Positions 1 to 64,000 of a stretch of 64,000 bases of DNA are shown here, piece by piece. The notes beneath the pieces were generated by a model. That model was not told the origin of the DNA, ran no database searches, and saw only the letters and a program-made list of their open reading frames with translations. The position numbers were made by a program, and so were the translations under genes. Every line of letters begins with the position of its first letter. Position 1 is the first letter of the stretch. Origin of the DNA: Deltaproteobacteria bacterium (GTDB lineage Bacteria; Desulfobacterota; Desulfobacteria; Desulfobacterales; Desulfobacteraceae); assembly GCA_013151635.1 (NCBI GenBank), contig JAADHV010000110.1:1-64000 (forward strand), in the 5' to 3' direction.

Positions 1-204
<204 letters not shown>

Positions 205-271
205 CCGAAAAGGCGATTCAAATTAATTAAAATTTAACTCAAACCATTATTCCAGTGGAGATCAAAAGAAG

Positions 272-347
272 TGGAGCGGGAGACGAGGCTCGAACTCGCG
301 ACATTCAGCTTGGAAGGCTGAAGCTCTACCAACTGAGCTACTCCCGC
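272..347 (-). tRNA. tRNA-Gly (anticodon TCC)
   Basis: Cloverleaf on the reverse strand with acceptor GCGGGAG/CTCCCGC, anticodon stem TCAGC/GCTGA closing loop CTTCCAA (TCC), and an encoded CCA at 272-274. It is the third tRNA of the operon and corresponds to E. coli glyT. Confidence 0.95.
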
Positions 348-443
348 GGATAAAGAAACTAAATTAGCTAATTAACCCAAATTTATTAGCTATGTAGTAA
401 CGATCCACTAATACAATACTTTATGATCTCCTACACAACATAC

Positions 444-528
444 TGGTGGTGGGGGGAGGATTTGAACCTCCGAAGGCTGAGCCGTCAGATTTACAGTCTG
501 ATCCCTTTGACCACTCGGGAACCCCACC
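444..528 (-). tRNA. tRNA-Tyr (anticodon GTA)
   Basis: An 85-nt class II tRNA on the reverse strand with a long variable arm. The acceptor is GGTGGGG/CCCCACC, the anticodon loop is CTGTAAA (GTA), and CCA is encoded at 444-446. It corresponds to E. coli tyrU in the same operon order. Confidence 0.95.
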
Positions 529-537
529 ATTTTACCT

Positions 538-613
538 TGGAGCCGATACCCCGAATCGAACGGAGGACATTCTCATTACAAGTGAGATGCTCTACCAACT
601 GAGCTATATCGGC
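538..613 (-). tRNA. tRNA-Thr (anticodon TGT)
   Basis: First tRNA of the operon on the reverse strand. The acceptor is GCCGATA/TATCGGC, the anticodon stem TCTCA/TGAGA closes loop CTTGTAA (TGT), and CCA is encoded at 538-540. It corresponds to E. coli thrU. Confidence 0.95.
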
Positions 614-658
614 TCATCTAATATTCGCAACACTTTGTCACGACAAAAAGACCGAGAG

Positions 659-687
659 ATAATATCAGAGCAATTCAAGATAATCAA
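659..687 (-). promoter_or_regulatory. Probable sigma70 promoter of the tRNA-tuf operon
   Basis: On the reverse strand TTGATT (687-682) and TATTAT (664-659) are separated by 17 bp. Transcription would start roughly 40 nt before tRNA-Thr(TGT). The rest of the 614-887 gap shows no other gene or structure that I can support. Confidence 0.6.
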
Positions 688-887
688 CATTAAATTTTAG
701 CTATTTCCAGATAAAAACCTGAATTATTTAAATTCAAACCCTGGAAAACCTTTCTTTGCTCTGTTTTACGCTTTATTCTTTTAATTTAGACCCAAATTCT
801 ATAAAATTTCTGGAAACCAAAATTTAATAACTTAATAATATACATCAAGGAATAATAAATTACAAGCAATTTTCAAATATCCTGAAG

Positions 888-931
888 GTGCATATATGCA
901 CTTGACAAGCTTTTACTAATTTTATAATTAG
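888..931 (+). promoter_or_regulatory. Promoter of mltD with two overlapping palindromes
   Basis: A perfect 14-bp palindrome GTGCATATATGCAC (888-901) abuts a consensus -35 TTGACA (902-907). A consensus -10 TATAAT follows at 923-928, after a short 15-bp spacer. The -10 lies inside a second inverted repeat, CTAATT-TTAT-AATTAG (916-931). Consensus hexamers with a suboptimal spacer plus an adjoining palindrome suggest a regulated promoter; the regulator is unknown. Confidence 0.55.
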
Positions 932-966
932 TGCATAAAATAATTAACGTAATAATCAGGAGAAAA

Positions 967-2853
967 ATGTCTAAAAACAAACTTGCTTTAATCTTAATCA
1001 TCATCTGGATAACAGCAGGTTGCCAGCAGCCATACCATCAAATCACCTCTGAAGAATACATTAATACCCAAATGACTTCTCCTGATGTGCAGAAAACTGC
1101 CAACGATTCCGAACCTTTGGATTTAAAGGACAATAGCCTGGCTGCCAGCACTTCAGATGGCCCGGACAAGGATAAAGAGCCCGGCATTATTTCAGATTCT
1201 TCTTTGCAGGAGACTTCTAAAACAAATCCAGCTGTGCCATGCCCGAAAAAAACAATAAAAAATGAGAACCAGGCATCAGATCACAAGGCTCAGGCAAGAA
1301 TCGACCAGGCTCTGGAGCTTTGTAATTATGCCCAGCAGATGTGGGAAAAAGGCAAATTAGAAGAAGCCCTGAATAACCTTGACTCTGCTTATTATTCAAT
1401 CCTTGAAATTGATTCAGACCTTTATCCTGAATTTAATCAGCAAAAAGAAGACATACGCTACCTTATATCCAAACGGATTCTTGAAATCTATGCATCACGC
1501 CAGATAGTATTGAACGGACAACACAATGAGATTCCCATTACCCTGAACAGATATGTACAAGATGAAATAAAAAGGCTTACTACAGGACCTGACCGGAAAT
1601 TTTTCATACAATCTCTTGAACGATCCGAACGTTACAGGCCGTTTATTGTTTCAGAATTAAAAAAAGCAGGGCTGCCCGAAGAGATATCCTGGCTCCCGTT
1701 GATTGAAAGCGGATTTAAAATCAGGGCCTTATCTCCTGCCAGGGCTCTTGGCTTATGGCAGTTTATCCCTTCCACCGGATACAAATTCGGGCTGAGCCGC
1801 AATTATTATATAGATGAACGTTTAGATCCTGAAAAATCAACCAGGGCTGCCATTAACTATCTAAAAGAACTGCATAATCTTTTCGGTGACTGGACAACAG
1901 CCCTTGCTGCGTATAATTGCGGGGAATCAAGGGTGTTAAGGATCATCAGGAAACAAAGGATAAACTATCTTGATAATTTCTGGGACCTTTACCAAAGCCT
2001 GCCCAGGGAAACCTCGCGGTATGTCCCTAAATTTCTGGCAACGCTTCATATTGTAAACAATCTTGATAAATATAATATCAAAATTGCTCATCCCTTATTG
2101 CCCATTAAATTCAAACGGTGTGAAATCAAAAAACAGGTCCGGCTTAAAGATATTGCAAAGGAAATAGGAGTCGACAGGACGGTACTAAAAGAGCTTAATG
2201 CAGAGCTTAGATATGCATTGCTCCCGCCTGAGACATACCAGCTGAAAATACCTGAAGACAAGGTCAAAATTTTTCTTTCTAAAATTGATAAAATAAAAAC
2301 AACATATTCCCCGCCTCCGATGTATGTATTCCATCGCGTCAGGCGAGGAGAAACCTTGTCTGGAATCGCTAAAAAATATAAGACCTCCATCCGTGCTATT
2401 TCGCATGCCAACAATATTAATAAAACATACAGGATAATTGCAGGCAAGGTATTAAAAATACCCAGCAGAATCAATGGTTCAAATATTCACATGGTTGCAT
2501 CCCACAGTCTTGCACCCGGGCAGACCATTAGATATATTGTCCGGCGGGGGGATAATCTTTGGAATATTGCCAGAAAATTCAGCACTACAACAAAAAATAT
2601 CATTTCTGCAAACAATCTGTCCGGTACGACTTTGGATATAGGTCAATTCCTTAATATCACTTCCAAAAAAAAATTATTGCCCGGGCACTTAAAAATTGCA
2701 AAAAAAGGGGCTTCCACATACCAGGTTAGATCAGGTGACAGCCCTTTTACGATTGCCAAAAAACATAGAATGAGTTTAAATCGCCTTCTTGCCTTGAATC
2801 ATTTAAATAAAAGAAGTAAGATATTTCCCGGACAAAAATTAATCGTTGAATAA
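967..2853 (+). CDS. mltD: Membrane-bound lytic murein transglycosylase D with three LysM domains (lipoprotein)
   Basis: Cleaves the MurNAc-GlcNAc bond of peptidoglycan to give 1,6-anhydro ends, acting at the inner face of the outer membrane. The ATG at 967 is chosen because AGGAGA (958-963) precedes it and it opens a lipoprotein signal ending ITAGC (Cys19); an upstream in-frame GTG at 931 would spoil that signal. A long polar linker leads to an SLT domain with catalytic Glu247 in PLIESGF, then ALGLWQFIP and AAYNCGESRV. Three LysM repeats follow, each with a RRGET/RRGDN/RSGDS-type start, and the last one ends at the C-terminus. A degenerate LysM-like stretch precedes them. Domain order matches MltD. 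The gene is monocistronic or reads into the downstream tRNA-Arg, 7 nt after its stop. Confidence 0.9.
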   Translation: MSKNKLALILIIIWITAGCQQPYHQITSEEYINTQMTSPDVQKTANDSEPLDLKDNSLAASTSDGPDKDKEPGIISDSSLQETSKTNPAVPCPKKTIKNENQASDHKAQARIDQALELCNYAQQMWEKGKLEEALNNLDSAYYSILEIDSDLYPEFNQQKEDIRYLISKRILEIYASRQIVLNGQHNEIPITLNRYVQDEIKRLTTGPDRKFFIQSLERSERYRPFIVSELKKAGLPEEISWLPLIESGFKIRALSPARALGLWQFIPSTGYKFGLSRNYYIDERLDPEKSTRAAINYLKELHNLFGDWTTALAAYNCGESRVLRIIRKQRINYLDNFWDLYQSLPRETSRYVPKFLATLHIVNNLDKYNIKIAHPLLPIKFKRCEIKKQVRLKDIAKEIGVDRTVLKELNAELRYALLPPETYQLKIPEDKVKIFLSKIDKIKTTYSPPPMYVFHRVRRGETLSGIAKKYKTSIRAISHANNINKTYRIIAGKVLKIPSRINGSNIHMVASHSLAPGQTIRYIVRRGDNLWNIARKFSTTTKNIISANNLSGTTLDIGQFLNITSKKKLLPGHLKIAKKGASTYQVRSGDSPFTIAKKHRMSLNRLLALNHLNKRSKIFPGQKLIVE

Positions 2854-2860
2854 ACCATAT

Positions 2861-2935
2861 GCCCCCGTAGCTCAGTGGATAGAGCATAGGATTCCTAATC
2901 CTTGAGCGCAGGTTCGATTCCTGCCGGGGGCACCA
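2861..2935 (+). tRNA. tRNA-Arg (anticodon CCT)
   Basis: Cloverleaf with acceptor GCCCCCG/CGGGGGC, D-arm GCTCAGTGGATAGAGC, anticodon loop TTCCTAA (CCT), T-arm GGTTCGATTCC and an encoded CCA at 2933-2935. The outermost anticodon-stem pair is a T-T mismatch. It sits between mltD and the U32 gene on the same strand and may share their transcript. Confidence 0.94.
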
Positions 2936-2955
2936 CCATCATATGTACTGATTTT

Positions 2956-4176
2956 ATGAAAAAACCTGCCTTAAAACCTGAACTTTTAGCTCCTGCAGGC
3001 AATTTTGAGAAGTTAGAAATTGCTATCCACTATGGTGCAGATGCAGTATATCTTGCAGGCAAAAATTTCAGTTTGAGAAATTTTTCAGGCAATTTCACTG
3101 AAAATGAATTATTTGATGCAGTTAATTTTGCCCATGATCACAAGGTTAAAGTTTATCTTGCCTGCAACATTTATTCACGAAACCATGAGCAGGAGAAACT
3201 AAAAAAATTTTTAAACAAAACAGGCCGAATTGGCCCTGATGCCATCATTATCTCAGATCCCGGCATTGTCATGCTGGCAAAAGAAATCATCCCGGAAACA
3301 GAGATCCATTTAAGCACTCAGGCCAATACAACCAACCTTAATGCTGCCAGGTTCTGGCACAGCCTTGGTGTAAAAAGGGTTAACCTTGCAAGAGAATTGC
3401 CCTTAAATGAAATAAAAGAAATCTGTACCGGGTCAGAAATCGAAACAGAAACCTTTATTCACGGTGCCATGTGTGTATCATATTCAGGGCGCTGCCTGCT
3501 CAGTAATTTTTTAAGCGGGAGAGACAGCAACAGGGGACTTTGCAGCCACCCCTGCCGATGGAAATACTCGGTAGTGGAAGAGCTTCGGCCTAATGAGTAT
3601 CATTCGGTCATGGAAGACAACCTTGGGTCATACATCTTTAATTCAAAAGATTTATGCATGGTCGAACATATTCCCGACCTTATTGATACAGGCATAACAT
3701 CATTAAAAATCGAGGGCAGAATGAAAGGTGTCAACTATCTTGCTTCCGTGGTAAAAACCTATAGAGAGGCAATTGACGCCTATGTTGACGACCCTTTTAC
3801 ATACAAGACAAATCCTTTCTGGGTCGCTGAGCTAAATAAGGTGTTTCACCGGGAATATTGCACAGGTTTTTATTTTAATAAAGCCGGTCAAAACCTCCAA
3901 AACTATCACAATACCCACAAGGGTAAAATCCACAGTTTCATTGGAAAGATAATCAAAGGCACTGGGAATCAAAATTACAGGGTGGCCATTAGAAACAAAC
4001 TGACCTTAGATGACATTATTGAGGTATTATCGCCAATTGGTCGCCCAAAAAGAACAAAAATTACAGAACTGCGCGATATTAATAAAAACCCAATTGACAG
4101 TGCCCACCCGAACACTATTGTCATCCTCAAACTTGAAATTCAATGCCAGCCCAATGATATTGTACGTAAAATATAA
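2956..4176 (+). CDS. U32 peptidase-family protein, probable tRNA 5-hydroxyuridine synthesis protein TrhP (YegQ-like)
   Basis: The N-terminus (PELLAPAGNFEKLEIAI, then GADAVYLAG) and the segment ETFIHGAMCVSYSGRCLLSN followed by GLCSHPCRW are the U32 family signature with its conserved cysteines. Family knowledge: YegQ/TrhP-type U32 proteins take part in prephenate-dependent hydroxylation of U34 in tRNA, while others (RlhA) hydroxylate 23S rRNA; none is a proven peptidase in this group. The ATG at 2956 is chosen because the conserved family start follows at once; an earlier in-frame start would lie inside tRNA-Arg, whose 3' end is 20 nt upstream. No clear ribosome binding site is visible. At 406 residues it is a little shorter than E. 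coli YegQ. Assignment to TrhP rather than another U32 subgroup is an inference. Confidence 0.75.
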   Translation: MKKPALKPELLAPAGNFEKLEIAIHYGADAVYLAGKNFSLRNFSGNFTENELFDAVNFAHDHKVKVYLACNIYSRNHEQEKLKKFLNKTGRIGPDAIIISDPGIVMLAKEIIPETEIHLSTQANTTNLNAARFWHSLGVKRVNLARELPLNEIKEICTGSEIETETFIHGAMCVSYSGRCLLSNFLSGRDSNRGLCSHPCRWKYSVVEELRPNEYHSVMEDNLGSYIFNSKDLCMVEHIPDLIDTGITSLKIEGRMKGVNYLASVVKTYREAIDAYVDDPFTYKTNPFWVAELNKVFHREYCTGFYFNKAGQNLQNYHNTHKGKIHSFIGKIIKGTGNQNYRVAIRNKLTLDDIIEVLSPIGRPKRTKITELRDINKNPIDSAHPNTIVILKLEIQCQPNDIVRKI

Positions 4177-4207
4177 AATAATTCCTTGATATTTCAACAT
4201 TCATAGT

Positions 4208-4236
4208 TTGACTTTTGAATATATCTTTTGTAAATT
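4208..4236 (+). promoter_or_regulatory. Possible promoter of the chemosensory operon
   Basis: TTGACT (4208-4213) and TAAATT (4231-4236) are separated by 17 bp, about 60 bp before the cheA start. The -35 is good and the -10 moderate. No sigma54 or sigma28 consensus was seen. Confidence 0.4.
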
Positions 4237-4294
4237 ATCCTTATATTAGGCAATTTTTACCAGTTCGGTGTTAAACCCTTTCAGGAGATTTAAT

Positions 4295-7200
4295 ATGTTT
4301 GAAGACGATGAGACCCTACAAATGTATATTGAAGAATCACTGGATCATCTTGGTGATATAGAAAGCGATCTTTTAACAATTGAGGAAGCCGGAGCGAATA
4401 TAGATCTGGATTTGGTAAACAACGTCTTTAGGGCTGCACATTCGATTAAAGGTGGTGCAGGCTTTATGGGTCTTACGACCATAAAGGATCTGGCCCACCA
4501 CCTGGAAAATGTTTTAGGGCTTGTGAGGAATAAGGAACTCGTTCCGGATTCAAACAGGATCAGCGTCCTGTTAAAGGGTTTTGATGAGCTTGAAGATCTT
4601 TTGAACAATATTGAAACAAGCAATGATGTTGATGTTTCAGATCATGTTTCCGCTCTGGAAAATATCACAAAATCTTCACTGCCCGAAGAGAAACAGGACA
4701 TGGTTTCCCAAATAGTGGACATTGTTCTTAAAGACAGCAGGGTGTTCCCCCAGGTTTCACTTTTTGAAATTGAACAATATAAGGCTGAAGGCAAAAACCT
4801 TTTTCTTGTTGAATACGATTTAATCCATGACATTCAGAGAAAAGACAAAAATCCCATAGAAGTTTTAAACAGTTTGCAGAAAACAGGAACCATTATTGAC
4901 TCCAGAATAGATTTTGACTCTGTAGGCATTCTTTCAGAGAACTCCGGACCGAGCAGGATACCATTTCAGGTTCTTTTCGCCTCCATTATAGAATATGATA
5001 TGACAGAGACCCTGTTTGATATTAAAAAACAATACATCCATGCCATATCAGACGATATGATTATATCAACCAGCGCAACTGATATGAATGCCGAGCCTGC
5101 CACCATGCCTTACAAAGGAGAATCGGAAAAGGCTTCAGTTGCGGGACTCCCTGAACAGAAAAATATTGCAGTTCAACAGGCCGTCAAGAAACAGGTTGTA
5201 ACGACTCCTGCCGTAAAACCTGTTATACAAAAAACAAAAAAAGTTATGGCAAAAGAAAAACAGTCTCCTTCAAAAACAGAAAAAGAAGTTCACATCAGTG
5301 CAAAAGCCCAGACTTCTTTACGGGTTAATGTAGGGCTTTTAGACACCTTGATGAATCTTGCAGGAGAGCTTGTTTTAAGCCGGAACCAATTATTGCAGGG
5401 TGTTAACTCTTCAAATGCGAAAGCAACCGAATTATCAAGTCAAAGGATTGATATGATCACTTCAGAACTCCAGGAAGCGATCATGAGGACCAGAATGCAG
5501 CCCATTGCTAACATTTTAAACAAATTCACAAGGGTTGTCAGGGATCTTTCTCAACAGCTTGGTAAATCCATTGATCTTATTATTGAAGGTAAAGACGTTG
5601 AACTTGACAAAACCATTCTGGAAGCCATTAACGACCCGTTGACCCATCTTATAAGGAACTCTGTTGACCATGGGATAGAGACCCCCATGGAAAGAGAACA
5701 AATGGGTAAAAACGGCACAGGAAAAATTATATTAAAAGCTTTCCATGATGCAGGCCAGGTCAATATTGTCATTTCCGATGATGGCAAGGGCCTTGTCCCG
5801 GACAAAATTGCTGATTCAGCTATTGATAAGGGCCTTGTCACAGACCAGCAGGTTGCCGAGATGTCGGAAAGACAAAAAATGGAACTTATCTTCCTGCCTG
5901 GCTTTTCAACGGCAAAAGAAATCACGGACGTATCCGGCCGTGGTGTTGGCATGGATGTTGTCACAACCAATATTGAAAGTCTCGGCGGTATAATTGAGTT
6001 GGATTCGACCCCCGGAGAGGGCACGGATATTCAGATCAAACTGCCTTTGACTCTTGCAATTATCCCAAGCCAGATTACCTCTGTCGGGAACGAAAGATAT
6101 GCAGTTCCACAGGTCAATCTGAATGAACTTCTCAGAATTCCGGCAAGCCAGGTAAAAGAAAAAATTGAAAAGGTGGGGGATGCTTCAGTTGTGAGGTTAA
6201 GGGGGGAGCTTCTCCCATTAATAGACCTTTCAAAAATGCTTGGAATTAAAAAACTATATAATGACCCTGAAAACAATGATGAGCTTGAGGACAGAAGACA
6301 GAATCTTGCGGACAGAAGATCCAGACAACATATCATCACGGAAGATGGTGAGTTGATAGCTGCCCCTGACCAGGAAAAAGAAAAACCCGAAAGGAATGAA
6401 GAAGACAGAAGATACCATGCAAGAAGTGCCTTGAATATTGCGGTTGTCTCAGCCGGAGCCTTTAAATACGGCCTGGTTGTGGACCAGCTATATGATTCTG
6501 AAGAAATTGTTGTAAAACCTGTTGGCAGACACCTTAAAAAATGCACGGCATATGCCGGTGCGACTATTATGGGGGATGGAAAAGTAGCCCTGATCCTGGA
6601 TATTTCGAACCTTGCCCAGATAGCTGAACTGTCTAGTGTTTCAGAAGCCGGGCAAATTGCAAAGGCTGCTGAAGAAGCTGCTGAAGCTGCAAAAGACAAG
6701 GCAGCCCTCCTGACATTTAAAAATTCCGAGACCGAACATTTTGCCGCACCTCTTAATATTGTTGAACGGATTGAAAGAATCCAGACATCAACAATAGAAC
6801 AAATCGGTGGTAGAAAAGTCGTGCAGTACAGGGGCGGTGCTTTACCGCTTTATGAATTATCACAGGTTGCCGATTTCAAGCCCCTCCCTGAAAAAGAACA
6901 ACAGGAAGTCATTGTATTCAAGATAAAAGACAGGGAACTTGGCCTTATGGTCATGCCGCCGGTTGATGCACTGGAAGTAACACTTGATATCGACGAGAGC
7001 ACCCTGAAACAGCCTGCCATCAGTGGTTCCATGATCATCAACAAGCATACCACGCTTCTGGTTGATATTTTTGAAATGGTAAAAATTCTAAACCCTGAAT
7101 GGTTTCAGGAAGAAGCAAAAGTTGCGGCCAAGATGGCTGAATCAGGTGAAAAGATACTGTTGTTTGCTGAAGATTCCGCTTTTTTCAGAAACCAGGTCAA

Positions 7201-7522
7201 AACCTTTATGGAAGAGGACGGCTTCAAGGTAATCGAGGCTGAGGACGGTCTTATCGCATGGGAGCTGTTAAAAGAACGAGTGGACGAAATTGATATGGTA
7301 GTTACAGACCTTGAAATGCCCAATATGGATGGATTTGAGCTGACAAAAAGGATAAAAAGCGATCCGAAATACTCTCATCTTGACGTAATAGCACTCACCT
7401 CGCTCGCAAGCGAGGCCCATATTGAAAAAGGCAGAAAAGTGGGGATCGACGAGTATGAAATCAAGCTTGACAGGGAAAAACTGATGAAAATAATAAGGAA
7501 AAAGTTAAACTTGTCCAAATAG
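4295..7522 (+). CDS. cheA: Hybrid chemotaxis histidine kinase CheA with second CheW-like domain and C-terminal receiver
   Basis: Central kinase of a chemosensory array; it autophosphorylates on the Hpt histidine and passes phosphate to receivers. ATG 4295 follows AGGAGA at 4283-4288. Domains by residue: Hpt about 1-110 (phospho-acceptor His49 in FRAAHSIKGGAGFMG); a probable P2-type receiver-docking domain about 150-260; a Lys/Pro-rich linker; dimerisation helices from about 340 (LLDTLMNLAGELVLSRNQ); ATPase about 400-585 (N-box HLIRNSVDHG, DDGKG, GRGVGMDVV); CheW-like P5 from about 588, interrupted by a highly charged stretch; a second CheW-like module about 803-930; receiver about 953-1065 (phospho-Asp near 1005 in TDLEMPNMDG, Lys in EIKLD). 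The second CheW-like domain and attached receiver are unlike enteric CheA. No separate cheY or receptor gene is nearby. Confidence 0.93.
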   Translation: MFEDDETLQMYIEESLDHLGDIESDLLTIEEAGANIDLDLVNNVFRAAHSIKGGAGFMGLTTIKDLAHHLENVLGLVRNKELVPDSNRISVLLKGFDELEDLLNNIETSNDVDVSDHVSALENITKSSLPEEKQDMVSQIVDIVLKDSRVFPQVSLFEIEQYKAEGKNLFLVEYDLIHDIQRKDKNPIEVLNSLQKTGTIIDSRIDFDSVGILSENSGPSRIPFQVLFASIIEYDMTETLFDIKKQYIHAISDDMIISTSATDMNAEPATMPYKGESEKASVAGLPEQKNIAVQQAVKKQVVTTPAVKPVIQKTKKVMAKEKQSPSKTEKEVHISAKAQTSLRVNVGLLDTLMNLAGELVLSRNQLLQGVNSSNAKATELSSQRIDMITSELQEAIMRTRMQPIANILNKFTRVVRDLSQQLGKSIDLIIEGKDVELDKTILEAINDPLTHLIRNSVDHGIETPMEREQMGKNGTGKIILKAFHDAGQVNIVISDDGKGLVPDKIADSAIDKGLVTDQQVAEMSERQKMELIFLPGFSTAKEITDVSGRGVGMDVVTTNIESLGGIIELDSTPGEGTDIQIKLPLTLAIIPSQITSVGNERYAVPQVNLNELLRIPASQVKEKIEKVGDASVVRLRGELLPLIDLSKMLGIKKLYNDPENNDELEDRRQNLADRRSRQHIITEDGELIAAPDQEKEKPERNEEDRRYHARSALNIAVVSAGAFKYGLVVDQLYDSEEIVVKPVGRHLKKCTAYAGATIMGDGKVALILDISNLAQIAELSSVSEAGQIAKAAEEAAEAAKDKAALLTFKNSETEHFAAPLNIVERIERIQTSTIEQIGGRKVVQYRGGALPLYELSQVADFKPLPEKEQQEVIVFKIKDRELGLMVMPPVDALEVTLDIDESTLKQPAISGSMIINKHTTLLVDIFEMVKILNPEWFQEEAKVAAKMAESGEKILLFAEDSAFFRNQVKTFMEEDGFKVIEAEDGLIAWELLKERVDEIDMVVTDLEMPNMDGFELTKRIKSDPKYSHLDVIALTSLASEAHIEKGRKVGIDEYEIKLDREKLMKIIRKKLNLSK

Positions 7523-7554
7523 ACAAAGATGCTTCTAAATTCAAGGAGAGAATA

Positions 7555-8004
7555 ATGACTAAATCAACTACAGGTATTTCTTCCGAAGATATAGAGTTTT
7601 CAACTTTTTATGTTGGTGGTGCCCTATGCGGAATTGATATCCTGAATATACAAGAAATTAACAAGCATTTTGAAATTACCAGAGTCCCTCAGGCATCCGA
7701 TTATATCGAAGGCATTTTAAATTTACGGGGAAGGATAGTTACAATTATTGACCTTGGGAAAAAGCTTGGCCTGTCCCCTGTCAATAAAGATAAAGATAAT
7801 AGAAATATCATTGTCAACTCCGAGGATGAACATATTGGGCTTCTTGTTGATTCCATAAGTGACGTGGCCCTTGCAAAAAGAGAAAACATTGAACCGGCCC
7901 CATCCAACATCGGGGGAGTTAAAGGAAAATTTTTCCAGGGCGTCTTAAAAACTGAAAAGCAGCTTATCGGAATCCTGGATATTGACGAGGTACTTAAGGA
8001 ATAA
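7555..8004 (+). CDS. cheW: Chemotaxis coupling protein CheW
   Basis: Adaptor that links chemoreceptors to CheA in the cytoplasmic array. The single CheW domain spans nearly all 149 residues: STFYVGGALCGIDILNIQEI, then RVPQASDYIEGILNLRGRIV and IIDLGKKLGL, the last matching the conserved NLRG motif. ATG 7555 follows AAGGAGAG at 7543-7550. It lies 32 nt after cheA, and its TAA shares a base with the cheB ATG (TAATG), so translation is probably coupled. Confidence 0.93.
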   Translation: MTKSTTGISSEDIEFSTFYVGGALCGIDILNIQEINKHFEITRVPQASDYIEGILNLRGRIVTIIDLGKKLGLSPVNKDKDNRNIIVNSEDEHIGLLVDSISDVALAKRENIEPAPSNIGGVKGKFFQGVLKTEKQLIGILDIDEVLKE

Positions 8005-9098
8005 TGGATAATATCAGAGCGCTTGTTGTTGATGATACGATTGTATACAGAAAAATTGTCGGGGATGTCTTAAAGGAGATACCAGGGGTTGAAGTCATTG
8101 GCACAGCCAACAACGGGAAGATTGCTTTATCAAAAATCAATACCCTTAAACCGGATTTAATTACACTTGACATTGAAATGCCGGAAGTAAACGGCATTGA
8201 AGTTTTACAAACATTAAAAGATCAACCGGAGTCCCCTGTTGTCGTCATGCTGTCTACACTGACACAAAGAGGAAGTGAAATGACAATCAGGGCTCTGGAG
8301 CTGGGTGCTTTTGATTTTGTCCCAAAACCTGATCAGGGCAAAATGGCTGAAAATATGAAAAAGGTTAAAGATGCCATTTTGCCTATTATTGATGCTCTGA
8401 AAAGACAGAAAAGAACAAGACTTAAAATACATGAAAAAATAACTGCAAAACCTTTGGCAGGCAAAAGTTTTACAAAAAAACCGCCAACTGCCGTAATCCA
8501 AAAATCAGCAATCAGATCCAACTCGGAAATTATCGGGATTGGAATTTCCACGGGCGGCCCCAATGCTTTGACCAAAATGGTTCCCATGCTCCCTGCTGAC
8601 CTTAAGGCGCCTGTATTAATCGTACAGCATATGCCCCCCATGTTCACGGCATCACTTGCAAACAGCCTGAATAATAAATCAAAACTCGAAATTAAAGAAG
8701 CAAAAAACGGTGATACCATAGAGCCTGGAAAAATTTTGATTGCACCGGGTGGAAAACAGATGAAAATAATTGCCGGGGCAGATGGTATTACGCGAAAAAT
8801 AAAAATCACCGATGATCCGCCTGAAAACAGTTGCAAGCCTTCTGTTGATTACCTGTTCAGATCCATTGCACAGCACTATGTTGGCCGATCAACAGGTGTC
8901 ATTATGACAGGCATGGGTTCGGACGGTTCAAAAGGACTTGTACAGATGAAAAATAATGGAGGCATTGTAATTGCCCAGGATGAAGAGACCTGCACGGTTT
9001 ACGGGATGCCAAAAGAGCCTGTTGAGTCGGGTATAGCTGATATTGTCGTCCCGTTGGAAAAAATTGCGCAGGAAATAGTAAAAACTGTAATTTCATAA
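8004..9098 (+). CDS. cheB: Chemotaxis protein-glutamate methylesterase/deamidase CheB
   Basis: Removes methyl groups from receptor glutamates and so resets sensitivity; activity rises when its receiver is phosphorylated by CheA. Receiver domain residues 1-120 with phospho-Asp56 (TLDIEMPEV) and an acidic pocket (VVDD). A basic linker leads to the methylesterase domain with the catalytic triad Ser182 (GIGISTGGP), His209 (VQHMPPMFT) and Asp307 (TGMGSDGSKG). At 364 residues it has the normal family length. Its start overlaps the cheW stop by one base; cheR follows after 30 nt. Confidence 0.94.
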   Translation: MDNIRALVVDDTIVYRKIVGDVLKEIPGVEVIGTANNGKIALSKINTLKPDLITLDIEMPEVNGIEVLQTLKDQPESPVVVMLSTLTQRGSEMTIRALELGAFDFVPKPDQGKMAENMKKVKDAILPIIDALKRQKRTRLKIHEKITAKPLAGKSFTKKPPTAVIQKSAIRSNSEIIGIGISTGGPNALTKMVPMLPADLKAPVLIVQHMPPMFTASLANSLNNKSKLEIKEAKNGDTIEPGKILIAPGGKQMKIIAGADGITRKIKITDDPPENSCKPSVDYLFRSIAQHYVGRSTGVIMTGMGSDGSKGLVQMKNNGGIVIAQDEETCTVYGMPKEPVESGIADIVVPLEKIAQEIVKTVIS

Positions 9099-9128
9099 AA
9101 ATCCTTTATTTTTTTTATCAACAAAATT

Positions 9129-9977
9129 ATGGCAAAAATTAAAGTCACACCGGAAGAGTTTAAAAATTTCTCAAAGTATATTCTGGATATTTCCGGGATT
9201 GCCCTTGATGTTGGTAAAGAATATTTACTTGAAACCCGGCTAAACCAATTGATAAATAAGCTTGGCTGCAGCTCATATTCCGAACTGCAGCAAAAGGCCA
9301 AAGCAGATTTTAAAAAAGAGATCGAAAATGAAATTATTGATGCCATTTCAACCAATGAAACTTATTTTTTCAGGGATAAGTCCCCATTTGAATTATTGCA
9401 ATATAAAATTTTCCCGGACCTGATCGACAGAAACTCGAAAAAAAACCCTTCCCTCAAGCCGACCATCAGGTTATGGAGTGCTGCCAACTCTACCGGCCAG
9501 GAAATCTACAGTATTGCAATGACCCTGATTGAAATGGGGGTCACGCCTGATAAGTATAATATAAAATTGTTCGGCACAGATATTTCCGATGCTGCCATTG
9601 CCCAGGCAAGCTATGGGCTTTACAACAAATTTGAAGTGGCACGGGGCCTTGATCAAAGGCGCCTTAACCGGTACTTTGTCAAGCAGGGTGACCGTTACAA
9701 GATAAAAGATGAAGTCAGGGTCATGGCACAATTCAAAAAAATGAACCTGATGAAACCATTTGTGGGGCTTGGCAAATTTGATATTGTTCTTTGCAGAAAT
9801 GTAATGATATACTTTACCAGCGAAGACCGCAAAAGGATATACCGTAATATTTCAAAAGTCCTGGAACCCGATGGATACCTGCTCATAGGTTCAACTGAGT
9901 CCCTTGTAAATGATATAGATATTTTCTCCTCAAAAAAATATCTGAACTCGGTGTTCTATCAATTTAAGGATCAATAG
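9129..9977 (+). CDS. cheR: Chemotaxis protein methyltransferase CheR
   Basis: SAM-dependent methylation of receptor glutamates, opposing CheB. An N-terminal helical CheR domain (TPEEFKNFSKYILDISGI) is followed by the methyltransferase domain: STNETYFFRDK, then the SAM-binding region WSAANSTGQEIYSIAM (normally SAGCSTGEEPYS), LFGTDISDAAI and DIVLCRNVMIYF. The usual Cys of the SAM motif is replaced (AAN instead of AGC), a small oddity. There is no pentapeptide-binding extension. The ribosome binding site is weak, so expression may depend on coupling to cheB. Confidence 0.92.
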   Translation: MAKIKVTPEEFKNFSKYILDISGIALDVGKEYLLETRLNQLINKLGCSSYSELQQKAKADFKKEIENEIIDAISTNETYFFRDKSPFELLQYKIFPDLIDRNSKKNPSLKPTIRLWSAANSTGQEIYSIAMTLIEMGVTPDKYNIKLFGTDISDAAIAQASYGLYNKFEVARGLDQRRLNRYFVKQGDRYKIKDEVRVMAQFKKMNLMKPFVGLGKFDIVLCRNVMIYFTSEDRKRIYRNISKVLEPDGYLLIGSTESLVNDIDIFSSKKYLNSVFYQFKDQ

Positions 9978-9987
9978 AGGTTTAATA

Positions 9988-11658
9988 ATGAGTGGAATTA
10001 ATGCTAAAGAATTTATAGATGAGTTAATTTTCTGTTTAAACGAAGAAGATGTTGTTAAAGCAAAAGCCCTGCTTCAATTTGCCTCTGATGCTGATGTGGA
10101 TCCTGATATCCAGCGCAAAGCCTTGATAGAGCTTGCTAAAGGCCCTGAAAAAGTTATCTTCCCATTGCTTGAATACCTAACCAAAATTGAGATATCAAAT
10201 CCTAAAATACAAGAATCCTTATATGAGCTTATTCTTGATAAAGCCTATGGGAATACCGATCTGGTCATAAAGTATATTACGGACAATGAAAAAAAGGCCA
10301 GGCTTCTTTTTCTGAAAGCCGCAGGTGAACTGCTTTTGACCGATGCTGCCCCTGCTTTGCAAAAAATAATTGCCGAAGATAAGGATAAAGATATACTTGT
10401 TGCTGCTATTTCATCTTTAGGAAATTTCAGACTTGCCGAATCCCTGCCCATTTTTGCCAATATGGCAGGTAAGCAGGACAAGGAAGTAAAACGCTCTGCC
10501 ATCTTTGCTATTGCGGAAACCGGCAGCAATGACGCGGTTGACCAGTTAATAGGTTTTATCGGGGAAGATGAAGAGACCAATAAATTTGCAGTTGATGCTC
10601 TGGCAGACATCCAGGATCTTTATGCCCTTGATAAATTGACATCACTTTTAAGTTCCAATGTCACTATTGTCAGGGATACAGCTATTGATCAATTAATGAA
10701 ACTTGGGAATAAGGCCACCCCGATTTTAACAAAAGCATTCCAGAACGCAGAAGCCGACTATTTAGTACATCTTGTAACAACCCTGGGCTATATTGGCGAT
10801 CCCGCTGCCGTGACCCCTATCCTTGATATCGTCAACACCCAGCCGGAAGATGCAAATATCCGGCAGGCCGCCTATGAAGCAATGGAACGTATTCCCTCTC
10901 CGAAAACAGCCATCAGCCTTGTTCAAGGGCTGCAGGATCCTGTTGAAGCAGTCCGGATGAGTGCAGCAAGGGCCATTGATAAAAACCTTTCCAAAGCTTT
11001 GGTTGCCGGTCTCAGGAATATTGTAAGGGAAGGGTCATCTGATTCTCAAAACGCGGTAGCTGCCCTGATTGATTCAGAAGCAGGCAATATTTTTAATTTT
11101 CTTGTGGAAGAAGAATCTTTTATGGAACTTGCCAAAACACATATAATAGACAAAGCGGATTCAGCCACAAGAAAAGCCTTTTTTAAACAAATGAACAGTA
11201 TCGGTCAAAAAGAATTTACAAAAAATATTGCTGAAAAGGTAAGTGAAAAAGAAGACCCCCAGGTTAAAGCACAGATCTTTGTGATTGACGACTCAAAAAT
11301 GATGCTCAAACTCTACCAGAATAAATTAACTGCACTTGGATTAAAACCAATCACCTTTGATCGTCCGGAAGATGCCATCCCTGAAATAATCCAGAAAAAA
11401 CCGGATCTTGTGATCACTGATCTTAATATGCCAAATATCAGCGGGCTTGAACTTACCAGGGAAATAAGGAAAAAATATACAAGGCAGGATATTCCCATCC
11501 TTATGATTACGACACAAAGCGATTTTGTTGAAGAAAAAGATGCTGATATCAAAATAGATGATTCTGTCCTGACAAAATCAGGTATTAATAAAATTCTTCA
11601 CAAACCGTTCACAGATGAAGAATTTCAAAAAGCCATAAATAGCTTTTTGAAACCATAA
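9988..11658 (+). CDS. HEAT-repeat protein with C-terminal response-regulator receiver domain
   Basis: About 420 N-terminal residues are paired helices of HEAT/PBS-lyase type, with recurring units such as DKEVKRSAIFAIAETGSNDA, EETNKFAVDALADIQDLYAL and EAVRMSAARAIDKNL. The C-terminal 125 residues are a complete receiver: acidic pair in FVIDDSKMM, phospho-Asp in VITDLNMPNISG, Thr in ITTQ, Lys in ILHKPF. Placed 10 nt after cheR with AGAGG before its ATG, it is probably a phosphorylation target of CheA that presents a protein-binding solenoid. It ends in a TAATG overlap with the next gene. It could act as the output regulator of this array in place of CheY; that is inference. I know no symbol for it. 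Confidence 0.85.
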   Translation: MSGINAKEFIDELIFCLNEEDVVKAKALLQFASDADVDPDIQRKALIELAKGPEKVIFPLLEYLTKIEISNPKIQESLYELILDKAYGNTDLVIKYITDNEKKARLLFLKAAGELLLTDAAPALQKIIAEDKDKDILVAAISSLGNFRLAESLPIFANMAGKQDKEVKRSAIFAIAETGSNDAVDQLIGFIGEDEETNKFAVDALADIQDLYALDKLTSLLSSNVTIVRDTAIDQLMKLGNKATPILTKAFQNAEADYLVHLVTTLGYIGDPAAVTPILDIVNTQPEDANIRQAAYEAMERIPSPKTAISLVQGLQDPVEAVRMSAARAIDKNLSKALVAGLRNIVREGSSDSQNAVAALIDSEAGNIFNFLVEEESFMELAKTHIIDKADSATRKAFFKQMNSIGQKEFTKNIAEKVSEKEDPQVKAQIFVIDDSKMMLKLYQNKLTALGLKPITFDRPEDAIPEIIQKKPDLVITDLNMPNISGLELTREIRKKYTRQDIPILMITTQSDFVEEKDADIKIDDSVLTKSGINKILHKPFTDEEFQKAINSFLKP

Positions 11659-13592
11659 TGCAAAAACCAAATTGGATTTTATTATCAATTGCCCTTGTTG
11701 GAATTTTTTTCGGAATTCTTACAGGGGCTTTTTTCAGCCTTGTTCATGACCTGCCGCAGATAAACAGTCTTAAGCAATTTAAACCGTCGTCTGTTACAAA
11801 TGTTTTCTCAGCTGACCATAAAATACTTGCAAGATTTTATATTGAAAAAAGATTTCCCGTACCCATTGAAAAAATTCCGGAAAATCTTATTAACGGTATT
11901 GTTACAATAGAAGACAGAAACTTTTATACCCATTCCGGTGTCAATTTAAAAGCAATCGTAAGGGCAGTCATTCATGACTTAAAGGCAGGAAGCTTTAAAC
12001 AGGGTGCAAGCACATTAACCCAGCAACTTGCAAAAACACTGTTTCTAACCTCTGAAAAATCGGTTACAAGAAAAATTAAAGAGGCTATTTTAGCTCTTCA
12101 GATTGAAAGACGTTATACAAAAAATGAAATTCTGGAACTATATTTAAATCAGATTTATCTGGGCTCCGGTGCTTATGGGGTTGAAGCTGCCTCACAAACC
12201 TATTTTGGAAAATCAGTAAGCGATCTCACCCTTGCTGAAGCAGCTTTAATTGCAGGCCTGCCCAAAGCCCCTTCTGTATACTCGCCGATTAAAAACCCGG
12301 AGTTGGCAAAAAAAAGGCGGGATATTGTCTTAAGACAAATGCTTGGCACAAACATTATCACGAAAGACCAGTACAATTTTGCCAAGGCCGTTAAAATTGC
12401 CAAACCACCTCAAAAAACTGCCCAAACCAAGGCAGGATATTTCATCGAATATATCAAAACCATTTTAAAAAAACAATTTGATTTGAAAAACCTCTATTCA
12501 AAAGGGCTCAATATATATACAACACTCAATTTAGACCTTCAAATGACAGCAGACAGCTCTGTTGCAAAAAGGATGGCCCAACTTGAAACCCGTATGACAA
12601 ATCAAGGGCTTGACCCCCAAAAGGCAGAATGCGCACTGATCGCTATTGATATTAAAACAGGGGGAATTTTAAGCATGGTCGGTGGAAAGGACTTTAGCAA
12701 AACCAGCTTTAACAGGGCTGTCCAGGCCAGACGGCAACCAGGTTCCGCTTTTAAGCCTTTTGTATATGCCACTGCGATTACTTTAGGATTTTCCCAGAAG
12801 GACAGACTGCTTGATGCCCCTTTATCCTATAATTTAAAGAACAATCAAACCTGGCAGGTTAATAATTTTTCAAAAACCTTTCTTGGAGAAATTACATTGC
12901 GCAAGGCTCTTGCCTTATCAAAGAACACACCTGCAGTAAGGCTAATGGAGATGATAGGCCCTGATAAAGTCATTGAGTTTGCAAAAAAAGCAGGCATCTC
13001 ATCAAAACTTAACCCCAATCTTTCGCTTGCTTTGGGAACATCAGAGGTCAGCCTGATGGAGTTGACCGCCTCTTATATCCCGTTCGCCAATATGGGGATT
13101 AAAACCAAACCTTTTTCAATCACTGAAATAACAGATCCTGACTCAAGGATCATTTATCGAAATACAATTAAAAAAAAATCCATTATGTCACGGCAAAATG
13201 CGGCTATTATGTCAGATATGTTAAATGCCGTCATACTTGAAGGCACCGGGAAAAAAGCCAGGATCATACAAAAGGACATTGCAGGAAAAACAGGAACAAC
13301 AGATAATTACAAAGATGCTCTCTTTATTGGGTTCAGCCCTGATATTGCAGTAGGGGTCTGGGTGGGGAATGATGATTCAACCTCTCTTGGACAATATGAA
13401 ACCGGTGCAAGGGCTGCCCTGCCCATATGGATCGACTACATGAGTCACTTTCTTTCAACCGGGTCCCATCAATATTTTGATATACCGGATGGAACAAAAA
13501 TGGTATACATGGATCCTGATACAGGAAAAACAGTAAAAGAAAAATCTCCGGGGACGGTAAAAGCGCTGATTAAAATAAAGGACCAGCAATGA
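11658..13592 (+). CDS. Class A penicillin-binding protein (PBP1A-like)
   Basis: Bifunctional peptidoglycan synthase in the inner membrane facing the periplasm: glycan polymerisation from lipid II plus 4-3 cross-linking. One N-terminal membrane segment (about residues 5-30); GT51 domain with catalytic Glu85 in TIEDRNFYTHSG, QGASTLTQQLAK and RRYTKNEILELYLNQIYLG; transpeptidase with SxxK Ser363 (QPGSAFKPF), SxN at SKNTP and KTGT at 544-547. The usual OB-fold insert of E. coli PBP1A is missing, in line with its 644 residues. It overlaps the preceding HEAT-receiver gene by one base and the next gene by four, so it is co-translated with the chemosensory operon, an uncommon neighbour for a wall synthase. 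Confidence 0.92.
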   Translation: MQKPNWILLSIALVGIFFGILTGAFFSLVHDLPQINSLKQFKPSSVTNVFSADHKILARFYIEKRFPVPIEKIPENLINGIVTIEDRNFYTHSGVNLKAIVRAVIHDLKAGSFKQGASTLTQQLAKTLFLTSEKSVTRKIKEAILALQIERRYTKNEILELYLNQIYLGSGAYGVEAASQTYFGKSVSDLTLAEAALIAGLPKAPSVYSPIKNPELAKKRRDIVLRQMLGTNIITKDQYNFAKAVKIAKPPQKTAQTKAGYFIEYIKTILKKQFDLKNLYSKGLNIYTTLNLDLQMTADSSVAKRMAQLETRMTNQGLDPQKAECALIAIDIKTGGILSMVGGKDFSKTSFNRAVQARRQPGSAFKPFVYATAITLGFSQKDRLLDAPLSYNLKNNQTWQVNNFSKTFLGEITLRKALALSKNTPAVRLMEMIGPDKVIEFAKKAGISSKLNPNLSLALGTSEVSLMELTASYIPFANMGIKTKPFSITEITDPDSRIIYRNTIKKKSIMSRQNAAIMSDMLNAVILEGTGKKARIIQKDIAGKTGTTDNYKDALFIGFSPDIAVGVWVGNDDSTSLGQYETGARAALPIWIDYMSHFLSTGSHQYFDIPDGTKMVYMDPDTGKTVKEKSPGTVKALIKIKDQQ

Positions 13593-14044
13593 TTAGAAAA
13601 GCCATATTAGATGATGTAAGTGCAATCCATACCTTGCTTCAGATCTATAATAAAAAAGGCGAACTATTAGCCAGACCCCTTAGTAAATTATACGACCATT
13701 TAAGAGACTTCTGGGTATTTGAAGATCCCGAACAAAAAAAAGTGGTTGGATGCTGTGCATTACAATTTTGCTGGGAAAATTTAGCAGAAATCAGATCCCT
13801 TGCAGTGAACCCTGATTTTACAGGCCGGGGAATCGGTTCCACTCTTACAGAAAGGACCATCCAGGAAGCTGTATATTTTAAAATTAAAGATCTCTTCACT
13901 CTCACATACAGGCCGACTTTTTTTGAACAATTCGGATTTTTAACCATTGATAAAAGTGAACTCCCCATCAAGGTCTGGTCAGATTGTATCGGCTGTGTCA
14001 GTTTTCCTAACTGCGATGAAATCGCCCTTATTAAAAAATTATAG
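13589..14044 (+). CDS. GNAT N-acetyltransferase, probable short-form N-acetylglutamate synthase (ArgA-like)
   Basis: A single GNAT domain of 151 residues: acceptor-side N-terminus MIRKAILDDVSAIHTLL, acetyl-CoA loop in VNPDFTGRGIGSTLTE, and the C-terminal LPIKVWSDCIGCVSFPNCDE. The cysteine-containing ending is characteristic of the stand-alone N-acetylglutamate synthases of deltaproteobacteria, which lack the amino-acid-kinase domain of E. coli ArgA and start arginine biosynthesis from glutamate and acetyl-CoA. The start overlaps the PBP stop by four bases (ATGA). Its 3' end overlaps the convergent gene at 14039 by six bases. Substrate assignment rests on motif memory only. Confidence 0.7.
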   Translation: MIRKAILDDVSAIHTLLQIYNKKGELLARPLSKLYDHLRDFWVFEDPEQKKVVGCCALQFCWENLAEIRSLAVNPDFTGRGIGSTLTERTIQEAVYFKIKDLFTLTYRPTFFEQFGFLTIDKSELPIKVWSDCIGCVSFPNCDEIALIKKL

Positions 14045-15091
14045 ATAAACCATTTTATATGGCATGGGTGGATGCATGAGTACGGATGGTTTTGGCAATA
14101 TATGTTCCCTTGATACTGTAAGCCAGTTCGTGTCAGGTTTTAACTCTCTTAATCTGCCCCCCTCCGAGGGCAGTGCATGAGCTGTATAATCGTATTGTAC
14201 GTTTAAGATGCAGACAAATTTTTTGCGCTGCCTTGCAATGACATAATTTTTTGTAAAGCTATTCTGGGTTATGCCTGCATTACAAGCGAGCTTTTTTATT
14301 TCATCGGAAGGCAGCTTAACCAGTACGGATTTAGATACCCCTCTTTCATCAATTCTTAAAAGGTTCCTGGATTCACTGGAAGAGACATAAATGGTTGTAA
14401 TCCCGGGAAGCTGCCTGAAGTATTGGGCAGCAACGATGGCTGCTGTTCTTCTCCCTCCTGATAGGACCGGCACCCCATAGTATTCAAAAAATTTCTTTTG
14501 GAAATCCTCGGCATATTTGTCCCCTTTTTCATAAAGATCTTTAGAAATATATCTCAAATCCTTGGCAAGTTCTTCTGATGCTTCGGCAATGGGCCAGTCT
14601 ATTCTCACATGAAAATGGGTCAAGGCATATCTTACCTTGGTTTGCTGGTTTCTTTGAATCAACAGGGCATAATCAATGGGGAGCAGTGATCTTAATAATG
14701 AAAAAAAATCACTGGTTTCAAAAAATTTAAGGTTCCTGTTAAAATGTTCCACATCAGGAAAATATTTATGCTTTAATAAATTATCCTTTGTTGTTTTATT
14801 GGCACCAAAATACCGTATGTATTTTTTATGTTTTTTATCAATAAAATCTTCGGAAAAAATAATTAAAAATGAATTCTGCGCGTCAAACTCCACAGATGGT
14901 ATCCTTGCCCGCGGCTTGAGTTCTCTTAATTCAACAAAAGGATATGGGGTTCGTAACCGAAGAAAATTATTATAAGAGCCCACAAGTGAGTATCCCAGGA
15001 CAAATTGATCCAGCTCGTCTCGCAACACCTCGTAATACGATCTTCTAAGTCTTTCTTCCCGGCTCAAACAATCTCTTTGCTTGCAGAACAT
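14039..15091 (-). CDS. Protein of unknown function
   Basis: I do not recognise this 350-residue soluble protein. It has no signal peptide or membrane segment and is rich in Arg/Lys and aromatic residues. It starts with Cys residues (MFCKQRDCLSREERLRRSYY). ATG 15091 has AAGGGA nine bases upstream; an adjacent GTG at 15094 is the alternative. The interior contains no familiar nucleotide-binding loop; GVPVLSGGRRTAAIVAAQYF is the most glycine-rich stretch and might bind a phosphate group, which is a guess. It lies downstream of pgk on the same strand after 35 nt, so it is probably the last gene of the gyrA-radC-pgk unit, and converges on the GNAT gene. Confidence 0.6.
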   Translation of the reverse strand: MFCKQRDCLSREERLRRSYYEVLRDELDQFVLGYSLVGSYNNFLRLRTPYPFVELRELKPRARIPSVEFDAQNSFLIIFSEDFIDKKHKKYIRYFGANKTTKDNLLKHKYFPDVEHFNRNLKFFETSDFFSLLRSLLPIDYALLIQRNQQTKVRYALTHFHVRIDWPIAEASEELAKDLRYISKDLYEKGDKYAEDFQKKFFEYYGVPVLSGGRRTAAIVAAQYFRQLPGITTIYVSSSESRNLLRIDERGVSKSVLVKLPSDEIKKLACNAGITQNSFTKNYVIARQRKKFVCILNVQYDYTAHALPSEGGRLRELKPDTNWLTVSREHILPKPSVLMHPPMPYKMVYL

Positions 15092-15126
15092 CACGTTATT
15101 TCCCTTTTATTTTTTAATTGAAAATT

Positions 15127-16302
15127 TTATTCCAGGGCAACCACCCCCGGAAGTTTTCTGCCTTCCATTAAATGTAAGAAAGCGCCGCCGCCAGTTGAGA
15201 CATAGCTGACTTTACCGGCAACATTGCATTTTTTTGCAGCAAGGCCAGTATCCCCGCCGCCAACAATCGAAAATGCAGAAGAAGCTGCAATGGCTTTTGC
15301 CACAACACGGGTTCCCTCCATGAATTTTTCCATTTCAAAAACCCCCATGGGGCCGTTCCATACAATGGTTTTTGCATCTGCAATGGCCCTGGCATATTTT
15401 AATGCTGTTTTCGGACCGATATCCAGGGCCATCCATTGATCAGGAATCTGATCCGCCAGGACTTCTTTTACCCTAGCATCCTTGTCAAATTTTTCCGCAC
15501 AGACAAGATCCAAAGGAAGCATAAAATCGACTTTTTTTTCCTTTGCTTTTTTTACAATACCAGATGCTGTCTGCAAAAGAGCTTCTTCAATCATTGATCC
15601 TTGGGTGTCAATCCCCTGGCTCTTTAAAAACGTGTTGGCCATAGCACCGCCAATGATAAGTTTATCAACAAATTTGAGCATATTCTCAAGAGCTGCAAGT
15701 TTACTGGATACTTTTGCACCGCCAATTATTGCCACCAGGGGTTTTTCAGGATTCTCAACGGAATCGTAATACGATCGGACTTCTTTTTCAAGTAAAAATC
15801 CAGCTGCGGATTCCGGTGCAAACCTGGGAATTCCGGTAACAGAAGCCTGGTCCCGGTGGGAAACTGCAAAAGCATTATTCACATATACGTCGCAAAGGCC
15901 GGCAAGTTCTTTTGAAAACCTGTCATCATTTTTCTTTTCTCCGTCATGGAATCTTAAGTTCTCCAACATCAGGATCTGGCCGTCATCCAGTTGACCGACC
16001 ATTTTTTTAACATTATCACCAACGCAGTCATCTGCAAACAGGACTCGCTTTTTCAATAATTGGGACAATCTTTCACAAACCGGTGCCAGGCTGAATTTTA
16101 AATCCCTTTTGCCATTGGGCCTGCCCATGTGGGAGGCAATAATAATTTTTGCATTCTGTTCCAAAAGGTAATAAATGAGATCCAGGCTAGCCTTTATCCT
16201 GTTATCGTCTGTAATATTTAAATTATCGTCAACCGGAACATTATAATCCACCCTGACAAAAACTCTCTTTGATGTCACATCAAGATCTTTTACGGATTTC
16301 AT
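15127..16302 (-). CDS. pgk: Phosphoglycerate kinase
   Basis: Glycolysis/gluconeogenesis: 1,3-bisphosphoglycerate + ADP to 3-phosphoglycerate + ATP, cytosolic monomer. Start ATG 16302 follows GGAGGA at about 16307-16312. N-domain signature KRVFVRVDYNVPVDDN and the substrate-binding ASHMGRPNGKRDLKFSLAPV; Arg in MLENLRFHDGEKKND; C-domain nucleotide site VAIIGGAKVSSKLAAL and WNGPMGVFE, ending SIVGGGDTGLAAKK and STGGGAFLHLMEG. At 391 residues it is normal. It is not beside gap or tpi here but sits in a transcription unit with gyrA, radC and a small Cys protein, 16 nt downstream of the latter. Confidence 0.96.
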   Translation of the reverse strand: MKSVKDLDVTSKRVFVRVDYNVPVDDNLNITDDNRIKASLDLIYYLLEQNAKIIIASHMGRPNGKRDLKFSLAPVCERLSQLLKKRVLFADDCVGDNVKKMVGQLDDGQILMLENLRFHDGEKKNDDRFSKELAGLCDVYVNNAFAVSHRDQASVTGIPRFAPESAAGFLLEKEVRSYYDSVENPEKPLVAIIGGAKVSSKLAALENMLKFVDKLIIGGAMANTFLKSQGIDTQGSMIEEALLQTASGIVKKAKEKKVDFMLPLDLVCAEKFDKDARVKEVLADQIPDQWMALDIGPKTALKYARAIADAKTIVWNGPMGVFEMEKFMEGTRVVAKAIAASSAFSIVGGGDTGLAAKKCNVAGKVSYVSTGGGAFLHLMEGRKLPGVVALE

Positions 16303-16318
16303 GGGTATCCTCCAAAAA

Positions 16319-16582
16319 TTATTTTTTTGTTTTTCTATGGACCTGTTTTTTCCGGGACCATCGTTCAAAAAAGTTTATGACACCTGATTTACTTCCTCTT
16401 TCAATTATTTCCTCTTCTACTTTTACACCGTCTTTTGTGGTCATGGCCTTTTGCAGGCATTTTGTCTTTACAGGGCAATGGTAAAAGCAATCATTCGGGG
16501 TCTGTCTCAACCCCTTCTCGGTCATGGGAAACACTTTTTCAAGAATGCCAAAACACTCCCGGTTTTCATTTTCTTTATCCAT
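16319..16582 (-). CDS. Small cysteine-containing protein of unknown function
   Basis: An 87-residue hydrophilic protein with a compact cysteine cluster (ECFGILEKVFPMTEKG, then DCFYHCPVKTKCLQKAM) and a basic C-terminus (RWSRKKQVHRKTKK). The CxxxC...C spacing could bind a metal or Fe-S cluster. It is judged a real gene because it starts two bases after the radC stop and ends 16 bp before the pgk start, and because its composition is protein-like. No family name is recalled. The basic tail could contact nucleic acid, which would suit its place between radC and pgk, but this is conjecture. Confidence 0.7.
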   Translation of the reverse strand: MDKENENRECFGILEKVFPMTEKGLRQTPNDCFYHCPVKTKCLQKAMTTKDGVKVEEEIIERGSKSGVINFFERWSRKKQVHRKTKK

Positions 16583-16584
16583 TT

Positions 16585-17313
16585 TTATTCTTCAAATTCT
16601 CTATTAAATTTTGATATTAACCCCTTGGCTGCAAAGCTGTAAAACCCCTCATTACCCACAATCATATGCTCATGCAATATGATTCCCACGTATTTTAATG
16701 CAAAAAAAAGTCGTTTTGTAATCAGGATATCACTTTTAGATGGTTCAACATCTCCGGAAGGATGATTGTGGGCAAAAATCACGGCTGCGGCATTATGCTG
16801 TAATGCACTTATAATGACTTCTCTTGGATAAACAGAACTTGTTGTCAATGTCCCGGTAAAAAGAATTTTTGATGTCAGAACCCTGTTTTTGACATCAAGA
16901 AAAATCCCGGCAAACACTTCTTTTGTTTTATGTCCGATGGTTTGGTTCAAATACTCCATAAGATCTCCGGGATTTTGAACCACGTCTTTTGATATTATTT
17001 TACTTTCAAGGTACCTGTCTGACACTTCTTTGATCAGCCTGATACCCAGGCTGTTTGCGGGCCCAATCCCTTCAATTTCACACAAAGATTCATTGTTTGC
17101 TTCCAAAACCGCCTGGAATGTCTTAAATCTTTTTAAAAGAAGCTTCGCACTCTTTTTGCAATCCTTTCTCGGGGTATTCAAGGAGAGCAGAAGCTCGATG
17201 ACTTCATAATCATGAAATCCCTGAAGACCGCTTTTCAAAAATCTTTCCCGCAGCCGCTTTCTATGTCCCTCCTGCCCCTTATTCGTCCTTAAGTTCTCCT
17301 TTGTCCGTCTCAT
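16585..17313 (-). CDS. radC: RadC-family JAB/MPN-domain protein
   Basis: N-terminal helix-hairpin-helix region ([18 protein letters not shown], then [15 protein letters not shown]) and a C-terminal JAMM metalloprotease-like domain with the metal motif [16 protein letters not shown]. Full length for the family; the biochemical role is unsettled despite the historical DNA-repair label. The start is uncertain: ATGs lie at 17349, 17334, 17319 and 17313, all inside the 3' end of gyrA. The last gives a 35-bp overlap and is chosen because the conserved region starts soon after it. Translation is probably coupled to gyrA. Confidence 0.88.
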
Positions 17314-19786
17314 CTTCATCCACAGGAATTTCATCTGTATCGGTTTCATCCAGGACCTGGTCTTCGTCCTCCGGAAGGCGTGCTATCCCAATAAGGTTTT
17401 CGCCGGATGTAAGATTAATCAATTTAACACCCTGGGTGTTTCTGCTGATTACATGAATGCCTTCAATGGATATTCTTATCAGTTTTCCCTTATCCGTGAC
17501 CAGCATCAGCTCATCATGCTCATCAACTAAAAGCAGAGAAACCATTTTACCATTGCGTTTTGATGTCTTGATTGAAAAAACACCCTTCCCGCCGCGGCCC
17601 TGCACCTTATACTCCTCAACCAGAGACCGTTTGCCATATCCGTTTTCAGTCACGGTAAGAAGCGTATCTTCGGATTCCAGGACTTCCATGCCCACCACCA
17701 TCGAGTCTTTATCAATTCTCATCCCACGCACACCCATGGAACCCCTTGCAGTTGCCCTGACATCGCCCTCATGGAAACGGATCACCTTTCCGCCTTCAGA
17801 CCCAAGGAAAACAGTCATATTGCCATCGGTTATTTTTGCCGCAATCAACTCATCGCCATCTGCAAGCTTTACCCCGATCAAGCCACCGGCTCTCCGTCTC
17901 GAATAAGCCATCAAGTCAGTTTTTTTCACTCTTCCCTTTTTTGTGGCCATGACAACATATTTATTCTCAACAAACTTATCAACAGTTAATACAGTGGCAA
18001 GTTTTTCACCCTCATCAAAATTTAAAAGGTTTACAATGGCCTTGCCAAGAGTCGAACGTCCTGCCATGGGCAGTTCATAAACCTTTGACTGGTAAACCTT
18101 GCCAAAATTGGTAATAAACAGAAAAGTTGCATGGGTGGAGGCGACAAAAAGATGTTCCACAAAATCATCAGACTTTGTTCCCATGGCGGTCTTGCCTTTC
18201 CCTCCCCTGTGCTGGCTTGCATACAGGGTAATCGGGTTTCTCTTGATATACCCGCTTCTGGTCACGGTCACAACCATATCTTCCTCGGCAATCAGGTCTT
18301 CAATGCTGATTTCAGCCGTGCTTTCCTTTATTTCTGTACGTCTGACGTCACCAAATTCTTCGTCAAGCTCGGTCAATTCATCTTTGATCAAACCCCGGAC
18401 TACTTCATCGCTTGAAAGGATCTCGTTATACCAGGTAATATCCTTTAAAAGGGCATCATATTCATTAATAATCTTATCCCTCTCAAGTCCCGTGAGCCTT
18501 TGGAGCCGCATATCAAGTATTGCCTGGGCCTGGACGGCAGTTAAACTGAATTTTGTTTTCAATCCTTGTTTAGCTTCTTCAGGAGAATGTGATGCCCTTA
18601 TCAGCGCCACCACGTCATCAAGATTATCCAGAGCTATTTTCAAGCCTTCTAAAATATGGGCTCTTTCTTCTGCCTTTTTCAAGTCAAATTTTGTTCTCCT
18701 GACAATGACGTTCCTGCGGTGACCAATGAAATGATTCAGGATCTCTTTTAAAGTCAGAAGCTGCGGCCTGTTATTTACAACAGCAAGCAGGATAATCCCG
18801 AAACTTGTCTGCATATTGGTATGCTTATAAAGCTGGTTAATTACAACCTCGGCAATCTGATCCCTTTTAAGCCCTATGGCAACCCTCATTCCGTCACGGT
18901 CGGATTCATCCCGGACAAAGGACGCGCCGGTAATGATTTTTTCCCGCATGAGTTCTGCAATTTTTTCAACCACTTTTGCCTTATTGACCTGGTAGGGAAG
19001 CTCGGTCACAATAATGGTTTCCTGGCCGGTTTTTTTATTTTCCTCAATCTCAACCTTTGCACGGAGGGTAATAATCCCACGCCCCGTGTTATAAGCCTCA
19101 TGGATGCCTTTGGTGCCATAAATATGACCAGAGGTCGGAAAGTCAGGCCCTGGAATGTATTCCATCAAGTCTTGGATGCCCATTAAGGGATTATCAATCA
19201 ATTCCTTTAAGGCTGCGATAACCTCTCTGATGTTATGAGGCGGAATATTGGTTGTCATTCCAACAGCAATACCAGAGGAGCCATTGACCAGCAATGCAGG
19301 GAATTTTGTAGGTAAAACCGACGGCTCTTCAAGAGTTTCATCATAATTAGGGATAAAGTCAACGGTTTGTTTTTCAAGATCGGCAAGCATCTGGTGGGCG
19401 ATCTTCTTCATCCTGATTTCCGTGTACCTCATTGCAGCAGGCGAATCACCATCCACAGATCCAAAGTTGCCCTGGCCGTCAACCAGGGTATATCTTAAGG
19501 AAAAATCCTGGGCCATCCTGACAATAGTGTCGTATATAGCAGTATCACCATGGGGATGATACTTACCCATGACATCACCGACAATACGGGCAGACTTTTT
19601 ATAGGGTTTATTCCAGTCGTTTCGCACTTGCTGCATGGCATAAAGTGACCGTCGATGGACCGGTTTCAGGCCATCACGGACATCGGGCAGAGCCCTTCCG
19701 ATTATGACGCTCATTGCATATTCGAGATAGGATTGTTTCATCTCCTTCTCAATGCTGGTAACACTAGTATCTTTGTTAATAATCAA
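17279..19786 (-). CDS. gyrA: DNA gyrase subunit A
   Basis: Breakage-reunion subunit of the enzyme that introduces negative supercoils. The start is a TTG (19786) with GGAG eight bases upstream; no ATG sits before the conserved [20 protein letters not shown]. Catalytic Tyr is in [11 protein letters not shown]; the quinolone-determining segment reads [12 protein letters not shown], that is Thr where E. coli has Ser83. The C-terminal beta-pinwheel carries the GyrA-box-like QGRGGKGV. At 835 residues it is slightly short of E. coli, with an acidic tail. gyrB is not adjacent. It follows the AI-2E transporter by 14 nt and overlaps radC. Confidence 0.96.
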
Positions 19787-19800
19787 CTTTAAAACTCCAA

Positions 19801-20895
19801 TTATTTTTCTTTATGAACCTTTCCGGGTTCAACCATAAATTGAAAACTTGAAAAATATATATCTGCAAGGGTTAAAAACAAGGTGGCAATCAGAGGGCCA
19901 TAAATAATGCCTAAGATACCATAGCTTTTAAGCCCTCCTATAATGGCAAAAAATATTATTAAAGGATGCATTCTTACCCTGTTGCCAACCACTTTGGGTT
20001 TAAAAATATATTCGACCCCCCAGGACAGGACAGCATAAAAAATAAAAACAAAAACCCCGGCTGCAAGCCTGGATTTCAAAATTAAAATTGCTGCAGCCGG
20101 GACCATGACAATCCCTATCCCAAGTATGGGCAAAAAGGCTAAGAATCCCATAATAACACCCCAGAGGAACGGGGAATTAAATCCTAAAAATAAAAAGAGC
20201 ATGCCTCCGGCTACCCCCTGAATCAGTCCGCCAAGGCCATTTCCGATAAGTACTGCGCCTGCCATGTCCATGAACTTTTCAAAAAGCTTTTCATCATGTT
20301 CATCTGGCAGAGGAGACAGATCATACATATACTTTATGAATTTATCTCCGTCCATCAGCATATAAAATATAACTATCAGCATCAGACAGAAATAAAGCAC
20401 AATATCAAACACATTGGACGTGACAAACCTTGCCTGTTCAAACAACGAAAATCCCACAAACTTTCCAAGCTCTGATATGGGGTTTATCAATTCATCCCAG
20501 GTCACTGTCTTTTCAATTCCCGCCCGTACCAGAAGTTCATTAAACCGGTCCAGTGCATGGGTGCTTTCAAGCAGGTTTCTCAGCTGGCTTGAAAAAACAG
20601 CATCCTTGGCCATGGAATAAAGGTTGAACGCCTCTTTGGAGAGTACGCCGAGAAAGAAAACAACAGGTATGAATACAACAAAAAAGATCAGGGCACAGGT
20701 AAGGATAGCAGATACTTTAGGTGACAGTTTTTTTGAAAAGAACCTGAAGACCGGGCTGAATATCCCGGTTGAGACAATTCCTAATATGATGACAGCAAAA
20801 AAAGGAGCAATCAGCCTGCCTGCCAGCAAGATAGCAATGCTAAACAGAGCAATAAAAAAAATAAAAACCGCTCTTTGAGAAATATTCTGCTCCAA
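19801..20895 (-). CDS. AI-2E family transporter (PerM/YdiK-like membrane protein)
   Basis: A 364-residue integral membrane protein with about eight predicted hydrophobic segments and the family C-terminal block ([17 protein letters not shown], then [40 protein letters not shown]). Members have been linked to autoinducer-2 export or sodium/proton antiport; the substrate cannot be read from the sequence. The assigned start is a TTG at 20895 with only a weak GGTGA upstream. It is the first gene of the unit leading through gyrA to pgk, just downstream of an inverted repeat that may end the previous transcript. Confidence 0.85.
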
Positions 20896-20948
20896 GGTTT
20901 CACCAATCTATTCAGATGCCGGACAAAGGAAAAGGATTAAAAAACCAG

Positions 20949-20992
20949 GTAAAGCCGTAACATGCAAAAAAAATTGAATATTACGGCTTTAC
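20949..20992 (-). terminator. Inverted repeat, possible transcription terminator
   Basis: A perfect 12-bp inverted repeat GTAAAGCCGTAA/TTACGGCTTTAC with a 20-nt loop. On the reverse strand it is followed by CTGG and a run of six T. It lies between the small membrane-peptide gene and the AI-2E transporter gene. The long loop makes it an imperfect intrinsic terminator. Confidence 0.5.
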
Positions 20993-21017
20993 ATAAATTT
21001 AAAATAAACATCCTGTC

Positions 21018-21173
21018 TTAATTTCTGATCAAGCCTATAGCTGCCAGGACAAGAAGTATTTCAAATATAATGACTTGAATATAGCTTCCAAAAAAATGGT
21101 ATACGATCCCTCCGCCAACAATGGCCGGAACTGCTGTATAAATTAATATGCCTAATTTTCTAGGAATATCCAT
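21018..21173 (-). CDS. Small hydrophobic membrane protein (51 residues)
   Basis: The reverse-strand ORF starts MDIPRKLGILIYTAVPAIVG and continues with two hydrophobic stretches (about residues 8-28 and 31-48), ending GLIRN. A strong AAAGGAG lies nine bases before the ATG. Positive residues are at the extreme N-terminus and at the end, so both termini may face the cytoplasm. It stands alone between the thiolase gene (101 bp upstream) and the inverted repeat at 20949-20992. This is the only coding content of the 20896-21274 interval. The role is unknown; ribosome-binding site plus membrane topology argue that it is genuine. Confidence 0.6.
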   Translation of the reverse strand: MDIPRKLGILIYTAVPAIVGGGIVYHFFGSYIQVIIFEILLVLAAIGLIRN

Positions 21174-21274
21174 AATAAAAACACTCCTTTATGCATTTTA
21201 TTCCAAACATTTAACAACCCGGTTAAAATATAGAGTTTCTTACCATTTTAATGAATCCAAGTAAAGGAAAAAAC

Positions 21275-22561
21275 TTATCTTTCTATTATCATTGCCATGC
21301 CCATACCGCCACCTATACACATGGAAATAAGCCCTGTGGAATAAGATTTTCTTTTCATCTGGTTAATGGCGGTAACAATCTGCCTTGCGCCAGTACATCC
21401 AATAGGATGACCGATTGAAATTCCTGACCCGAGTTCATTGGGTTTTTCCATATCAATATTGAGTTCTCTCATGCAGCCTATGGCCTGGGCTGCAAATGCT
21501 TCATTCAGCTCTATCAAGTTAATGTCATCAATGGCCATACCGGTTTGCTTCAACACTTTCCTGACAGCCGGCACAGGTCCAAGACCCATGTATGCAGGAT
21601 CAAGTCCGCCTGATGAAAAGCTTTTGATCTTTGCAAGTTTCTCAAGTCCTAAGTCATCTGCTTTTTCTTCTGCCATTAAAAGGACTGCTGCTGCTGCATC
21701 ATTAATCCCGGATGCATTACCTGCTGTCACGCTCCCGTCCTTTTTAAATGCCGGGCGAAGTCTGGCAAGTTTTTCCATGCTGGTCTCCATGGGGCGCTCA
21801 TCTTTATCAACAATGGTATCACCCCTGCGGGATTTAATCACAACAGGGATAATTTCCTTTGCAAATGTACCATCATTCACCGCAGCAAAGGCCCTGCTGT
21901 GGCTTAATGCGGCAAGCTGATCCTGCTCTTCCCTTGTGATGCCGTATTTTTCTGCAATATTTTCAGCAGTAAGTCCCATATGGTATCCGTAAAAAATCTC
22001 ATATAATCCATCAAACACCATTAAGTCATGGACAGGCCCGATACCGGTGAGCTCCATTCGATGTCCCCATCTTGCCTTGCTTAATGCCATGGGAGCATTG
22101 CTCATGCTCTCCTGGCCACCGGCAAGGATAACCTCTGCCTGCCCGGTCATGATTGCCTGGGCGCCAAGGGCAATGGCTTTGAGGCCCGAACCACAGATTT
22201 TATTAACCGTAAAAGCTGTAGTCTGCCTTGAAATACCTGCTGCAATCATGGCCTGCCTGGCGGTATTCTGGCCCTGGCCGGCCTGCAGGACATTCCCCAT
22301 GATAACTTCATCAATAAATACAGGGGTTAAAGAATCATCATAATCATATCCTTTTTTTTCAAGGTCGATCACGCCCTGGTCTTTTAATGTATCCGGGGAA
22401 AATTCATCCTGGGAAGAATCCACAACAGGTCTTAACCCGGCTCTTTTCAGGACATCTTTCATTACATATGAACCAAGCTCAACCACAGGCACGCTTTTCA
22501 AAGAACCTCCAAAAGAACCTACCGGGGTTCTCACACCACTTACGATAACAACATTTTTCAT
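21275..22561 (-). CDS. Acetyl-CoA C-acetyltransferase (thiolase) with an internal insertion
   Basis: Condenses two acetyl-CoA or cleaves acetoacetyl-CoA/3-ketoacyl-CoA. Nucleophile Cys in NKICGSGLKAIALG, oxyanion NEAFAAQAIG, catalytic His in GHPIGCTGAR and the second Cys in CIGGGMGMAM. ATG 22561 follows GGAGGC. At 428 residues it is about 35 longer than typical. The excess lies between RAGL and VFIDEVIMGNVLQAGQGQ, where about 37 residues, largely acidic and polar, are inserted. Direction of use (butyrate/PHB formation or beta-oxidation) is not indicated, as no partner genes are adjacent. Confidence 0.92.
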   Translation of the reverse strand: MKNVVIVSGVRTPVGSFGGSLKSVPVVELGSYVMKDVLKRAGLRPVVDSSQDEFSPDTLKDQGVIDLEKKGYDYDDSLTPVFIDEVIMGNVLQAGQGQNTARQAMIAAGISRQTTAFTVNKICGSGLKAIALGAQAIMTGQAEVILAGGQESMSNAPMALSKARWGHRMELTGIGPVHDLMVFDGLYEIFYGYHMGLTAENIAEKYGITREEQDQLAALSHSRAFAAVNDGTFAKEIIPVVIKSRRGDTIVDKDERPMETSMEKLARLRPAFKKDGSVTAGNASGINDAAAAVLLMAEEKADDLGLEKLAKIKSFSSGGLDPAYMGLGPVPAVRKVLKQTGMAIDDINLIELNEAFAAQAIGCMRELNIDMEKPNELGSGISIGHPIGCTGARQIVTAINQMKRKSYSTGLISMCIGGGMGMAMIIER

Positions 22562-22751
22562 TTAAAGCCTCCATCGATATTGATTTTTTTATCATTAACA
22601 GTTACATTTTAACTATATTATAAAATCAATAGCAAAGAGACAAATAAAAAACAAGGAATTATACCTGTGCAATCCTGTCCGGGTATGAAGTTTCAAGGCA
22701 ATACCCGCTCTATGACCTCATCATACCGCTATAATGGTTTTGCTTTCTATA

Positions 22752-23687
22752 TTATATGTTTTTACCCGGCCTATGCATGACTTTCTTGAACTTGTCCCTG
22801 ACATCATAAAATCTCAGCACGCCTTTGGGACAGGTCGTGACACAGCGACCGCAGCCAACACAATCTGCCACATTAATCATCCCTTTTGACCGGACAAGAT
22901 CCTGGACCGGGATTCCCATATCACATTCTTTATTGCATTTTCCACATGAAATGCATTCTTCTTTATCTGCAATGATTTTATAAAAACCAACAGTGTTTAA
23001 AATACCGAAAGTCTGGCCATATGGGCAAAGCCACCGACACCAGTTGCGGTTACCTGTTATTGGGATAAAGAGAAAAGAGGAAAAATATAAAATACCGGTA
23101 ATCCCTAAAAAACTGTCAACAATTGATTTTGTTCTTGAAAAAGGGAGCAACACTATTATAAATAAAATAAAATAAAAACTCGATAGTGCCCATTTAAGGT
23201 GTCTTAATTTCCAGGCTGCCCCGGATTTGATAGTCTTTTTCCTGAATGCAGCCCCCATAGTATCTCTAGTGCCTACACAGGGGCAATTCCAGCTGCAAAC
23301 AGCCCTACGGCCAAATAGAAACACGAGAATAAGGGCAAGGAAGAAACTAATTGTCATGGGAAAGTGTATGCTTCTCCCCCAAACAGCTTTACCATCAAAA
23401 TACCCAATTGCAGGTTCCCCTATAGTAAAAAAATAAGGTAAAAGTCCCCAAAACCCGAGAACCATACCTGTTAATACAGCAATCCTTTTTTTCGTGTACG
23501 GATTTTTCTCAACACCAACCCTGTAAATTCCAAAAAAACCAATGGCAATATACTCGGAGTAATGACTCAGGAACACATTATCAGTCCAATGAAACCACAC
23601 TTCGTTTAACCATCCCAGGATTGCATAAACTAATCCTAAGTAACTAAGGGTTTTGATGATCAATTTTTTTTCTTTAATCTTTTGCAT
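22752..23687 (-). CDS. Membrane-bound polyferredoxin of the NapH/YccM type
   Basis: About six membrane segments combined with cysteine motifs: CSWNCPC and NWCRWLCPYGQTF next to membrane helices, then two 4Fe-4S motifs at the C-terminus (CISCGKCNKECDMG and CVGCGRCVTTCPKG). This is the arrangement of NapH/NosR/YccM-like proteins that pass electrons between the quinone pool and soluble or periplasmic partners. The 190 bp downstream contain no gene. It starts 8 nt after the thioredoxin-fold gene and belongs to the ArsR-rhodanese operon, so it may deliver electrons for a sulfur or thiol redox reaction; the partner is unknown. Confidence 0.85.
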   Translation of the reverse strand: MQKIKEKKLIIKTLSYLGLVYAILGWLNEVWFHWTDNVFLSHYSEYIAIGFFGIYRVGVEKNPYTKKRIAVLTGMVLGFWGLLPYFFTIGEPAIGYFDGKAVWGRSIHFPMTISFFLALILVFLFGRRAVCSWNCPCVGTRDTMGAAFRKKTIKSGAAWKLRHLKWALSSFYFILFIIVLLPFSRTKSIVDSFLGITGILYFSSFLFIPITGNRNWCRWLCPYGQTFGILNTVGFYKIIADKEECISCGKCNKECDMGIPVQDLVRSKGMINVADCVGCGRCVTTCPKGVLRFYDVRDKFKKVMHRPGKNI

Positions 23688-23695
23688 AAAATATG

Positions 23696-24013
23696 CTATT
23701 TATTAAAGAAATGGCCCAGAAACCTTTTCTTGGATTGTACAGGCACAGGAAGACCAAGGTGTTCACAGATAATAGTTTCTAACTTTTCATCCTTAATATC
23801 AGTACCTTCGACAACAATATCATCTCCCACCATAACAGCAGGGGCCACGGGCAAATTCAGTTCAAAGTATTCATCTGAAGTGTATTCTGCTTTGGGTTTT
23901 GTTGTGACTTTAATTTCTATGTCATATATTTTGCCCAGCCTGGGCATAATTTTCTTAAAATGCCTTCATGATTTTCCATTAGGCTCGTTCAAAAAGAAGC
24001 TGACTTTCAGCAT
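23696..24013 (-). CDS. Thioredoxin-fold protein, candidate selenoprotein with in-frame TGA at codon 16
   Basis: Read from ATG 24013 (AAGGAGG at 24025-24019, five-base spacer) the frame is MLKVSFFLNEPNGKS, TGA (23968-23966), RHFKKI, then 83 open residues starting MPRLGKIYDIEIKV and containing the cis-Pro loop VAPAVMVGDDIVVEG. Starting at the internal ATG 23947 would discard strand beta1, half of helix 1 and any active site, and that ATG lacks a good ribosome binding site. The TGA falls at the N-cap of helix 1, where thioredoxins carry the redox Cys (GKS-U in place of CxxC). A hairpin with an AGGCT loop follows. Total length would be 105 residues. Neighbours are an ArsR-rhodanese regulator and a membrane polyferredoxin. 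Alternatives: a leader peptide plus a truncated gene, or a nonsense mutation. Confidence 0.7.
23932..23946 (-). promoter_or_regulatory. Candidate bacterial SECIS hairpin
   Basis: On the reverse strand TGCCC-AGGCT-GGGCA forms a 5-bp GC-rich stem with a 5-nt loop. The loop starts 25 nt after the TGA at 23968-23966, and weaker A-T pairs extend the stem below a mismatch. Bacterial SECIS elements lie inside the coding region just after the UGA with a G-containing apical loop; the E. coli fdhF element has the related loop AGGTCT. Function is inferred from position and shape. Confidence 0.5.
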
Positions 24014-24111
24014 AACTGCCTCCTTAAAATTTTCTTATAATAAAATATCTCAAATATTCCCACCGAATCTGTTTATGCCTTATTCAACCGTTAAAGACTT
24101 CCCTTAAACGG

Positions 24112-24777
24112 CTATTCACCCGATGCCACGGGCAGCCCCATGGCCCGCCAGTCCTGTACACCTTCTTCAAGACGAACCGCATGATATCCTTTTTTATTTA
24201 ACAACTCGACTGCCTGGACAGAAAGGACACAATAAGGTCCCCGGCAATAGGCAACAATTTCCCTGGTTTTAGGGAGTTTTGCCAGCATGAGTTCAAGTTC
24301 CTGTAAAGGAACAGACACGGCACCACTAATATGGCCTGCCCTGAATTCTTCAGGCGGGCGGACATCCAGTATGGTGACCTCTTCTTTTTGTATACGTTTT
24401 ATCAATGCATCACGGTCAACCGGTTCCATCCCTTTTTTGCCTTCAAGAAAGCGGTTTTTAATCTGCTCAATTTCTGCAATCCGGTTCTCAGCAATCTTAC
24501 GCATGGAGAAAAAAAACTCGCATACCATGGGAGCAGGCCGGTAAACCACATACAATCCTTTTTTTTCCTGTTCAACCAGACGGGAATTTTTTAGTACCTG
24601 GAGATGCTGGGACGTATTGGCAACGGTAAGAGAGGTCTCCCTTGCAAGATTTTCAACTGTTCTTTCCCCCTGGCAGAGGATATCTAAAAGTTCCAGCCGT
24701 TTGGGGCTTGAAACCGCTTTGCCAATCCGTGAAAATTGATCATATATTTCATCTTTAAAACGCCTGTTAGGATTCAT
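24112..24777 (-). CDS. ArsR-family regulator fused to a rhodanese domain
   Basis: The N-terminal 95 residues are a winged helix of the ArsR type (SSPKRLELLDILCQGERTVE, then LTVANTSQHLQVLKNSRLVE). The C-terminal part, from about residue 120, is a rhodanese domain (TILDVRPPEEFRAGHISGAV) with active-site loop YCRGPYCVLS holding two cysteines. Known members of this architecture sense thiol or sulfane-sulfur state or metals and control sulfur-oxidation or redox genes. ATG 24777 follows GAGGAG. Its own promoter contains an inverted repeat overlapping the -10, so autoregulation is likely. It heads the operon with the thioredoxin-fold protein and the membrane polyferredoxin. Confidence 0.88.
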   Translation of the reverse strand: MNPNRRFKDEIYDQFSRIGKAVSSPKRLELLDILCQGERTVENLARETSLTVANTSQHLQVLKNSRLVEQEKKGLYVVYRPAPMVCEFFFSMRKIAENRIAEIEQIKNRFLEGKKGMEPVDRDALIKRIQKEEVTILDVRPPEEFRAGHISGAVSVPLQELELMLAKLPKTREIVAYCRGPYCVLSVQAVELLNKKGYHAVRLEEGVQDWRAMGLPVASGE

Positions 24778-24795
24778 AGTATTCTACTCCTCTAT

Positions 24796-24842
24796 TATTC
24801 AAGCAATTAATTGAATAGTATCACCTGAATTTTTCTTGTCAA
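24796..24842 (-). promoter_or_regulatory. Promoter and probable ArsR operator
   Basis: Reverse strand: TTGACA (24842-24837), 16 bp, TACTAT (24820-24815). A 22-bp inverted repeat with arms TATTCAA and TTGAATA (24796-24817) overlaps the -10 and the start region, as expected for repression by the ArsR-rhodanese protein encoded just downstream. Confidence 0.65.
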
Positions 24843-25014
24843 CTAAAACTTTACCAAAGCATCCTTAAAAAAGTTTTGACAATTGAAAGTAATGGCAACC
24901 GCCTGGATATTCTGCGGTCCATTGACAAAGAAGAACGATCTGTTAAAGTTGACAAACTGGCTATTTTAAGCAACACTTGTGCAAACTTGGTTTTGAAAAA
25001 GGATTGCTTTTGCT

Positions 25015-26511
25015 ATGGAACGAAAAGTTGTTGTTGCGGGATGGGGCCAGATAATTCAACCAAAAAAATTGAAAACTGCTGCACAAGACCCTTTGGGGTT
25101 AATGAGCCTGGCAGCCGGCAGGTCTGCTGAAATGATGGCATCTTCAAGTGTTCTGGCGAATCTGGACGGAATCATGGTTGTAAAAACCTTAAGCCGCCAT
25201 TACAGGTCTTGTGCCAAACAGCTTGCCCTGAGCTTGGGTGCCACACCAAAATTCACCCATGTTTCAGGGATTGGCGGCAACTCTCCCCAGACGTTAATCA
25301 ACATGGCAGCCGGAAAGATCGCCCGCAATGAGCTGGATTCAGTTCTTATCGCAGGTGCAGAAGCCTATGTTCAAAGGGGCACAGACTCGAAAAGAGTTGA
25401 AAGCGCCCTGTTCAGGGGTATTCCAAAAGATTATCCCGGGGATGACCTCATCGGTTCCACCCCTTTGGAGAAAACCCATGGTGTTAAACACCCCATGCAG
25501 GGGTTCCCGCTTTTTGAAACTGCATTATGGGCTGCGTCCGGCCTGGATCTTCAATCCTACCTGATAAAAACAGGGAAAATGTGGTCAAAATTCAGCAGGA
25601 CTGCTTCAACTCATCCCTTTGCCTGGACGAAAACCACGAGAACACCTGAAGAAATCATTACTCCAGGCCCGGCCAACAGGCCTATCGCGTTTCCTTATAC
25701 CAAATACATGAATTCTTTTGTTACTGTTGATCAGGGTGCGGCCGTCATATTGATGTCAGAAGAGACTGCAAAAAAATACTTGCAAAAAGAAAGGCAGACG
25801 GTTTATTTCCTGGGCGGAGGATATGCTGAAGACAGGCAACGGTTCATGATTGAAAAATCTGATTTTACTTTAAGCCCGCCTTTAAAAGCTGCCGTTGAAA
25901 AAGCTTTGGCAAGATCATGCATGGTGCAGGAAAACCTGGATTGTTTTGATCTTTATTCATGCTTCCCCTGTGCGGTTTCCATTGCAAAAAAAATGATCGG
26001 AATTTTTGATGATGATCCAAGGCCACTCACCCTGACAGGAGGACTTGGTTTTTTTGGAGGACCGGGAAACAATTACAGCCTCCACAGCGTTGCCACCCTT
26101 GCTGAAAAAATTTCCACCGGAAAAAAATCAAACGGCCTTGTCACAGCCCTTGGCTGGTTTATGCATAAACATGCTGCCGGTATTTACAGTTCTTTTCCTT
26201 CAAAAGGCAAATTCAAAAACCATGACATAGAGGATCAAAAAAATTGTCTGGCAGGCCAGGCCCCTGTTAAAATAAAAAACCAGGTAACTGGTTCCGGAAC
26301 CATTGAAACATATACGGTCATGTACTCAATAAACCATGAACCCTCATATGCAGTGCTTTATGGAAAAACCAGGGACAATTTCAGGTTTGTTGCCAGAACA
26401 AAAAATCATCCCGACATTTTCAAGCAGCTTACTTCAAAAAATATGGTCGGCCAGGAAGTGAGCGTAAAATTTGATAATTCTAAAAACATGAATATTGCAG
26501 ACCTTGTATAA
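25015..26511 (+). CDS. Thiolase-like protein (type 1, with extra C-terminal domain)
   Basis: A 498-residue member of the thiolase superfamily: VVVAGWGQIIQPK start, INMAAGKIARNELDSVLIAG, FDLYSCFPCAVSIAKKM and the C-terminal GGLGFFGGPGNNYSLHSVA. The position of the acylated Cys is occupied by a Ser-Gly segment (HVSGIGGNSPQTL), as in thiolase-like proteins with unproven thiolytic activity. The last 80 or so residues (ETYTVMYSINHEPSYAVLYG onward) form the extra OB-like domain of this subgroup. ATG 25015 has AAAGGA 11 bases upstream. It stands alone on the plus strand. The 24843-25014 interval before it contains no gene I can support. Confidence 0.8.
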   Translation: MERKVVVAGWGQIIQPKKLKTAAQDPLGLMSLAAGRSAEMMASSSVLANLDGIMVVKTLSRHYRSCAKQLALSLGATPKFTHVSGIGGNSPQTLINMAAGKIARNELDSVLIAGAEAYVQRGTDSKRVESALFRGIPKDYPGDDLIGSTPLEKTHGVKHPMQGFPLFETALWAASGLDLQSYLIKTGKMWSKFSRTASTHPFAWTKTTRTPEEIITPGPANRPIAFPYTKYMNSFVTVDQGAAVILMSEETAKKYLQKERQTVYFLGGGYAEDRQRFMIEKSDFTLSPPLKAAVEKALARSCMVQENLDCFDLYSCFPCAVSIAKKMIGIFDDDPRPLTLTGGLGFFGGPGNNYSLHSVATLAEKISTGKKSNGLVTALGWFMHKHAAGIYSSFPSKGKFKNHDIEDQKNCLAGQAPVKIKNQVTGSGTIETYTVMYSINHEPSYAVLYGKTRDNFRFVARTKNHPDIFKQLTSKNMVGQEVSVKFDNSKNMNIADLV

Positions 26512-26522
26512 CCAATTTTAAG

Positions 26523-27239
26523 TTAAACCCCTAAAAACTCTTTTATCCATGAATTTTTCGGGTTTTGGACAAGTTCTTCAGGTGTGCCTTTCTGTTCAAT
26601 TCCACCTTGATTCATGACAATAACCATATTTCCTGCTGCAAAGGCTTCTTTGTGATCATGGGTAACAAAAATTGTTGTGATATTGAGCCTTGAAATAATA
26701 TTTGTCAATTCCAGTAAAAGACGTTTCCTCAACACCCTGTCAAGGGAGCTTAAAGGCTCATCCAGCATCAGCAAACCGGGGTTTGGGGCAAGGGTTCTTG
26801 CCAGTGCTACCCTCTGACGTTCTCCGCCGGAAAGCTCATTGATCTGACGGGTTTCAAATCCCTCAAGGCCTGTGAGCGACAGCATATTTTTTACCCTTGA
26901 ATCAATTTCTGTCTTATCCTTGCCTTTCATTTTCAAACCAAATGCAATATTATCAAACACATTCATATGGGGAAACAGGGCAAATTCCTGGAACATCATT
27001 CCAAAATTTCTTTTATGGGGACGAATGTTCTCCATTGGCTGACCATTGAACAATATACTACCGGAATCTTGAATTTCCAGTCCGGCAATAAGCCTTAACA
27101 ATGTGGTTTTCCCGCTTCCTGAAGGGCCGAGCACAGACAATTTTGTGCCCTGTTGCAAGCTTAAATTAATATCTTTCAGGATAAGGCTTCCATCATCAAA
27201 TTTTTTATTGATATGTTCAAGAACAAGCTCGTTTTTCAT
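26523..27239 (-). CDS. thiQ: Thiamine ABC transporter ATP-binding protein (ThiQ-like)
   Basis: Cytoplasmic ATPase of the importer: Walker A GPSGSGKTT, Q-loop MMFQEFALFPHM, signature LSGGERQRVALARTLA, Walker B LLMLDEP, H-loop VTHDHKEA. 238 residues without the C-terminal regulatory domain of larger importers, as in ThiQ. Its ATG shares a base with the permease stop (TAATG). The thiamine assignment comes from the TPP riboswitch that controls the operon and from the ThiB-like binding protein; by sequence alone it could also serve an iron or polyamine importer. Confidence 0.85.
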   Translation of the reverse strand: MKNELVLEHINKKFDDGSLILKDINLSLQQGTKLSVLGPSGSGKTTLLRLIAGLEIQDSGSILFNGQPMENIRPHKRNFGMMFQEFALFPHMNVFDNIAFGLKMKGKDKTEIDSRVKNMLSLTGLEGFETRQINELSGGERQRVALARTLAPNPGLLMLDEPLSSLDRVLRKRLLLELTNIISRLNITTIFVTHDHKEAFAAGNMVIVMNQGGIEQKGTPEELVQNPKNSWIKEFLGV

Positions 27240-28909
27240 TAGAATCCTTCTGAACTTTCTTTTCTGAAATTTTCAATCACTATATAGCCAATTGCCGTCA
27301 CGGCCATCAATATGACTGAAATGGCCATGGCCTGTCCATAATTCATTGCACCGGGCTGGCCTAAAAATCTGTAAATGGCAACAGGAATGGTGGGTGTTTC
27401 AGGTCTTGCCGTAAAAATTGTTGCCCCGAACTCTCCCAGGCTGATGGTAAACGCAAAAATGGCCCCTGCCACCAAAGCTCTTGAAATAAGCGGCAGATCA
27501 ATATGCCAAAACATCTTAAACGGGGATGCCCCTAACATGGATGCCGCATCAGTCAATTGTTCCGGTATTGATCTTAAGGCCGGCAGGATTGCTCTTATCA
27601 CAAAAGGGAATCCTACCAGGGCATGGGCAATGGGAATTAAGAAAATGGATGTTCTCAAATTTAAGGGCGGTTTATCCAGGGTTATAATAATACCAAACCC
27701 TAATGTAACAGCAGATGTAGATAAGGGCAGCATGAAAATAGGATCAAAAAATGATGCCAGTCTATTTTTTATATTACGGTCACAATGCCGGATGAACAAT
27801 GCAGCGCATACCCCTGTGATAAGAGCGATTACCAGGGCGGTTCCTGCAAACATAAAAGAATATTCAATGGCATGAAACGGCGGGATATAGAATATGGAAT
27901 CCGAAGTATTTTTAAACAATGCTTTATAAAAGATAAATGAAAGTTCCCCTTCATTGGTCAACGAGCCTGCCACAAGGGATAGTAGCGGCATAACGCATAA
28001 AAGGAGGATAAAAAGTATAACACCTGCAACAATTATTTTTTCCCATAAGCAAACCGCCCTTTTAAGGTTTGCCTTTTCCGGATCAGGAGTAAACCTTGCA
28101 GCCTTTTTTGTAAAGGAAGTATAAATCCACATCAAAGCAAATGTAAACAGGATTTGAATTAATGACAGAAAGGAAGCCAAAGGAAGATTAAACAAATGTG
28201 CCGCCTGCCTGTATATTTCCACTTCAATCGTTGAGAATGAAGGCCCGCCAAGGATCAGGATAATTCCGAAACTGGAAAAGCAAAAAATAAACACCAGGGC
28301 CGAGGCAGCATATATGGCGGGCTTCAATAACGGCAGGGTTATAGTTGAAAATACCTGCAAAGGATTTGCCCCCAGAACCATGGCAGCCTCACTGATCCGG
28401 CCCTGAAGGGAAGACCAGAATCCCGTGATGATCCTTAACATGACTGAAAAATTATAAAATACATGGGCAAGGAGAATTAAACCCAGCGGATTGTCAAATT
28501 TCAGGCCGAAGAAAAAACCGGTTTTTCCAAAGCAGGCCTGAAACGCTGCTGCCACGACAACAGCAGGAAGGACAAACGGAATTGAAGCAAGAATTTTGAT
28601 TATTTTTTTACCTTTAAACGAATAATGGGACAGGACAAAAGCGCAGGGCAGCGCACAGATAAGGGTTAACAATGTTGAAAGGCCAGCCTGCCAGAAGGTA
28701 AACCAAATGATTTTTATCATCCTTGATGAAAAAAACACCTGGTCCGCAAAAACAAAATCAATTTTCCCTTTTGGGAAAAAACTTTTAAAAAAAATCCCGG
28801 ACAAAGGATAAAAATAAAAAATAAGGAAAAAACCGGCCGGAACAAGTCCGGCCAAAGCATAGGGATGAATAAGGTTTCTTATTTTTACTGGAGTACTTTT
28901 TCTGTCCAT
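27239..28909 (-). CDS. thiP: Thiamine ABC transporter permease (ThiP-like, two fused membrane domains)
   Basis: About 556 residues with roughly 12 membrane segments and two binding-protein-dependent permease domains; each has the EAA-type loop facing the ATPase (SEAAMVLGANPLQVFSTITL and TDAASMLGASPFKMFWHIDL). The single-chain double permease is the ThiP/FbpB design. ATG 28909 is preferred over the in-frame TTG 28921. Either way the gene overlaps the 3' end of the binding-protein gene, indicating coupling. Confidence 0.87.
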   Translation of the reverse strand: MDRKSTPVKIRNLIHPYALAGLVPAGFFLIFYFYPLSGIFFKSFFPKGKIDFVFADQVFFSSRMIKIIWFTFWQAGLSTLLTLICALPCAFVLSHYSFKGKKIIKILASIPFVLPAVVVAAAFQACFGKTGFFFGLKFDNPLGLILLAHVFYNFSVMLRIITGFWSSLQGRISEAAMVLGANPLQVFSTITLPLLKPAIYAASALVFIFCFSSFGIILILGGPSFSTIEVEIYRQAAHLFNLPLASFLSLIQILFTFALMWIYTSFTKKAARFTPDPEKANLKRAVCLWEKIIVAGVILFILLLCVMPLLSLVAGSLTNEGELSFIFYKALFKNTSDSIFYIPPFHAIEYSFMFAGTALVIALITGVCAALFIRHCDRNIKNRLASFFDPIFMLPLSTSAVTLGFGIIITLDKPPLNLRTSIFLIPIAHALVGFPFVIRAILPALRSIPEQLTDAASMLGASPFKMFWHIDLPLISRALVAGAIFAFTISLGEFGATIFTARPETPTIPVAIYRFLGQPGAMNYGQAMAISVILMAVTAIGYIVIENFRKESSEGF

Positions 28910-29961
28910 TCCCGGATCCAAACATCCCTTTTCCTGTCAATTAATTTGGAATCCAGGACTGCAGGTTCCCCTGTTATAACAGCGTGCTTTTTGAACACAT
29001 CAGGCAATGCAGCTTCCTGACTGGCCGGAAAAACAAACATCTGCAAAGGGATGTCTTCCTGGAAGTCCTTTGACAGGAAAAAGTCCATGGTCTTTTTTGC
29101 AAGCCCAAGTTTGGAAGTTCCTTTTAAAATCCCTGCAAACTCAATCTGCCTGAATGCGGAGCCGTTTTCAACCACAACTCCTGTCGGGGCCTGACTAAGC
29201 TTTTGTTTAGAATAAAAAACTTCAGCAGCCGGACTTGATGCATAGCTAACCACAATAGGCCTGTCCCCTTTGGAGGCCGCGGTAAATTTACCCCAATATG
29301 CTTCCTTCCACCCGTTGGTCACAAGAACCTTGTTGGCTTTGAGCTTTTGCCAGAAATCAAGGTATCCGTCCTGGCCGAACCGGCTTATGGTTGCCAGCAA
29401 AAAAGCAAGACCCGGAGAAGATGTTGCCGGATTTTCAATAACGGTTAAACCCTTATATTCAGGTTTTATTAAATCTTCCAGCATGGTTGGCACAACCTTA
29501 TTATGATCCTTGAACCACTTGATATCATAGTTTAAACAGACATCGCCAAAATCCACAGGGATGAGCCTGTTTCCAGGGTCCAGCTTCAATTTCGGATCAA
29601 TTACATCCAATTTGGAAGGTGCATAAGGAACAAACATATCTGCTTCCAACGCCCTGCTCAAAAAAGTATTATCCACCCCGTAAAAGATATCGGCAAAAGG
29701 ATTGTTCTTTGACAAGATCGCTTTATTAAGGGCTTCGCCTGCGTCCCCTGATTTCAAAATAACCATTTTTGCATGAATTTTTTCTTCAAACTTTAAAACA
29801 ACTCCCTTGCTGATACTGAAGCTGTCATGGGTCATGATGGTCACAACAGGCATCTTGTCTGCCGAGCCCTTTTTTGCTTCTTTTTTTTGCTCTTCCTTTG
29901 AGCAGGCAAAAAGGCTGATCAATGCTGCCAATACTATAATCAATAAAAACTTTTGCTTCAT
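28885..29961 (-). CDS. thiB: Thiamine ABC transporter substrate-binding lipoprotein (ThiB-like)
   Basis: Start ATG 29961 has GGAGACAG upstream and opens a lipoprotein signal ending SLFAC (Cys20); upstream in-frame codons fall in the leader and are rejected. The mature part matches ThiB-type binding proteins: VVTIMTHDSFSISKG, NPFADIFYGVDNTFLSRAL, RLIPVDFGDVCLNYD, VIENPATSSPGLAFL. It would capture thiamine or its phosphates in the periplasm while anchored to the membrane. E. coli ThiB is a soluble periplasmic protein, so the lipid anchor is a difference. It is the first gene after the TPP riboswitch and terminator. Confidence 0.87.
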   Translation of the reverse strand: MKQKFLLIIVLAALISLFACSKEEQKKEAKKGSADKMPVVTIMTHDSFSISKGVVLKFEEKIHAKMVILKSGDAGEALNKAILSKNNPFADIFYGVDNTFLSRALEADMFVPYAPSKLDVIDPKLKLDPGNRLIPVDFGDVCLNYDIKWFKDHNKVVPTMLEDLIKPEYKGLTVIENPATSSPGLAFLLATISRFGQDGYLDFWQKLKANKVLVTNGWKEAYWGKFTAASKGDRPIVVSYASSPAAEVFYSKQKLSQAPTGVVVENGSAFRQIEFAGILKGTSKLGLAKKTMDFFLSKDFQEDIPLQMFVFPASQEAALPDVFKKHAVITGEPAVLDSKLIDRKRDVWIREWTEKVLQ

Positions 29962-29979
29962 GATTTTCTGTCTCCAAAA

Positions 29980-30029
29980 TAAAAAAACCATTCTCTGAGC
30001 AAAAAATACCTGATCATCAGAGGATGGTT
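29980..30029 (-). terminator. Intrinsic terminator of the TPP riboswitch expression platform
   Basis: Reverse strand: AACCAT-C-CTCTGA pairs with TCAGAG-A-ATGGTT across an 18-nt loop and is followed by a run of T. It lies between the riboswitch aptamer and the thiB ribosome binding site, so TPP binding probably favours this terminator. Confidence 0.75.
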
Positions 30030-30038
30030 AAATATAAA

Positions 30039-30126
30039 TTCGTTCCCTCCGCCGGCATTATCCGGATCAGGTTATGGACGGTCGGGTCAACCCCCTCTCA
30101 GCATTGCAATAATGCTCCCGTACAAA
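30039..30126 (-). ncRNA. TPP riboswitch (thi-box)
   Basis: The reverse strand contains the thi-box landmarks in order: ACGGGAGC, GCTGAGAGGG, GACCCGACC, ACCTGATCCGGATAATGCC and GGAGGGAACG, closed by a P1 helix TTTGT/ACGAA. These are the conserved TPP-binding elements. It is followed by an intrinsic terminator and the thiBPQ-like genes, which identifies the transporter substrate as thiamine or a derivative. Confidence 0.96.
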
Positions 30127-30143
30127 TCTTTTCCCTTTTGTAC

Positions 30144-30172
30144 TGAATAAACCGATTACCATAGACTGTCAA
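30144..30172 (-). promoter_or_regulatory. Promoter of the thiamine transporter operon
   Basis: Reverse strand TTGACA (30172-30167), 17 bp, TATTCA (30149-30144). The predicted start lies about 10 bases before the riboswitch aptamer, a consistent arrangement. Confidence 0.65.
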
Positions 30173-30211
30173 GCAATAGATTTGATCCCGTCAAGATCTT
30201 AACTGATTCAT

Positions 30212-30586
30212 TTATTTAAGATTCATCAATGTCCTGCCCTTCCGTTTGAACGTCATTATCCTGTTTTGAGCCATTTCTTTTGCATATTGCTCATACCCTT
30301 TTCCTTTTATATTATGAATACAAGCGGCACGGTCACTGTTAAAGACGAATCCGAATAATTTTGCCATGAAATTATTATATTTTTTACATGCCATGATATC
30401 ACTGAATTCATCACATTCTGCGCAGGAGGCAATGCCTTTTTCAAGGCAGCAGGTGCGGACTTTACACCATGATGCTTTCTCATTTTTAATGCACCCCTTA
30501 CATTTCCCCTTTTGGTATTTCGTGCATGATCCGCAATATAATCCACACTTGGCAACCAGCCTGATATCGGTTTGAATCTCTTTCAT
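30212..30586 (-). CDS. DUF3795 cysteine-rich protein
   Basis: A 124-residue protein with 14 cysteines in an ordered pattern (KCGLYCGSCTKYQKGKCKGC, then WCKVRTCCLEKG, SCAECDEF), the DUF3795 arrangement, which is expected to bind zinc or Fe-S. Function unknown. ATG 30586 is preceded by AAGGGGGG. It stands alone between the WYL regulator and the thiamine operon promoter, both on the same strand. Confidence 0.8.
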   Translation of the reverse strand: MKEIQTDIRLVAKCGLYCGSCTKYQKGKCKGCIKNEKASWCKVRTCCLEKGIASCAECDEFSDIMACKKYNNFMAKLFGFVFNSDRAACIHNIKGKGYEQYAKEMAQNRIMTFKRKGRTLMNLK

Positions 30587-30706
30587 TTTTCCCCCCTTAT
30601 AAAATTACAATATAATTTTAATACAGCAACACCCAATACCTTGCTTATCATAGCAGGTTACTTTGCCACCATTATGTCAGGTTGAAAAAATATTTAGTCG
30701 TTTGAA

Positions 30707-31642
30707 TTACCTTTTTGCATAGACAGATGCCATTTGACTGATTCTGTTTTGGATTTCTCTGCGCAGGGATTCAGGAGACAGGACTTCAACATCATTGCCA
30801 TAGCTTAAAATCATCCCCAAAAGCCATTTTCCCCGTGGAAATATTGCCTTTACGGTCATTGACTCATCACTCTCTGCCAGGATTTGTGACGTTTCATGAT
30901 GATCCTCAACCAAATGTTTAACCTTTGCTGAAAACTTGAGAACAACATCTATATTCTTTTCAGGAGTGTGCCATTTTTCACCAATTTTTCGATAATCGTC
31001 CTGTTTTCTTTCAAACATGTCAGTTAAAACAATGATCTGTTTCATTCGGGTCAGTTTGAACAGCCTTACAGCATTCCTTTTCCGGCAAAATCCGAAAAGA
31101 TACCATGAAAATCCTTTTTGAATCACGGTCATAGGTTCGACAACCCGTACAGATGGTTTTCCTTGACTGTCCATATAACTGATTTCGATCAGACGGGTGC
31201 TTTTTATGGCATCATAAAGCTGCTGAATTTTTTTGGCTGATTTATCGTATTTTCCCCAACCAAGAGTATCAAATACAATCACCTCCGACCCTTTTGCGGA
31301 ATCACTTTTCTCATTATCCGGTAACAGGCTTTGAATTTTCTCAAATATCAGCTCGATATCACGATCATCAAGGGCTGCATTGATTCCTTTCAACGCCGAA
31401 AGGATGGATCTTAGATCAGAAATACTCAAATACTGTTTATTGAGTTTATAATTTTCAGGGATCTCATACCCGCCATAGGTCCCCTGGTTTGAAATAACAG
31501 GGATTCCGGCCATATTAATGGATTCAATATCCCTGTAGATTGTCCTGAGGCTGACTTCAAACCGCCGGGCCAGCTCTTTTGCAGTGATCTTGCGCCTGTT
31601 AAGAAGAATCACTACAATTGAAAGCATTCGGTCAATACGCAT
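30707..31642 (-). CDS. HTH/WYL-domain transcriptional regulator (YafY family)
   Basis: N-terminal winged helix (RKITAKELARRFEVSLRTIY, then RDIESINMAGIPV, NQGTYGGYEIPE) and a C-terminal WYL domain; the WYL motif reads SWYLFGFCRKRNAVRLFKLT. WYL domains bind ligands or nucleic acids and regulate stress or defence genes. The first base of its ATG overlaps the rarA stop (TGATG), so it is co-translated with rarA. Its targets cannot be read from the sequence; DNA-damage-linked control is a guess from the neighbour. Confidence 0.88.
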   Translation of the reverse strand: MRIDRMLSIVVILLNRRKITAKELARRFEVSLRTIYRDIESINMAGIPVISNQGTYGGYEIPENYKLNKQYLSISDLRSILSALKGINAALDDRDIELIFEKIQSLLPDNEKSDSAKGSEVIVFDTLGWGKYDKSAKKIQQLYDAIKSTRLIEISYMDSQGKPSVRVVEPMTVIQKGFSWYLFGFCRKRNAVRLFKLTRMKQIIVLTDMFERKQDDYRKIGEKWHTPEKNIDVVLKFSAKVKHLVEDHHETSQILAESDESMTVKAIFPRGKWLLGMILSYGNDVEVLSPESLRREIQNRISQMASVYAKR

Positions 31643-32973
31643 CAGGAATGTTTATCCGTTTTATGTTTCAATTTGATCCAAGCCTCAAGTCTTTGTTTTA
31701 CAGTTTTCTCGTATCCCCGGTCAGTTGGGGCATAAAACCGTTGATCTTCAAAGCCGTCCGGCAGATAGGACTGGGGGACAAAAGCATACTTATAATCATG
31801 GGCATACTTGTACCCTTTACCGTAATCCAAATCTTTCATCAGCTTTGTCGGAGCATTCCTGATATGAAGCGGAACAGGAGCGTAACCGGTTTCCTGGATC
31901 GTCTTTTTAACCTGTTTGTGCGCCATATAAACCGCATTGCTCTTGGGTGCCGTTGCAAGATAAATTGCTGCCTGGAATAAAACGTCATCCCCTTCCGGGC
32001 GGCCTAACATCCTGAAAGACCCGCCGGCATTCAATGCCATGGTCAATGCTCCAGGATCAGCCATGCCAATGTCCTCGGTTGCGAATCGCACCATTCTCCT
32101 TAGCATGTAATAAGGATCATCCCCGGCAGAAAGCATCCGTTCAAGCCAGTATATAGCTGCATCCGGGTCGCTGCCTCTCATACTCTTGATAAAGGCTGAA
32201 ATCAAATTATAATGTTCTTCGCCTGCCTTATCATATAAGAGTGATTTTTTTTCAATGGCTGCTTCAACATCCTGGATACTGATCTTTTTTTTCCCGGCAA
32301 AATGAAGCATGGCTGTCTCAAGATTGGCCAGGGCAATCCTGGCATCACCGTCAGACACCTTTGCAATATGCTCCAATACATCATCAGCCAACCTGTCCAC
32401 TGCAAGCCCAAGGCCGTTTTTTTTATCTGTCAATGCCCGGTTTAAAATAGTTAGAATGCTTTTTTCTTCAAGGCTCTTAAGGGTAAACACCCTGCACCTT
32501 GACACAAGGGCCGGTATGACCTCAAAGGAAGGGTTCTGGGTAGTGGCCCCCACAAGGGTGATCAGGCCTTTTTCCACGTGATGGAGAAAAGCATCCTGCT
32601 GGGCCTTGTTAAACCTGTGGATTTCATCCACGAACAAAATTGTCCGTCTTTTATACAATATCCTTGTTTTGTTGGCCTGTTCTATTATCCTGCGTATGTC
32701 TTTAACCCCGGACAGGACAGCGGATATCTCCACAAATTCAGATTTTGTTTCATTGGCAATAATGCCGGCAAGTGTTGTCTTTCCGCATCCGGGCGGGCCC
32801 CATAGGATAATGGAAAACACCCTGTCGTCTTCTATGGCCCTTTGAAGAAGGCTTCCCCCGGCCGTCAGGTGTTCCTGGCCAACGACCCCGTCAAGGGTGA
32901 CGGGCCGCATCCTGTCTGCCAGCGGGCCGGCCAGGGATTTACCTTCATGGTTATGAGATTCAAAAAGATCCAT
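31642..32973 (-). CDS. rarA: Replication-associated recombination protein A (RarA/MgsA)
   Basis: AAA+ ATPase acting at stalled replication forks. Clamp-loader-like N-terminus RMRPVTLDGVVGQEHLTAGG, Walker A LWGPPGCGKTTLA, Walker B ILFVDEIHRFNKAQQDAF, sensor 1 LVGATTQNPSFEV, and the C-terminal tetramerisation region RGSDPDAAIYWLERMLSAGD. 443 residues, full length. It starts 5 nt after der and overlaps the WYL regulator stop-start. Confidence 0.94.
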   Translation of the reverse strand: MDLFESHNHEGKSLAGPLADRMRPVTLDGVVGQEHLTAGGSLLQRAIEDDRVFSIILWGPPGCGKTTLAGIIANETKSEFVEISAVLSGVKDIRRIIEQANKTRILYKRRTILFVDEIHRFNKAQQDAFLHHVEKGLITLVGATTQNPSFEVIPALVSRCRVFTLKSLEEKSILTILNRALTDKKNGLGLAVDRLADDVLEHIAKVSDGDARIALANLETAMLHFAGKKKISIQDVEAAIEKKSLLYDKAGEEHYNLISAFIKSMRGSDPDAAIYWLERMLSAGDDPYYMLRRMVRFATEDIGMADPGALTMALNAGGSFRMLGRPEGDDVLFQAAIYLATAPKSNAVYMAHKQVKKTIQETGYAPVPLHIRNAPTKLMKDLDYGKGYKYAHDYKYAFVPQSYLPDGFEDQRFYAPTDRGYEKTVKQRLEAWIKLKHKTDKHS

Positions 32974-32978
32974 TCCTT

Positions 32979-34427
32979 TTATGAGCTGTCCTTATCCCTT
33001 TGTCTTTTTCTTTTGCTCTGTTCTTTTCTCTGCTTTTGTTTTTTTGTATTATGCCTTTTCTTTTTCTGGAAAATTCTTTCCTCTTCTCTTGATTTCCCGG
33101 AAAATTTAATCTTGCCGGTCTTTTCTCTGAAATAGAGTTTAATGGGCGTTTTTTCAAGGGGAATCATCTGTCGAAGCTGGTTTGTCAGGTATCTCCTGTA
33201 AGAAAAATGAACTGCCTTTGGAAAATTGACAAAGCAGACAAAACAAGGAGGTTTTGCCGAAACCTGTGTTGCATAGAAAAATTTTAACCTTTTCCCTTTA
33301 TGCAATGATGGTTCTTCCCTGTAAACCGCATCCTCGATAATCCTGTTCAGCGTACCGGTATTAATCCTGTGGCAATATTCCTTATAAATTTTTTGCACTT
33401 CATCCAGTATTTTATGGCACCTTTGCCCTGTGAGGGCGGAAATTGTCAGGGCAGGAGCATAGGACAAGAATTTTGCCTTATACCTTAAGTCCTCCATATA
33501 TTTTTTAATACTTTTGCGTTCCTTTTCTAAAAGATCCCACTTATTTAAAAGGAACAGGGCGCCACAACCCCTGTCTTCAGCATATCCTGCAATGGTAATG
33601 TCCTGATCTGTAATTCCTTCATTTGAATCGATCAGGATCAAGGCCACATCACACTCATCAAGGCTTTTCAATGATTTTAAAATGGAAAATTTTTCTAATT
33701 TATGTGTAACCTTGCCCTTACGCCTTATTCCTGCCGTATCCACAAGAACAAACTGTCTGCCTTTATGCTCAAGCTTAAGTTTTATGGCATCCCTTGTGGT
33801 GCCGGCCTTTTCGTTGACCACCAGGCGCTTTTCACCAAACAACCTGTTGGCAAGTGAAGATTTGCCTACATTGGGACGGCCTACAATGGCAATTTTAATC
33901 AGGGAGTCCTGGTCTTCTTCCTCCTTAACATATTCAGGCAGGGCCGAAACCAGGTCATCTAAAAAATCACCCACGCCAATGCCATGCTCTGCCGAAACCT
34001 CGTAAAAGTGATCAATGCCCAGTGAATAAAACTCAAAAAGTTCATCATGCTGCTTAAAACTTTCTATTTTATTTATCAGGTAAAAAACAGGCTTGGACAT
34101 CATGCGTAAAAAACTTGCCAGCTCCCGGTCATAAGGCGACAATCCTGCACGACCATCCATTACAAATATAAGAACATCGGCCTGGTCAGCCGCTGCTGTC
34201 AACTGCTCTTTAATCTGGGAGGCAAAATAATCATCATCCGAACTTAAAAACCCGCCCGTATCAATCAGGGTAAACTCAATGTCATTCCAGTTTGCATCAG
34301 CATAATGCCTGTCCCTTGTCACACCCGGGAAATCATCGACAAGCGCCTGCCTTCTGCGCGTAATCCTGTTAAACAGTGTGGATTTACCCACATTGGGACG
34401 GCCAAGAAGGGCCACAACCGGTTTCAT
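32979..34427 (-). CDS. der: Ribosome assembly GTPase Der (EngA)
   Basis: Double GTPase needed for 50S subunit maturation. Two G domains, each with G1 GRPNVGKS (residues about 9-16 and in the second half), G3 DTGG/DTAG, G4 NKIE/NKWD; the G4 of domain 1 is NKIE, where NKxD is usual. A KH-like C-terminal domain follows (KFFYATQVSAKPPCFVCFVN). The protein ends in an unusually long Lys/Arg/Gln-rich tail of about 40 residues after KTGKIKFSGKS, probably an rRNA contact. Confidence 0.95.
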   Translation of the reverse strand: MKPVVALLGRPNVGKSTLFNRITRRRQALVDDFPGVTRDRHYADANWNDIEFTLIDTGGFLSSDDDYFASQIKEQLTAAADQADVLIFVMDGRAGLSPYDRELASFLRMMSKPVFYLINKIESFKQHDELFEFYSLGIDHFYEVSAEHGIGVGDFLDDLVSALPEYVKEEEDQDSLIKIAIVGRPNVGKSSLANRLFGEKRLVVNEKAGTTRDAIKLKLEHKGRQFVLVDTAGIRRKGKVTHKLEKFSILKSLKSLDECDVALILIDSNEGITDQDITIAGYAEDRGCGALFLLNKWDLLEKERKSIKKYMEDLRYKAKFLSYAPALTISALTGQRCHKILDEVQKIYKEYCHRINTGTLNRIIEDAVYREEPSLHKGKRLKFFYATQVSAKPPCFVCFVNFPKAVHFSYRRYLTNQLRQMIPLEKTPIKLYFREKTGKIKFSGKSREEERIFQKKKRHNTKKQKQRKEQSKRKRQRDKDSS

Positions 34428-34520
34428 TTTTCAATCTCCTAAAATTAAGCCACAACATCTTTGTCTTATACAATATATTAAACTATTTATAAACAGGCAT
34501 GCGGTCGTATGAAATTGCCT

Positions 34521-35573
34521 TTACCTTGTCCAGGAGAACAACAGAGAGCCTATAAAAAGGAAAACAAGACTCATCAAAAGAAGTATGGTAATTTCCGGTG
34601 ATACATCCGAAAGGCTTGCCCCGTCATTGATAATTTTTCTGGCAGCAGATAAAAAATAAGTTAAAGGCAAAACTTTTGCAACATTTTTAACCCAGGCCGA
34701 TGCCCCTTCTATGGAAAACCATACTTCTGATAAAAACATCATGGGCCAGCAGATAAAATTGATAAACCCATTTGTTAATTCTTCATTTGTCCCCCGGCAC
34801 GCAATGACCAATCCAAGGGATACAAGGCAGATCGTTCCTGCCAGGAAAACCACAAATACATCAAAGTAAGATCCCTGCATATGAAAAGAAAAGAAAAAAT
34901 TACATCCGAACCAGACCACAAAAGATGTAAAAAGCAAAATCAAAACCCGTGATACCATCTGGGCGGCCAGGTATTCAAATGCTGTAACAGGTGTGGCCTT
35001 AAGCCTTTTTAGCACACCACTCCTCCTGTATCTGACAATGACATAGCCAACCCCGAAAAGGGAAGAAAACATGATATTCATTCCCAGGATACCAGGAAAA
35101 AGCCAGTCTATATAGCGGATCTGTTCACCTTTGACCTGCTGCCTGATTACCCTTGATGCAAACATATCTTCCGGTATCACAGACTCTTTTACCACTTTCT
35201 CCAATACATATCCCTTGGGAGACGAATCAGAAACCCAATACCTGAGTTTCGGACCGGCGTTCTTTAAAAGGATATCTATCTTATGGTGTAACAGCTTATC
35301 CATGGCTTCATCCCTGGTTCTAAAAGGGACAATCTTAATATGGTCATAGCTTTTAAGCTTTTCCGGGATATTAAGGTCTTTGACAATCATGGAACCCGGG
35401 TTTACAGGAAAAACACCAAGCTTAAATTCAGAGCCTGCACCGGAACTGAAAATCACACCAAATCCTGCGACAATCAAAAAAGGAAAAAGAATATTCCATC
35501 CAAATCCTGCCCGGTCCCTTATAAATTCAAAATTCCTGGCCACAAACAATGCCCACATTCTTTTGAAGCTCAT
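34521..35573 (-). CDS. ABC-2 type transporter permease
   Basis: 350 residues with six membrane segments and a large periplasmic domain between the first and second (about residues 45-160). Pattern of ABC-2 exporters: N-terminal cytoplasmic RMWALFVARNFEFIRDRAGF and C-terminal INFICWPMMFLSEVWFSIEG. It pairs with the ATPase gene four bases upstream. The substrate (drug, lipid or polymer) is not evident; the single large extracellular loop resembles YhhJ/YadH-like drug or lipid exporters. Confidence 0.85.
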   Translation of the reverse strand: MSFKRMWALFVARNFEFIRDRAGFGWNILFPFLIVAGFGVIFSSGAGSEFKLGVFPVNPGSMIVKDLNIPEKLKSYDHIKIVPFRTRDEAMDKLLHHKIDILLKNAGPKLRYWVSDSSPKGYVLEKVVKESVIPEDMFASRVIRQQVKGEQIRYIDWLFPGILGMNIMFSSLFGVGYVIVRYRRSGVLKRLKATPVTAFEYLAAQMVSRVLILLFTSFVVWFGCNFFFSFHMQGSYFDVFVVFLAGTICLVSLGLVIACRGTNEELTNGFINFICWPMMFLSEVWFSIEGASAWVKNVAKVLPLTYFLSAARKIINDGASLSDVSPEITILLLMSLVFLFIGSLLFSWTR

Positions 35574-35577
35574 GATG

Positions 35578-36315
35578 TTATTCTCTTAGACTTTTACCGG
35601 TTAATTTCAGGAAAACAGACTCCAGGTTCCTGGGGGTGTTCTCATCCCTGCAATGTTTATCCATAAGGCTTTCAGGAGATCCCTGGTCAATGATGCTGCC
35701 CTTATCCATTATGGCTATTGTGTCGCACAGGCTTTGTGCCTCTTCCATATAATGGGTGGTCAGGATAATGGTCTTTCCATTATCGTTCATATCCCGGATG
35801 ATGTTCCAAATATGCTTTCTTGCCTGGGGATCAAGACCTGTGGACGGTTCATCCAAAAATATCAGTTCAGGCTCGTTTAAAAGAGCAAGGCCAAGCAGGA
35901 GCCTCTGCCTCTGACCGCCTGAAATCTTATTATTCAGGCTCTTTTTTATATTTTCAAGCATACAAAGTGAAAGGATGTCTTCAACCGGTAAATGTTTTTG
36001 ATAAAAAGCTGCAAATGTTTTTAAGGTCTCTTCCACTGTTAAAAATGCCAGAAGTTCGGTGTGCTGGAACTGAATGCCGATTTCCTGGTTAAAAGTTTTA
36101 TTCCTTTTATCACCTTTATAAAGGATGTCACCGGAATCTGGTTGAATAATATTTTCCATTATCTCAACTATAGTGGTTTTACCAGCACCATTGGGGCCAA
36201 GAAGACCAAAGCAGCTTCCCTTTGGGATACTAATGGAAACACCGTCAACAGCTTTCTTCCCTTTATATGCCTTCTTTAAATTCTTTACTTCAATAATATT
36301 TAAACTGCTCTTCAT
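35578..36315 (-). CDS. ABC transporter ATP-binding protein (ABC-2 exporter partner)
   Basis: Walker A LLGPNGAGKTT, Q-loop IGIQFQHTELLAFLTV, signature ISGGQRQRLLLGLALL, Walker B ELIFLDEPSTGLDPQ, H-loop LTTHYMEEA. This is the CcmA/NodI-type exporter ATPase. ATG 36315 is chosen over a GTG two codons upstream because AAGAAG is then correctly spaced. It is co-transcribed with the permease. Confidence 0.88.
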   Translation of the reverse strand: MKSSLNIIEVKNLKKAYKGKKAVDGVSISIPKGSCFGLLGPNGAGKTTIVEIMENIIQPDSGDILYKGDKRNKTFNQEIGIQFQHTELLAFLTVEETLKTFAAFYQKHLPVEDILSLCMLENIKKSLNNKISGGQRQRLLLGLALLNEPELIFLDEPSTGLDPQARKHIWNIIRDMNDNGKTIILTTHYMEEAQSLCDTIAIMDKGSIIDQGSPESLMDKHCRDENTPRNLESVFLKLTGKSLRE

Positions 36316-36441
36316 TGACACTTCTTATCCATAAGAACTTAAATTCTTTATTTTTCATTGATTAATAAAATGCGATTCCGGACATGATAATAGAATTAAA
36401 AATATAATTTTAAAAGCAAAAAAGTTGACCATCTTGAAAAT

Positions 36442-36472
36442 AAAAAAGCTCTCAGCAAAACGCTGAAAGCCT
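36442..36472 (-). terminator. Intrinsic terminator of the tRNA-Lys/tRNA-Glu operon
   Basis: Reverse strand: GGCTTTCAGC, a short GTTTT loop, GCTGAGAGCT and then TTTTTTA. Eight of nine core pairs match. It lies 13 nt after tRNA-Glu. Confidence 0.75.
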
Positions 36473-36484
36473 TGATATTCTTAT

Positions 36485-36562
36485 TGGCGTCCCCAAGGGG
36501 ATTCGAACCCCTGTCGCCGGCGTGAAAGGCCGGTGTCCTGGACCAGGCTAGACGATGGGGAC
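36485..36562 (-). tRNA. tRNA-Glu (anticodon TTC)
   Basis: Reverse-strand cloverleaf with acceptor GTCCCCA/TGGGGAC, anticodon stem CCGGC/GCCGG closing loop CTTTCAC (TTC), T-arm GGGGTTCGAATCCCC and encoded CCA. Second gene of a two-tRNA operon. Confidence 0.95.
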
Positions 36563-36581
36563 ACAATGTCCATTTTTTTTA

Positions 36582-36657
36582 TGGTGGGCCGTGCTGGGCT
36601 CGAACCAGCGACTCTCTGCTTAAAAGGCAGATACTCTGCCAACTGAGTTAACGGCCC
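36582..36657 (-). tRNA. tRNA-Lys (anticodon TTT)
   Basis: Reverse-strand cloverleaf with acceptor GGGCCGT/ACGGCCC, anticodon stem TCTGC/GCAGA closing loop CTTTTAA (TTT), and encoded CCA at 36582-36584. First gene of the operon. Confidence 0.95.
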
Positions 36658-36682
36658 CAGTGCCAATCAAAAAAACACAAGA

Positions 36683-36711
36683 TATCTATATGATTTGAAA
36701 AATTTTGTCAA
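36683..36711 (-). promoter_or_regulatory. Promoter of the tRNA-Lys/tRNA-Glu operon
   Basis: Reverse strand TTGACA (36711-36706), 17 bp, TAGATA (36688-36683), about 25 bp before tRNA-Lys. Near-consensus sigma70. Confidence 0.75.
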
Positions 36712-36742
36712 CAGTTTTTTGAAATTTTATCTTTTCCCATAG

Positions 36743-37594
36743 TCAGGCACTTTCCCTGAGATCTTTTAATTCCAGTTTATCCAATATATCCTCAAATGAT
36801 ACAAGGTGACCGTGCCTTGCCGAAGGAGTTAAGAACGATTTTAATTTGCGCTCCAGCATTCTCGGGTGAAGTTCATCATAAATAGCAAGGACTCCTTCGG
36901 TAATTATCTTTTGAAGGAATAGCTCTTTTATGGTTTTCTCCCTTATGGTGGCAGCAAAGGGCAGAAAAAGAAAGTTGGCAAAAACAATCCCGTAAAGCGT
37001 TGATGTAAGGGCAATGGGAACTGTTGTCATGATTATGGCGGAATCACCTGATCCTGCCAGCATTCCTATCAAGCCCACAACACTTCCCACAAGTCCGAAA
37101 GAGGGGGCGACATCCGCCATTGTATGCAAAACTCTTCTGGTTTCGTCCCTTCTCATCCTGAAAAAATACATTTCAGCGCTTAAAGACTCCTTGATCTGAT
37201 CTTTAGAATATCCGTCTACCAGCAGCCCGATGGCCTGTTTTAAAAAAACAATGGAAGTTTCATCTTCATCATCCTGCAAGGCCAGAACTCCTTTCACCCT
37301 TCTTTTCACTGACAGGTCAACCAGGATTTTTACAATATCATTTGGATTTCTTGTTTTTTTTCCATAGGCTGTTTTTAACACCTTAAAAAGGATTTCAATC
37401 CGGTCCATATTATAGCTTAAAAAAGTAGCGCCTAAAGTTCCGCCAATGATGATTAAAAAACCGGAGAGATTGATATACAGACCTGCGTTCCCGTGAAGCA
37501 GAAAACCACTGAAAAACAAAACCACGCAGATAACCAGTCCGATAATATTTTTCCTTGCCTGTTTTAAAAACGATATTTGCTCAGATGTCAGCAT
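36743..37594 (-). CDS. motA: Flagellar motor stator protein MotA
   Basis: Ion-conducting stator subunit in the inner membrane; couples ion flow to torque. Four membrane segments (about residues 15-35, 37-58, 150-175, 190-212), a cytoplasmic loop with positively charged FRMRRDETRRVLHTMADV, and the conserved proline-containing APSFGLVGSVVGLIGML at segment 3. 283 residues, normal for the family. It is transcribed after motB, the reverse of the usual motA-motB order, with 26 nt between. GGAGG precedes its ATG. Whether it uses H+ or Na+ cannot be decided by eye. Confidence 0.9.
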   Translation of the reverse strand: MLTSEQISFLKQARKNIIGLVICVVLFFSGFLLHGNAGLYINLSGFLIIIGGTLGATFLSYNMDRIEILFKVLKTAYGKKTRNPNDIVKILVDLSVKRRVKGVLALQDDEDETSIVFLKQAIGLLVDGYSKDQIKESLSAEMYFFRMRRDETRRVLHTMADVAPSFGLVGSVVGLIGMLAGSGDSAIIMTTVPIALTSTLYGIVFANFLFLPFAATIREKTIKELFLQKIITEGVLAIYDELHPRMLERKLKSFLTPSARHGHLVSFEDILDKLELKDLRESA

Positions 37595-37620
37595 ATTTCC
37601 TCCTTATGGGTGAATCAGTA

Positions 37621-38373
37621 TCAATTGTTAGATTGCGCATATGGTTTTTGTTTAACAAGAATAATTTCCACCCGCCTGTTCAAAGCCCGGTTATAGGCGG
37701 TATCATTGGGCCTGACCGGTTGATGATACGATTGGGCACTGACGAACACCCTTTTTTCATCAACTTTTGTGACTTCTGTCAGATATCTTGCCACCATGAT
37801 CGCTCTTTCTGCAGAAAGTTCCCAATTGGTCGGAAATTTTTCTGACTTTGTCGGTGCATCATCTGTATGACCTACAACATTAATGATTAAATCATTTTCA
37901 TTGAGTACCCTTGCAATCTGGTTCAACTGGTACCGTGCGCCGAGTTTAAGGTCAGCTTTGCCGGGGTCAAACAGAAAATCTCCTGCCAGAACAATACGGA
38001 CGGCACCGTCTTTCATCAATTCAACAGAATCAGGCTGGGTAACCATTACCTCTGAAATGGCCTGTTTTGCCTGGTCGTACACCCTGGATGGATTCGGATC
38101 AACACCGATATTAATCACCTTTTGCGAACCTTTATCCGATATATAATTTTTCCCGGGACCCGCCCCGAACAAAAGATCCCTGTTCCCGGTCTGATAGATA
38201 TACATCACCGCAAAAAAAATAAACATGGTCATCATTAAATCCGACCATGATACCGCCCACTTGTCATTTTTTTTCTCAGGGGGATATGAAAGGATTTCAT
38301 CATAGAAATCATCCATTCCCCCCCTGGCAGAATAAGAATAATCCGATGATTTTTTAATATCTTCCAATTCCAT
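37621..38373 (-). CDS. motB: Flagellar motor stator protein MotB (OmpA-like C-terminus)
   Basis: Peptidoglycan-anchored stator partner of MotA. ATG 38373 is chosen because MELEDIKK starts a normal N-terminus and sequence upstream of it contains a terminator hairpin. One membrane helix with the ion-binding Asp45 (AVSWSDLMMTMFIFFAVMYI), then an OmpA peptidoglycan-binding domain (INVVGHTDDAPTK, WELSAERAIMVARYL, NRRVEIILV). The N-terminal cytoplasmic part is shorter and more acidic than in enteric MotB. Confidence 0.9.
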   Translation of the reverse strand: MELEDIKKSSDYSYSARGGMDDFYDEILSYPPEKKNDKWAVSWSDLMMTMFIFFAVMYIYQTGNRDLLFGAGPGKNYISDKGSQKVINIGVDPNPSRVYDQAKQAISEVMVTQPDSVELMKDGAVRIVLAGDFLFDPGKADLKLGARYQLNQIARVLNENDLIINVVGHTDDAPTKSEKFPTNWELSAERAIMVARYLTEVTKVDEKRVFVSAQSYHQPVRPNDTAYNRALNRRVEIILVKQKPYAQSNN

Positions 38374-38394
38374 GCAGTCTCTGTGTCCCTTGAA

Positions 38395-38442
38395 ATAAAA
38401 AAACCGATTGTAATGAAATTTCCAACTCCCATTCAATCGGCT
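38395..38442 (-). terminator. Intrinsic terminator ending the glycan operon, just before motB
   Basis: Reverse strand AGCCGATTG pairs with CAATCGGTT (8 to 9 bp, 23-nt loop), followed by seven T. It lies between the stop of the TPR-GT9 gene (38465) and the motB start (38373). A T-run also follows on the plus strand, so it may work in both directions. Confidence 0.7.
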
Positions 38443-38464
38443 TTTTATCAAATTTTCTTTAGTA

Positions 38465-39946
38465 TTACTGGGTTTTCTGTTTCAAGCGCTTTAAAAGATT
38501 TTTCCCTACCTTCTTAAATACTGAACTCCAGTCACCGGGTGCAGGCTGCCGGAACAATCTCATTGCCGGATACCAGGGAGAATCTTCCCTGTCTATCATC
38601 CAGCGCCAGTCAGGGGAAAAGGGAAGAAGTGTCCATACTTCTTTACCCAATGCTCCTGCAAGATGTACAATTGCCGTATCAACGGAAATAACAAGATCCA
38701 GGTTTTCAATAATGGCTGCTGTATCTGCAAAATCAGAAATCTCTTCTCCAAGATCACGGTCAAATATTTCTTTTGGATCAACATCTGTCCATTTTTCATA
38801 TTTTTCTTTCTGAAGGCTTATAAGCTTTAGCCCCCCAACTTCTTTAAGGGCTGAAAAAGCACTTAAGGATACTGACCGATTAGGATCATTTGTATGTTCA
38901 GGATGGCCTGCCCACACAATACCTATCTTAAAATCATTTTCACTTCTTATCCTGGCCTTCCAGATTCTAACAAGTTCCCCATCTGCATACAGGTATGGAT
39001 TTTCACCCGGAATATTTTCAAGCGTGGTATTAAACAATCCAGGCAACGACAATAACGGGAAATGATAGTCAAACCTGTCCACAGGACGTGTATCTACATT
39101 TTTCTGTCCCACCCATAATCTGTCAAATCCTTTGAATTGCTCAACCAGTCTTACAAGGGGAGGAACCACCTCAAAAATCACACTCCCCCCAAGTTTCTGC
39201 ACAAAGGGCAGGTATCTCATAAACTGTATGGTATCACCCATACCCTGCTCCTCATATACAAACAAGGTTTTTCCATGGAATGGCTGGCCTTCCCATCTTT
39301 CACCGGCATCTATCTTTCGTTTTGGTGTTTGTTCCCTTTTCCAGCGCCACTCATACTCATTCCATCCCTGTCGAAACATTCCTTTTAATAAAAACAGCAT
39401 GGACCTGTTCCATCTTGCCGGCACAAAATCAGGAGAAAGGTGAATGGCCATTTCACATGATTCAAGGGCTTTTTCATACATCCCAAGGTATTTATAGGTT
39501 TCACCAATATTGTTATGAGCCTCAAAATACTGAGGATCCATTTCAATTGCTTTTTTCAATTTTTCAATGGCTTCGTCAAGCCTGCCCAGGCGGGTCAGGG
39601 CAACACCTATATTATTATGAGCCTTTTTATTATCTGCATAATTAAAAATAATGGCCTTTTCATACCATTCCATTGATTCCTCAAACTTTCCTTCTGCATG
39701 GACAAGGTTACCCATATTAAGGTAGCAGGAAGGGTTGTCCGGATTCAGGGCAACCGCCTTTTCAAGATAATCTCTTGCAGCCCGGAAATTTCCCACTTCA
39801 TAAGCGATGACACCTAAAAAATGGTTTGCATCGGCATTATCCGGTTCTTTTTCAAGAATCTGCTGGCAAAGGATTTCCGCATCCCTGAAATTTCTTGCTG
39901 CATGAAGCTCTACAATTTTTTGAAGTGTCTCATAAGTATTGATCAT
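38465..39946 (-). CDS. TPR protein with C-terminal glycosyltransferase-family-9-like domain
   Basis: The first 200 residues are about five TPR units (ADANHFLGVIAYEVGNFRAA, PSCYLNMGNLVHAEGKFEES, KAHNNIGVALTRLGRLDEAI, FEAHNNIGETYKYLGMYEKA). The C-terminal half resembles heptosyltransferase/GT9 GT-B domains: FVYEEQGMGDTIQFMRYLP, IGIVWAGHPEHTNDPNRSVS, and NLDLVISVDTAIVHLAGALG. Such TPR-GT proteins occur in glycan and flagellin-glycosylation loci; the acceptor is unknown. It is the last gene of the large glycan operon, overlapping the nucleotidyltransferase stop by four bases, and is followed by a terminator and motB-motA. Confidence 0.8.
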   Translation of the reverse strand: MINTYETLQKIVELHAARNFRDAEILCQQILEKEPDNADANHFLGVIAYEVGNFRAARDYLEKAVALNPDNPSCYLNMGNLVHAEGKFEESMEWYEKAIIFNYADNKKAHNNIGVALTRLGRLDEAIEKLKKAIEMDPQYFEAHNNIGETYKYLGMYEKALESCEMAIHLSPDFVPARWNRSMLFLLKGMFRQGWNEYEWRWKREQTPKRKIDAGERWEGQPFHGKTLFVYEEQGMGDTIQFMRYLPFVQKLGGSVIFEVVPPLVRLVEQFKGFDRLWVGQKNVDTRPVDRFDYHFPLLSLPGLFNTTLENIPGENPYLYADGELVRIWKARIRSENDFKIGIVWAGHPEHTNDPNRSVSLSAFSALKEVGGLKLISLQKEKYEKWTDVDPKEIFDRDLGEEISDFADTAAIIENLDLVISVDTAIVHLAGALGKEVWTLLPFSPDWRWMIDREDSPWYPAMRLFRQPAPGDWSSVFKKVGKNLLKRLKQKTQ

Positions 39947-40635
39947 AATCGCTCCTGGGCTTTTTTATAACTGTCCATCGTCCCGATATCCCTATGATAT
40001 TGGTCATTTAAAAATGTAAATACCCTGCCCATAAAAAAAGGCAGCACCTGGTTTGAAAAATCCAGTTTTTCTTCACCTATAGACTCAAGAAAAGAAAAAA
40101 TTGAATTCTCTAAAATATAGACTGCTCCATTCGCAAGGTCTCCCGGAGGGTTACAAACCTTTTCATGGAATGCTCTTACAACCTTTTCCCCGTCGATTTC
40201 CAGAATCCCGCAGCTTTGAGGAGTATCTGTCTTAAATGTCATCATTGTCATCTCACAATTTTGAGGGCGTGAACGGTGCGCCTGAATGAATTCATTTAAA
40301 TCGAATATTGAAAAATTATCTGCATGAATCAATAATATGCGATCATCTCCAAAAAAATCCTTGTTTCTTAATAATGTCCCGGCTGTCCCTAAAAGTTTCT
40401 CCTCATAGACGGTTGTGATCCTGCCTTTATAGGTACTTTGATCAATAAAGCGAATCACCTTTTCTGCCATATAATGAAGATTTACCAGTACGGATTCAAT
40501 CCTGGCATTGAAAAGCATCTCCAGCCAGTAGTCAAGCAATGGCCTTCCATTTATGGGAACCAGGCATTTGGGGACATCAAAGGTCAGGGGACGAAGCCGG
40601 GTACCAAGGCCCGCGGCTAGAAGCAGAGCCTTCAT
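39943..40635 (-). CDS. Sugar-1-phosphate nucleotidyltransferase (HddC-like)
   Basis: ATG 40635 shares a base with the upstream stop (TGATG). Nucleotide-binding signature MKALLLAAGLGTRLRPLTFD and PKCLVPINGRPLLDYW, then LLGTAGTLLRNKDFF, LIHADNFSIFDL and HEKVCNPPGDLANGAVYIL. The closest remembered family is D-glycero-alpha-D-manno-heptose 1-phosphate guanylyltransferase (HddC), with mannose-1-phosphate guanylyltransferases as alternative. 230 residues and no C-terminal left-handed beta-helix. It would activate the sugar made by the neighbouring kinase and isomerase. Confidence 0.8.
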   Translation of the reverse strand: MKALLLAAGLGTRLRPLTFDVPKCLVPINGRPLLDYWLEMLFNARIESVLVNLHYMAEKVIRFIDQSTYKGRITTVYEEKLLGTAGTLLRNKDFFGDDRILLIHADNFSIFDLNEFIQAHRSRPQNCEMTMMTFKTDTPQSCGILEIDGEKVVRAFHEKVCNPPGDLANGAVYILENSIFSFLESIGEEKLDFSNQVLPFFMGRVFTFLNDQYHRDIGTMDSYKKAQERL

Positions 40636-42116
40636 CACCTGTTTTCCAGGTACATATCGTTCACTGACAAGGGAAGGTTGCCGTTTCTTCCTACCTGACA
40701 TGCTGCTGCCACTGAACCAAGATAGGCGCTTTGCCAGATATCAGCTCCGGCAGCCAGTGCCAGAGCAGAGCATGTAAGCAAAGAATCGCCTGCTCCTGCC
40801 GGATCGACAGGAGCCCTGTTCATGGCATCGATTCTATCGGTCAGGTAATGATCACTATTGGAATCGTCCGCATGGATAAGCAACCCTTCCTTATCAAGAG
40901 TAATGAACACATTTTTCGCCCTGGATTTCTTTCGAAGCTTCTCTGCCAGCACAACAAGGCCGGATTCAAAATCCTTTAATGCAAGTCGTGCTTCCCTTTC
41001 TGTTGGTGTCATCAGCATCATATGCTCAAACCGTGACACATCTCCGGTCTGGGAAGATGACTGGCTGTCAGCAACCATCATTACTCCTTTACTTTTACAT
41101 TCTAAAATAATATCATTTACAAGCGGTTGGGGCAGGCAGCCATAATTAAAATCCGAAAAAATAACCAGATCCTGATCAGGAATCTTTTCTAAAAATTCCC
41201 GGCATATCTCTTTTTGCAATTCCTTACTGATAGGATGTTGCCGCAGATGATTGACGCGAAGAAGGGTCTTCCCGGAGCTTCGGTAACGCTGTTTTAATAT
41301 TGTGGGCCTGCTCTCATCATTGAAAAGGCAAGCCTTAACACCTGCTTGGTTTAATTTTTCTTTTACAAATTCAACTATTTCATCTTTCCCGTTAATGGAA
41401 AAAAATGACACGTCAGCTCCAAGGTTGCTTGCATGTCCTGCTACAATTCCTGCGCCTCCAAGGTAGAGTTCCACCCCTATGGGGGTAACTACAATGGTTG
41501 GATCTTCCTGGCTCATCCCAATTGGATCACAGGTAATATATTCATCAACAATGACTTCACCAATAACAAGGACCTTGAGCTTTTGAAAATTTTTAAGTAC
41601 TTTATCCAGATCCGGCCAGGTGAATTTATGGCGGGCCATATAGGCATCGTTTCTAACAAATGAGCTTGAAACAATGCGCCGGGATTCACCTTGAAGAAGT
41701 TCGGCAAGTGAGAAGCTCATATCACCTGAACTGAACAGCATCTGGCCACCGTATGCTTTAACGATATCCGCCTCAGGGTTATGACTGCTCTCATGCTCTT
41801 TTCCTTTTACAACAATTGCAGGCTTTAGTGCCCTGATAAAATCAGGTGCCGTGTCTTCAAGGATAAAACAATGATCCACAAGTGTTATTGCATGTATTCC
41901 CTCTAATCTGATTTTCTCATTCAAAAGGGAATTCCCGGTTGCATCGTGGTACACCCCAACCACCAGATAATCACCGCATTCAGCTGCAAACCTTAAAAGC
42001 CTTAAATGTCCCGGATGAACAATATTAAAAAAACCTGAGACAAAAACAACTTTCCCCTTGTTTTCTGTCTGGTTCCTTATTATTTCCAGGGCCTCTTGCG
42101 AACTTTGTCTTAACAT
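40635..42116 (-). CDS. HldE-like bifunctional protein with reversed domain order (nucleotidyltransferase then PfkB kinase)
   Basis: N-terminal half is a cytidylyltransferase-fold domain (VVFVSGFFNIVHPGHLRLLR with HPGH at residues 34-37, later KGKEHESSHN). The C-terminal half, from about residue 180, is a PfkB/ribokinase kinase (VLVIGEVIVDEYI, GGAGIVAGHASNLGADVSFF, DPAGAGDSLL with catalytic Asp444). Known HldE makes ADP-heptose with the kinase first and the adenylyltransferase last; here the modules are swapped, so either it arose by an independent fusion or it acts on another sugar. ATG 42116 follows GAGG. It is coupled to the HddC-like gene, suggesting consecutive steps. Confidence 0.82.
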   Translation of the reverse strand: MLRQSSQEALEIIRNQTENKGKVVFVSGFFNIVHPGHLRLLRFAAECGDYLVVGVYHDATGNSLLNEKIRLEGIHAITLVDHCFILEDTAPDFIRALKPAIVVKGKEHESSHNPEADIVKAYGGQMLFSSGDMSFSLAELLQGESRRIVSSSFVRNDAYMARHKFTWPDLDKVLKNFQKLKVLVIGEVIVDEYITCDPIGMSQEDPTIVVTPIGVELYLGGAGIVAGHASNLGADVSFFSINGKDEIVEFVKEKLNQAGVKACLFNDESRPTILKQRYRSSGKTLLRVNHLRQHPISKELQKEICREFLEKIPDQDLVIFSDFNYGCLPQPLVNDIILECKSKGVMMVADSQSSSQTGDVSRFEHMMLMTPTEREARLALKDFESGLVVLAEKLRKKSRAKNVFITLDKEGLLIHADDSNSDHYLTDRIDAMNRAPVDPAGAGDSLLTCSALALAAGADIWQSAYLGSVAAACQVGRNGNLPLSVNDMYLENR

Positions 42117-42131
42117 GAGATTTTCCGCCTC

Positions 42132-43049
42132 TTATCCATGATCGATTATTTGTGCTACTATATCTTCTGGTGTAAGCCCGTTCATTTTTCTTGCATTTTC
42201 CTGGCCCCCTGACTTGTGAGTAAAAGCATCCTTGATGCCGAACCGGAAAAACCTTTTTGCCGGAACAGCATTATCAATTACCCATTCTGCCACGGCAGAG
42301 CCAAACCCTCCGACCAATGAATGCTCTTCAATGGTACAAACCGTTTCAAACTTTAAAAACACTTCTTTAAGAAGTAATGAGTCCAAGGGCTTTACCGTAT
42401 GCATACTGACGACCCTTGTGCTGATTCCCGAATTCTCCAGAGCCCTGGCAGCATCCAGAACAACCGGGAGAATATTGCCGCAGCCAAGAAGGCAGGCCTG
42501 CTTTCCCTCTTTTACAATGATCCCTTTCCCCAATACCAGATCCGGGGTTTTCTTGTGGATAATCGGCTCATTTTTCTTACCAAGCCTGATATACACGGGT
42601 TTTTTTAAAGCAAGGGCCTGCCTCATACAGAGTTTTACCTCAACTGCGTCACAGGGACACATGATATGCATATTGGGCAGCACCCTCATAATTGCAATAT
42701 CTTCAAAAGAATGGTGTGTGGCGCCAAGCCCGGCATATGAAAGCCCTGCCCCCACTCCTACAACAATCACCGGAAGATTGTGATAACATATATCTATCTT
42801 GATCTGTTCATAGCACCTGGAAGTATTAAAAGGGGTAATAGTATAAGTAACCGGCTGTAATCCGTTTAATGCCATTCCCGCAGCCATGGATGTCATATTT
42901 GCTTCGGCAACACCGCAGTTAAAAAATCTGTCTGAGAATTTTTCTTTATATGAATCAAAGAGCCTGTTACCGATATCCCCTGAAAGCAAAACAATCTTAT
43001 CATTTATGGCAGCCTGGTCTTTCATTTCCTGCGCAAAAGCATTTCTCAT
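42132..43049 (-). CDS. Transketolase, C-terminal (pyrimidine-binding plus C-terminal domain) subunit
   Basis: 305 residues covering the second half of a transketolase: SGDIGNRLFDSYKEKFSDRF, FFNCGVAEANMTSMAAGMAL with the ThDP-activating Glu, GLSYAGLGATHHSFEDIAIM, and IEEHSLVGGFGSAVAEWVI. The N-terminal ThDP/Mg-binding half is encoded separately at 57472-58332. Split transketolases are known in archaea and some bacteria. In this locus it may supply sedoheptulose 7-phosphate or add a two-carbon unit to a sugar. It precedes the HldE-like gene by 15 nt. Confidence 0.88.
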   Translation of the reverse strand: MRNAFAQEMKDQAAINDKIVLLSGDIGNRLFDSYKEKFSDRFFNCGVAEANMTSMAAGMALNGLQPVTYTITPFNTSRCYEQIKIDICYHNLPVIVVGVGAGLSYAGLGATHHSFEDIAIMRVLPNMHIMCPCDAVEVKLCMRQALALKKPVYIRLGKKNEPIIHKKTPDLVLGKGIIVKEGKQACLLGCGNILPVVLDAARALENSGISTRVVSMHTVKPLDSLLLKEVFLKFETVCTIEEHSLVGGFGSAVAEWVIDNAVPAKRFFRFGIKDAFTHKSGGQENARKMNGLTPEDIVAQIIDHG

Positions 43050-43073
43050 TTTTTATTTCCCTGGTAAATATGA

Positions 43074-44114
43074 TCAAACATGCATCTGTATCAGGCATCT
43101 GCCCGAAGACTTCCCGTTTTTCATTTTTTCAATTGCCAAATTAATTTCATCCAGTGAAAACCGGTCTGTAACAAGATCATCCAAGTTAAGTTTCCCGTTT
43201 TTATAAAGATTTCCGTATCTTGGGATATCCTTGCCTGGATCTGTCTCCCCGCCATGGGAACCTGTAATAATTTTATCAAAATGAAGGTCAAGAGAGTATA
43301 TGGAAATATTGTCACCTTTTTTGGGTACCCCCACAAGGATTGTCCTGCCGTCAGGCTTTGTCAACTTATATGCAAGGTTGATCATGTCAGTTATCCCGGT
43401 ATTATCAATCACCACATCAGCACCTGAAGTGCCTACAATTTCATAGACATTATCAGAAAAACCGGTTTTACCATATGAATTAATGGTATGTGTTGCCCCA
43501 AACCTTGATGCCATTTCCAGGCGGTTATCATGGATATCAACAGCAACAACAGGATGAGCTGAGCACATGGCCGCGCCCTGCACAATATTAAGTCCTACAC
43601 CGCCGGCGCCTAAAATCACGATGGACTCGCCGATTTTTACCCTTGCATTGTTATTTATCACACCAAGCCCTGTCGTCACGGCACACCCCATTAATGGTGC
43701 AATATCCATTGGCATGCCCGCAGGTATTTTTGTCAATCGATTTTCCGAAACAACTGCATATTCGTTAAATGTGGTCACAAAACCGGCGTTCAGCCGTTTT
43801 CCCTTCCAGGAATATACCGGAGGTCCGGCATCTATGCCGGCACCTTTTCGCCAGTGCAGGACCACCTTGTCACCTTGCTTTACAAACCAAACCCCCGGGC
43901 CTGTTTCAATCACTTCTCCTGATCCCTCATGGCCTAAAAGATGGGGTAAAAACCTGTCTTCACCTTTTACCCCGTTAATCTCGCCTATCTGGGAACCGCA
44001 GATCCCACTGAAAAGCACCTTGACCAAGACCTGGCCCACACCGAGTTTTTGAGGAAGTTCAACCTCGTCAATAACAAGCGGTTTCCCGAGTTCGTGCAAA
44101 ATAGCAGCTTTCAT
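43074..44114 (-). CDS. Zinc-type medium-chain dehydrogenase (sugar/alcohol dehydrogenase)
   Basis: ATG 44114 opens the typical MKAAILHELGKPLVIDEVEL. Catalytic-zinc residues in FSGICGSQIGE and LLGHEGSGEVIETG; Rossmann motif IVILGAGGVGLNIVQGAAM followed by an acidic VAVDIHDN, indicating NAD(H). The four-cysteine structural-zinc lobe is absent; the region reads HWRKGAGIDAGPPVYSW instead. Substrate is probably a polyol, sugar or sugar-derived alcohol of the surrounding glycan pathway. Its start lies five bases after the preceding sulfotransferase stop. Confidence 0.82.
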   Translation of the reverse strand: MKAAILHELGKPLVIDEVELPQKLGVGQVLVKVLFSGICGSQIGEINGVKGEDRFLPHLLGHEGSGEVIETGPGVWFVKQGDKVVLHWRKGAGIDAGPPVYSWKGKRLNAGFVTTFNEYAVVSENRLTKIPAGMPMDIAPLMGCAVTTGLGVINNNARVKIGESIVILGAGGVGLNIVQGAAMCSAHPVVAVDIHDNRLEMASRFGATHTINSYGKTGFSDNVYEIVGTSGADVVIDNTGITDMINLAYKLTKPDGRTILVGVPKKGDNISIYSLDLHFDKIITGSHGGETDPGKDIPRYGNLYKNGKLNLDDLVTDRFSLDEINLAIEKMKNGKSSGRCLIQMHV

Positions 44115-44118
44115 ATCC

Positions 44119-45279
44119 TCATTTTCTCCATTCAAATTTTTTAAATATCCTGTCAGGAATCATATCATTCACTTTTTCTATCTGCTCTGGTGTAAAAACA
44201 TCCCTGAACTCTTCCACCAGTCCCTTTCTGAAATAGCTTTTTCCCTGCAGATTAAAATCAGGCATTTTAAATCTTGCCATATCAATATTATAAAAAAAAA
44301 GAATATCTCTATAAAACTTTTCCGGTTCATATTTAAAATCTTCAAACCGGGTGAATTTTACTTTGATGTTACATTTCGGATGTTCTTCCTGTTCTATCCA
44401 GCCGATAAGCCAATCAATGAGCATGGGCATATAATGCTCAATATGGACACTGATTTTTTCTTCCAGTTTTTTTAAAAAATACTGTTCACAATGTATCTGC
44501 TCTTCATGGGTTAAAGAAAAATAATCATCACAAAGCGGATAATCCAGAACAATAAGACTATCGGTTTTATAGAGCTTATCAATAAAGTGCACCCATGAAA
44601 GCATAGCCTGCCTGGGATCCCGGACATGAATAACCATGCGGTCAATCCCTGCTCTTTCCATCAAAAACAGATTAAGGTTTGTAGCCGCAAGATGACCTTG
44701 TGCCGCACAGCCGCCTTTAACAAACTTTTTGGCTTTTTCAGGATCAACAATCTCATACTTATAGCTTCTAACATTATTGGAAATAAATACCCTTGGTATT
44801 CCCAAACCACTGTGAAGCGATCCCCATATGGACATGGTGGCGCTCTTAGGCATGGAATTGACCATGACACCCGGAATCTTATCTTTTTTTAACCTTACCA
44901 AAAAATTTTCCAGTCTTTCAACGCTGGGATCATTCGGGTTTAATTCCTTTGCCCTTTTTAGCTTTTCCTCTGCCTTGAGAATATCTCCGTCCATTTCAGC
45001 ATAGTAGTATCCCAGATGAGCGTGAACCTGGGAATTGGGAGGATACAATATGCTTGCTTTTTCAAGCTTGTTCCTTCCCTGCTCAAGAAATCCTTTTGAT
45101 AATTCTATCAAGCCTGCAATATGAAATGCATCAGATATATATTTGAGAAAATCATCAGGAATTCGGCCTAAAAAATTCATGCAGAGTTTATGACTCTTAT
45201 CAAACTCTTTTTTATTAAATGCTGACAATGCGTCGTCCACTATGGCTTTCAGTGTAAAAAAATCTTCATCCAATAACAT
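44119..45279 (-). CDS. TPR-containing sulfotransferase, copy 1
   Basis: About 125 N-terminal residues form TPR-like helices (SQVHAHLGYYYAEMDGDILK). The rest is a sulfotransferase domain: the 5'-phosphosulfate loop GVMVNSMPKSATMSIWGSL (usual PKSGT has Ala for Gly here), the 3'-phosphate motif VIHVRDPRQAMLSW and the C-terminal FRKGLVEEFRDVFTPEQ. It would move sulfate from PAPS to a glycan or polyketide-like acceptor in the cytoplasm. It is a tandem paralogue of the next gene upstream (45318-46472), similar over the whole length and ending in the same WRK. AAAGGAG precedes ATG 45279. Confidence 0.82.
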   Translation of the reverse strand: MLLDEDFFTLKAIVDDALSAFNKKEFDKSHKLCMNFLGRIPDDFLKYISDAFHIAGLIELSKGFLEQGRNKLEKASILYPPNSQVHAHLGYYYAEMDGDILKAEEKLKRAKELNPNDPSVERLENFLVRLKKDKIPGVMVNSMPKSATMSIWGSLHSGLGIPRVFISNNVRSYKYEIVDPEKAKKFVKGGCAAQGHLAATNLNLFLMERAGIDRMVIHVRDPRQAMLSWVHFIDKLYKTDSLIVLDYPLCDDYFSLTHEEQIHCEQYFLKKLEEKISVHIEHYMPMLIDWLIGWIEQEEHPKCNIKVKFTRFEDFKYEPEKFYRDILFFYNIDMARFKMPDFNLQGKSYFRKGLVEEFRDVFTPEQIEKVNDMIPDRIFKKFEWRK

Positions 45280-45317
45280 GAATTCTCCTTTTTCGACTCA
45301 CCCAATACAGTGTATTG

Positions 45318-46472
45318 TTATTTTCTCCATTGAAATCTATCAAATATCCTGTCCGGTGTCATGATATTTAACCTTTCAAGCTGGGCAGGGGTTAAAATAC
45401 TCCTGAACTCGTTAACAGCCCCGCTTCTAAAGTGACTTTTTCTTTGCAGATTACTGTCAGTCATATCAAATTCACTCCTGTCAATATCAAAAAAGGAAAG
45501 GACCTGAGTGTAAAAATTTTCAGGATTGCTTTTAAAATTTTCAAAATATGTAAATTTAATTTTTAAACTGCACTTAGGGTTTTCATGGGCATTGATCCAT
45601 CCGGATAACCATTGGATCAGCATGGGATAATAATGCTCTATATGTTGATCAATTTTCTTCTCAAAACTTTTACTGAAATACTCTTCACAATGTATTTGTT
45701 CCTCACAAGTCAGTGAAAAATAATTGTCACAAAGCGGATAATCCAGAACAAGAAAAGAACCTGCCACATACAGGCTTTCGATGTAATGTATCCATGAAAG
45801 CATAGCCTGCCTGGGGTCCCGGACATGAACCACTACCTTTCTGACCCCGACTTTTTCAAGCAGGAACAAATTGAGGTTTGTGGCGGCAACGTGGCCTTGA
45901 GCCACACAATTTCCCCGGACAACTTTTTTTGCCTGCTCAGGATCGATTATTTCATATTTAAAGCTCTTTACATTGTTTGTAATAAAAATTTTCGGCACAC
46001 CCAATCCCCGGTAAAGTGCTCCCCATATGGAGAGTGTCCCGCTTTTTGGAATCGAATTGAAAAATACACCCGGAATCCTGTCTTTTTCGAGTCTGTATAG
46101 GTAATCTCTAAGGTCTTTAATAACTGGATTATCTGTCTTAGCCTTTTCCGCTATCCTTAACTTTTCATATGCTTTTTTAAAATCACCATTTTGCGCATAC
46201 TGAAAACCAAGCAGCGCTGGAATCTGAGAATTCTGCGGGAATAAGACACCTGCCTTTTTCAAATTCTCTTTTCCCTCATCTGGAAATCCTTTATGCAGTT
46301 GAACCAATCCCTTGATCAAAAAGACATCAGAAAGACCGGATAAAAACTGGAGAGGAATTTGATCCATCAACTCAACACACAATTGATAACTACGTTCAAA
46401 ATCCTGCTTGTTAAATTCTAAAATAGCCTCATTTACAATTCTTTTCATACTATCAAAATCTGCAAGGGACAT
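45318..46472 (-). CDS. TPR-containing sulfotransferase, copy 2
   Basis: Same architecture as the downstream neighbour: N-terminal TPR-like helices, then GVFFNSIPKSGTLSIWGALY with the canonical PKSGT, VVHVRDPRQAMLSWIHYIES and FRSGAVNEFRSILTPAQLER. ATG 46472 is chosen over a GTG two codons upstream because AGGAG is then correctly spaced. The tandem pair probably arose by gene duplication and diverged in the N-terminal helices, so the two may sulfate different positions or acceptors. Confidence 0.83.
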   Translation of the reverse strand: MSLADFDSMKRIVNEAILEFNKQDFERSYQLCVELMDQIPLQFLSGLSDVFLIKGLVQLHKGFPDEGKENLKKAGVLFPQNSQIPALLGFQYAQNGDFKKAYEKLRIAEKAKTDNPVIKDLRDYLYRLEKDRIPGVFFNSIPKSGTLSIWGALYRGLGVPKIFITNNVKSFKYEIIDPEQAKKVVRGNCVAQGHVAATNLNLFLLEKVGVRKVVVHVRDPRQAMLSWIHYIESLYVAGSFLVLDYPLCDNYFSLTCEEQIHCEEYFSKSFEKKIDQHIEHYYPMLIQWLSGWINAHENPKCSLKIKFTYFENFKSNPENFYTQVLSFFDIDRSEFDMTDSNLQRKSHFRSGAVNEFRSILTPAQLERLNIMTPDRIFDRFQWRK

Positions 46473-46521
46473 CTGCACTCCTGTCTAACCCACAAATGAA
46501 AAAAAAGGGAAGCAATCATTT

Positions 46522-47184
46522 CTATTCAAAATAAATGAATGAATAATCTCCTGTATATTTACAGGTCTCAAACCACCATTGCCATTCTTCCGGTGTGCAG
46601 AACATTTCACAAGTCACCTGCCAGTACAGGAGATTAACTTTTTCTACCTCATTTCTATATGCTTCCACACAAATATATTTATTTTTTCTGCCTACCCGTT
46701 CAATCTCCATCAGGGCCTTGTAAAAATCCATGCAATACAGATTATGAAGAGTGGTAATGGATATAACCAGGTCAAAGCTGTTGTCTTCAAACGGCAGTTT
46801 TCCTGCATGGCCAACCTGCAAATGGTCTCTTACCTCCTCTTTTGCATTACAAATTGCATACTCTGATATATCTATTCCTGCAACTTCTATTCCAGGCAAG
46901 ACTTTAGTAAAATCATATAAAAGAAATCCCTTGCCGCACCCTACATCCAAGACCCTGTCACCAGGCTTTAATCCATAATGTTCAACCATTGCCCTGGCAA
47001 CTTTTTCCCACCTGCCGTCATATGTATACCCGCCATAACAGATCCTTCTGTCCCCATCCCAGTAATCATAACCCCATTTTTTTGCCTTTTGGGCTGCCTT
47101 TGCTTTAGGGTACTCATTCACTCTTTTCAAATAATCTCTTTTTGTGCTTTTATGGACACTTGATATAAAATCTACATAAGCCAT
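46522..47184 (-). CDS. SAM-dependent methyltransferase (class I)
   Basis: About 220 residues. SAM motifs GDRVLDVGCGKGFLLYDF, VAGIDISEYAI and FEDNSFDLVISITTLHNL. N-terminal lead is rich in Lys/Arg and Tyr. ATG 47184 with AAGG eight bases upstream; an adjoining GTG is the alternative. Type (O-, N- or C-methylation) cannot be told, but position in the operon suggests a sugar substrate. Confidence 0.82.
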   Translation of the reverse strand: MAYVDFISSVHKSTKRDYLKRVNEYPKAKAAQKAKKWGYDYWDGDRRICYGGYTYDGRWEKVARAMVEHYGLKPGDRVLDVGCGKGFLLYDFTKVLPGIEVAGIDISEYAICNAKEEVRDHLQVGHAGKLPFEDNSFDLVISITTLHNLYCMDFYKALMEIERVGRKNKYICVEAYRNEVEKVNLLYWQVTCEMFCTPEEWQWWFETCKYTGDYSFIYFE

Positions 47185-47216
47185 CACAACAACCTTATTT
47201 TATTAATATTATTCGT

Positions 47217-48245
47217 TTAAAACAACCTGGTAAAATGCCTGGCAAAGTAATCAAGCGCCTTTGCGAGTTGTTTTTCCCTTCTATCTTCATTAAAGAAGGC
47301 ATATTGCCTTCTTTTAAAATCAATATTTAAAAAATCATTCAACACAATACAGCACCACTTTATCCGAAACAATGGCAGCAACAACATTATTTTCCCCCTG
47401 AAATCATATGCCGGGCAAACCATCCGCTCTGTTCTTTCAATAAAATACTCCAGATATTTCAATGGCACGGGGCGTTCCGGCTGGCAAAAAAAATCGCAGA
47501 CCATTTTCAAAGGATCATCCCATCCGGCATATTCAAAATCAATAAAAAAAATATCACCTGCTGGATTCACAATGGAATTATGAAATCCAAAATCAGACGG
47601 GGACAAGATAAGGTCAGCTTCTAACAAGTCCGGGTATTTCCTTTTGGAATTCCGGATTTTTGCCTTGATTTTTTCCCATTCAGGGATGACCGTGTTAAAA
47701 ATAAACTCCTTTGCCCTCTTGTTGATCTGTGCATCAAAGCTTATTAAAGACAGGCGTTTAACTCTTTCATTGACAGAATTCACGTATTCCCGGATATGCG
47801 GGCAATAATCCGATGCCATGCCTATGCGTAATGCTGACCTTGTATCTGTATCATTCCTTATATTAATCGCCTCAATAAAATTCAATGCATTTATGACATG
47901 CATTTTTCCAATTTCATTTTTACCTGGTTTTTTACCCTCAATATACTGGTAAAGTGCCAGGTGCCTGGCAGGATCACAAAAAACAGGTTTTGGAACATTT
48001 CTAACACTGATTTCCCGGACAAATTCTAAAAAAATATATTCTGCCGATAATCTGCTTCTATGGTCATCATGTGATACATAATACCTCTTGAGGATATATT
48101 GATCATTATCTGCAATTAATCTATAGACCCGGTTGTTTCCCCCCTGGAGCGGTATTATTTCACAATGACGGGCTGTAATGCCGGCATCCTTGAGCAATGC
48201 CGCGACAGAGAAACCTATCTTTTTATTGGTTTTTAAATTGCTCAT
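47217..48245 (-). CDS. Aminoglycoside-phosphotransferase-family kinase
   Basis: Protein-kinase-like small-molecule kinase of about 342 residues: GNNRVYRLIADNDQYILKRY (ATP site with Lys), FLEFVREISVRNVPKPVF, catalytic loop LSPSDFGFHNSIV (Asp in SDFGFHN, where HxDxxxxN is usual) and FIDFEYAGWDDPLKMVCDF with the metal-binding DFE. In a glycan locus it may phosphorylate a sugar, choline or other alcohol. ATG 48245 is preferred to an in-frame TTG at 48257; neither has a strong ribosome binding site. Confidence 0.78.
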   Translation of the reverse strand: MSNLKTNKKIGFSVAALLKDAGITARHCEIIPLQGGNNRVYRLIADNDQYILKRYYVSHDDHRSRLSAEYIFLEFVREISVRNVPKPVFCDPARHLALYQYIEGKKPGKNEIGKMHVINALNFIEAINIRNDTDTRSALRIGMASDYCPHIREYVNSVNERVKRLSLISFDAQINKRAKEFIFNTVIPEWEKIKAKIRNSKRKYPDLLEADLILSPSDFGFHNSIVNPAGDIFFIDFEYAGWDDPLKMVCDFFCQPERPVPLKYLEYFIERTERMVCPAYDFRGKIMLLLPLFRIKWCCIVLNDFLNIDFKRRQYAFFNEDRREKQLAKALDYFARHFTRLF

Positions 48246-48279
48246 TTCAATTTTCAAGCCTGTTGGTATGGTCGATCGA

Positions 48280-48867
48280 CTAAATCCATTCTTTAATCAT
48301 TGCAAGTATATCTTTAAAGCTTGTTGCATAATGATATATGTTGTCTGATTCAGAATATTTTTTTAAAGGATCAAACAAAATCTTGGTCAAAGATTCAGGA
48401 AAACCTGGTAATGATAAAAATTCAGGCAGGTCATCAATAAATACAGAGCAATCAAGATCAGATATCCTCTGGATCTTGTTTTCTTTTGTCAACTCGAAAA
48501 AAGTTTTAAGCCCGATGTTCTGCTTTCTAATCCATTCACGGGCAGTATTGTGAAGATTGTATTTATCTCCTGAATAAGGATAGACGGTTTTATGGCTTAT
48601 GATGATGCACTCGATTCTTCTGGATTTACAATATCCCAGGAATTTTTCCACACCGTCATACAGGTTCGCATCAGGCAGTCTTGCACCATAAACATATCCC
48701 TGAAGCCATATCCACTCTTTTTCTTTCCCCTCTTTTCTTAAATAATCCCGTACAAAGCCTTTCCCGGTTTCAAGTGATTCCGGCACCAGGCCCTTTTCAA
48801 TACCGACTGCATTAAAAACCCGATCATAACAAATGATGGTATTATCAAAATCAATTCCTATCCGCAT
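48280..48867 (-). CDS. HAD-superfamily phosphatase
   Basis: 195 residues beginning MRIGIDFDNTIICYD, the HAD nucleophile motif with both aspartates. Motif 2 may be the Ser in IIISHKT; motif 3 Lys in KTFFELTKENK; motif 4 in CSVFIDDLPEF. Substrate unknown; it could remove phosphate from a sugar phosphate of this pathway. It begins 3 nt after the truncated methyltransferase remnant. A second, broken copy of its N-terminus lies at 50238-50358. Confidence 0.8.
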   Translation of the reverse strand: MRIGIDFDNTIICYDRVFNAVGIEKGLVPESLETGKGFVRDYLRKEGKEKEWIWLQGYVYGARLPDANLYDGVEKFLGYCKSRRIECIIISHKTVYPYSGDKYNLHNTAREWIRKQNIGLKTFFELTKENKIQRISDLDCSVFIDDLPEFLSLPGFPESLTKILFDPLKKYSESDNIYHYATSFKDILAMIKEWI

Positions 48868-48870
48868 GAT

Positions 48871-49425
48871 TTATCCAACCTTTGTCAAAGCATACTGACT
48901 TTTTCTGATAAATGATAAATATTGCTGCCCTCTTCCAAACCAGGGTGCAAACAATGTCATATTGTTAAAATCCACCTTATGGCCTGACAAAAACTGCAAT
49001 ACTTTTTCTTCAAATTCTTTAATGGCAGATGCCGTATCCACAGAAAATCCTGACGTGATATGATACATCTTTTGCAATTGTTCCTGAATATTTTCAAGGT
49101 ATGATTTTTGTATTCCTGAATTTTGGACTAGAATGGAAATCTCAAAAACACTGTTGCATATATCCATCACCTGAACACCTGTCTCTTTATCCACCGGCTT
49201 TAAAAAATACCTGTAGTCGATCAGGTTATGGATATTTTGCCAGAAAATATTCAAAGCTATCTTATTAAAGGATTGTGAACGGCCATGAATATCCTTGTAC
49301 CATCTCCAGTCTGTAAACATATGAGAAGAAGAGCCATATACATCAAAATCTCTGTCAAGCGCGCAAATAGCATCTGCCATGGACAGGGGTATCCCAAGAA
49401 GCGGCTGTAGAATATTATCACTCAA
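48871..49425 (-). pseudogene. 3' remnant of a methyltransferase gene, paralogue of 50377-51543
   Basis: The 184 codons starting SDNILQPLLGIP correspond to the C-terminal domain only of the intact gene at 50377-51543 (its counterpart starts YDNILQPFIGEY). Shared landmarks are DFDVYGSS/TFDVYGSS, DWRWYKDIHG and WFGRGQQYLSFI. The methyltransferase half is missing; the frame closes by a stop four codons upstream of the TTG at 49425, and no ribosome binding site is seen. The junction abuts transposon debris. The remnant is still open to its normal stop, so a short protein could be made, but a fossil is more likely. Confidence 0.75.
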
Positions 49426-49485
49426 CTTTCGGGTTTAAATTTCCTTAAAGTTATTAAATTTAACTAATTGAAATAATTAAAAATA

Positions 49486-49514
49486 TTGACAAAATTTCCT
49501 ATCTATGATATATA
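49486..49514 (+). promoter_or_regulatory. Rightward promoter left by the mobile element
   Basis: Plus strand TTGACA (49486-49491), 17 bp, TATATA (49509-49514), just upstream of the transposase fragment and opposed to the surrounding operon. Confidence 0.5.
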
Positions 49515-49544
49515 TTATTTGTCCCAAAATAAAACAATCAAGGA

Positions 49545-49709
49545 CAGGAAGCTCGTCGAAATGAATGTACCCTGATAGAGCAACAAAATCAAACAATAAA
49601 CTCTGACAAGCTCGGAATTTTTGGTGACTACTTTCCCAAATTAAAAGTTGGGAGCATGCTTGACAAAGCAGGCATAACCAAGACCAAAGGTGCCTATCCC
49701 CTATGCTAA
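49545..49709 (+). pseudogene. N-terminal fragment of an IS4-family-like transposase
   Basis: The plus-strand frame reads SDKLGIFGDYFPKLKVGS then MLDKAGITKTKGAYPLC and stops at TAA 49707-49709. This resembles the N-terminal segment of IS4/IS1634-type transposases, where a similar stretch precedes the catalytic domain. The catalytic core is absent. Start codon not evident. No terminal inverted repeats could be recognised, so the element boundaries are unknown. Confidence 0.55.
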
Positions 49710-49865
49710 GATACAAATACTGTAACGCTTCAATTTGGAAGTACCCCGCAGCAATACCTCGTGAATAAAAAATAAATATTACCCCGCTTACCCCGCCGCC
49801 GGTTTAAAACAAAATGGATTTCGGTTCTTATATTTAATCCGGATTTGAAGTCTGGAGATGATATA

Positions 49866-50030
49866 ATGGTAAAAAATTTATGTGGAAAACGGCCTTGCTG
49901 TATTTGCCGAAAGTGGCTCCAGCCTGATGTGTGCCCAAAAGGACGTCAAAAAACATGTGGTGACCCAGACTGCATGACTGAACTGCATCGAAGGCAATGT
50001 GAAAAATGGAACAAAAAGAAATATCCTTAA
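49866..50030 (+). CDS. Small zinc-ribbon-like protein, mobile-element passenger, probably truncated
   Basis: 54 residues, MVKNLCGKRPCCICRKWLQP and then KTCGDPDCMTELHRRQCEKW, with paired cysteines as in a treble-clef or zinc-ribbon fold. Similar small Cys/Arg-rich proteins accompany transposons in deltaproteobacteria and are normally longer. Beyond the stop, another frame reads PVLPIEVIATEL, which looks like the frameshifted continuation. GGAG lies about ten bases before the ATG. The 49426-50237 stretch otherwise holds only this kind of debris. Confidence 0.45.
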   Translation: MVKNLCGKRPCCICRKWLQPDVCPKGRQKTCGDPDCMTELHRRQCEKWNKKKYP

Positions 50031-50237
50031 GGTGTCGGGAAAAACCGGTTCTGCCAATCGAAGTTATTGCAACAGAATTGTAGAGAGTCGCTGCCGGGAC
50101 TTACAGGTCTCACATAGTCTTCCTTGCAGACTCCTTTCTGAGCCCATTCAATCTGAATGCCTTTTGAGCCTTCTCTTTTTTATGTTTTGGTTAGCGCCTT
50201 TCAGCATATAGCATGCTGCTTAGAAGGGGAAGGCTCA

Positions 50238-50358
50238 ATTAGTATCAAATCCTTTTCCGCTCGGCAGGTCTTCGGGGATCAGCCCGCAATCAACACCGGC
50301 TTTGTTAAAAGCATCATCATCAAATAATCATATTATCAAAATCTATACCAATTTTCAT
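50238..50358 (-). pseudogene. 5' remnant of a HAD phosphatase gene, paralogue of 48280-48867
   Basis: The reverse strand begins MKIGIDFDNMII and then hits TGA codons. In another frame it continues DAFNKAGVDCGLIPEDLPSG followed by KGF. The intact paralogue reads MRIGIDFDNTII, then RVFNAVGIEKGLVPESLETG and KGF, so the alignment is unmistakable. A frameshift and loss of the 3' three quarters make it nonfunctional. It follows the intact methyltransferase gene by 18 nt, mirroring the intact pair at 48280-49425. Confidence 0.75.
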
Positions 50359-50376
50359 TTTTTAAAAATCGCTCTG

Positions 50377-51543
50377 CTAAATTTTTTTAATAAAACTCAA
50401 ATACTGCTGTCCCCGACCAAACCAGGAAGAAAAGCTGTCAAGTCTGTTTTTGGGAAACCTGTTCCCTTTTATAGAGTCCAAAACACCTGATAATACTTCA
50501 GTTATTGCCTCAGAAGTCTGTTTTGAAAAAGATATTGTAATAGAAGAAAGCTTTTGTAAAATATCAACCAGGTTTTCAAGGGATTGTTTTTGAATACCAT
50601 GATTTTGAAATGCAATTGAAATATCATAAATATCGTTGCATAATTTAATGAGCAATTGTCCGGTTTCAATATCTATCGAATCAAAAAGAAACCGGTAATC
50701 CAGAAGGTTATGAACATTTCTTAAGTACAGGTCTACGACAATTTCATTAAAGGACATGTCCTTGCCATGGATATCCTTATACCACCTCCAGTCCACAAAA
50801 AAATGGGGCGACGACCCATAGACATCAAAAGTATCCTCAAGGCTTTTCACTGCATCTTTAATGGACAGATACTCTCCTATAAAAGGTTGAAGAATATTAT
50901 CATAGATCCAGTCTTCCACAGGCCTGGACATCCCTTTAAGGGTTTTCAAATGAGGTGCAAAAACCGGTTTGATTGCCGCAAGCCTGTCATGGATTTCATG
51001 ACAGTTTTGCTCATGAAATATCAGGCAGGATACAATCCTTCTGAGTATTTCACTCAAATAGGACACGGAATCCACGCAGGTTATGATCAGCAGGCCTGAT
51101 GGTGCAACAAAGCCGGATATATATTTTAAAAATTCCTGCGGTTCTTTTTGAAATGGAATCGTACCTTCACAAATAACGATATCAAAAAGACGGTCTGTTC
51201 TGAAGTTTTTAATATCATTTTCAATGATCTCGCAATTTGAAAAATCCAAAAAATGAGATTTAAACATTTTTTTCAAAGAAAGAATACTCTGCCTGGCCCC
51301 GTCAACCAGGACATATCTTTCAGGTTGCAGCGAATTAGTATACAATGCATTATGTCCGGTGCCCGGCCCGATTTCCAGAATCCTTGCACCCTTGACCAGT
51401 ACCGGTGGGATACCGCAATGACGGTATAATGCATGACGTCTTTCCCAGTGCTTTTTCAGATTGGTTATATCCTGGGAGACCGGGGAAATCTGATGCAGAT
51501 TATAAAAATCAATAAACGGTTTTTGCAGTGCCTGTTGTGTCAT
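50377..51543 (-). CDS. SAM-dependent methyltransferase with a long C-terminal domain
   Basis: 388 residues. The methyltransferase half has SAM motif ARILEIGPGTGHNALYTN, NCEIIENDIKNF and DIVICEGTIPFQKEP. The C-terminal half (from about residue 215, YDNILQPFIG onward) is a helical domain that I cannot name; it includes FDVYGSSPHFFVDWRWYKDI and ends FGRGQQYLSFIKKI. A remnant of a second copy lies at 48871-49425. AGGAAAAGGC precedes ATG 51543. Likely acts on an activated sugar or glycan. Confidence 0.8.
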   Translation of the reverse strand: MTQQALQKPFIDFYNLHQISPVSQDITNLKKHWERRHALYRHCGIPPVLVKGARILEIGPGTGHNALYTNSLQPERYVLVDGARQSILSLKKMFKSHFLDFSNCEIIENDIKNFRTDRLFDIVICEGTIPFQKEPQEFLKYISGFVAPSGLLIITCVDSVSYLSEILRRIVSCLIFHEQNCHEIHDRLAAIKPVFAPHLKTLKGMSRPVEDWIYDNILQPFIGEYLSIKDAVKSLEDTFDVYGSSPHFFVDWRWYKDIHGKDMSFNEIVVDLYLRNVHNLLDYRFLFDSIDIETGQLLIKLCNDIYDISIAFQNHGIQKQSLENLVDILQKLSSITISFSKQTSEAITEVLSGVLDSIKGNRFPKNRLDSFSSWFGRGQQYLSFIKKI

Positions 51544-51571
51544 GCCTTTTCCTCTTTATAAAATGATAATT

Positions 51572-52753
51572 TCATTCATTCTGAAATTCAATTGATGTCT
51601 CCAAGGGCCGTGTCGCAAAATACCTGCATCCATTGTATCCTGACAGTCTGTTAACAATTTTTTCAGATATCTGAAACGGCATAGGAACAAACACATCCTT
51701 TTCATGGAGTTTTTCAGGATGCAATACAGGTATACCGCAATAAGTCCGGTCGGTTTTATTCATGTCCTCATCAACACAAAAAGTAATTAAACCTTTAAAT
51801 TCACTGATCAGCCACGCAGATGCGATCCCTGCACCGAAAACACCCACCTCCCCGTTTTTACCAATTTTTTCTATCCTGTCCCTGATATTATGAAGCCAAA
51901 TCATGCACTGATTGATATACATCAAAATGTTTTCATCCAAAACAGACTCATCTTTAATAACCGCTTTGTCAAAGGATATTGCAACAATGGTCAGCTCTTT
52001 GGAGACAACCTGACTGTCTGATTGAATGACCTTGAAGCCTGTCTTGTCCAGAAGCCTGGCAATTCTATTTTCCGTAAAATGCGTGCAATGATCTGCAATC
52101 AGCAAATCAAAAGGATTTTCCATTATGTTTGGAAGCTCAATAATAAGCCTTCCTTCAGGATGAAGCAGTTTTCGCACAGCTACCATATAACTTTCGGGAT
52201 CTGGAATATGTTCAAGCACATGAATCATACTGATTAGATCATATGCTCCTTTGATATTACTAATTTCTTTTGAATAGTACTCTTTAACATTTTTGATCGA
52301 TTCAATACCGGATTTTTTCTTTTCATCAAGATCAAACCCGAATAAATCCCACCCTGGAAAAATTGTGGAAAATGTTTCCAGCATATGCCCATCTGCACAA
52401 CCGATGTCCAGAAACCTCCCTTTTAATGCCATTGGTATATTCTTTTTAACTGCATCTAAAATTGTAAATGACCTTGTTCTAACACTATGGTTTTCCCCGC
52501 TGAAAACAACCTGATCATTACCTCTGGATTGATAGTATGCGCTATAGTCGCTATAAATCGCATCAATTTCTGACAGGAACCTTTCATCTACACATTTTTG
52601 GACTGCATGGCATTGATTGCAAACCAGAAGGCTGCCTGAATTTTTCCATGGTTTGCAATCTGATGTGACCCTGTGGAGGTCTTTATATTCCCCGATATGG
52701 TTTACCTTTGAGCTGTGACAAAGATGACATCTGTGTTTTGATATATTATTCAT
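51572..52753 (-). CDS. Sugar C-methyltransferase-like protein with N-terminal zinc-binding motif
   Basis: 393 residues in three parts: an N-terminal zinc motif (CHLCHSSKVNHIG then LLVCNQCHAVQKC), a central SAM domain (GRFLDIGCADGHMLETF, ISMIHVLEHIPDPESY, GRLIIELPN), and a C-terminal Rossmann-like domain (GEVGVFGAGIASAWLISEF). This layout is that of the TylC3/NovU family of NDP-sugar C-methyltransferases, although C-terminal details differ, so other sugar methyltransfer is possible. The ATG overlaps the upstream stop (ATGA). Confidence 0.8.
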   Translation of the reverse strand: MNNISKHRCHLCHSSKVNHIGEYKDLHRVTSDCKPWKNSGSLLVCNQCHAVQKCVDERFLSEIDAIYSDYSAYYQSRGNDQVVFSGENHSVRTRSFTILDAVKKNIPMALKGRFLDIGCADGHMLETFSTIFPGWDLFGFDLDEKKKSGIESIKNVKEYYSKEISNIKGAYDLISMIHVLEHIPDPESYMVAVRKLLHPEGRLIIELPNIMENPFDLLIADHCTHFTENRIARLLDKTGFKVIQSDSQVVSKELTIVAISFDKAVIKDESVLDENILMYINQCMIWLHNIRDRIEKIGKNGEVGVFGAGIASAWLISEFKGLITFCVDEDMNKTDRTYCGIPVLHPEKLHEKDVFVPMPFQISEKIVNRLSGYNGCRYFATRPLETSIEFQNE

Positions 52754-53622
52754 GATTTAACTGTATTTTTGATGGTCTTCATCACATCCGGCGCAGAAAT
52801 CCCAAACCAGGATTCAAGCCTGGAACATTTCAATACTGTTGATGGTGAAAGAAAAACTTTATCCAGTATCTTCTCTGCATGTTTTTTAACCACAAGCTTT
52901 GATGGCACACCAATGGTTTCTGCAAGGGCAAGGGCAGCCTCATAATAAGAGACGGCTCTGTTTCCGGATATATGCCATACTCCCCCCTTTTGCAGTCTGG
53001 CAATATCAAACAGAGTCCGGGATACAAACCCGACAGATAGCGGTGAAAAATAGTAATCACAAAAAGCCTCTATCTCTTTTTGCTGCTTCAACCTGGTGAC
53101 CCAGTTCTGAAACAAGGGATAATCATTGGATATCACTTTGCTTAAACGGACAATGTTATGAGCAGGCCCCATGTTAATCAGTTCTTTTTCAACCAGGGTT
53201 TTCTGGTATCCATATTCTGTAACCGGTGATATCTTGGCTGATTCATCAGGGTAACAAATTCTTCCATTAAATACCAGGGAAGACGACAGATAGACGACAG
53301 GTATTGATCTTTCACAAAGCATTTTTATAATTTTCAAGGTATTTTTAACATTAACTTTTCTGGTTTCTTCCGGGGTTTTCTCACATTCCAGAATTGATGT
53401 TTTTGCTGCACAGAAAAATGCTGCCTTTACACCATGAGGAGGCTCCCATACCATCTTTTCCTGATCCAGGTTCAGATACATGTTCGATGAAGATCCCTTT
53501 CTCTTTGAAGTCCAGAGAACCGGCTTGTGTTCCCCAAGGATGTAAATTCTCAATCGCCTTCCAATAAAGCTGTCACCACCTATTACAAGGTATAAATCTT
53601 TATTTTTCAAATCAGCGGCCAT
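52750..53622 (-). CDS. NAD(P)-dependent sugar reductase/epimerase (RmlD-like extended SDR)
   Basis: 290 residues: nucleotide loop LVIGGDSFIGRRLRIYI, substrate-side VVYLSSSLVFNGRICYPDE with YGYQKTLVEKEL (YxxxK catalytic pair), and ISGNRAVSYYEAALALA. It resembles dTDP-4-dehydrorhamnose reductases and would reduce a 4-keto sugar produced by the dehydratase-like enzyme at 54705. Four-base overlap with the downstream methyltransferase supports consecutive roles in making a methylated deoxysugar. Confidence 0.8.
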   Translation of the reverse strand: MAADLKNKDLYLVIGGDSFIGRRLRIYILGEHKPVLWTSKRKGSSSNMYLNLDQEKMVWEPPHGVKAAFFCAAKTSILECEKTPEETRKVNVKNTLKIIKMLCERSIPVVYLSSSLVFNGRICYPDESAKISPVTEYGYQKTLVEKELINMGPAHNIVRLSKVISNDYPLFQNWVTRLKQQKEIEAFCDYYFSPLSVGFVSRTLFDIARLQKGGVWHISGNRAVSYYEAALALAETIGVPSKLVVKKHAEKILDKVFLSPSTVLKCSRLESWFGISAPDVMKTIKNTVKS

Positions 53623-53628
53623 TTTTCA

Positions 53629-54708
53629 CTATATAAAATTGACATGTTCAGGCAAATGTTTCAATTCATGCAGATAGCGATTCACTTCATCCATCCTGCA
53701 GTTAAATTTGCAAATTTTCAGGTCCAGATTTTCTTTTGCCCATTCAAGTGATTCCTTTCTTTTTTCACCGGTCCAGATAGCCTCAAAAGACTGATCTGTA
53801 ATGGAACCGTAACAAAATTGTTCTTCCAGCAAATGGGCGGAACATCCCCATACGTTCCCTGCAGCGTCAAGATACCCCCAGAACGGAAACGCACGACACC
53901 GGTTGTATGATCTTTGCTGCCTGTCCCACTTCTGCATGGCATTGGACCTGAATATTACCTGAAAATCATTTGTATTGTAGGCTTTCAAGGTTTCTCCCAC
54001 AGATTCAAATTCCTTATAAAAAATAGAATATTCATGATCATTCCGGTAATGATGCGTATAAGGCTTTATCACAAAATAATCCACACCGATGTCTTTAAGC
54101 ATTTTAGTGAGCATTTCAACTTCAGCAACATTTTCCGGAATAAGAAGCATTTGAGCACCGATGGTGCACTGTGCCCTGGTTTTTTCTCTGATTTCCAGTG
54201 CGCTGGCAATATTGGAAACAGCCTTATTAAAGTCCTTTTTATTTGTTCTGTGTATCTTTGCATATGTATCGGAAGTTCCTGCATTAAGGCTTATTTTTAT
54301 CCATTCCGTGCTTTGAAGAATTTTTTGAGAAATTGCCGGCCTCATTAAAACGCCATTTGTCGTAATTGCCACATCAATACCTGCTTTTTTAGTATGAACG
54401 ATGATATCCGGCAGATCCTTGTGCAAAAAAGGTTCTCCTTCTCCGGCAAACATAATGCTTTTGACCTTTAGAGCACCCATCTCTGTAATTCGCTTTTTTA
54501 AGACACCAGTATTAAGGAACCGTTTCTTAAACCCCATAAAATCCACACTGCAGAAAAGGCACCTGTGATTGCATGTACCACTGGGACTTATCTCAATATA
54601 AATGGGGTAAATCAATTTATCATCCAACCAGTCAGCAACCCTGTTGACATGGTACATCAATTTATGACTGTCAATTCTGAATCTGTCGTTCATATCCTTA
54701 CCTATCAT
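53629..54708 (-). CDS. Radical SAM/SPASM-type enzyme
   Basis: 359 residues. 4Fe-4S/SAM motif SGTCNHRCLFCSVDFMGF, GEGEPFLHKDL (radical SAM GGE-like), and a C-terminal cysteine region CRAFPFWGYLDAAGNVWGCS plus KICKFNCRMDE typical of SPASM/twitch auxiliary-cluster domains. Its substrate is unknown; in a glycan locus, dehydrogenation, epimerisation or deamination of a sugar is plausible. ATG 54708 overlaps the previous stop (ATGA); ATG 54693 with TAGG upstream is the alternative start. Confidence 0.82.
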   Translation of the reverse strand: MIGKDMNDRFRIDSHKLMYHVNRVADWLDDKLIYPIYIEISPSGTCNHRCLFCSVDFMGFKKRFLNTGVLKKRITEMGALKVKSIMFAGEGEPFLHKDLPDIIVHTKKAGIDVAITTNGVLMRPAISQKILQSTEWIKISLNAGTSDTYAKIHRTNKKDFNKAVSNIASALEIREKTRAQCTIGAQMLLIPENVAEVEMLTKMLKDIGVDYFVIKPYTHHYRNDHEYSIFYKEFESVGETLKAYNTNDFQVIFRSNAMQKWDRQQRSYNRCRAFPFWGYLDAAGNVWGCSAHLLEEQFCYGSITDQSFEAIWTGEKRKESLEWAKENLDLKICKFNCRMDEVNRYLHELKHLPEHVNFI

Positions 54709-55703
54709 AGTTTATGGGTATACTCGCATGGTATATCTTTTAATATATCAAAATGATTTTTCACCCAGGCAATAGTTTCATCCAACCCCCTGTCCAGGGA
54801 AATCCTGCTCTTCCATCCTAACTCATTTCCTGCTTTTGCACAGTCCAGAAAATACGCATCATCTTTTCCTGGACGTTCTCTGGCCTTTTTCACATATTGA
54901 TTAAAGGGAACGTAAAGCTTTTTAGAAATAAATTTGACCAGTTCTTTGATTGAAATATATTCATCTGTAGCAAAATGATATATCTGCCCGTTCTTTTCGG
55001 ACAACATTGCCCTGAATGTTCCTTCAACAACATCTCCAATATGAATAAATGCTCTGACACTATTACCGCCGCCGTGAAGTTCAATGGTCTCTTTCTTTAA
55101 AAAACATAAGACAGCTTTCGGAATAATCCTGTACAATTGCTGGCATGGGCCGTATACATTGGCTGACCGTGTGAAGACAACCGGAAAACCATACTGCCTG
55201 AAAAAAGACATCAGACTCATATCAGCTGCTGCCTTGGATACGGCATAAGGAGTACTCGGATTATACTGAATTGTTTCAACAACATTCCCCTGACAATTTC
55301 CATACACTTCAGGGGTTGAAACCTGAACAAATTTTTTTAGAAACGAACTGTTTATCAGTCCCTGGTGAAGCTTAACGGCTGAAACAAAATTGGTCATAAA
55401 CCATTGATCTGGCGCTTCCCAGCTTTGTGCCACCATTCCCTGAGCGGCAAAATTGACAATATATTCCGGTTTAATATCGTTTATAACAGCAATAATCGCA
55501 TCAACATCATAATTTAAATCATATTGGAAAAAATGAAATTTCTTTTTGTGCTGTTCAACTTCATGGTAAGGAAGAAATACTGGGTCCGGCTCACGGGATC
55601 TGCTGATGCCAAACACCTCGAACTGTCTCTCCAAAGCTGACTTTACAAAATGAGCCCCTGAAAATGAATTACTGCCTAAAACTATTATTTTCTGTGTCAT
55701 CAT
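54705..55703 (-). CDS. NAD-dependent sugar dehydratase/epimerase (RmlB/GMD-like SDR)
   Basis: About 332 residues: IIVLGSNSFSGAHFVKSAL (an unusual GxxSFxG nucleotide loop), NFAAQGMVAQSWEAPDQWFM, VSTPEVYGNCQG, YAVSKAAADMSLMSF (YxxxK) and FTRSANVYGPCQQLYRIIPK. These match dTDP-glucose 4,6-dehydratase/GDP-mannose 4,6-dehydratase enzymes; Glu in TPEVYG fits the dehydratase T-D/E-E triad only partly. ATG 55703 (MMTQKIIV) is chosen; upstream codons do not resemble the family. Confidence 0.82.
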   Translation of the reverse strand: MMTQKIIVLGSNSFSGAHFVKSALERQFEVFGISRSREPDPVFLPYHEVEQHKKKFHFFQYDLNYDVDAIIAVINDIKPEYIVNFAAQGMVAQSWEAPDQWFMTNFVSAVKLHQGLINSSFLKKFVQVSTPEVYGNCQGNVVETIQYNPSTPYAVSKAAADMSLMSFFRQYGFPVVFTRSANVYGPCQQLYRIIPKAVLCFLKKETIELHGGGNSVRAFIHIGDVVEGTFRAMLSEKNGQIYHFATDEYISIKELVKFISKKLYVPFNQYVKKARERPGKDDAYFLDCAKAGNELGWKSRISLDRGLDETIAWVKNHFDILKDIPCEYTHKL

Positions 55704-55755
55704 AACCGCTTTACCCAAAAAAAATTTTATCCTCAATGTTCAGTGCTGTTAGCGG

Positions 55756-57471
55756 TCAGGATTGCGCCTGCTGCCGGGCGAATCTTAAGAGCCGTTGAAA
55801 ATATTCTTTTTCAAAATACGGGGACTGGCTAATATCATACTGGATGGACTCAAGAAAAAGATTTTTAAAGGTCTTACGCAGCATTGCCTCATTGGTATCA
55901 ATAAATGCAATTACCTTTTGATCCAACAATTCATCGTGCTTTTGAAGTTGATCGCAGAACCTGTCCTGAGAAATATCAGAGGTCGTCCTATTGAGAATCC
56001 GATCCGACATCCCGTCAAGATTATTTTTAAACAAACTGTTCAACTCATTTAAAGCGGCTTCAACATGATTGGATAAAAATGGTTTTATGTTCTCTATCCT
56101 CTGATTCAGTTCATCTGGATTCCGGTATTCCAGATTACCAAGTGCAGACAAAATTTTTGTTTTTACCAGAGGGGGATGATTAATGAATGGAATCCTGTAA
56201 TTCATTGCTTCATATATAATGGCACTGGATTCAAGCCAGCTGGTCTGCCAGTTAAACAACAATAAAAGAGAGCGTTTTTCAGATATGACTTGATCAATTT
56301 TCTTTCGTTCTAAGAACCGCTTGTAATGTTCCGGAAAAATATGCTGCCAGCCGCTGTCGCCAAACAAATCAATTTTTCTTTCCGATTGAATGCTATCAAT
56401 GACATCATATTTCATAAGCTGGGTAATCGTGTATACAAATCTCTGTAAAAGGGCATTGTAATGCAATTTTTCAAACTCATTAAAATCCATAATATTCAAT
56501 ATCATGTATCTTAAAGAATAATACCAGAGTTCGAACTCTGTGATAAATGTTTTCCCTGTAAAATGGTCCAGCAAAAAAAGCATGGGGTTCAGAAATGAAA
56601 TCACATCCCTGATTCTTGAATTGCTGGTAATAAGAATCCCATAATCATCAGATATTTCCTGGAACTTAAATTTTTCATCACTATTTTTAAGATAAGCAAG
56701 ACGTTTCACATTATCAAGTTCATAATACCGATCCCAGTATTTATGAAAATAGGTATATGAAAACCGGTTAAACGAACTGCAATTATAAAACACTTTTGTC
56801 TGGTACCCCTGGGGAGACAAATCATAATTATCCAGATCAACAATAATATGCTCCAGGCCAAAAAATTTTATCAATGCAATTAAATACACGCCTTTCTCAA
56901 AATATTTTTCCAGCAGGTAATGATTAATGGAAACTATTTTCCCAATGTGATTATCACTTATTAAAGAAACGAGTTCATCAACCGTCATGGGCGGATCAGT
57001 TTTTTCCCACCGTCTTTCAACCGGATTAAATCCCGGGTCAAAATTCAGGGTTTGAATTTTCCCCGGAGCTTTTCTTTTTAATTGTTCCACCAAAATATTG
57101 AAATTGGAATCATTGCCGATATTATACAAAAGCAGTTTTTCATTATTGCCTGCGAATCCTTTTTTATCTTTAAACCGCCTTATGGCTTCATTAGTAATCT
57201 GAAGGCAGTTGAGAATGAATTTAAAAAAGCCTGAAAATCGTTGTCCGCACTCTTCGGACAGCTGCACCTCAATATGGTCAACCGGCAGATCAAAAAACAG
57301 AGGTTTTATAACATTTAAAACTGAATACAACATCATTGATTGCATCGGCTGTTTTTTTTCATCACCTGTAATTTTTTTTTCTTTCCAGTATATTCTATGG
57401 CGGCTTGAACATTTAATACAAAGTGAATTGTTATAGACCTCTGCCTGAACCCTTATTTTATTTTGTTCCAT
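55756..57471 (-). CDS. Protein of unknown function, possible GT-B glycosyltransferase
   Basis: 571 residues, soluble, aromatic- and Asn-rich. I do not recognise a family. The segment SSAIIYEAMNYRIPFINHPP resembles the E-x(n)-AM-x(n)-P nucleotide-sugar loop of GT-B glycosyltransferases, and the preceding LLLLFNWQTSWLESS would suit the strand before it. An N-terminal CIKCSSRH pair of cysteines is present. It starts directly after the transketolase N-subunit stop (TAAATG), so it is co-translated with it. The C-terminal 100 residues look helical. Confidence 0.6.
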   Translation of the reverse strand: MEQNKIRVQAEVYNNSLCIKCSSRHRIYWKEKKITGDEKKQPMQSMMLYSVLNVIKPLFFDLPVDHIEVQLSEECGQRFSGFFKFILNCLQITNEAIRRFKDKKGFAGNNEKLLLYNIGNDSNFNILVEQLKRKAPGKIQTLNFDPGFNPVERRWEKTDPPMTVDELVSLISDNHIGKIVSINHYLLEKYFEKGVYLIALIKFFGLEHIIVDLDNYDLSPQGYQTKVFYNCSSFNRFSYTYFHKYWDRYYELDNVKRLAYLKNSDEKFKFQEISDDYGILITSNSRIRDVISFLNPMLFLLDHFTGKTFITEFELWYYSLRYMILNIMDFNEFEKLHYNALLQRFVYTITQLMKYDVIDSIQSERKIDLFGDSGWQHIFPEHYKRFLERKKIDQVISEKRSLLLLFNWQTSWLESSAIIYEAMNYRIPFINHPPLVKTKILSALGNLEYRNPDELNQRIENIKPFLSNHVEAALNELNSLFKNNLDGMSDRILNRTTSDISQDRFCDQLQKHDELLDQKVIAFIDTNEAMLRKTFKNLFLESIQYDISQSPYFEKEYFQRLLRFARQQAQS

Positions 57472-58332
57472 TTAAGCTTTTCTCTTTTCAGTTGAGCATT
57501 CTTTTAAAAGACCCAGCTCTTTTTTGGCGATCAATACTTCCTCTTTTGTTGGAACTTTATAGTGCCAGTTATTATCATCTTCCATAAAAGATATCCCTTT
57601 TCCTTTCACTGTATGGGCAATGATAACTGTCGGTTTGTCACTTTTCTTATGGATATTTTTCATGACTTCAACCAGATTCTGCATATCATGGCCATCAACA
57701 GAGACGGTCTGCCACCCAAAGGCTTTCCATTTCTCCACAAGAGGCTCAAGGCCTGTAATTTCACATGACCGCCCTGTGGCCTGCCATTTATTAAAGTCAA
57801 TGATTGCACAAAGCCTTTTTAAATTTTGGCCTGAAGCATACATGGCTGCTTCCCATACAGACCCTTCATTACATTCACCATCGCTTAACAAAACAAAAAC
57901 CTGGTTATCCAGTTTCTGCAGTCTGTCCGCCAAAACAATTCCAGCTCCCAAAGACAGGCCATGTCCCAGTGATCCGGTAGCGGCTTCAACACCAGTCAGA
58001 TATCCTGGTCCAGGATGTTCTTCAAGGTCACTTCCCGGTTCACAATAAGTATCAAGCATGTCCATGGGAATCATCCCATTGAATGCCAGCGTGGCATATA
58101 ATGCTGATGCAGCATGGCCCTTACTGATGACAAATTTATCCCTGTGACGATATTGATTACTTGCCTTATCCAGGACATTCCAGTGCAATGCGATGAGAAT
58201 ATCTATACATGACAGAGCAGATCCAAGATGCGGCGCCTTTGCCCGATAAGACATATCAATAAGGACTCCGCGGATTTGCCTTGAAATATCTTCAAGTTCT
58301 CTTATTGGTATATTGTTTTTTCCCGGTCCCAT
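57472..58332 (-). CDS. Transketolase, N-terminal (ThDP-binding) subunit
   Basis: 286 residues covering the first half of transketolase: MSYRAKAPHLGSALSCIDIL, DKFVISKGHAASALYATLAF, GSLGHGLSLGAGIVLADRL, and the ThDP motif VLLSDGECNEGSVWEAAMYA ending in IIDFNKWQATG. With the C-terminal subunit at 42132-43049 it would rebuild a whole enzyme. The two genes are about 14 kb apart on the same strand of one locus, whereas split transketolase genes are usually adjacent. Confidence 0.88.
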   Translation of the reverse strand: MGPGKNNIPIRELEDISRQIRGVLIDMSYRAKAPHLGSALSCIDILIALHWNVLDKASNQYRHRDKFVISKGHAASALYATLAFNGMIPMDMLDTYCEPGSDLEEHPGPGYLTGVEAATGSLGHGLSLGAGIVLADRLQKLDNQVFVLLSDGECNEGSVWEAAMYASGQNLKRLCAIIDFNKWQATGRSCEITGLEPLVEKWKAFGWQTVSVDGHDMQNLVEVMKNIHKKSDKPTVIIAHTVKGKGISFMEDDNNWHYKVPTKEEVLIAKKELGLLKECSTEKRKA

Positions 58333-58396
58333 TTTAAAATCCTAACTCGGTTATCTTTATTGTTTGTTTATTTTCTCTTCTTTTTATTATAACTCC

Positions 58397-60676
58397 CTAT
58401 AAAGAGAATGGCAGTGTTTGTTTTTCTTTAATGGCTTTATCCATAGATGTGATCAGACTTGCATCCTCCATGGGATTTTTAAATACCAGAACATCCTTTA
58501 TCATTCTGCATTCATCCACTCTTCCTGTTTCAATCAGTTTGGAAAATATATTGATCAAAAAGCCTCTGATTATAGCAAATTCTTCAATTGAAATCAGCGC
58601 TGCCATAGTAAAACAGATATCAAAAAAGAGCTTAAAGTCATTTCGATGGAAAGCATTCTCCAGCAGATTACGATGGATATCCAAGGTCCTTGGATACAAT
58701 TCCAGCAACTCAATTAATAAAGAACTGGTCTCATCAAGTCTGTTTCCCGCTTTTGCCTGATCGATTTTTGAAGATACATGATTCAGATGATCCTGAATCT
58801 GCTCTTTAGTCTCATATTTATCAAGGAACCTGAATTCATCTGACAAATCAAACACCTTTACTCCGAGGTCCTTCAATTTATTTTCCGCAGACGGATACAG
58901 CCGTGATATTTTTAAAGCTCCCTGTATATTAATAAGGTCTTCATCCATATGCTTAACAGGAATATTCTGGATACATTTTGTCTCGGGATCATTTTCACTT
59001 ATGATGAGCGTACAATGTTTTTGGGCAAACCAGCTTGTCCCCAAAAACAATTGTGTTTTTCCATCAGCACCGATAATTGCAAATTTTCCTATATTTTCAT
59101 TTTTTGACAGGTTGATAAGCTGTTGCTCTATTTCAGGAGGGATAAAGGTCATTTTCTGGTTACAGTTTCTGCATCCATACCCGAAATCCCTGTAAGTCCT
59201 CAAATTGAACCTTACATATTTTGAATGGATTGGAAAATACGTCGTCTCGGTTTTACAATACGGACACTCCAAATCAACTGAATAAAAATGGCCTTGATAG
59301 GGATCACACCCCTCCAGCCTGCACCCGGTTAACCGGCCTGGTTTAAAATTACCCGGCCTCAGATTCCCAATAATAATACTCACCATCTTGCTGAACACAT
59401 CATCTGACATCCTTGTCAGGTTCAATTGTCTGAGCCTGGCACACCCGTTCTTTATATACTCTATCCGGTTCTGCTTAAACAGGCCCTGTTCAATAGCAAA
59501 ACGATATAAGGCGGTACCCGGGTAAGGGATCAGGTGAGACAGGTTAATTCTGTATTCTCTGTGATTGAACCACCAGCTTAAGGTTTCCACAATAGTTTCC
59601 ATGGTTTCAGCCTTATCACCAAAAATAAAATTGCCTTGAATCATAATGCCATACTTTAACGTTAAAGCCAGTGCATTTTCAATCTGGTTAAGGGTAATTT
59701 TTTTTCGCATGCTTTTTAAAATAGCAGGGCTTGCGCTCTCAAGTCCATAACTGATATATACGCAGCCAGAATCTTTCAATAATAAAATCAGCTCTTCATC
59801 AACAATATCCACCCTCAATTGTGCCTGCCACTTTACATCATACTGCTTAATTCGTTTACAGAATTCCGAAAGCCATTTCTTATCACTTGCAAACAACTCA
59901 TCATTCATCAGGATGTTATTGACTTTATAGCGGGACACCAGATATTCAATTTCCGACATAACTGATTCTAGAGACCGTTTGCGGTATTTATCACCGACCG
60001 GGTGGAAACAAAACGTGCATTTAAAAGGGCAGGAACGGCTTGCAGCGATCTCACAGACCCTTGGCACATTATAAGGATGAAAATCCTGGTCGGTTAAGGT
60101 CTGACGATCCAGATATGCCTCAATATTAAATCCCTCATAATCAGGAAAAGGGAGAGAATCAAGATCATCAATAGGCTTTCGGGGATTTGTTTTTTTTATC
60201 TTATTCCCGAGCCGATAAATGATACCGTTAATCTTATCGAACTCATCAATATTATTTTCTATCTGGGCAAGGAGTTCAACAATGGTCTGTTCACCTTCTC
60301 CAATCACTCCGAAGTCTGCATTGATATTCTGCATGATCAGTTCAGGCTCACTGCTGACACACCCACCTCCGATGACAGTGGTGATATCCGTGCTTATGGA
60401 CCGGATAGCCTCCACGACTGCAAACAATTGATCAAAAATTGCCGACAACCCGCCGATTGCAACAACTTGAGGGTGAATATCCTGTATTTTACGTCTCAAT
60501 AACATCTGGATAACGGATATATGAAAGATCGTCGTATAATAGTCATTTAAATCCAAAACATGAACCGTGTGACCGGCCTCTTTCAGACTGGAAGAAATAT
60601 ACGCAAGTCCTACGGGGAAATTTGTAAACCCATAAGATGTTCCAACTGTTCTTGGTACTACCAGTAATACTTTCAC
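58397..60676 (-). CDS. B12-binding radical SAM protein with zinc-ribbon and helical C-terminal extension
   Basis: 759 residues starting at GTG 60676 (AGGGAT upstream). An N-terminal cobalamin-binding-type domain (MKVLLVVPRTVGTSYGFTNF, then VVAIGGLSAIFDQL, IGGGCVSSEPELIMQNINAD, FGVIGEGEQTIVELLAQ) lacks the DxHxxG histidine, as is common in this class. The radical SAM core follows (ASRSCPFKCTFCFHPVGDKY at about residues 210-230; ISYGLESASPAIL; LIPYPGTALYRFA). Next come a zinc-ribbon pair (CPYCKTETTYFP and CRNCNQK) and a C-terminal helical, TPR-like region of about 120 residues. Class B members methylate unactivated carbons or rearrange sugars. The extension is unusual and may bind a partner. 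Confidence 0.82.
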   Translation of the reverse strand: MKVLLVVPRTVGTSYGFTNFPVGLAYISSSLKEAGHTVHVLDLNDYYTTIFHISVIQMLLRRKIQDIHPQVVAIGGLSAIFDQLFAVVEAIRSISTDITTVIGGGCVSSEPELIMQNINADFGVIGEGEQTIVELLAQIENNIDEFDKINGIIYRLGNKIKKTNPRKPIDDLDSLPFPDYEGFNIEAYLDRQTLTDQDFHPYNVPRVCEIAASRSCPFKCTFCFHPVGDKYRKRSLESVMSEIEYLVSRYKVNNILMNDELFASDKKWLSEFCKRIKQYDVKWQAQLRVDIVDEELILLLKDSGCVYISYGLESASPAILKSMRKKITLNQIENALALTLKYGIMIQGNFIFGDKAETMETIVETLSWWFNHREYRINLSHLIPYPGTALYRFAIEQGLFKQNRIEYIKNGCARLRQLNLTRMSDDVFSKMVSIIIGNLRPGNFKPGRLTGCRLEGCDPYQGHFYSVDLECPYCKTETTYFPIHSKYVRFNLRTYRDFGYGCRNCNQKMTFIPPEIEQQLINLSKNENIGKFAIIGADGKTQLFLGTSWFAQKHCTLIISENDPETKCIQNIPVKHMDEDLINIQGALKISRLYPSAENKLKDLGVKVFDLSDEFRFLDKYETKEQIQDHLNHVSSKIDQAKAGNRLDETSSLLIELLELYPRTLDIHRNLLENAFHRNDFKLFFDICFTMAALISIEEFAIIRGFLINIFSKLIETGRVDECRMIKDVLVFKNPMEDASLITSMDKAIKEKQTLPFSL

Positions 60677-60679
60677 GAT

Positions 60680-61315
60680 TTATCCCTTCATAATTTTGGG
60701 CCCGGCAGCTTTCGGGTCTTGAATATTCAGCCAGAGCGTTTCAATAATACCGTGCAGTATTGCTTCATGGCCTGTTTCAACAATTCCGTAGAGGTCTGAC
60801 TGGACGAAAAAGGACACATCACTGACACAATTGAACAATTTGTTGTTATCGTTCATACCGGACAATGAAATCACATGCAGTCCCACCTCATTTGCCAGCT
60901 CAACACAGGAAAGAATATTTTCTGAATTTCCGGAGCTGGATATGGCGATTAAAATATCGTTCTTTTTAACAAATGATTCCAATGGTTTCGCATAAACCTT
61001 GTCATACCCGAAATCATTGGCCATACAGGTCATCAACGACGCATCCCCTGTGTATAAAGATTTAATTCCAAGCTTATTCAAAACATCCTGGGAAAGGTGA
61101 GAACAAATGGCTGCACTGCCGCCGTTGCCGGCCCACCAGACAGATGTTTCGCTTAAAATCGCATTGTTCAAAATATCTCCTGCTTTGGCAAGACCTTTCT
61201 CAAAGGAGCAGTCTTTTGAATGTATCCTGCACCGGGTTGACAAAATAGCCCGGCTTAACACACCCAACCAGTCCAGCGGTTGTTTTACAGATTTTGTATC
61301 TTTCCGGATATTCAT
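60680..61315 (-). CDS. gmhA: SIS-domain phosphoheptose isomerase (GmhA-like)
   Basis: 211 residues: VWWAGNGGSAAICSHLSQDV, TGDASLMTCMANDFGYDKVY, ILIAISSSGNSENILSCVEL, and VETGHEAILHGIIETL. These are the SIS/GmhA landmarks; GmhA converts sedoheptulose 7-phosphate to D-glycero-D-manno-heptose 7-phosphate. The N-terminal extension before the SIS core is short and basic. ATG 61315 follows AGGTGGG. The presence of split transketolase and kinase/nucleotidyltransferase genes in the same operon supports a heptose pathway. Confidence 0.87.
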   Translation of the reverse strand: MNIRKDTKSVKQPLDWLGVLSRAILSTRCRIHSKDCSFEKGLAKAGDILNNAILSETSVWWAGNGGSAAICSHLSQDVLNKLGIKSLYTGDASLMTCMANDFGYDKVYAKPLESFVKKNDILIAISSSGNSENILSCVELANEVGLHVISLSGMNDNNKLFNCVSDVSFFVQSDLYGIVETGHEAILHGIIETLWLNIQDPKAAGPKIMKG

Positions 61316-61324
61316 GCACCCACC

Positions 61325-62173
61325 TCAATCATTAAACTGGAAATGCTGTAATTTATCATCAGCTGTTGCCCTGTAAGCATCAAGTCCTATGGTATCCTCA
61401 CCGGGACGGGGGATAATATGGCATGTCACTTTATCCAGAAATCCCATCCTGACTCCAGCCTTATACATTCTGTCCTGAATATCCGTATCATTGACCCGGT
61501 TCCAGGATTTGCGCCAGCAATCAATATTGTATTTAAAAAATTTCAGGTATGACCTGTAAAGCCAGGTCTGTGTTCCTCCGATTCTTGGATTTTGATCCTT
61601 TTCATCTACAACGACCTTTTTGCCGAACCGGATGGTCATATAAGAACTTGATACAAATTCATGATTTTTCTCCAATGCAAAGTTTAAAAGCACCTCAAGA
61701 TGGTCTGCCGTCCAGATATCATCATCATCAATCCTTGCTATCCATTGCCCTTTTACTATCTCAAGAGCTTTATTGGCCGCAGTCACAGGGCCGGCAAACC
61801 AGTGATTTTCAGCCGTCGGAGGGTACCGGTAGCCCCTTTCAGGAATATTGTAAAAAAAAATCCTTTTATCCTTGATTTTTCTTACAAGTGCTTCAGTGTC
61901 ATCCGTACAATGATCTCCTATAATAATAAACTCAAAATTCTTATATGTCTGGTTTAAAACCGAAGACACCGCCCTTTCTAAAAGGATTTCACCTCTGTTA
62001 TAAGTCGGGACATAGACACTGATTAAAGGCTCCTTTGATTGAGATGAAGACCGGTATGCCGCTTCTTTTCTTGCATATTTAAGCTGCCATGGTTCATAGG
62101 CATTGTAATAAACAGCCTTGGCGTTGCTGATTATTTTGTCCTTTAATGTTCTTTTCCCTTTAATGAATGCCAT
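61325..62173 (-). CDS. Glycosyltransferase family 2
   Basis: 282 residues with a GT-A fold: ISVYVPTYNRGEILLERAVS, FIIIGDHCTDDTEALVRKI, DXD-type metal site ARIDDDDIW and TADHLEVLLNF. An N-terminal lead of about 50 residues is basic. No membrane helix, so it acts in the cytoplasm on a lipid-linked or protein-bound acceptor. Donor sugar unknown. Confidence 0.88.
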   Translation of the reverse strand: MAFIKGKRTLKDKIISNAKAVYYNAYEPWQLKYARKEAAYRSSSQSKEPLISVYVPTYNRGEILLERAVSSVLNQTYKNFEFIIIGDHCTDDTEALVRKIKDKRIFFYNIPERGYRYPPTAENHWFAGPVTAANKALEIVKGQWIARIDDDDIWTADHLEVLLNFALEKNHEFVSSSYMTIRFGKKVVVDEKDQNPRIGGTQTWLYRSYLKFFKYNIDCWRKSWNRVNDTDIQDRMYKAGVRMGFLDKVTCHIIPRPGEDTIGLDAYRATADDKLQHFQFND

Positions 62174-62194
62174 AAAATCCCCGATAAAAAGGTG

Positions 62195-63145
62195 TTAGGA
62201 TGACTGAAATCTGCCTGTTTGAATTTTCCTGACCTCATCTGCAGTCAAATTGCCTTCACCAGGTGCATTATATACTGAAGACCGGTAATTCCATGGGGTC
62301 CAGCCAGGGAATTTGTCAAAAGATCCCCTGTGGAGTCCGGGTTTACCATCTGCATCCTTTACATATTCAGATAACACATCCACATCTTCAATAACATAAC
62401 GTTCCTGAAGTATTTTTGGAGACATGACCTTTTTCAGCCTCTCAAAATTTCCCGGAGAAACATGGTCCCGGTACTCATGGTTATTAGGAATCATCGGCAT
62501 TGGAAGACACCCGCTGCAACGGGGGCAGTATCTCTGGACCTGTTCCATAAAATCAGGGTCCTCAGGCTTACGCTGCCACCAGCCCTTTTCCACTTTCCAT
62601 CCACCCGGCCCGTTAAACATATGATCCTGGGCTGCCGCCACTTCACAGAAAAAAGCGCCTTTGGGTGTAATTGATGCTGACCATCTTAGCTGCACCCAGC
62701 AGTTATCAATCATTTTCCACATTAATTTTTTATCCTGCACAACCTCCTCGATGGCTATCAATAACGGCTGATGCCAACCTTCCTCAGGATTAGAATGGTC
62801 ATTAAATGCAATCAAATCTTTATTGAATACATCATGGATAATATCTTTATATTCATCCCATTTATACCCGGCCGTCCAGAGTTCACGCCTGTTCTTCTGA
62901 GGTATCATTTCTTTAAAAATATGTAAAATTTCCACAAACCCCGGATGAATGGCCGGCTCTCCGCCCATTAACCCGATATGGCCTTTAAAGCCTTCCAGGG
63001 ATTCAATCCCTTTTTTAACCTGGTCCAAGTCCATGACAAACGGCTTTTTATGGTGCCCTACCTGCCTTGTGCAATGGGCACAGCTTAAATGGCACCGGTT
63101 TGTGGCCTCAATCTGAATAACGGCCATTTCTGAAATAGGTCTCAT
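62195..63145 (-). CDS. Radical SAM protein with SPASM-like cysteine-rich C-terminus
   Basis: 316 residues: EATNRCHLSCAHCTRQVGHH (CxxxCxxC), LMGGEPAIHPGFVEIL, and a downstream cysteine group (FFCEVAAAQDHMF, YCPRCSGCLPMPM) fitting an auxiliary Fe-S site. It starts 17 nt after the amidotransferase stop, so the two are co-expressed. Function likely in modifying the same sugar; no closer family is recalled. Confidence 0.8.
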   Translation of the reverse strand: MRPISEMAVIQIEATNRCHLSCAHCTRQVGHHKKPFVMDLDQVKKGIESLEGFKGHIGLMGGEPAIHPGFVEILHIFKEMIPQKNRRELWTAGYKWDEYKDIIHDVFNKDLIAFNDHSNPEEGWHQPLLIAIEEVVQDKKLMWKMIDNCWVQLRWSASITPKGAFFCEVAAAQDHMFNGPGGWKVEKGWWQRKPEDPDFMEQVQRYCPRCSGCLPMPMIPNNHEYRDHVSPGNFERLKKVMSPKILQERYVIEDVDVLSEYVKDADGKPGLHRGSFDKFPGWTPWNYRSSVYNAPGEGNLTADEVRKIQTGRFQSS

Positions 63146-63162
63146 GATACCTTTCCTTTTAT

Positions 63163-64000
63163 TTACTTTACTTTATGCTTTAAAATCCATTTGCCGTCTT
63201 TCTTTTCCCACAAATGGGGTGTCCTGATACTGTCGGTAATTTCCCGGAACCTCTCTTCGTTAAGGCCAAGGTATTGGAGGAATTGCTGGAAATACTTTTT
63301 AGGAAATTCGCCGTCATACCTGTTGACAAGAGCAATGGCTTCTTCCCGGCTGATATGATTGCTTCTAACTTCCATGGATGCGTCCCTGGTTGTCCTGCCC
63401 ATACCGAACTTTAAATATCCAAGCCAGAAATGGAAGCCGTCTGTTTTATCGTCTATACTAGAATACTTGGTATAAGTTCCTTCGGATCTTTCCGGGTTTG
63501 TTTCAAAGTCTGTATTTTCCACTGCATAATAATAATTTTCCTGGGGGATCCATTTTTTGTAAAAAGAAAACCAGTGCATCTGGATTCCTGATTTATCAAT
63601 TAAATCCATATCAGGGATTTTATAAATATCAAAGGCATTGTTTTTTATCTCATCATCTGAAAACACATTATGGTCATGTCCTATCACCGCAAGCTCTTCA
63701 ACGCCGTTGCCCCGGAAATAAATATCCTTGAAATCATTGACATCCTCATAGGGCTTGTTTTCATATTTTAAAGTCCCGCCATATTCCAGCTCACCATTTT
63801 CCCCGTAAAAGATAAGGGGTATCTTAAATTTCAAGGCCATTTGAAATGCAAACCCCTTCTGGCCCCATGCAAAGGGATCCCACGCATCCCCATTACATTC
63901 AAAGGCAACCCTTGAAAGTTTCCTGTGAATGATCCCGTTTGGATAAAAAAAGATATTATCAAAACCGGATTGAACAAAATTATCATAATTCTTCCTGCCG
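63163..64000 (-). CDS. N-acetyl sugar amidotransferase (PseA/WbpG-like), 5' end beyond the window
   Basis: The open reading frame runs to the right edge without a start; an internal ATG at 63840 would cut the conserved region and is rejected. The frame at the edge reads GRKNYDNFVQSGFDNIFFY, then DPFAWGQKGFAFQMALKFKI and PLIFYGENGELEYGGTLK, matching the PP-loop ATPase family that turns an acetamido group of UDP-sugars or nonulosonic acids into an acetamidino group using ammonia. Such enzymes usually depend on HisH/HisF-like ammonia suppliers, which may lie upstream outside the window. The C-terminus reads TPHLWEKKDGKWILKHKVK. Confidence 0.85.
   Translation of the reverse strand, partial: GRKNYDNFVQSGFDNIFFYPNGIIHRKLSRVAFECNGDAWDPFAWGQKGFAFQMALKFKIPLIFYGENGELEYGGTLKYENKPYEDVNDFKDIYFRGNGVEELAVIGHDHNVFSDDEIKNNAFDIYKIPDMDLIDKSGIQMHWFSFYKKWIPQENYYYAVENTDFETNPERSEGTYTKYSSIDDKTDGFHFWLGYLKFGMGRTTRDASMEVRSNHISREEAIALVNRYDGEFPKKYFQQFLQYLGLNEERFREITDSIRTPHLWEKKDGKWILKHKVK

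Follow-up and report, generated by a model that had tools for sequence, protein, structure and literature searches.

A predicted TsoC-family selenoprotein gene beside a NapH-like membrane iron-sulfur protein gene in a Desulfobacteraceae genome

The locus studied here raises the question of whether an in-frame TGA on the minus strand of a Desulfobacteraceae contig is an ordinary stop or the selenocysteine (Sec) codon of a longer gene, and what such a gene would do among its neighbors. Within the window (the whole stretch of 64,000 nucleotides that was analyzed), a list of open reading frames with ordinary stops yields just an 83-residue ORF at 23696-23947, which opens at an internal ATG of the frame (23947). 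Re-reading of the window recovered the anatomy given in a preliminary description of this DNA, namely AAGGAGG, a spacing of 5 nt, an ATG at 24013-24011, 15 sense codons, the TGA at 23968-23966, 89 further sense codons and a TAG at 23698-23696, all on the minus strand (Table 1). A gene finder blind to Sec would keep the 83-residue fragment and lose the Sec residue.

Table 1. Features of the tsoC locus in the window
Feature	Coordinates	Strand	Basis
NapH-like membrane 4Fe-4S (polyferredoxin) protein, 311 aa	22752..23687	(-)	Fer4_5 and Fer4 domains
tsoC, predicted 105-residue selenoprotein, Sec = residue 16, motif NEPNGKSU	23696..24013	(-)	Read-through translation, NF045708 match
SECIS-like hairpin TGCCC-AGGCT-GGGCA	23932..23946	(-)	Sequence, fold, codon constraint among relatives
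In-frame TGA, predicted Sec codon (codon 16)	23966..23968	(-)	Same column in relatives
Ribosome binding site AAGGAGG	24019..24025	(-)	Sequence, motif frequency in relatives
ArsR/SmtB-type regulator fused to rhodanese domain	24112..24777	(-)	Pfam HTH_5 and Rhodanese

The read-through product scores 143.6 bits with the NCBIfam model NF045708 ("NEPxGxxU motif selenoprotein TsoC"; cut-off 45), covering positions 1-86 of the 87 in the profile, and therefore does not represent a new family. It is the single NF045708 match in the genome (score range 136.3 to 143.6 bits), and it carries both the NEPxGxxU motif, as NEPNGKSU, and the in-frame TGA. The novelty suggested earlier is thus not supported, as NCBIfam already names TsoC and the available text of a 2026 review (PMC13188914) describes a "Tso (three selenoprotein operon)" and lists TsoC (NF045708), with credit to Haft and Tolstoy (2025, mSystems), together with TsoA (NF045695), TsoB (NF045694), TsoX and TsoY. 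No account of the chemistry of the Tso system was found in that part of the review, and a text search on the names TsoA, TsoB and TsoC returned no relevant paper beyond it. Searching Pfam with the 105-residue protein gave nothing over cut-off (two matches, FecR_C and Helicase_C_2, both fell below), and a sequence search of the PDB was uninformative, its best match having E 0.27. Combined, the sequence evidence indicates that tsoC is a genuine selenoprotein gene of a known, little-studied family, placed in an unusual operon variant.

Related loci were collected with six peptide patterns, all of which omit residue 16, and the best 80 of 120 confirmed loci were kept. The Sec column holds a TGA in 79 of these best 80, the exception being a TAA in locus L036. 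In a sample of 395 genomes from the phylum, all 41 above-cut-off TsoC matches (window included), spread over 30 genomes, contain exactly one TGA, and the lone sub-cut-off match listed, in genome G054, contains no stop. An alignment of 44 rows (the window and 43 of the 80 loci, L036 being left out) is invariant at F6-G13, column 16, P24, L26 and other positions. Cys83 is nearly invariant. Because the TGA column is retained in this way and its flanking residues are invariant, the TGA is not a product of chance, and the Sec-coding role proposed for it agrees with what the relatives carry. A Shine-Dalgarno-like core (AGGA, GGAG, GAGG or GGGG) lies within 20 nt 5' of the start in 76 of 81 sequences (window plus the best 80 of 120 loci).

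The L036 copy (5001-5309) conserves the frame apart from its TAA, which is either a loss in nature or an error of the assembly. At 19 of the best 80 loci (among them L013, L018, L035, L037, L045, L064, L067, L076 and L083), another TsoC copy, diverged and sharing 37-59% identity with that of the window, lies in or near the same operon, and locus L119 (G179:C6) holds a much diverged TsoC (52.7 bits, one TGA), with an ArsR-rhodanese gene in the opposite orientation about 360 nt away. Within the genus of the window, L126 (G479:C309) shows tsoC matches in two frames with a TAA inside, and its ArsR part is also split over two frames, so that the locus is decaying or badly assembled. Given the TAA of L036 and the interrupted G479 copy, tsoC may be dispensable in places.

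Downstream of the TGA, TGCCC (23946-23942), a loop of AGGCT (23941-23937) and GGGCA (23936-23932) make up a SECIS-like hairpin. It had been placed 24 nt past the TGA; the hairpin is present, but its stem begins 19 nt after the TGA and it is the loop that lies at 24 nt. Synonymous sites in the stem are constrained across 81 sequences (window plus the best 80 of 120 loci, including the TAA copy of L036), with CCC in 79, Leu codons ending in G in all 81, and GGC or GGT in 79, whereas in the rest of these genes 244 of the 648 Pro codons are CCC and 386 of the 709 Leu codons end in G. The corresponding binomial probabilities (4e-31 for CCC and 4e-22 for G-ending Leu) are indications and not true probabilities, since the 81 sequences are related. 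Taken alone, the window hairpin folds as predicted with an unremarkable, non-significant energy (z = -0.62; 51 of 200 shuffles were as good), and the support for the hairpin is accordingly the codon choice across relatives rather than the fold of a single sequence. An Rfam search of the whole window at gathering thresholds returned no SECIS family; it found seven tRNAs and one TPP riboswitch. The riboswitch (30027-30131, 73.3 bits) shares its strand with an apparent ABC transport operon and is situated just upstream of it, an operon in which a binding protein and a permease were named by eye and an ATPase was also found, and which we take to be probably for uptake of thiamine or a precursor.

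The full Sec machinery, for which selA, selB, selC and selD were to be checked, was found in the genome of the window (4.21 Mb, 136 contigs, 95.37% complete, 3.56% contamination): tRNA-Sec (76.5 bits, gathering 47), SelA (596.7 bits, cut-off 267.9), SelB (356.8 bits, cut-off 242.25) and SelD (347.5 bits, cut-off 125), the gene of the latter itself carrying a TGA. There are three above-cut-off SelD matches in this genome (G000:C2, C119 and C32; L107, L108). Two carry an in-frame TGA, one of these being partial, and the third, at a contig end, has no stop and misses the first 48 profile positions.

Two other readings of the frame were weighed against these results. A gene starting at the internal ATG, with the TGA as the ordinary stop of an unrelated short upstream frame, would agree with the ORF list, where the 83-residue ORF is the only one shown; however, a ribosome binding site precedes 24013, relatives begin at the upstream Met (in line with the earlier doubt about the internal start), and the stretch before the TGA, including the invariant F6-G13, belongs to the best-conserved regions of the family. 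The conservation of the TGA column and of the upstream residues rules this reading out, leaving it a negligible chance. It is also highly improbable that the window copy is a pseudogene, the decaying remnant of a gene that once encoded a Sec protein, as might be suggested by the interrupted copy in the same-genus genome G479, by the failure to find tsoB in the genome of the window, and by NGKSU in place of the NGKPU of most relatives. The ribosome binding site, TGA, hairpin, frame and invariant residues are all intact and the copy scores 136.3 to 143.6 bits against the TsoC model; moreover, eight pairwise comparisons with the window copy gave dN of 0.19-0.28 and dS of 0.90-3.1 in six pairs and saturated in two, a mainly synonymous pattern of substitution. 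Judged from these alignments, tsoC is under purifying selection. The main reading is therefore that tsoC is a gene for a small thioredoxin-fold selenoprotein, whose TGA is very probably (roughly 0.9) decoded as Sec by SelB with the downstream hairpin.

The thioredoxin fold put forward earlier is supported as a predicted fold by structure comparison; none of the Foldseek matches for TsoC attained E 0.001. ArsD appears in the Foldseek top ten (E 0.023-0.027) as a fold-level match only, with thioredoxins scoring as well or better. The CxxC active site of thioredoxin is absent; GKSU occupies residues 13-16, with G13 and column 16 invariant in the 44 rows. As the motif reads, U would take the second position of the CxxC equivalent (GxxU) and not that of the usual nucleophilic first Cys, which would revise the claim that the TGA lies exactly at the expected catalytic Cys. 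In the G054 genome, the product of L118:713-1717 joins a TsoC-like N-terminal domain (27.8 bits, cut-off 45) to an MbdU-like protein (NF045648, 318.7 bits against a cut-off of 600) and may thus connect two selenoprotein families. Alignment of this domain by hhalign (probability 90.5) pairs a Cys with the Sec column (NNPMGVRC versus NEPNGKSU); the TsoC alignment used for this has C for U, which may favor this register, although no gap occurs between residue 1 and a point well past the column.

In the window, the ArsR-rhodanese gene, tsoC and the membrane Fe-S gene form a row on the same strand, with 98 nt between the regulator and tsoC and 8 nt between the tsoC stop and the NapH-like start. Domain by domain, the regulator shares 86-96% identity with the protein encoded ahead of tsoB-tsoC in L011, L017, L026 and L122, indicating that the operon skeleton is the same with tsoB missing from it; against TsoR it scores 30.3 bits (cut-off 115). 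TsoB, a rhodanese/DsbD-like double selenoprotein, lies upstream of tsoC in 60 of 81 loci (window plus the best 80 of 120), as called by tblastn with the L011 TsoB from matches that reach at least 300 bits and end no more than 1.4 kb away. Ten of the remaining 21 have flanks under 1.85 kb and are undecided, six have no match, and five have weak or partial matches; the window belongs to these five, and what matches there, at 55 bits, is the rhodanese part of the regulator. Over the whole genome of the window (95.37% complete), the best TsoB match reaches 66.4 bits against a cut-off of 805, the absence of TsoB being genome-wide in scope here and locus-level for all other genomes. TsoA gave no match in this genome, where the same search matched in 33 of 50 others, and TsoA, TsoB and TsoC were not found together as a three-selenoprotein operon. 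A search of 86 genomes from the family of the window found TsoC in 9, of which 7 belong to its genus, represented by 26 genomes. The arrangement ArsR-rhodanese-TsoB-TsoC is seen in six of these 9 (tsoC only partly matched in G498), and three have no TsoB at the locus, namely the window, G524 (taken as the L034 record) and G479.

The closest NCBIfam model to the NapH-like protein is NapH/MauN, at 69.4 bits and below the cut-off of 213. Among 18 distinct genomes searched, close relatives were found only in those of L037 (about 70% identity, 529.6 bits), where the start of the gene follows that of tsoC by about 2.7 kb and TsoB is present too, and L042 (47% identity, 268.6 bits), where it directly follows tsoC. 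The six TsoB-bearing genomes of the family have no close copy (at most 73.9 bits). Of the 11 loci without a full upstream TsoB (window included), a NapH-like match above 100 bits was seen in the available flanking sequence of the window and L067 and in none of the other nine. At L067 the NapH-like gene, partly masked, precedes a TsoR regulator (154 bits, cut-off 115), and that genome has a TsoA match just before tsoC if contig C44 is the L067 record. A NapH-like match at E <= 1e-30 occurs in 10 of the 395 genomes (five candidates scored per genome), two of which have TsoC (the window and G408, taken as the L037 genome). The proteins of the eight without a TsoC match are about 37-43% identical to that of the window, and the L042 protein (41% in a separate comparison) is no closer. 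TsoC and a NapH-like protein thus occur together repeatedly but rarely, and the pairing is tight just for the window and L037. Those eight genomes in the phylum search also led us to reject the NapH-like protein as a general marker of TsoC loci; G294 has a row made up, in this order, of an ArsR-rhodanese gene, a NapH-like gene and a DedA-like gene (DedA by reading), with tsoC absent from it.

From gene order it is plausible that the ArsR-rhodanese protein regulates the operon and that the polyferredoxin supplies electrons. We tentatively propose that TsoC may act as a redox carrier in the cytoplasm; its selenolate, perhaps together with Cys83, would undergo thiol exchange on sulfane sulfur or on a metal(loid) bound to a thiol, for example arsenic or selenium. 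This arsenic or sulfur substrate is suggested by the neighbors and the fold. TsoC would then be re-reduced from the membrane, by TsoB (rhodanese plus DsbD-like) in the majority of relatives and by the neighboring NapH-like iron-sulfur protein in the genome of the window, and the ArsR-rhodanese protein would sense the same compound and switch the operon on. A shared electron-delivery role is suggested by the related ArsR-rhodanese proteins that precede TsoB-TsoC in relatives and TsoC plus the NapH-like gene here; the NapH-like protein may stand in for TsoB as the electron source. The locus is also a natural experiment on TsoC function, in a small, tractable version of the Tso system. Somewhat more doubtful is the fuller scenario of a one-selenoprotein Tso version, in which a NapH-type polyferredoxin, gained with or beside tsoC, would have replaced TsoB and low-potential electrons from a quinone or ferredoxin pool would drive selenol-based reduction of sulfur or a metal(loid).

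It is rather unlikely that TsoC is instead an ArsD-like metal(loid) chaperone whose selenolate would bind a soft metal(loid) and pass it to an efflux or methylation system. The ArsD matches noted above and the ArsR-type regulators point in this direction, as do below-cut-off neighbors in relatives: next to the L037 tsoC, a domain resembling arsenate reductase (82.2 bits against a cut-off of 174.3) and a methyltransferase (70.2 bits, cut-off 180), and in L042 part of an SO_0444-type efflux permease (152.3 bits against a cut-off of 300) that follows the TsoC and NapH-like genes. Yet these arsenic-like neighbors occur in L037 and L042 and not in the window, where the ORF list, by reading, places no efflux pump or methyltransferase directly beside tsoC; thioredoxins match as well or better in the structure search, and the Fe-S and DsbD-like neighbors point to electrons.

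Compared with known systems, TsoC has the predicted fold of thioredoxin and SelW-like proteins, with GxxU in place of CxxC or CxxU and 6-22% identity among the 50 structural matches listed. The TsoC-like domain of G054 differs in having Cys in the Sec column and in being fused, TsoC being a free protein. With the Tso (three selenoprotein operon), the locus has in common TsoC and an ArsR-type regulator, which here is the ArsR-rhodanese fusion, and it differs in lacking a TsoA match and an above-cut-off TsoB anywhere in the genome. The window copy belongs to NF045708 TsoC by the curated cut-off, the NEPxGxxU motif and the position of Sec; it reads NGKSU where NGKPU is the common form in relatives, and, with neither TsoA nor TsoB detected, its TsoC is paired with a NapH-like membrane Fe-S protein.
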